Assembly (NCBI GenBank): GCA_030837265.1
Contig: JAUPKV010000671.1
Location: forward strand, 1 to 5,591
Direction: 5' to 3'
Length of the DNA: 5,591 nt
From: Methanobacteriota archaeon
Lineage (GTDB): Archaea > Halobacteriota > Methanosarcinia > Methanosarcinales > Methanosarcinaceae
In this document: in pieces, positions 1 to 5,591 of the stretch
Layout of the letters: every line of letters begins with the position of its first letter
Numbering within the stretch: position 1 is the first letter of the stretch
The notes under the pieces: generated by a model
What the model was told of the DNA's origin: nothing
The model's input: only the letters and a program-made list of their open reading frames with translations
The model's database searches: none
Program-made: the position numbers and the translations under genes

Positions 1-210
1 ATTCATAAGTCCTATATTCAGGGTAGCAGTGTCTCCCCTGGAGTATTCGTTATCTCCAATCAGAGTGGCTTTTAAATCTGGCCCTCCGTAAACGGTGTAG
101 AAATTGTTACCAAAATCAAAATTTTTTGGTAATTCTGCCTGTACAGGCATTGCTGCTATCAATAAAATAAGAAGAATTGCTATCGCAGAAATACTTCCTT
201 TTTTAATCAT
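1..210 (-). CDS. COG1361-type (S-layer-like) secreted protein, N-terminal part only
   Basis: The first 70 codons are present and the rest lies beyond the left edge. ATG at 210-208 follows an AGGTGA ribosome site (221-216) with a 5-base spacer. Residues 1-25 form a signal peptide: MIKK, a hydrophobic core (AIAILLILLIAAM), then VQA as probable cleavage site. The mature N-terminus carries YGGPDLKATLIGDNEYSRGD (41-60), which aligns without gaps to residues 55-74 of the gene just upstream. Over 30 aligned positions I count about 16 identities, so the two are paralogues sharing the N-terminal domain typical of archaeal COG1361 exoproteins. The ATG lies inside the last codons of the upstream gene (8-base overlap), so translation is probably coupled. 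It is inferred to be an extracellular, membrane-associated partner of the RND transporter. Whether it has a C-terminal anchor cannot be seen. Confidence 0.85.
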   Translation of the reverse strand, partial: MIKKGSISAIAILLILLIAAMPVQAELPKNFDFGNNFYTVYGGPDLKATLIGDNEYSRGDTATLNIGLMN

Positions 211-1342
211 TCACATCACCTGATTCATTCTCACTGTATTTTTTCCTGTTGCGGAGCACCTTTACAATCTGATAAATAACAACAAGAGCTAGTAATATAC
301 CCACTATCATGGTTGTGCTGAATTTGGATTCTGTCTGCTCCATTGGCATATTCACTTTCATATTCTCGGAAAATTTGGTTTTACCTTTATTGTCAATATA
401 TCTTACTTCACTGTCAATACCGTAGCTTTTAACCACTGCATCGGATTCAGTTGTAATTTTAAATGATACCGCTTGGCTTTCTCCTGGGTCTATTGTCCCG
501 AGTCTGACAGCCGATTTAGTGGTACTCAGAGGTTTCATGACGACAATCTTAGCTTGGGCATCTTGAGCTGGAGCTTCACCGCGATTTGTATAAGTAACGT
601 TAATCAAACTTGTTGAACCCTGTTTAAGACTGCCCGAGATATTACTTATCTCAAACCTCGGCTCTTTTTTAATAAGGATGTGTAGAGGAAGGGTAATGTT
701 TTGTGTTGCGTATTCCCGTGTAAACGCCAGAGTATCAGAAGCGAGTCCAATATCTACAGCGTTTGCAGTCTCCGTACGGACATTGCTCTGGTACTGATAA
801 GTTATCGGAAGTTTGAGTTCATACTCGCCTTCAGGAGTATTGTCGTCAATACGTATGGTGAACTTAATGGGTTGAATATATCCAGTTTTAAGTTCGTCTA
901 CTGTCTGAGGAGTAGTTGTGGGTTCGATATGGATGTAATCAGATCCTGAGATCAGGTTTGCTTTGATGCCTTTAGCCGTTGTACAATCCTGCTCTGCGCT
1001 CATCTCTGCTAAAGCAATGGACTCTTCTTTAGAATCCGGAATAAGATGCTGGTTTACATTCAGTCGCTTCATACCCTCAAGAACACCTTTGTTTACAAGC
1101 ATTATCTGAAGGTCTGCAACTTCTCCTCTTTTGAATTCCATATCTCCTATTAAGGAGGCTTGAATGGTTGGCTCTCCATAACTCCTGTAATAGTCTACTG
1201 TGTACCCATTGCCCGGGATCAGGAGGTCTCCTGGATCGCAAAAAGCCGGAGACACGGTTATCAAGAGAAACGAGAGGAGAATCGCAATTGAAACAAATGC
1301 TGGTACTAGTTTCTTTGACGTGTAATTATGGGGTTTATTCAT
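203..1342 (-). CDS. COG1361-type (S-layer-like) membrane-anchored exoprotein
   Basis: A protein of 379 residues. A signal peptide covers about 1-35 (KK, then hydrophobic 13-30, ending SPAFC before DPGD). Cys35 does not sit in a good lipobox, so I read it as ordinary secretion. The ectodomain starts with the motif YGEPTIQASLIGD (55-67), shared with the next gene. It continues through a beta-rich region with PEGEYELKLP (170-179) and a CARDB/Ig-like part (about 228-335) with the family's typical PGES and YIDNKG turns. A single transmembrane helix (344-362) and a basic tail (KVLRNRKK) anchor it with the ectodomain outside. N-glycosylation sequons occur at N215, N234 and N248. The start is fixed by an ATGA overlap with the transporter stop (1342-1339). 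No strong SD is visible, so coupled re-initiation is likely. Family membership is confident. The role, perhaps an extracellular adaptor or substrate-binding partner of the RND pump, is inferred from gene order. Confidence 0.9.
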   Translation of the reverse strand: MNKPHNYTSKKLVPAFVSIAILLSFLLITVSPAFCDPGDLLIPGNGYTVDYYRSYGEPTIQASLIGDMEFKRGEVADLQIMLVNKGVLEGMKRLNVNQHLIPDSKEESIALAEMSAEQDCTTAKGIKANLISGSDYIHIEPTTTPQTVDELKTGYIQPIKFTIRIDDNTPEGEYELKLPITYQYQSNVRTETANAVDIGLASDTLAFTREYATQNITLPLHILIKKEPRFEISNISGSLKQGSTSLINVTYTNRGEAPAQDAQAKIVVMKPLSTTKSAVRLGTIDPGESQAVSFKITTESDAVVKSYGIDSEVRYIDNKGKTKFSENMKVNMPMEQTESKFSTTMIVGILLALVVIYQIVKVLRNRKKYSENESGDVND

Positions 1343-3684
1343 TGGATATCGGCCCCCGAGATGTTTTTAGTTTCTTTATGCAATGCCTGTCTTTTCTTAT
1401 CTCGCCATGAGTCAAGTAATATGATTAGAGGTGGGAATACTGTGAAAGTTGCAACTAAGACAAGTAGAATATCAATAACTGTCACTGTTCCAAAGTCACT
1501 GATAATTGGGAAAGGAGATTTAATCAAAGCTGCAAATCCGAAAACAACAGTAGCCCCTGAAGCAATAAGTGCAGCTCCGATACTTGCGGCTGTCTTATGT
1601 ATAGCTTCAAGAGGGCTGGATCCTTCGTCTTTTTCTTCAAAATATCTTTCCATCATGAGGATTGAGTATTCACATCCAATTCCAAGAATTAATGCTCCCA
1701 GGGTAGCGGTCATGGGAGTGTAATCAAGGTGCATGTAAGTCATTACCAACCCGGACCAACCAGTTACCATAAACATTGGAATAATTGGAACAAGAGCCTT
1801 TATCCAATCTCTGTAGATTAGTAATAGACCGCCCAACACTAGGAAGAGCCCAATATATGTCATTTGAATCCTTCCGCTTGTAAGAGCGCCTATGACCTCT
1901 GTATAAACAAATGTGTGGCCGGTAACAGTTACAGTAGTAGCTGGAGGAACTTGCATCCACTGAATATCTTGTTTTATATTATTGGTCAAGTCCTGAATTC
2001 CGGTCATTTTTATTTCTTTTTGGGCATTCCCAATGTTTAAAGTTAAAAGAAGTATGTTCTTTCCATACACATATTGTGATTTTTGAGATTCCGGAATTTG
2101 TGCATAGATAGCCTCAATCTTATCACGGTCATCAGGAATTGTGCCACCATTGAATTGTTTTACAAGGGTTACAATACTTGAAGCGCTGTCGATGTGATCT
2201 CTTTGAGTCTCATGTTCGCTGAATTTGTCTATCCATTTTAGGATGCTAGGGTCAGCATTATCGTTAACCTTTATAATAAGATTAATTTGATCGGTTCCAC
2301 CTATAATGTCTTTGAGATGGTTTAGATTTAGAAGAGCAGGCATTTCCTGGGGAACAAAACTATATACATCAGTTTGGATACCAACTGACTCGTCAGCATG
2401 TAGACCTCCAATGCAAAGTAGAGTTGCAATTCCTATAACGACTACGTTATATCTTATTGTAAAATCGGTGAGCTTTCTGAGGAAATCTCCAATAAATCGG
2501 GCTTTTGGCTTCTTGGAAGATATTTTTTCTACAGGTGTTTTTTGAGGTATTAATTTGCCTTTAAGTTTCTTTAGTATTCCTTTTTCCGCTATGCTGTCAA
2601 AGAGAGAAACAGTTATTACACCGACAAAGAGAGCTGCTAAGTAGCACATTACTATACCAATTAAGAGAAGTTTCCCAAAATCCTGGACCATTGGAACTGT
2701 AGATGTAAACAAAGAAATAAAACCAAGGCCAGTCATAGTAAGAGCTGTGAGTACAGCAGGCCCCGTGAATTTTATCGTTCGTATAATAGCTTTGGATTTG
2801 TTCCCTTCCTTATGTAATTCTTCCTCAATCCTGTTATGAAACTGAATAGCATAATCGATGCCAAGTCCTATCAATACTGGAAATGCCGCCATTGAAACCA
2901 TGGAGAGTGGAATTCCCAGAAAGCCCATGGCCCCGAAAGTATATAATACGCCTAACAAAACGATGGGTAACGGCAACCATCTCCAGCGAACGTGCCCGAA
3001 AACAAAGCTTAACACGATGAGCATAAAGAAGGCAGCAAGCCCGAGTAAGGGGATCATACTTGAACTCATCTGAGTGTTCATTGCGATGTCAAAGGCCGGA
3101 TCGCCTGTTACTTTGATGTTGTATGAAGGAGGGAAATTAGAAAGTTTCACAGCTTCTTCAGTGGCTTTCAATATTTCGTTTTGCTTGTCTGTTGTTGTAG
3201 ACCCGGTCATTGATATATAAAACACCATGTGGGTACTGTCAGGAACTAGTTGTTTGAATACACTGGGGTTTCCGTCAATTATTGCCTTGACATCCGCATC
3301 AGTATCCGGAATACCGGATCTACCGGTCATTTTATAGTATATTTGTTTTATGACAGAAGCAGGACTTGCAGTCTCTTCAATCCCGTCAATAGACTCAAGC
3401 TGGTGTTCAAGCCGATCCGCTGCCTGCATTAACTCTGCGGATCTTACGTCATTTCCTTCTATCATCACCACGATAGATCGAGTTTGAAATAAGCTTGCAT
3501 AGAGGTGATCGTAGTCCTGGTACAGCCGTGAATCTTTCTCTACAAAAGTATCCGTCCCTGATTTCATATATATTTTCTGTGTACCCTGGATTGATAACAA
3601 GATGAGAAGGAAAAACACCATAAGTATGGTCATGCGGTTGTTTTGGATAAATACTCCAAGTTTTTCAAAAAAGGTCTTAATGAT
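1339..3684 (-). CDS. MMPL/HAE3-family RND transporter (hydrophobe/amphiphile exporter)
   Basis: An integral membrane protein of about 781 residues if read from the ATC at 3684. It has the classic duplicated RND plan: TM1 (18-34), large outward porter domain (about 37-205), TM2-6 (207-359), basic cytoplasmic linker (366-397), TM7 (412-428), second porter domain (429-605), TM8-12 (606-757). TM4 carries GLGIDYAIQF with Asp277, and TM10 carries GIGCEYSILM with Glu672. These are the acidic positions expected to drive proton-coupled transport in RND proteins. Size and layout fit the largely archaeal HAE3 group (MMPL/SSD-type domains). The substrate is not readable; lipids or hydrophobic compounds are known for relatives. 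The first ATG (3633) has no SD and would delete the segment KTFFEKLGVFIQNNR. A perfect AGGAGG (3695-3690) instead points to ATC (3684) or ATT (3681). An in-frame TAG (3696-3694) bars any earlier start. The gene lies between marR and the exoproteins. Family call is high confidence, exact start moderate. Confidence 0.93.
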   Translation of the reverse strand: MIKTFFEKLGVFIQNNRMTILMVFFLLILLSIQGTQKIYMKSGTDTFVEKDSRLYQDYDHLYASLFQTRSIVVMIEGNDVRSAELMQAADRLEHQLESIDGIEETASPASVIKQIYYKMTGRSGIPDTDADVKAIIDGNPSVFKQLVPDSTHMVFYISMTGSTTTDKQNEILKATEEAVKLSNFPPSYNIKVTGDPAFDIAMNTQMSSSMIPLLGLAAFFMLIVLSFVFGHVRWRWLPLPIVLLGVLYTFGAMGFLGIPLSMVSMAAFPVLIGLGIDYAIQFHNRIEEELHKEGNKSKAIIRTIKFTGPAVLTALTMTGLGFISLFTSTVPMVQDFGKLLLIGIVMCYLAALFVGVITVSLFDSIAEKGILKKLKGKLIPQKTPVEKISSKKPKARFIGDFLRKLTDFTIRYNVVVIGIATLLCIGGLHADESVGIQTDVYSFVPQEMPALLNLNHLKDIIGGTDQINLIIKVNDNADPSILKWIDKFSEHETQRDHIDSASSIVTLVKQFNGGTIPDDRDKIEAIYAQIPESQKSQYVYGKNILLLTLNIGNAQKEIKMTGIQDLTNNIKQDIQWMQVPPATTVTVTGHTFVYTEVIGALTSGRIQMTYIGLFLVLGGLLLIYRDWIKALVPIIPMFMVTGWSGLVMTYMHLDYTPMTATLGALILGIGCEYSILMMERYFEEKDEGSSPLEAIHKTAASIGAALIASGATVVFGFAALIKSPFPIISDFGTVTVIDILLVLVATFTVFPPLIILLDSWRDKKRQALHKETKNISGADIQ

Positions 3685-3689
3685 GAATT

Positions 3690-3695
3690 CCTCCT
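3690..3695 (-). promoter_or_regulatory. Strong SD of the RND gene, pointing to a non-ATG start
   Basis: AGGAGG on the minus strand is fully complementary to the usual archaeal 16S 3' end. It stands 5 bases before ATC (3684-3682) and 8 bases before ATT (3681-3679). No ATG, GTG or TTG occurs in frame between the upstream TAG and ATG 3633. This site therefore decides the start: an ATC or ATT initiator, unless a base is wrong in the sequence. Confidence 0.8.
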
Positions 3696-3717
3696 ATTAA
3701 TTTTTTGAATTAAGGAG
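3691..3717 (-). promoter_or_regulatory. Possible SD-sequestering hairpin in the RND leader
   Basis: In the minus-strand transcript CTCC (3717-3714) can pair with GGAG (3694-3691), which is the core of the transporter's SD. TTAATT (3713-3708) pairs with AATTAA (3702-3697). The loop is CAAAA (3707-3703) and there is a 2-base bulge (3696-3695). This gives 10 base pairs, mostly A-U, that would mask the ribosome site when folded. The pairing is seen in the sequence. A regulatory role is inferred, and the stem may be marginally stable. Confidence 0.4.
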
Positions 3718-3720
3718 CAT
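3697..3720 (-). CDS. Possible leader ORF MLLNSKN upstream of the RND gene
   Basis: ATG (3720-3718) opens a seven-codon frame ending in TAA (3699-3697), followed by TAG. It is preceded by GGGG (3730-3727) with a 6-base spacer, an acceptable but imperfect SD. The frame runs through the hairpin that masks the transporter SD and stops two bases before AGGAGG. Translating it would open the stem and place a terminating ribosome next to the transporter start. It is in the same frame as the transporter but separated by the tandem stops. A frame this short can arise by chance, and no codon bias pointing to an attenuator is visible beyond two Leu codons. Confidence 0.22.
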   Translation of the reverse strand: MLLNSKN

Positions 3721-3725
3721 TTAAT

Positions 3726-3747
3726 TCCCCTTCCTGATTATTGGGGA
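3726..3747 (-). repeat. Short GC inverted repeat between marR and the RND gene
   Basis: TCCCC and GGGGA form perfect 5-bp arms around a 12-base loop. On the minus-strand transcript the 3' arm is the GGGG that could serve as SD for the leader ORF, so this could be a second, upstream switch. In the plus direction it is followed by seven T residues (3748-3754), but no plus-strand gene ends here. No T tract follows it on the minus strand, so it does not look like a terminator for marR. Confidence 0.3.
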
Positions 3748-3775
3748 TTTTTTTAGCATTGATTTTCACCTGGGA

Positions 3776-4243
3776 TCAAACATTTCCGCTGGCTTCAATC
3801 TTCCTTAAAATCCTGGTCATTGTTTCGAGGCTCTTAATAAAATCATCGAGTTCCTCTTCGTTAATATACTCTAGGAGTTCATCAGCCATTTCAGCGGTTA
3901 TTGTGTTTAAATTATTATAACATTTCAAGCCTTTACTTGTCAGGGAAACAAGCACTTTTCTTCGGTCTCCAGGATCATTTTTGCGATATACTATCCCCTT
4001 TTTCTCCAGATCATCGACCAAATGGGTGAGACTACTTTTATCCATCCCAGTGTACTTTCCGATGGTTGAAGGCATCATTTCACCTTCCACTCCTATTATT
4101 TTGATCACCATAGGTTGGTTTTTACTCAAGTTTTTTAACTTGCCAGAAATTCTTTTTTGAAATGCTCTCTCAAAAATTCTATTATTAAGAGAATCGTTTT
4201 CCATTAACAGAAAGATTATTTTGTTTAACTTTGCTTCATCCAT
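3776..4243 (-). CDS. MarR-family winged-helix transcriptional regulator
   Basis: A protein of 155 residues, usual for the family. Helical dimerisation segments flank a central winged helix (about 40-105). The recognition helix region is TGMDKSSLTHLVDDLEKKG (65-83). The wing carries the family signature DPGDRRKVLVSLTSKG (90-105), with the conserved Asp and double Arg that contact DNA. The C-terminal helices (about 115-150) complete the dimer. The single cysteine (C108) is not at the N-terminal position used by OhrR-type peroxide sensors, so there is no specific sign of redox sensing. The start is secure: an in-frame TAA immediately precedes ATG 4243, although only a weak GGAAA precedes it. The gene stands first, about 90 bases ahead of the RND transporter, with no clear promoter between them. 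The usual MarR logic applies: repression of its own operon, relieved by a small ligand. That logic is inferred; the fold is confident. Confidence 0.93.
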   Translation of the reverse strand: MDEAKLNKIIFLLMENDSLNNRIFERAFQKRISGKLKNLSKNQPMVIKIIGVEGEMMPSTIGKYTGMDKSSLTHLVDDLEKKGIVYRKNDPGDRRKVLVSLTSKGLKCYNNLNTITAEMADELLEYINEEELDDFIKSLETMTRILRKIEASGNV

Positions 4244-4326
4244 TTATTTCCACTATCCATTTGAATCCCATTTTTTCGGATAAGTCTGTTTTCAGGCTAA
4301 TTATTTTAGGTAAACAATGATATTAG

Positions 4327-4353
4327 TTGAATTTTAATCAATATGAAATTCAA
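4327..4353. promoter_or_regulatory. Candidate MarR operator (inverted repeat upstream of marR)
   Basis: TTGAATTT (4327-4334) and AAATTCAA (4346-4353) are perfect 8-bp inverted arms around an 11-base spacer. A weaker copy of the left arm motif, inverted, occurs just beyond (GTTGAA on the minus strand near 4369). The repeat is 84-110 bases upstream of the marR start, just downstream of the TATA candidates, where a repressor would block transcription. MarR proteins typically bind such palindromes in their own promoters. The AT-rich setting makes chance dyads more likely. Confidence 0.4.
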
Positions 4354-4386
4354 TAGTTTAATTTTCAACCATATATCAGCCTTTAA

Positions 4387-4396
4387 TATATTTAAA
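4387..4396 (-). promoter_or_regulatory. Candidate TATA box for the marR operon
   Basis: TTTAAATATA on the minus strand resembles the archaeal TATA box. Transcription would start about 25 bases downstream, near 4360-4365, leaving a leader of about 120 bases and placing the inverted repeat (4327-4353) just after the start. Alternatives are TATATAAAA (4435-4427) and the ATATAT at about 4377-4372, both on the minus strand. The choice among them is uncertain. Confidence 0.35.
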
Positions 4397-4769
4397 CTTA
4401 ACGATCTAAAGGAAATGACTTGAATGTTTTTATATAGTTGAGTAACTCCCAGTCTGGATAAAGCAAAATCCATGAGAATATTGACTTAAGTAAATCATGA
4501 TATTTTGTCTAAAAAACACCGTCTTTGATAGAACTATTTTAGTAAATACTTCTGATTCGATCATATAATTCATCGGTTTTCTTTCTGATTTCATTTTTAC
4601 CCCATCCCTTTTGCTATTTTGCTAATTTTCCATATACTCCACAATCCCTCATGAATGATAGATCTCAATAGAAATAATTCATTTTCTTACGCTGTGCTTT
4701 AATTAATGTTATATTAGCTCTGATTGAATTTAGTCGTGAACGCTAGAATATCCGCTGTTAAGGAATTAA

Positions 4770-4777
4770 TTTATATA
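4770..4777 (+). promoter_or_regulatory. Upstream TATA box candidate toward leuC/hacA
   Basis: A perfect TTTATATA preceded by a purine-rich AAGGAATTAA that could serve as BRE. A start near 4800 would give a leader of roughly 170 bases to the TTG. It may be an alternative to the nearer box at 4856. Confidence 0.3.
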
Positions 4778-4855
4778 ATTTAAATATATATCTTCAACAC
4801 TATAATAGTTCTTTATTTGAAAATCAGAAATCTATTGAAGTCGATGAGATAATTT

Positions 4856-4863
4856 TTTATATA
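4856..4863 (+). promoter_or_regulatory. Probable TATA box of leuC/hacA
   Basis: TTTATATA within a T6 and alternating AT run (4853-4866). The expected start is near 4882-4886, giving a leader of about 90 bases, in keeping with the long leaders common in Methanosarcina. Within that leader are two small dyads: AATTCA/TGAATT (4887-4892 and 4899-4904), and TTCAG/CTGAA (4903-4907 and 4911-4915). Confidence 0.45.
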
Positions 4864-4959
4864 TATTACATTTGGATATTAGATACAATTCAATATAGTG
4901 AATTCAGAATCTGAAATTCTTCCTTTTATTCTTTGTTCGTTATTATTTCATCATTGGAC

Positions 4960-4965
4960 AGGAGG
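4960..4965 (+). promoter_or_regulatory. Ribosome binding site of leuC/hacA
   Basis: AGGAGG followed by T, seven bases before TTG 4973. This strong site selects the TTG as start. There is no ATG in frame nearby upstream, and the next in-frame ATG is at codon 31, inside the conserved N-terminal domain. Confidence 0.8.
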
Positions 4966-4972
4966 TTTACCT

Positions 4973-5591
4973 TTGGGAACAATTAGTGAGAAGATCTTTT
5001 CTCGGGCATCGGGAAAGGATGCAAAGGCTAATGACTTTGTACTTGCGGATGTAGATTATGCGATGGCACATGACGGCACTTCAGTGCTTGCAGTAAACGC
5101 TTTTAAAGAGATGGGAATGGAAAAGGTCTGGGACCCATCAAAAATCATAATTCCTTTCGATCATATTGCACCTGCGAACAACGAGACTTCAGCTACCTTG
5201 CAGAAAGAGATCAGGGAATGGGTAAAAGAGCAGGGCATTCCGAACTTTTATGAGGTAGGAGAAGGAATCTGCCACCAAGTGCTTCCTGAAAATGGCTTTG
5301 CTCTTCCCGGAAAACTGGTTGTTGGAGCTGATTCGCATTCCTGCACTTATGGAGCTTTCGGGGCTTTTGCTACGGGAGTCGGGGCTACTGATATGGCTGA
5401 GATCTTCGCAACAGGTAAGCTCTGGTTTAGGGTACCTGAGAGTCTCAGGATAACCGTTGAAGGCAGACTTGGAGATGGGGTTTATGCAAAAGACCTAACT
5501 CTTTACCTAATAGGAAAGACCGGAATCGACGGTGCCACCTATAAAGCTGTCGAATTTTATGGACAGACAATTCGAGAGCTTTCTGTTTCTG
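4973..5591 (+). CDS. leuC: 3-isopropylmalate dehydratase / homoaconitase large subunit, N-terminal half
   Basis: The first 206 codons are present; a full family member is about 420 residues, so the 3' half is off the window. It belongs to the aconitase superfamily of [4Fe-4S] hydro-lyases. Visible family motifs are MAHDGT (31-36), FDH with the Asp63-His64 pair, [11 protein letters not shown] (96-106), [17 protein letters not shown] (119-135) with the Asp-Ser-His catalytic motif, and [11 protein letters not shown] (146-156). The three cluster-binding cysteines lie in the missing part. The enzyme isomerises 2-isopropylmalate in leucine synthesis, or homocitrate and longer homologues in coenzyme B synthesis (HacA). 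Methanogens have both, and specificity sits mainly in the small subunit, so the large subunit alone does not decide. By memory the sequence looks closer to the M. jannaschii IPMI-type subunit, hence the symbol, which remains tentative. TTG start. It is transcribed away from the marR cluster. Confidence 0.92.

What the first reader, a model, noticed from the sequence alone, without database searches (positions are those of the whole stretch)
3631..3695. RND transporter appears to start at ATC or ATT rather than ATG
A perfect AGGAGG sits 5 bases before ATC (3684) and 8 before ATT (3681). An in-frame TAG directly upstream and the absence of ATG, GTG or TTG leave only ATG 3633, which has no SD and would lose a 17-residue N-terminus that looks like a normal RND pre-TM1 segment. 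Either this is a true rare AUC/AUU initiation, which would keep expression low as in E. coli infC, or an ATG-ATT start has lost its G by mutation or sequencing error. The second exoprotein begins ATG-ATT-AAA, similar to ATC-ATT-AAG here.
Basis: partly seen in the sequence, partly recalled or inferred. Interest (0 to 1): 0.7.

Follow-up and report, generated by a model that had tools for sequence, protein, structure and literature searches.

The report
Conserved AUU start of archaeal transporter
A membrane transporter gene in Methanosarcina and its relatives appears to begin with AUU, AUA or AUC instead of the usual AUG, and this odd start has been kept for so long that it probably acts as a built-in brake on protein production.

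Summary
The start is ATT 3681, not ATC 3684. Among 158 distinct homologous start regions of this HAE3/MMPL-type RND transporter, the codon at this position is ATT in 63, ATA in 61, ATC in 14 and ATG in only 2. Only 9 of 158 have an in-frame ATG/GTG/TTG with a Shine-Dalgarno (SD) sequence in place, against 88 of 95, 30 of 34 and 105 of 112 in three neighbouring gene families. The triplet before it varies, so 3684 lies in the leader. The 15 codons between ATT 3681 and Met 3633 evolve as coding sequence (pN/pS 0.21 against 0.83 upstream). More distant homologues often have ATG exactly here. On the gene tree the third base changed about 20 times from non-G, but only about once to G where 6.9 were expected (P=0.003), suggesting selection against AUG. 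Sequencing error or recent loss of ATG is excluded. Best explanation: true AUU initiation, an old translational throttle probably policed by aIF1, comparable to bacterial infC and Streptomyces sigR. The start position is well supported; the throttle role is inferred; no translation was measured.

The parts
3679..3681 (-). ATT (AUU) start codon of the RND transporter
   Evidence: ATT/ATA/ATC in 138 of 158 distinct homologous start regions; 43 ATT + 1 ATC of 44 in the window clade; 8 of 37 alignable phylum-wide extra loci have ATG at the same alignment position
3682..3684 (-).
   Evidence: nine different triplets at this position in 44 clade members
3690..3695 (-). Shine-Dalgarno AGGAGG, 8 nt before ATT
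   Evidence: sequence; an SD of at least 4 nt found in 124 of 138 AUH regions, aligned spacing to the ATH codon 8.4 +/- 1.8; control ATG genes 8.2 +/- 2.7 (66 of 73 with SD)
3694..3699 (-). in-frame stops TAA TAG just upstream, excluding an upstream start
   Evidence: sequence; in the window clade 38 of 44 have an in-frame stop within 9 codons upstream (the printed label says 8, the loop tested 9)
3634..3681 (-). N-terminal segment [M]KTFFEKLGVFIQNNR lost if Met 3633 were the start
   Evidence: pN/pS 0.21 over codons +1..+15 in 44 orthologues (0.33 over +1..+9, 0.09 over +10..+15), against 0.83 over triplets -9..-1 (0.71 over -6..-1)
3631..3633 (-). internal ATG, the first canonical start in frame
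   Evidence: Met at this fixed offset in 6 of 137 AUH homologues
1339..3681 (-). HAE3-family (MMPL/RND superfamily) transporter gene, 780 residues from ATT
   Evidence: TIGR00921 740.3 bits, cutoff 351.9; PF03176 185.3 bits
203..1342 (-). exoprotein 1 gene (NPCBM_assoc domain; a CARDB match lies just under its cutoff); ATG overlaps the RND stop as ATGA
   Evidence: PF10633; an exo1 homologue follows 86 of 96 AUH RND genes with a complete 3' end, in 64 with its start 1 nt before the stop codon
1..210 (-). exoprotein 2 gene, cut by the window end, ATG start
   Evidence: ORF; no family match
3776..4243 (-). MarR-family regulator gene upstream, same strand
   Evidence: PF01047

Best explanation
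The RND (HAE3) gene starts at AUU 3681. The 30S subunit is placed by the strong SD 8 nt upstream, and initiator Met-tRNA pairs with the first two bases of AUU and mismatches at the third, so the protein begins Met-Lys-Thr-Phe-Phe-Glu. The AUH (AUU/AUA/AUC) start arose in or before the common ancestor of the main Methanosarcinales copies, probably from a canonical start at or near the same codon. It has been kept because it caps the initiation rate: archaeal aIF1 disfavours non-canonical starts, so the pump is made at a low, factor-sensitive level, while the adjoining exoprotein genes keep canonical starts with SDs of their own. Supported by sequence comparison: position of the start, its conservation, the coding nature of the N-terminus, the scarcity of AUG. 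Inferred: Met as first residue, low output, aIF1 dependence, unequal amounts of pump and exoproteins.
For: Site codon ATT 63, ATA 61, ATC 14, ATG 2 of 158. No in-frame canonical codon between the upstream stop and the site in 101 of 137 AUH genes. SD spacing to the ATH codon matches that of control ATG genes. pN/pS 0.21 downstream, 0.83 upstream. Of 37 alignable extra loci (40 fetched), 8 have ATG, 3 GTG and 2 TTG exactly at the site. Third-base changes from non-G: 1.0 to G against 6.9 expected from 51 fourfold sites, P=0.003. In one genome (G012) the five copies whose start I read all use AUH (L113 ATT; L141, L142, L145, L149 ATA). Nine of the 120 listed closest database proteins begin exactly at this codon read as Met. 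Precedents seen as abstract or passages: Streptomyces sigR GTC, repressed by IF3 (PMC5472188); aIF1 discriminates against non-canonical starts (PMC6237735).
Against: No ribosome-profiling, peptide or reporter data were seen. 36 of 137 AUH genes have some in-frame ATG/GTG/TTG upstream, 17 of them a GTG at -3; of the 9 of 158 regions with a canonical start plus SD, 5 have AUH at the site (L228, L160, L060, L062, L059). 20 of 158 sites are not AUH. The ATG-avoidance test rests on parsimony counts on one tree. Distant homologues differ in where their canonical start lies (8 of 37 have GTG two codons upstream instead), so the ancestral state is inferred. The stoichiometry idea is weakened: 10 of 96 AUH genes showed no exo1 match next to them, and copies with ordinary starts keep exo1. 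108 of the 120 database proteins are annotated from a downstream start.
Confidence: 0.75

Rival explanations
1. AUH is the true start but a frozen accident: AUU initiates well enough behind a strong SD, and no regulation is involved.
For: SD in 124 of 138 AUH regions; about 19 changes among ATT, ATA and ATC on the tree; copies without a detected exo1 keep AUH; two copies have ATG.
Against: About 1 change to G where 6.9 were expected, P=0.003. Published start-codon reconstructions find selection towards AUG (PMC5622118 passages).
Confidence: 0.22
2. Translation starts at ATG 3633 and the upstream segment is leader.
For: It is the first canonical codon in frame; 108 of 120 listed database proteins start downstream of the conserved N-terminus.
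Against: pN/pS 0.21 across codons +1..+15; Met conserved in 6 of 137; the SD ends 56 nt upstream.
Confidence: 0.03
3. Start at ATC 3684.
For: SD spacing of 5 nt is usable. ANME-type copies may use an AUC two codons upstream of the aligned site, so the exact AUH can shift.
Against: The triplet is not conserved; spacing to the next codon fits control genes better.
Confidence: 0.04
4. A canonical ATG was lost here by mutation or sequencing error.
For: None beyond similarity to ATG-ATT-AAA of exoprotein 2.
Against: The AUH start is shared by independently sequenced isolates and MAGs.
Confidence: 0.01
5. A short out-of-frame ORF (ATGAGRGGAAT...TAA, overlapping ATT) feeds the RND frame by reinitiation or frameshift.
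For: Many Methanosarcina copies carry ATG overlapping the SD, with TAA overlapping ATTAA; two copies (L114, L118) have a leader one base shorter that puts this ATG in frame.
Against: The window itself has ATA there, and L005, L006, L007 and L014 lack the ATG; no SD was seen before the mini-ORF.
Confidence: 0.04

Closest known systems
Bacterial infC (initiation factor IF3), AUU start in E. coli (partly recalled), ATC in Streptomyces (PMC5472188 passage)
   Same: Conserved AUH start that must be read with a third-base mismatch
   Different: infC encodes the discriminating factor itself (autoregulation); here the product is a membrane pump and the host is an archaeon, which uses aIF1 (absence of IF3 in archaea is recalled)
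Streptomyces sigR, GTC start (PMC5472188: abstract and passages seen)
   Same: Near-cognate start retained across a genus (GTC in 32 of 34 species, GTT in 2) behind a strong RBS; first gene of an operon with a coupled partner; a mis-annotated GTG lies inside the RBS, as in the Methanolobus-type copies here
   Different: GUC rather than AUH, bacterial IF3 rather than aIF1, sigma factor rather than transporter; sigR was tested by mutation
HAE3 family, TIGR00921 (MMPL/RND superfamily)
   Same: The protein scores 740.3 bits against a cutoff of 351.9
   Different: The family model aligns only from residue 14, so the N-terminal segment is not in it

Membership tests
HAE3 transporter family (TIGR00921) | Score above NCBI's curated cutoff | tested here: met
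   740.3 bits, cutoff 351.9
Genes with a selected near-cognate start (infC, sigR kind) | No AUG/GUG/UUG usable as start | tested here: met
   None in the window; 101 of 137 AUH genes have none between upstream stop and site; 9 of 158 regions have one with an SD
Genes with a selected near-cognate start (infC, sigR kind) | Near-cognate codon conserved across species | tested here: met
   138 of 158 AUH; 44 of 44 AUH in the window clade
Genes with a selected near-cognate start (infC, sigR kind) | Strong RBS at normal spacing | tested here: met
   124 of 138 with SD of at least 4 nt, spacing 8.4 +/- 1.8
Genes with a selected near-cognate start (infC, sigR kind) | Canonical AUG selected against | tested here: met
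   1.0 change to G against 6.9 expected, P=0.003; comparative test on one tree only
Genes with a selected near-cognate start (infC, sigR kind) | Change to AUG raises expression; repression by the fidelity factor | not testable with these tools
   Needs reporters and aIF1 titration
infC autoregulatory loop | Product is the start-codon fidelity factor | tested here: not met
   Product is an RND transporter

The most novel reading that the evidence does not exclude
An order-wide archaeal gene family is translated from AUH starts as a regulated switch: pump synthesis reports on start-codon stringency (aIF1 level or activity, stress state), so that conditions which relax discrimination raise the pump. 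This would be a natural archaeal counterpart of IF3-controlled sigR and infC, and a case of selected near-cognate initiation in archaea.
Probability: 0.25. Interest if true: 0.85.

Novelty: new variant of a known kind. Interest (0 to 1): 0.66.

Why it matters
A 2021 review of archaeal recoding states that non-canonical translation events in archaea had been demonstrated only in elongation and termination (PMC8211752, passage seen). A gene family that keeps AUH starts across many genomes of an order, including genetically tractable Methanosarcina, gives a natural substrate for testing how archaeal aIF1 polices start codons in vivo. It also shows a systematic annotation problem: 108 of the 120 listed closest database proteins, the window's own entry among them, begin downstream of the conserved N-terminus, and the NCBI family model does not cover it.

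Tried and rejected
RNA structure as the conserved control element: the window can fold a hairpin pairing CTCCTTAATT (3717-3708) with AATTAATAGGAG over the SD. Across 129 AUH regions with an SD word, the mean unpaired probability of the SD was 0.42 against 0.41 after shuffling, so it is not a conserved feature.

Pyrrolysine read-through of the upstream TAG: rejected, because a TAA precedes it in frame and the stop is TGA, TAA or TAG in different relatives.

Exoprotein coupling as the sole reason for AUH: not supported, because 10 of 96 AUH genes had no exo1 match at the adjacent ORF (in 7 of the 10 no ORF of at least 120 residues was found within 200 nt), and copies with ordinary starts (L080, L239, L078) have exo1 too.

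Background scan: 4 of 71 gene pairs passed the filter. On reading the printed sequences, a329/b124 looks like a conserved promoter region before ATG, a351/b103 like an upstream gene's end in another frame, a352/b104 like a shadow frame. These three judgements are mine, not computed. The first, unfiltered pass flagged 28 of 111, many of them shadow frames.

First start-codon comparison of neighbour genes was too noisy because weakly aligned N-termini shifted the register; it was replaced by the in-frame/SD test, which looks up to about 200 nt upstream.

Rows dropped: one search kept 158 of 274 distinct hit regions, those with F/Y at codon +4 and G at +8; the rest appeared to be mainly matches to the internal second repeat (judged from the listing, not counted). 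Regions containing N or too near a locus end were dropped. One search used 157 of 158 (one too short). A first count of database proteins starting downstream (109) was corrected to 108 on recount, because P0102 starts 26 residues upstream. Structure prediction and fold search were not used.

Full report
Observation. On the minus strand the window reads ...AAT TAA TAG GAG GAA TTC ATC ATT AAG ACC TTT TTT GAA AAA..., with AGGAGG at 3695-3690, ATC at 3684 and ATT at 3681. There is no ATG, GTG or TTG in frame between TAG and ATG 3633.

What the gene is. The protein read from 3681 (780 residues) belongs to NCBI's HAE3 transporter family (TIGR00921, 740.3 bits, cutoff 351.9) and to the MMPL/RND superfamily. 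It lies in a same-strand row: MarR-type regulator, RND, exoprotein 1, exoprotein 2. The RND stop overlaps the exoprotein 1 start as ATGA (1342-1339).

Relatives. A scan of genome contigs kept the best 80 of 187 loci, and genus, order and phylum searches gave more (28 of 30, 133 of 185 and 158 of 294 genomes with a match at the thresholds used). I read the DNA at the start from these loci and from stretches chosen from the listed matches. Of 274 distinct hit regions, 158 had the N-terminal motif. Their codon at the position of ATT 3681 is ATT 63, ATA 61, ATC 14, GCA 5, CTG 4, GTA 3, GTT 3, ATG 2, TTA 2, AGA 1. All 5 GCA copies and 2 of the 3 GTA copies have ATG two codons upstream, so those probably use an ordinary start.

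Control genes. Asking the same question of the same loci, an in-frame canonical start with an SD was found in 9 of 158 RND regions, but in 88 of 95 exoprotein 1, 30 of 34 MarR and 105 of 112 exoprotein 2 regions. Of the 9, 5 still carry AUH at the site. In two genomes compared over 400 kb, 71 gene pairs were tested and 4 passed the automatic filter; by reading, only the RND gene is real.

Which codon. In the tree clade of 44 containing the window, the site is ATT in 43 and ATC in 1, while the triplet before it takes nine forms. SDs sit 8.4 +/- 1.8 nt from the site, as in control ATG genes (8.2 +/- 2.7), against 5.7 +/- 2.6 from the triplet before. Of 40 further loci drawn from the phylum search, 37 aligned; 8 have ATG, 3 GTG and 2 TTG exactly at the site, some of them with other canonical codons nearby; 8 have GTG two codons upstream as the nearest one; 6, second-copy genes from genomes of the order, have ATG two codons upstream. 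The start of the window gene therefore lies at 3681, and a canonical codon at or near there is probably the older state. ANME-type copies (named so in record titles) show AUC two codons upstream and GTT, ATT or ATC at the site; which AUH they use is undecided.

Is the N-terminus translated? Across the clade, codons +1 to +15 have pN/pS 0.21; the nine triplets upstream give 0.83, the last six 0.71. Met 3633 is Met in only 6 of 137 AUH homologues. Among the 120 listed closest database proteins, 9 start exactly at the AUH codon read as Met, 2 start five residues upstream, 1 starts 26 residues upstream, and 108 start downstream, the window's own entry included. For P0035, P0043 and P0091 the contig lengths equal those of L005, L006 and L016, whose DNA shows ATT there.

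Is AUG avoided? On an approximate maximum-likelihood tree (139 sequences with ATH or ATG at the site), parsimony counts give 20.5 third-base changes from non-G at this codon, 1.0 of them to G. From 51 fourfold sites of the same genes, 6.9 would be expected (binomial P=0.003). This is one tree and one method. Published reconstructions over 36 groups found 1 AUG-to-AUU switch in 61,358 and 1 GUG-to-AUU in 5,080 (PMC5622118, passages), so a whole family on AUH is far from ordinary.

How it most likely works. SD pairing positions the 30S subunit; Met-tRNAi reads AUU with a third-base mismatch; aIF1, which in Sulfolobus favours discrimination against non-canonical starts (PMC6237735 passages), keeps output low. 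In bacteria IF3 excludes weak pairs at the third base (PMC10158994 passages), and sigR shows the physiological use: a GTC start, retained in 32 of 34 Streptomyces, makes the first gene of an operon scarcer than its partner (PMC5472188, abstract and passages). Here an exoprotein 1 homologue follows 86 of 96 AUH genes with complete 3' ends, in 64 with its start 1 nt before the RND stop codon (that test allowed only ATG, GTG and TTG as its start). A pump scarcer than its exoprotein is plausible but not shown, and the 10 AUH copies without an exo1 match argue that it is not the whole reason.

Literature. Searches over open PMC papers showed, in their listings, no report of this start or of a conserved AUH start in archaea. 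Only searches listed every match; the others showed the top 12 to 25 of 21 to 297. Subscription papers are not held. A 2021 review says archaeal non-canonical events had been shown only in elongation and termination (PMC8211752 passage). The M. mazei Ribo-seq paper gives ATG, TTG, GTG and CTG as starts of its unannotated small ORFs (PMC11456600 passages).

Verdict. AUU initiation at 3681: about 0.9 likely. Selected throttle: about 0.6-0.7. Factor-sensitive regulation: about 0.25. Nothing here is a measurement of translation.

Noticed in passing
L114 (G020) and L118 (G033), start regions: A leader one base shorter puts ATGAGRGGATTY in frame five codons upstream of the ATT; database proteins P0096 and P0097 start in this way. 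A natural case of possible escape to AUG.
   Followed up: partly
window 4973: The divergent aconitase/3-isopropylmalate dehydratase-family gene most likely starts at TTG 4973 behind GGAGG rather than at GTG 4898.
   Followed up: no
window 3717-3691, minus strand: Hairpin that could mask the SD of the RND gene in this genome; not conserved as a class.
   Followed up: yes
Methanolobus-type loci L163, L168, L174, L176-L178, L187, L188: An in-frame GTG three codons before the start site overlaps the SD (AAGGAGTG in those I read), the same trap that mis-annotated sigR.
   Followed up: partly
L195, L194, L205 and L148: HAE3 genes with CTG (three loci) or GTA (one) at the start site and no canonical codon upstream in frame.
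   Followed up: no
G012: L145, L149: Extra HAE3 copies in the largest genome of the genus search are partial matches (one with in-frame stops), yet keep ATA at the start site.
   Followed up: no
TIGR00921 model: The family model aligns from residue 14 of the 780-residue protein, so it may have been built on truncated annotations.
   Followed up: no
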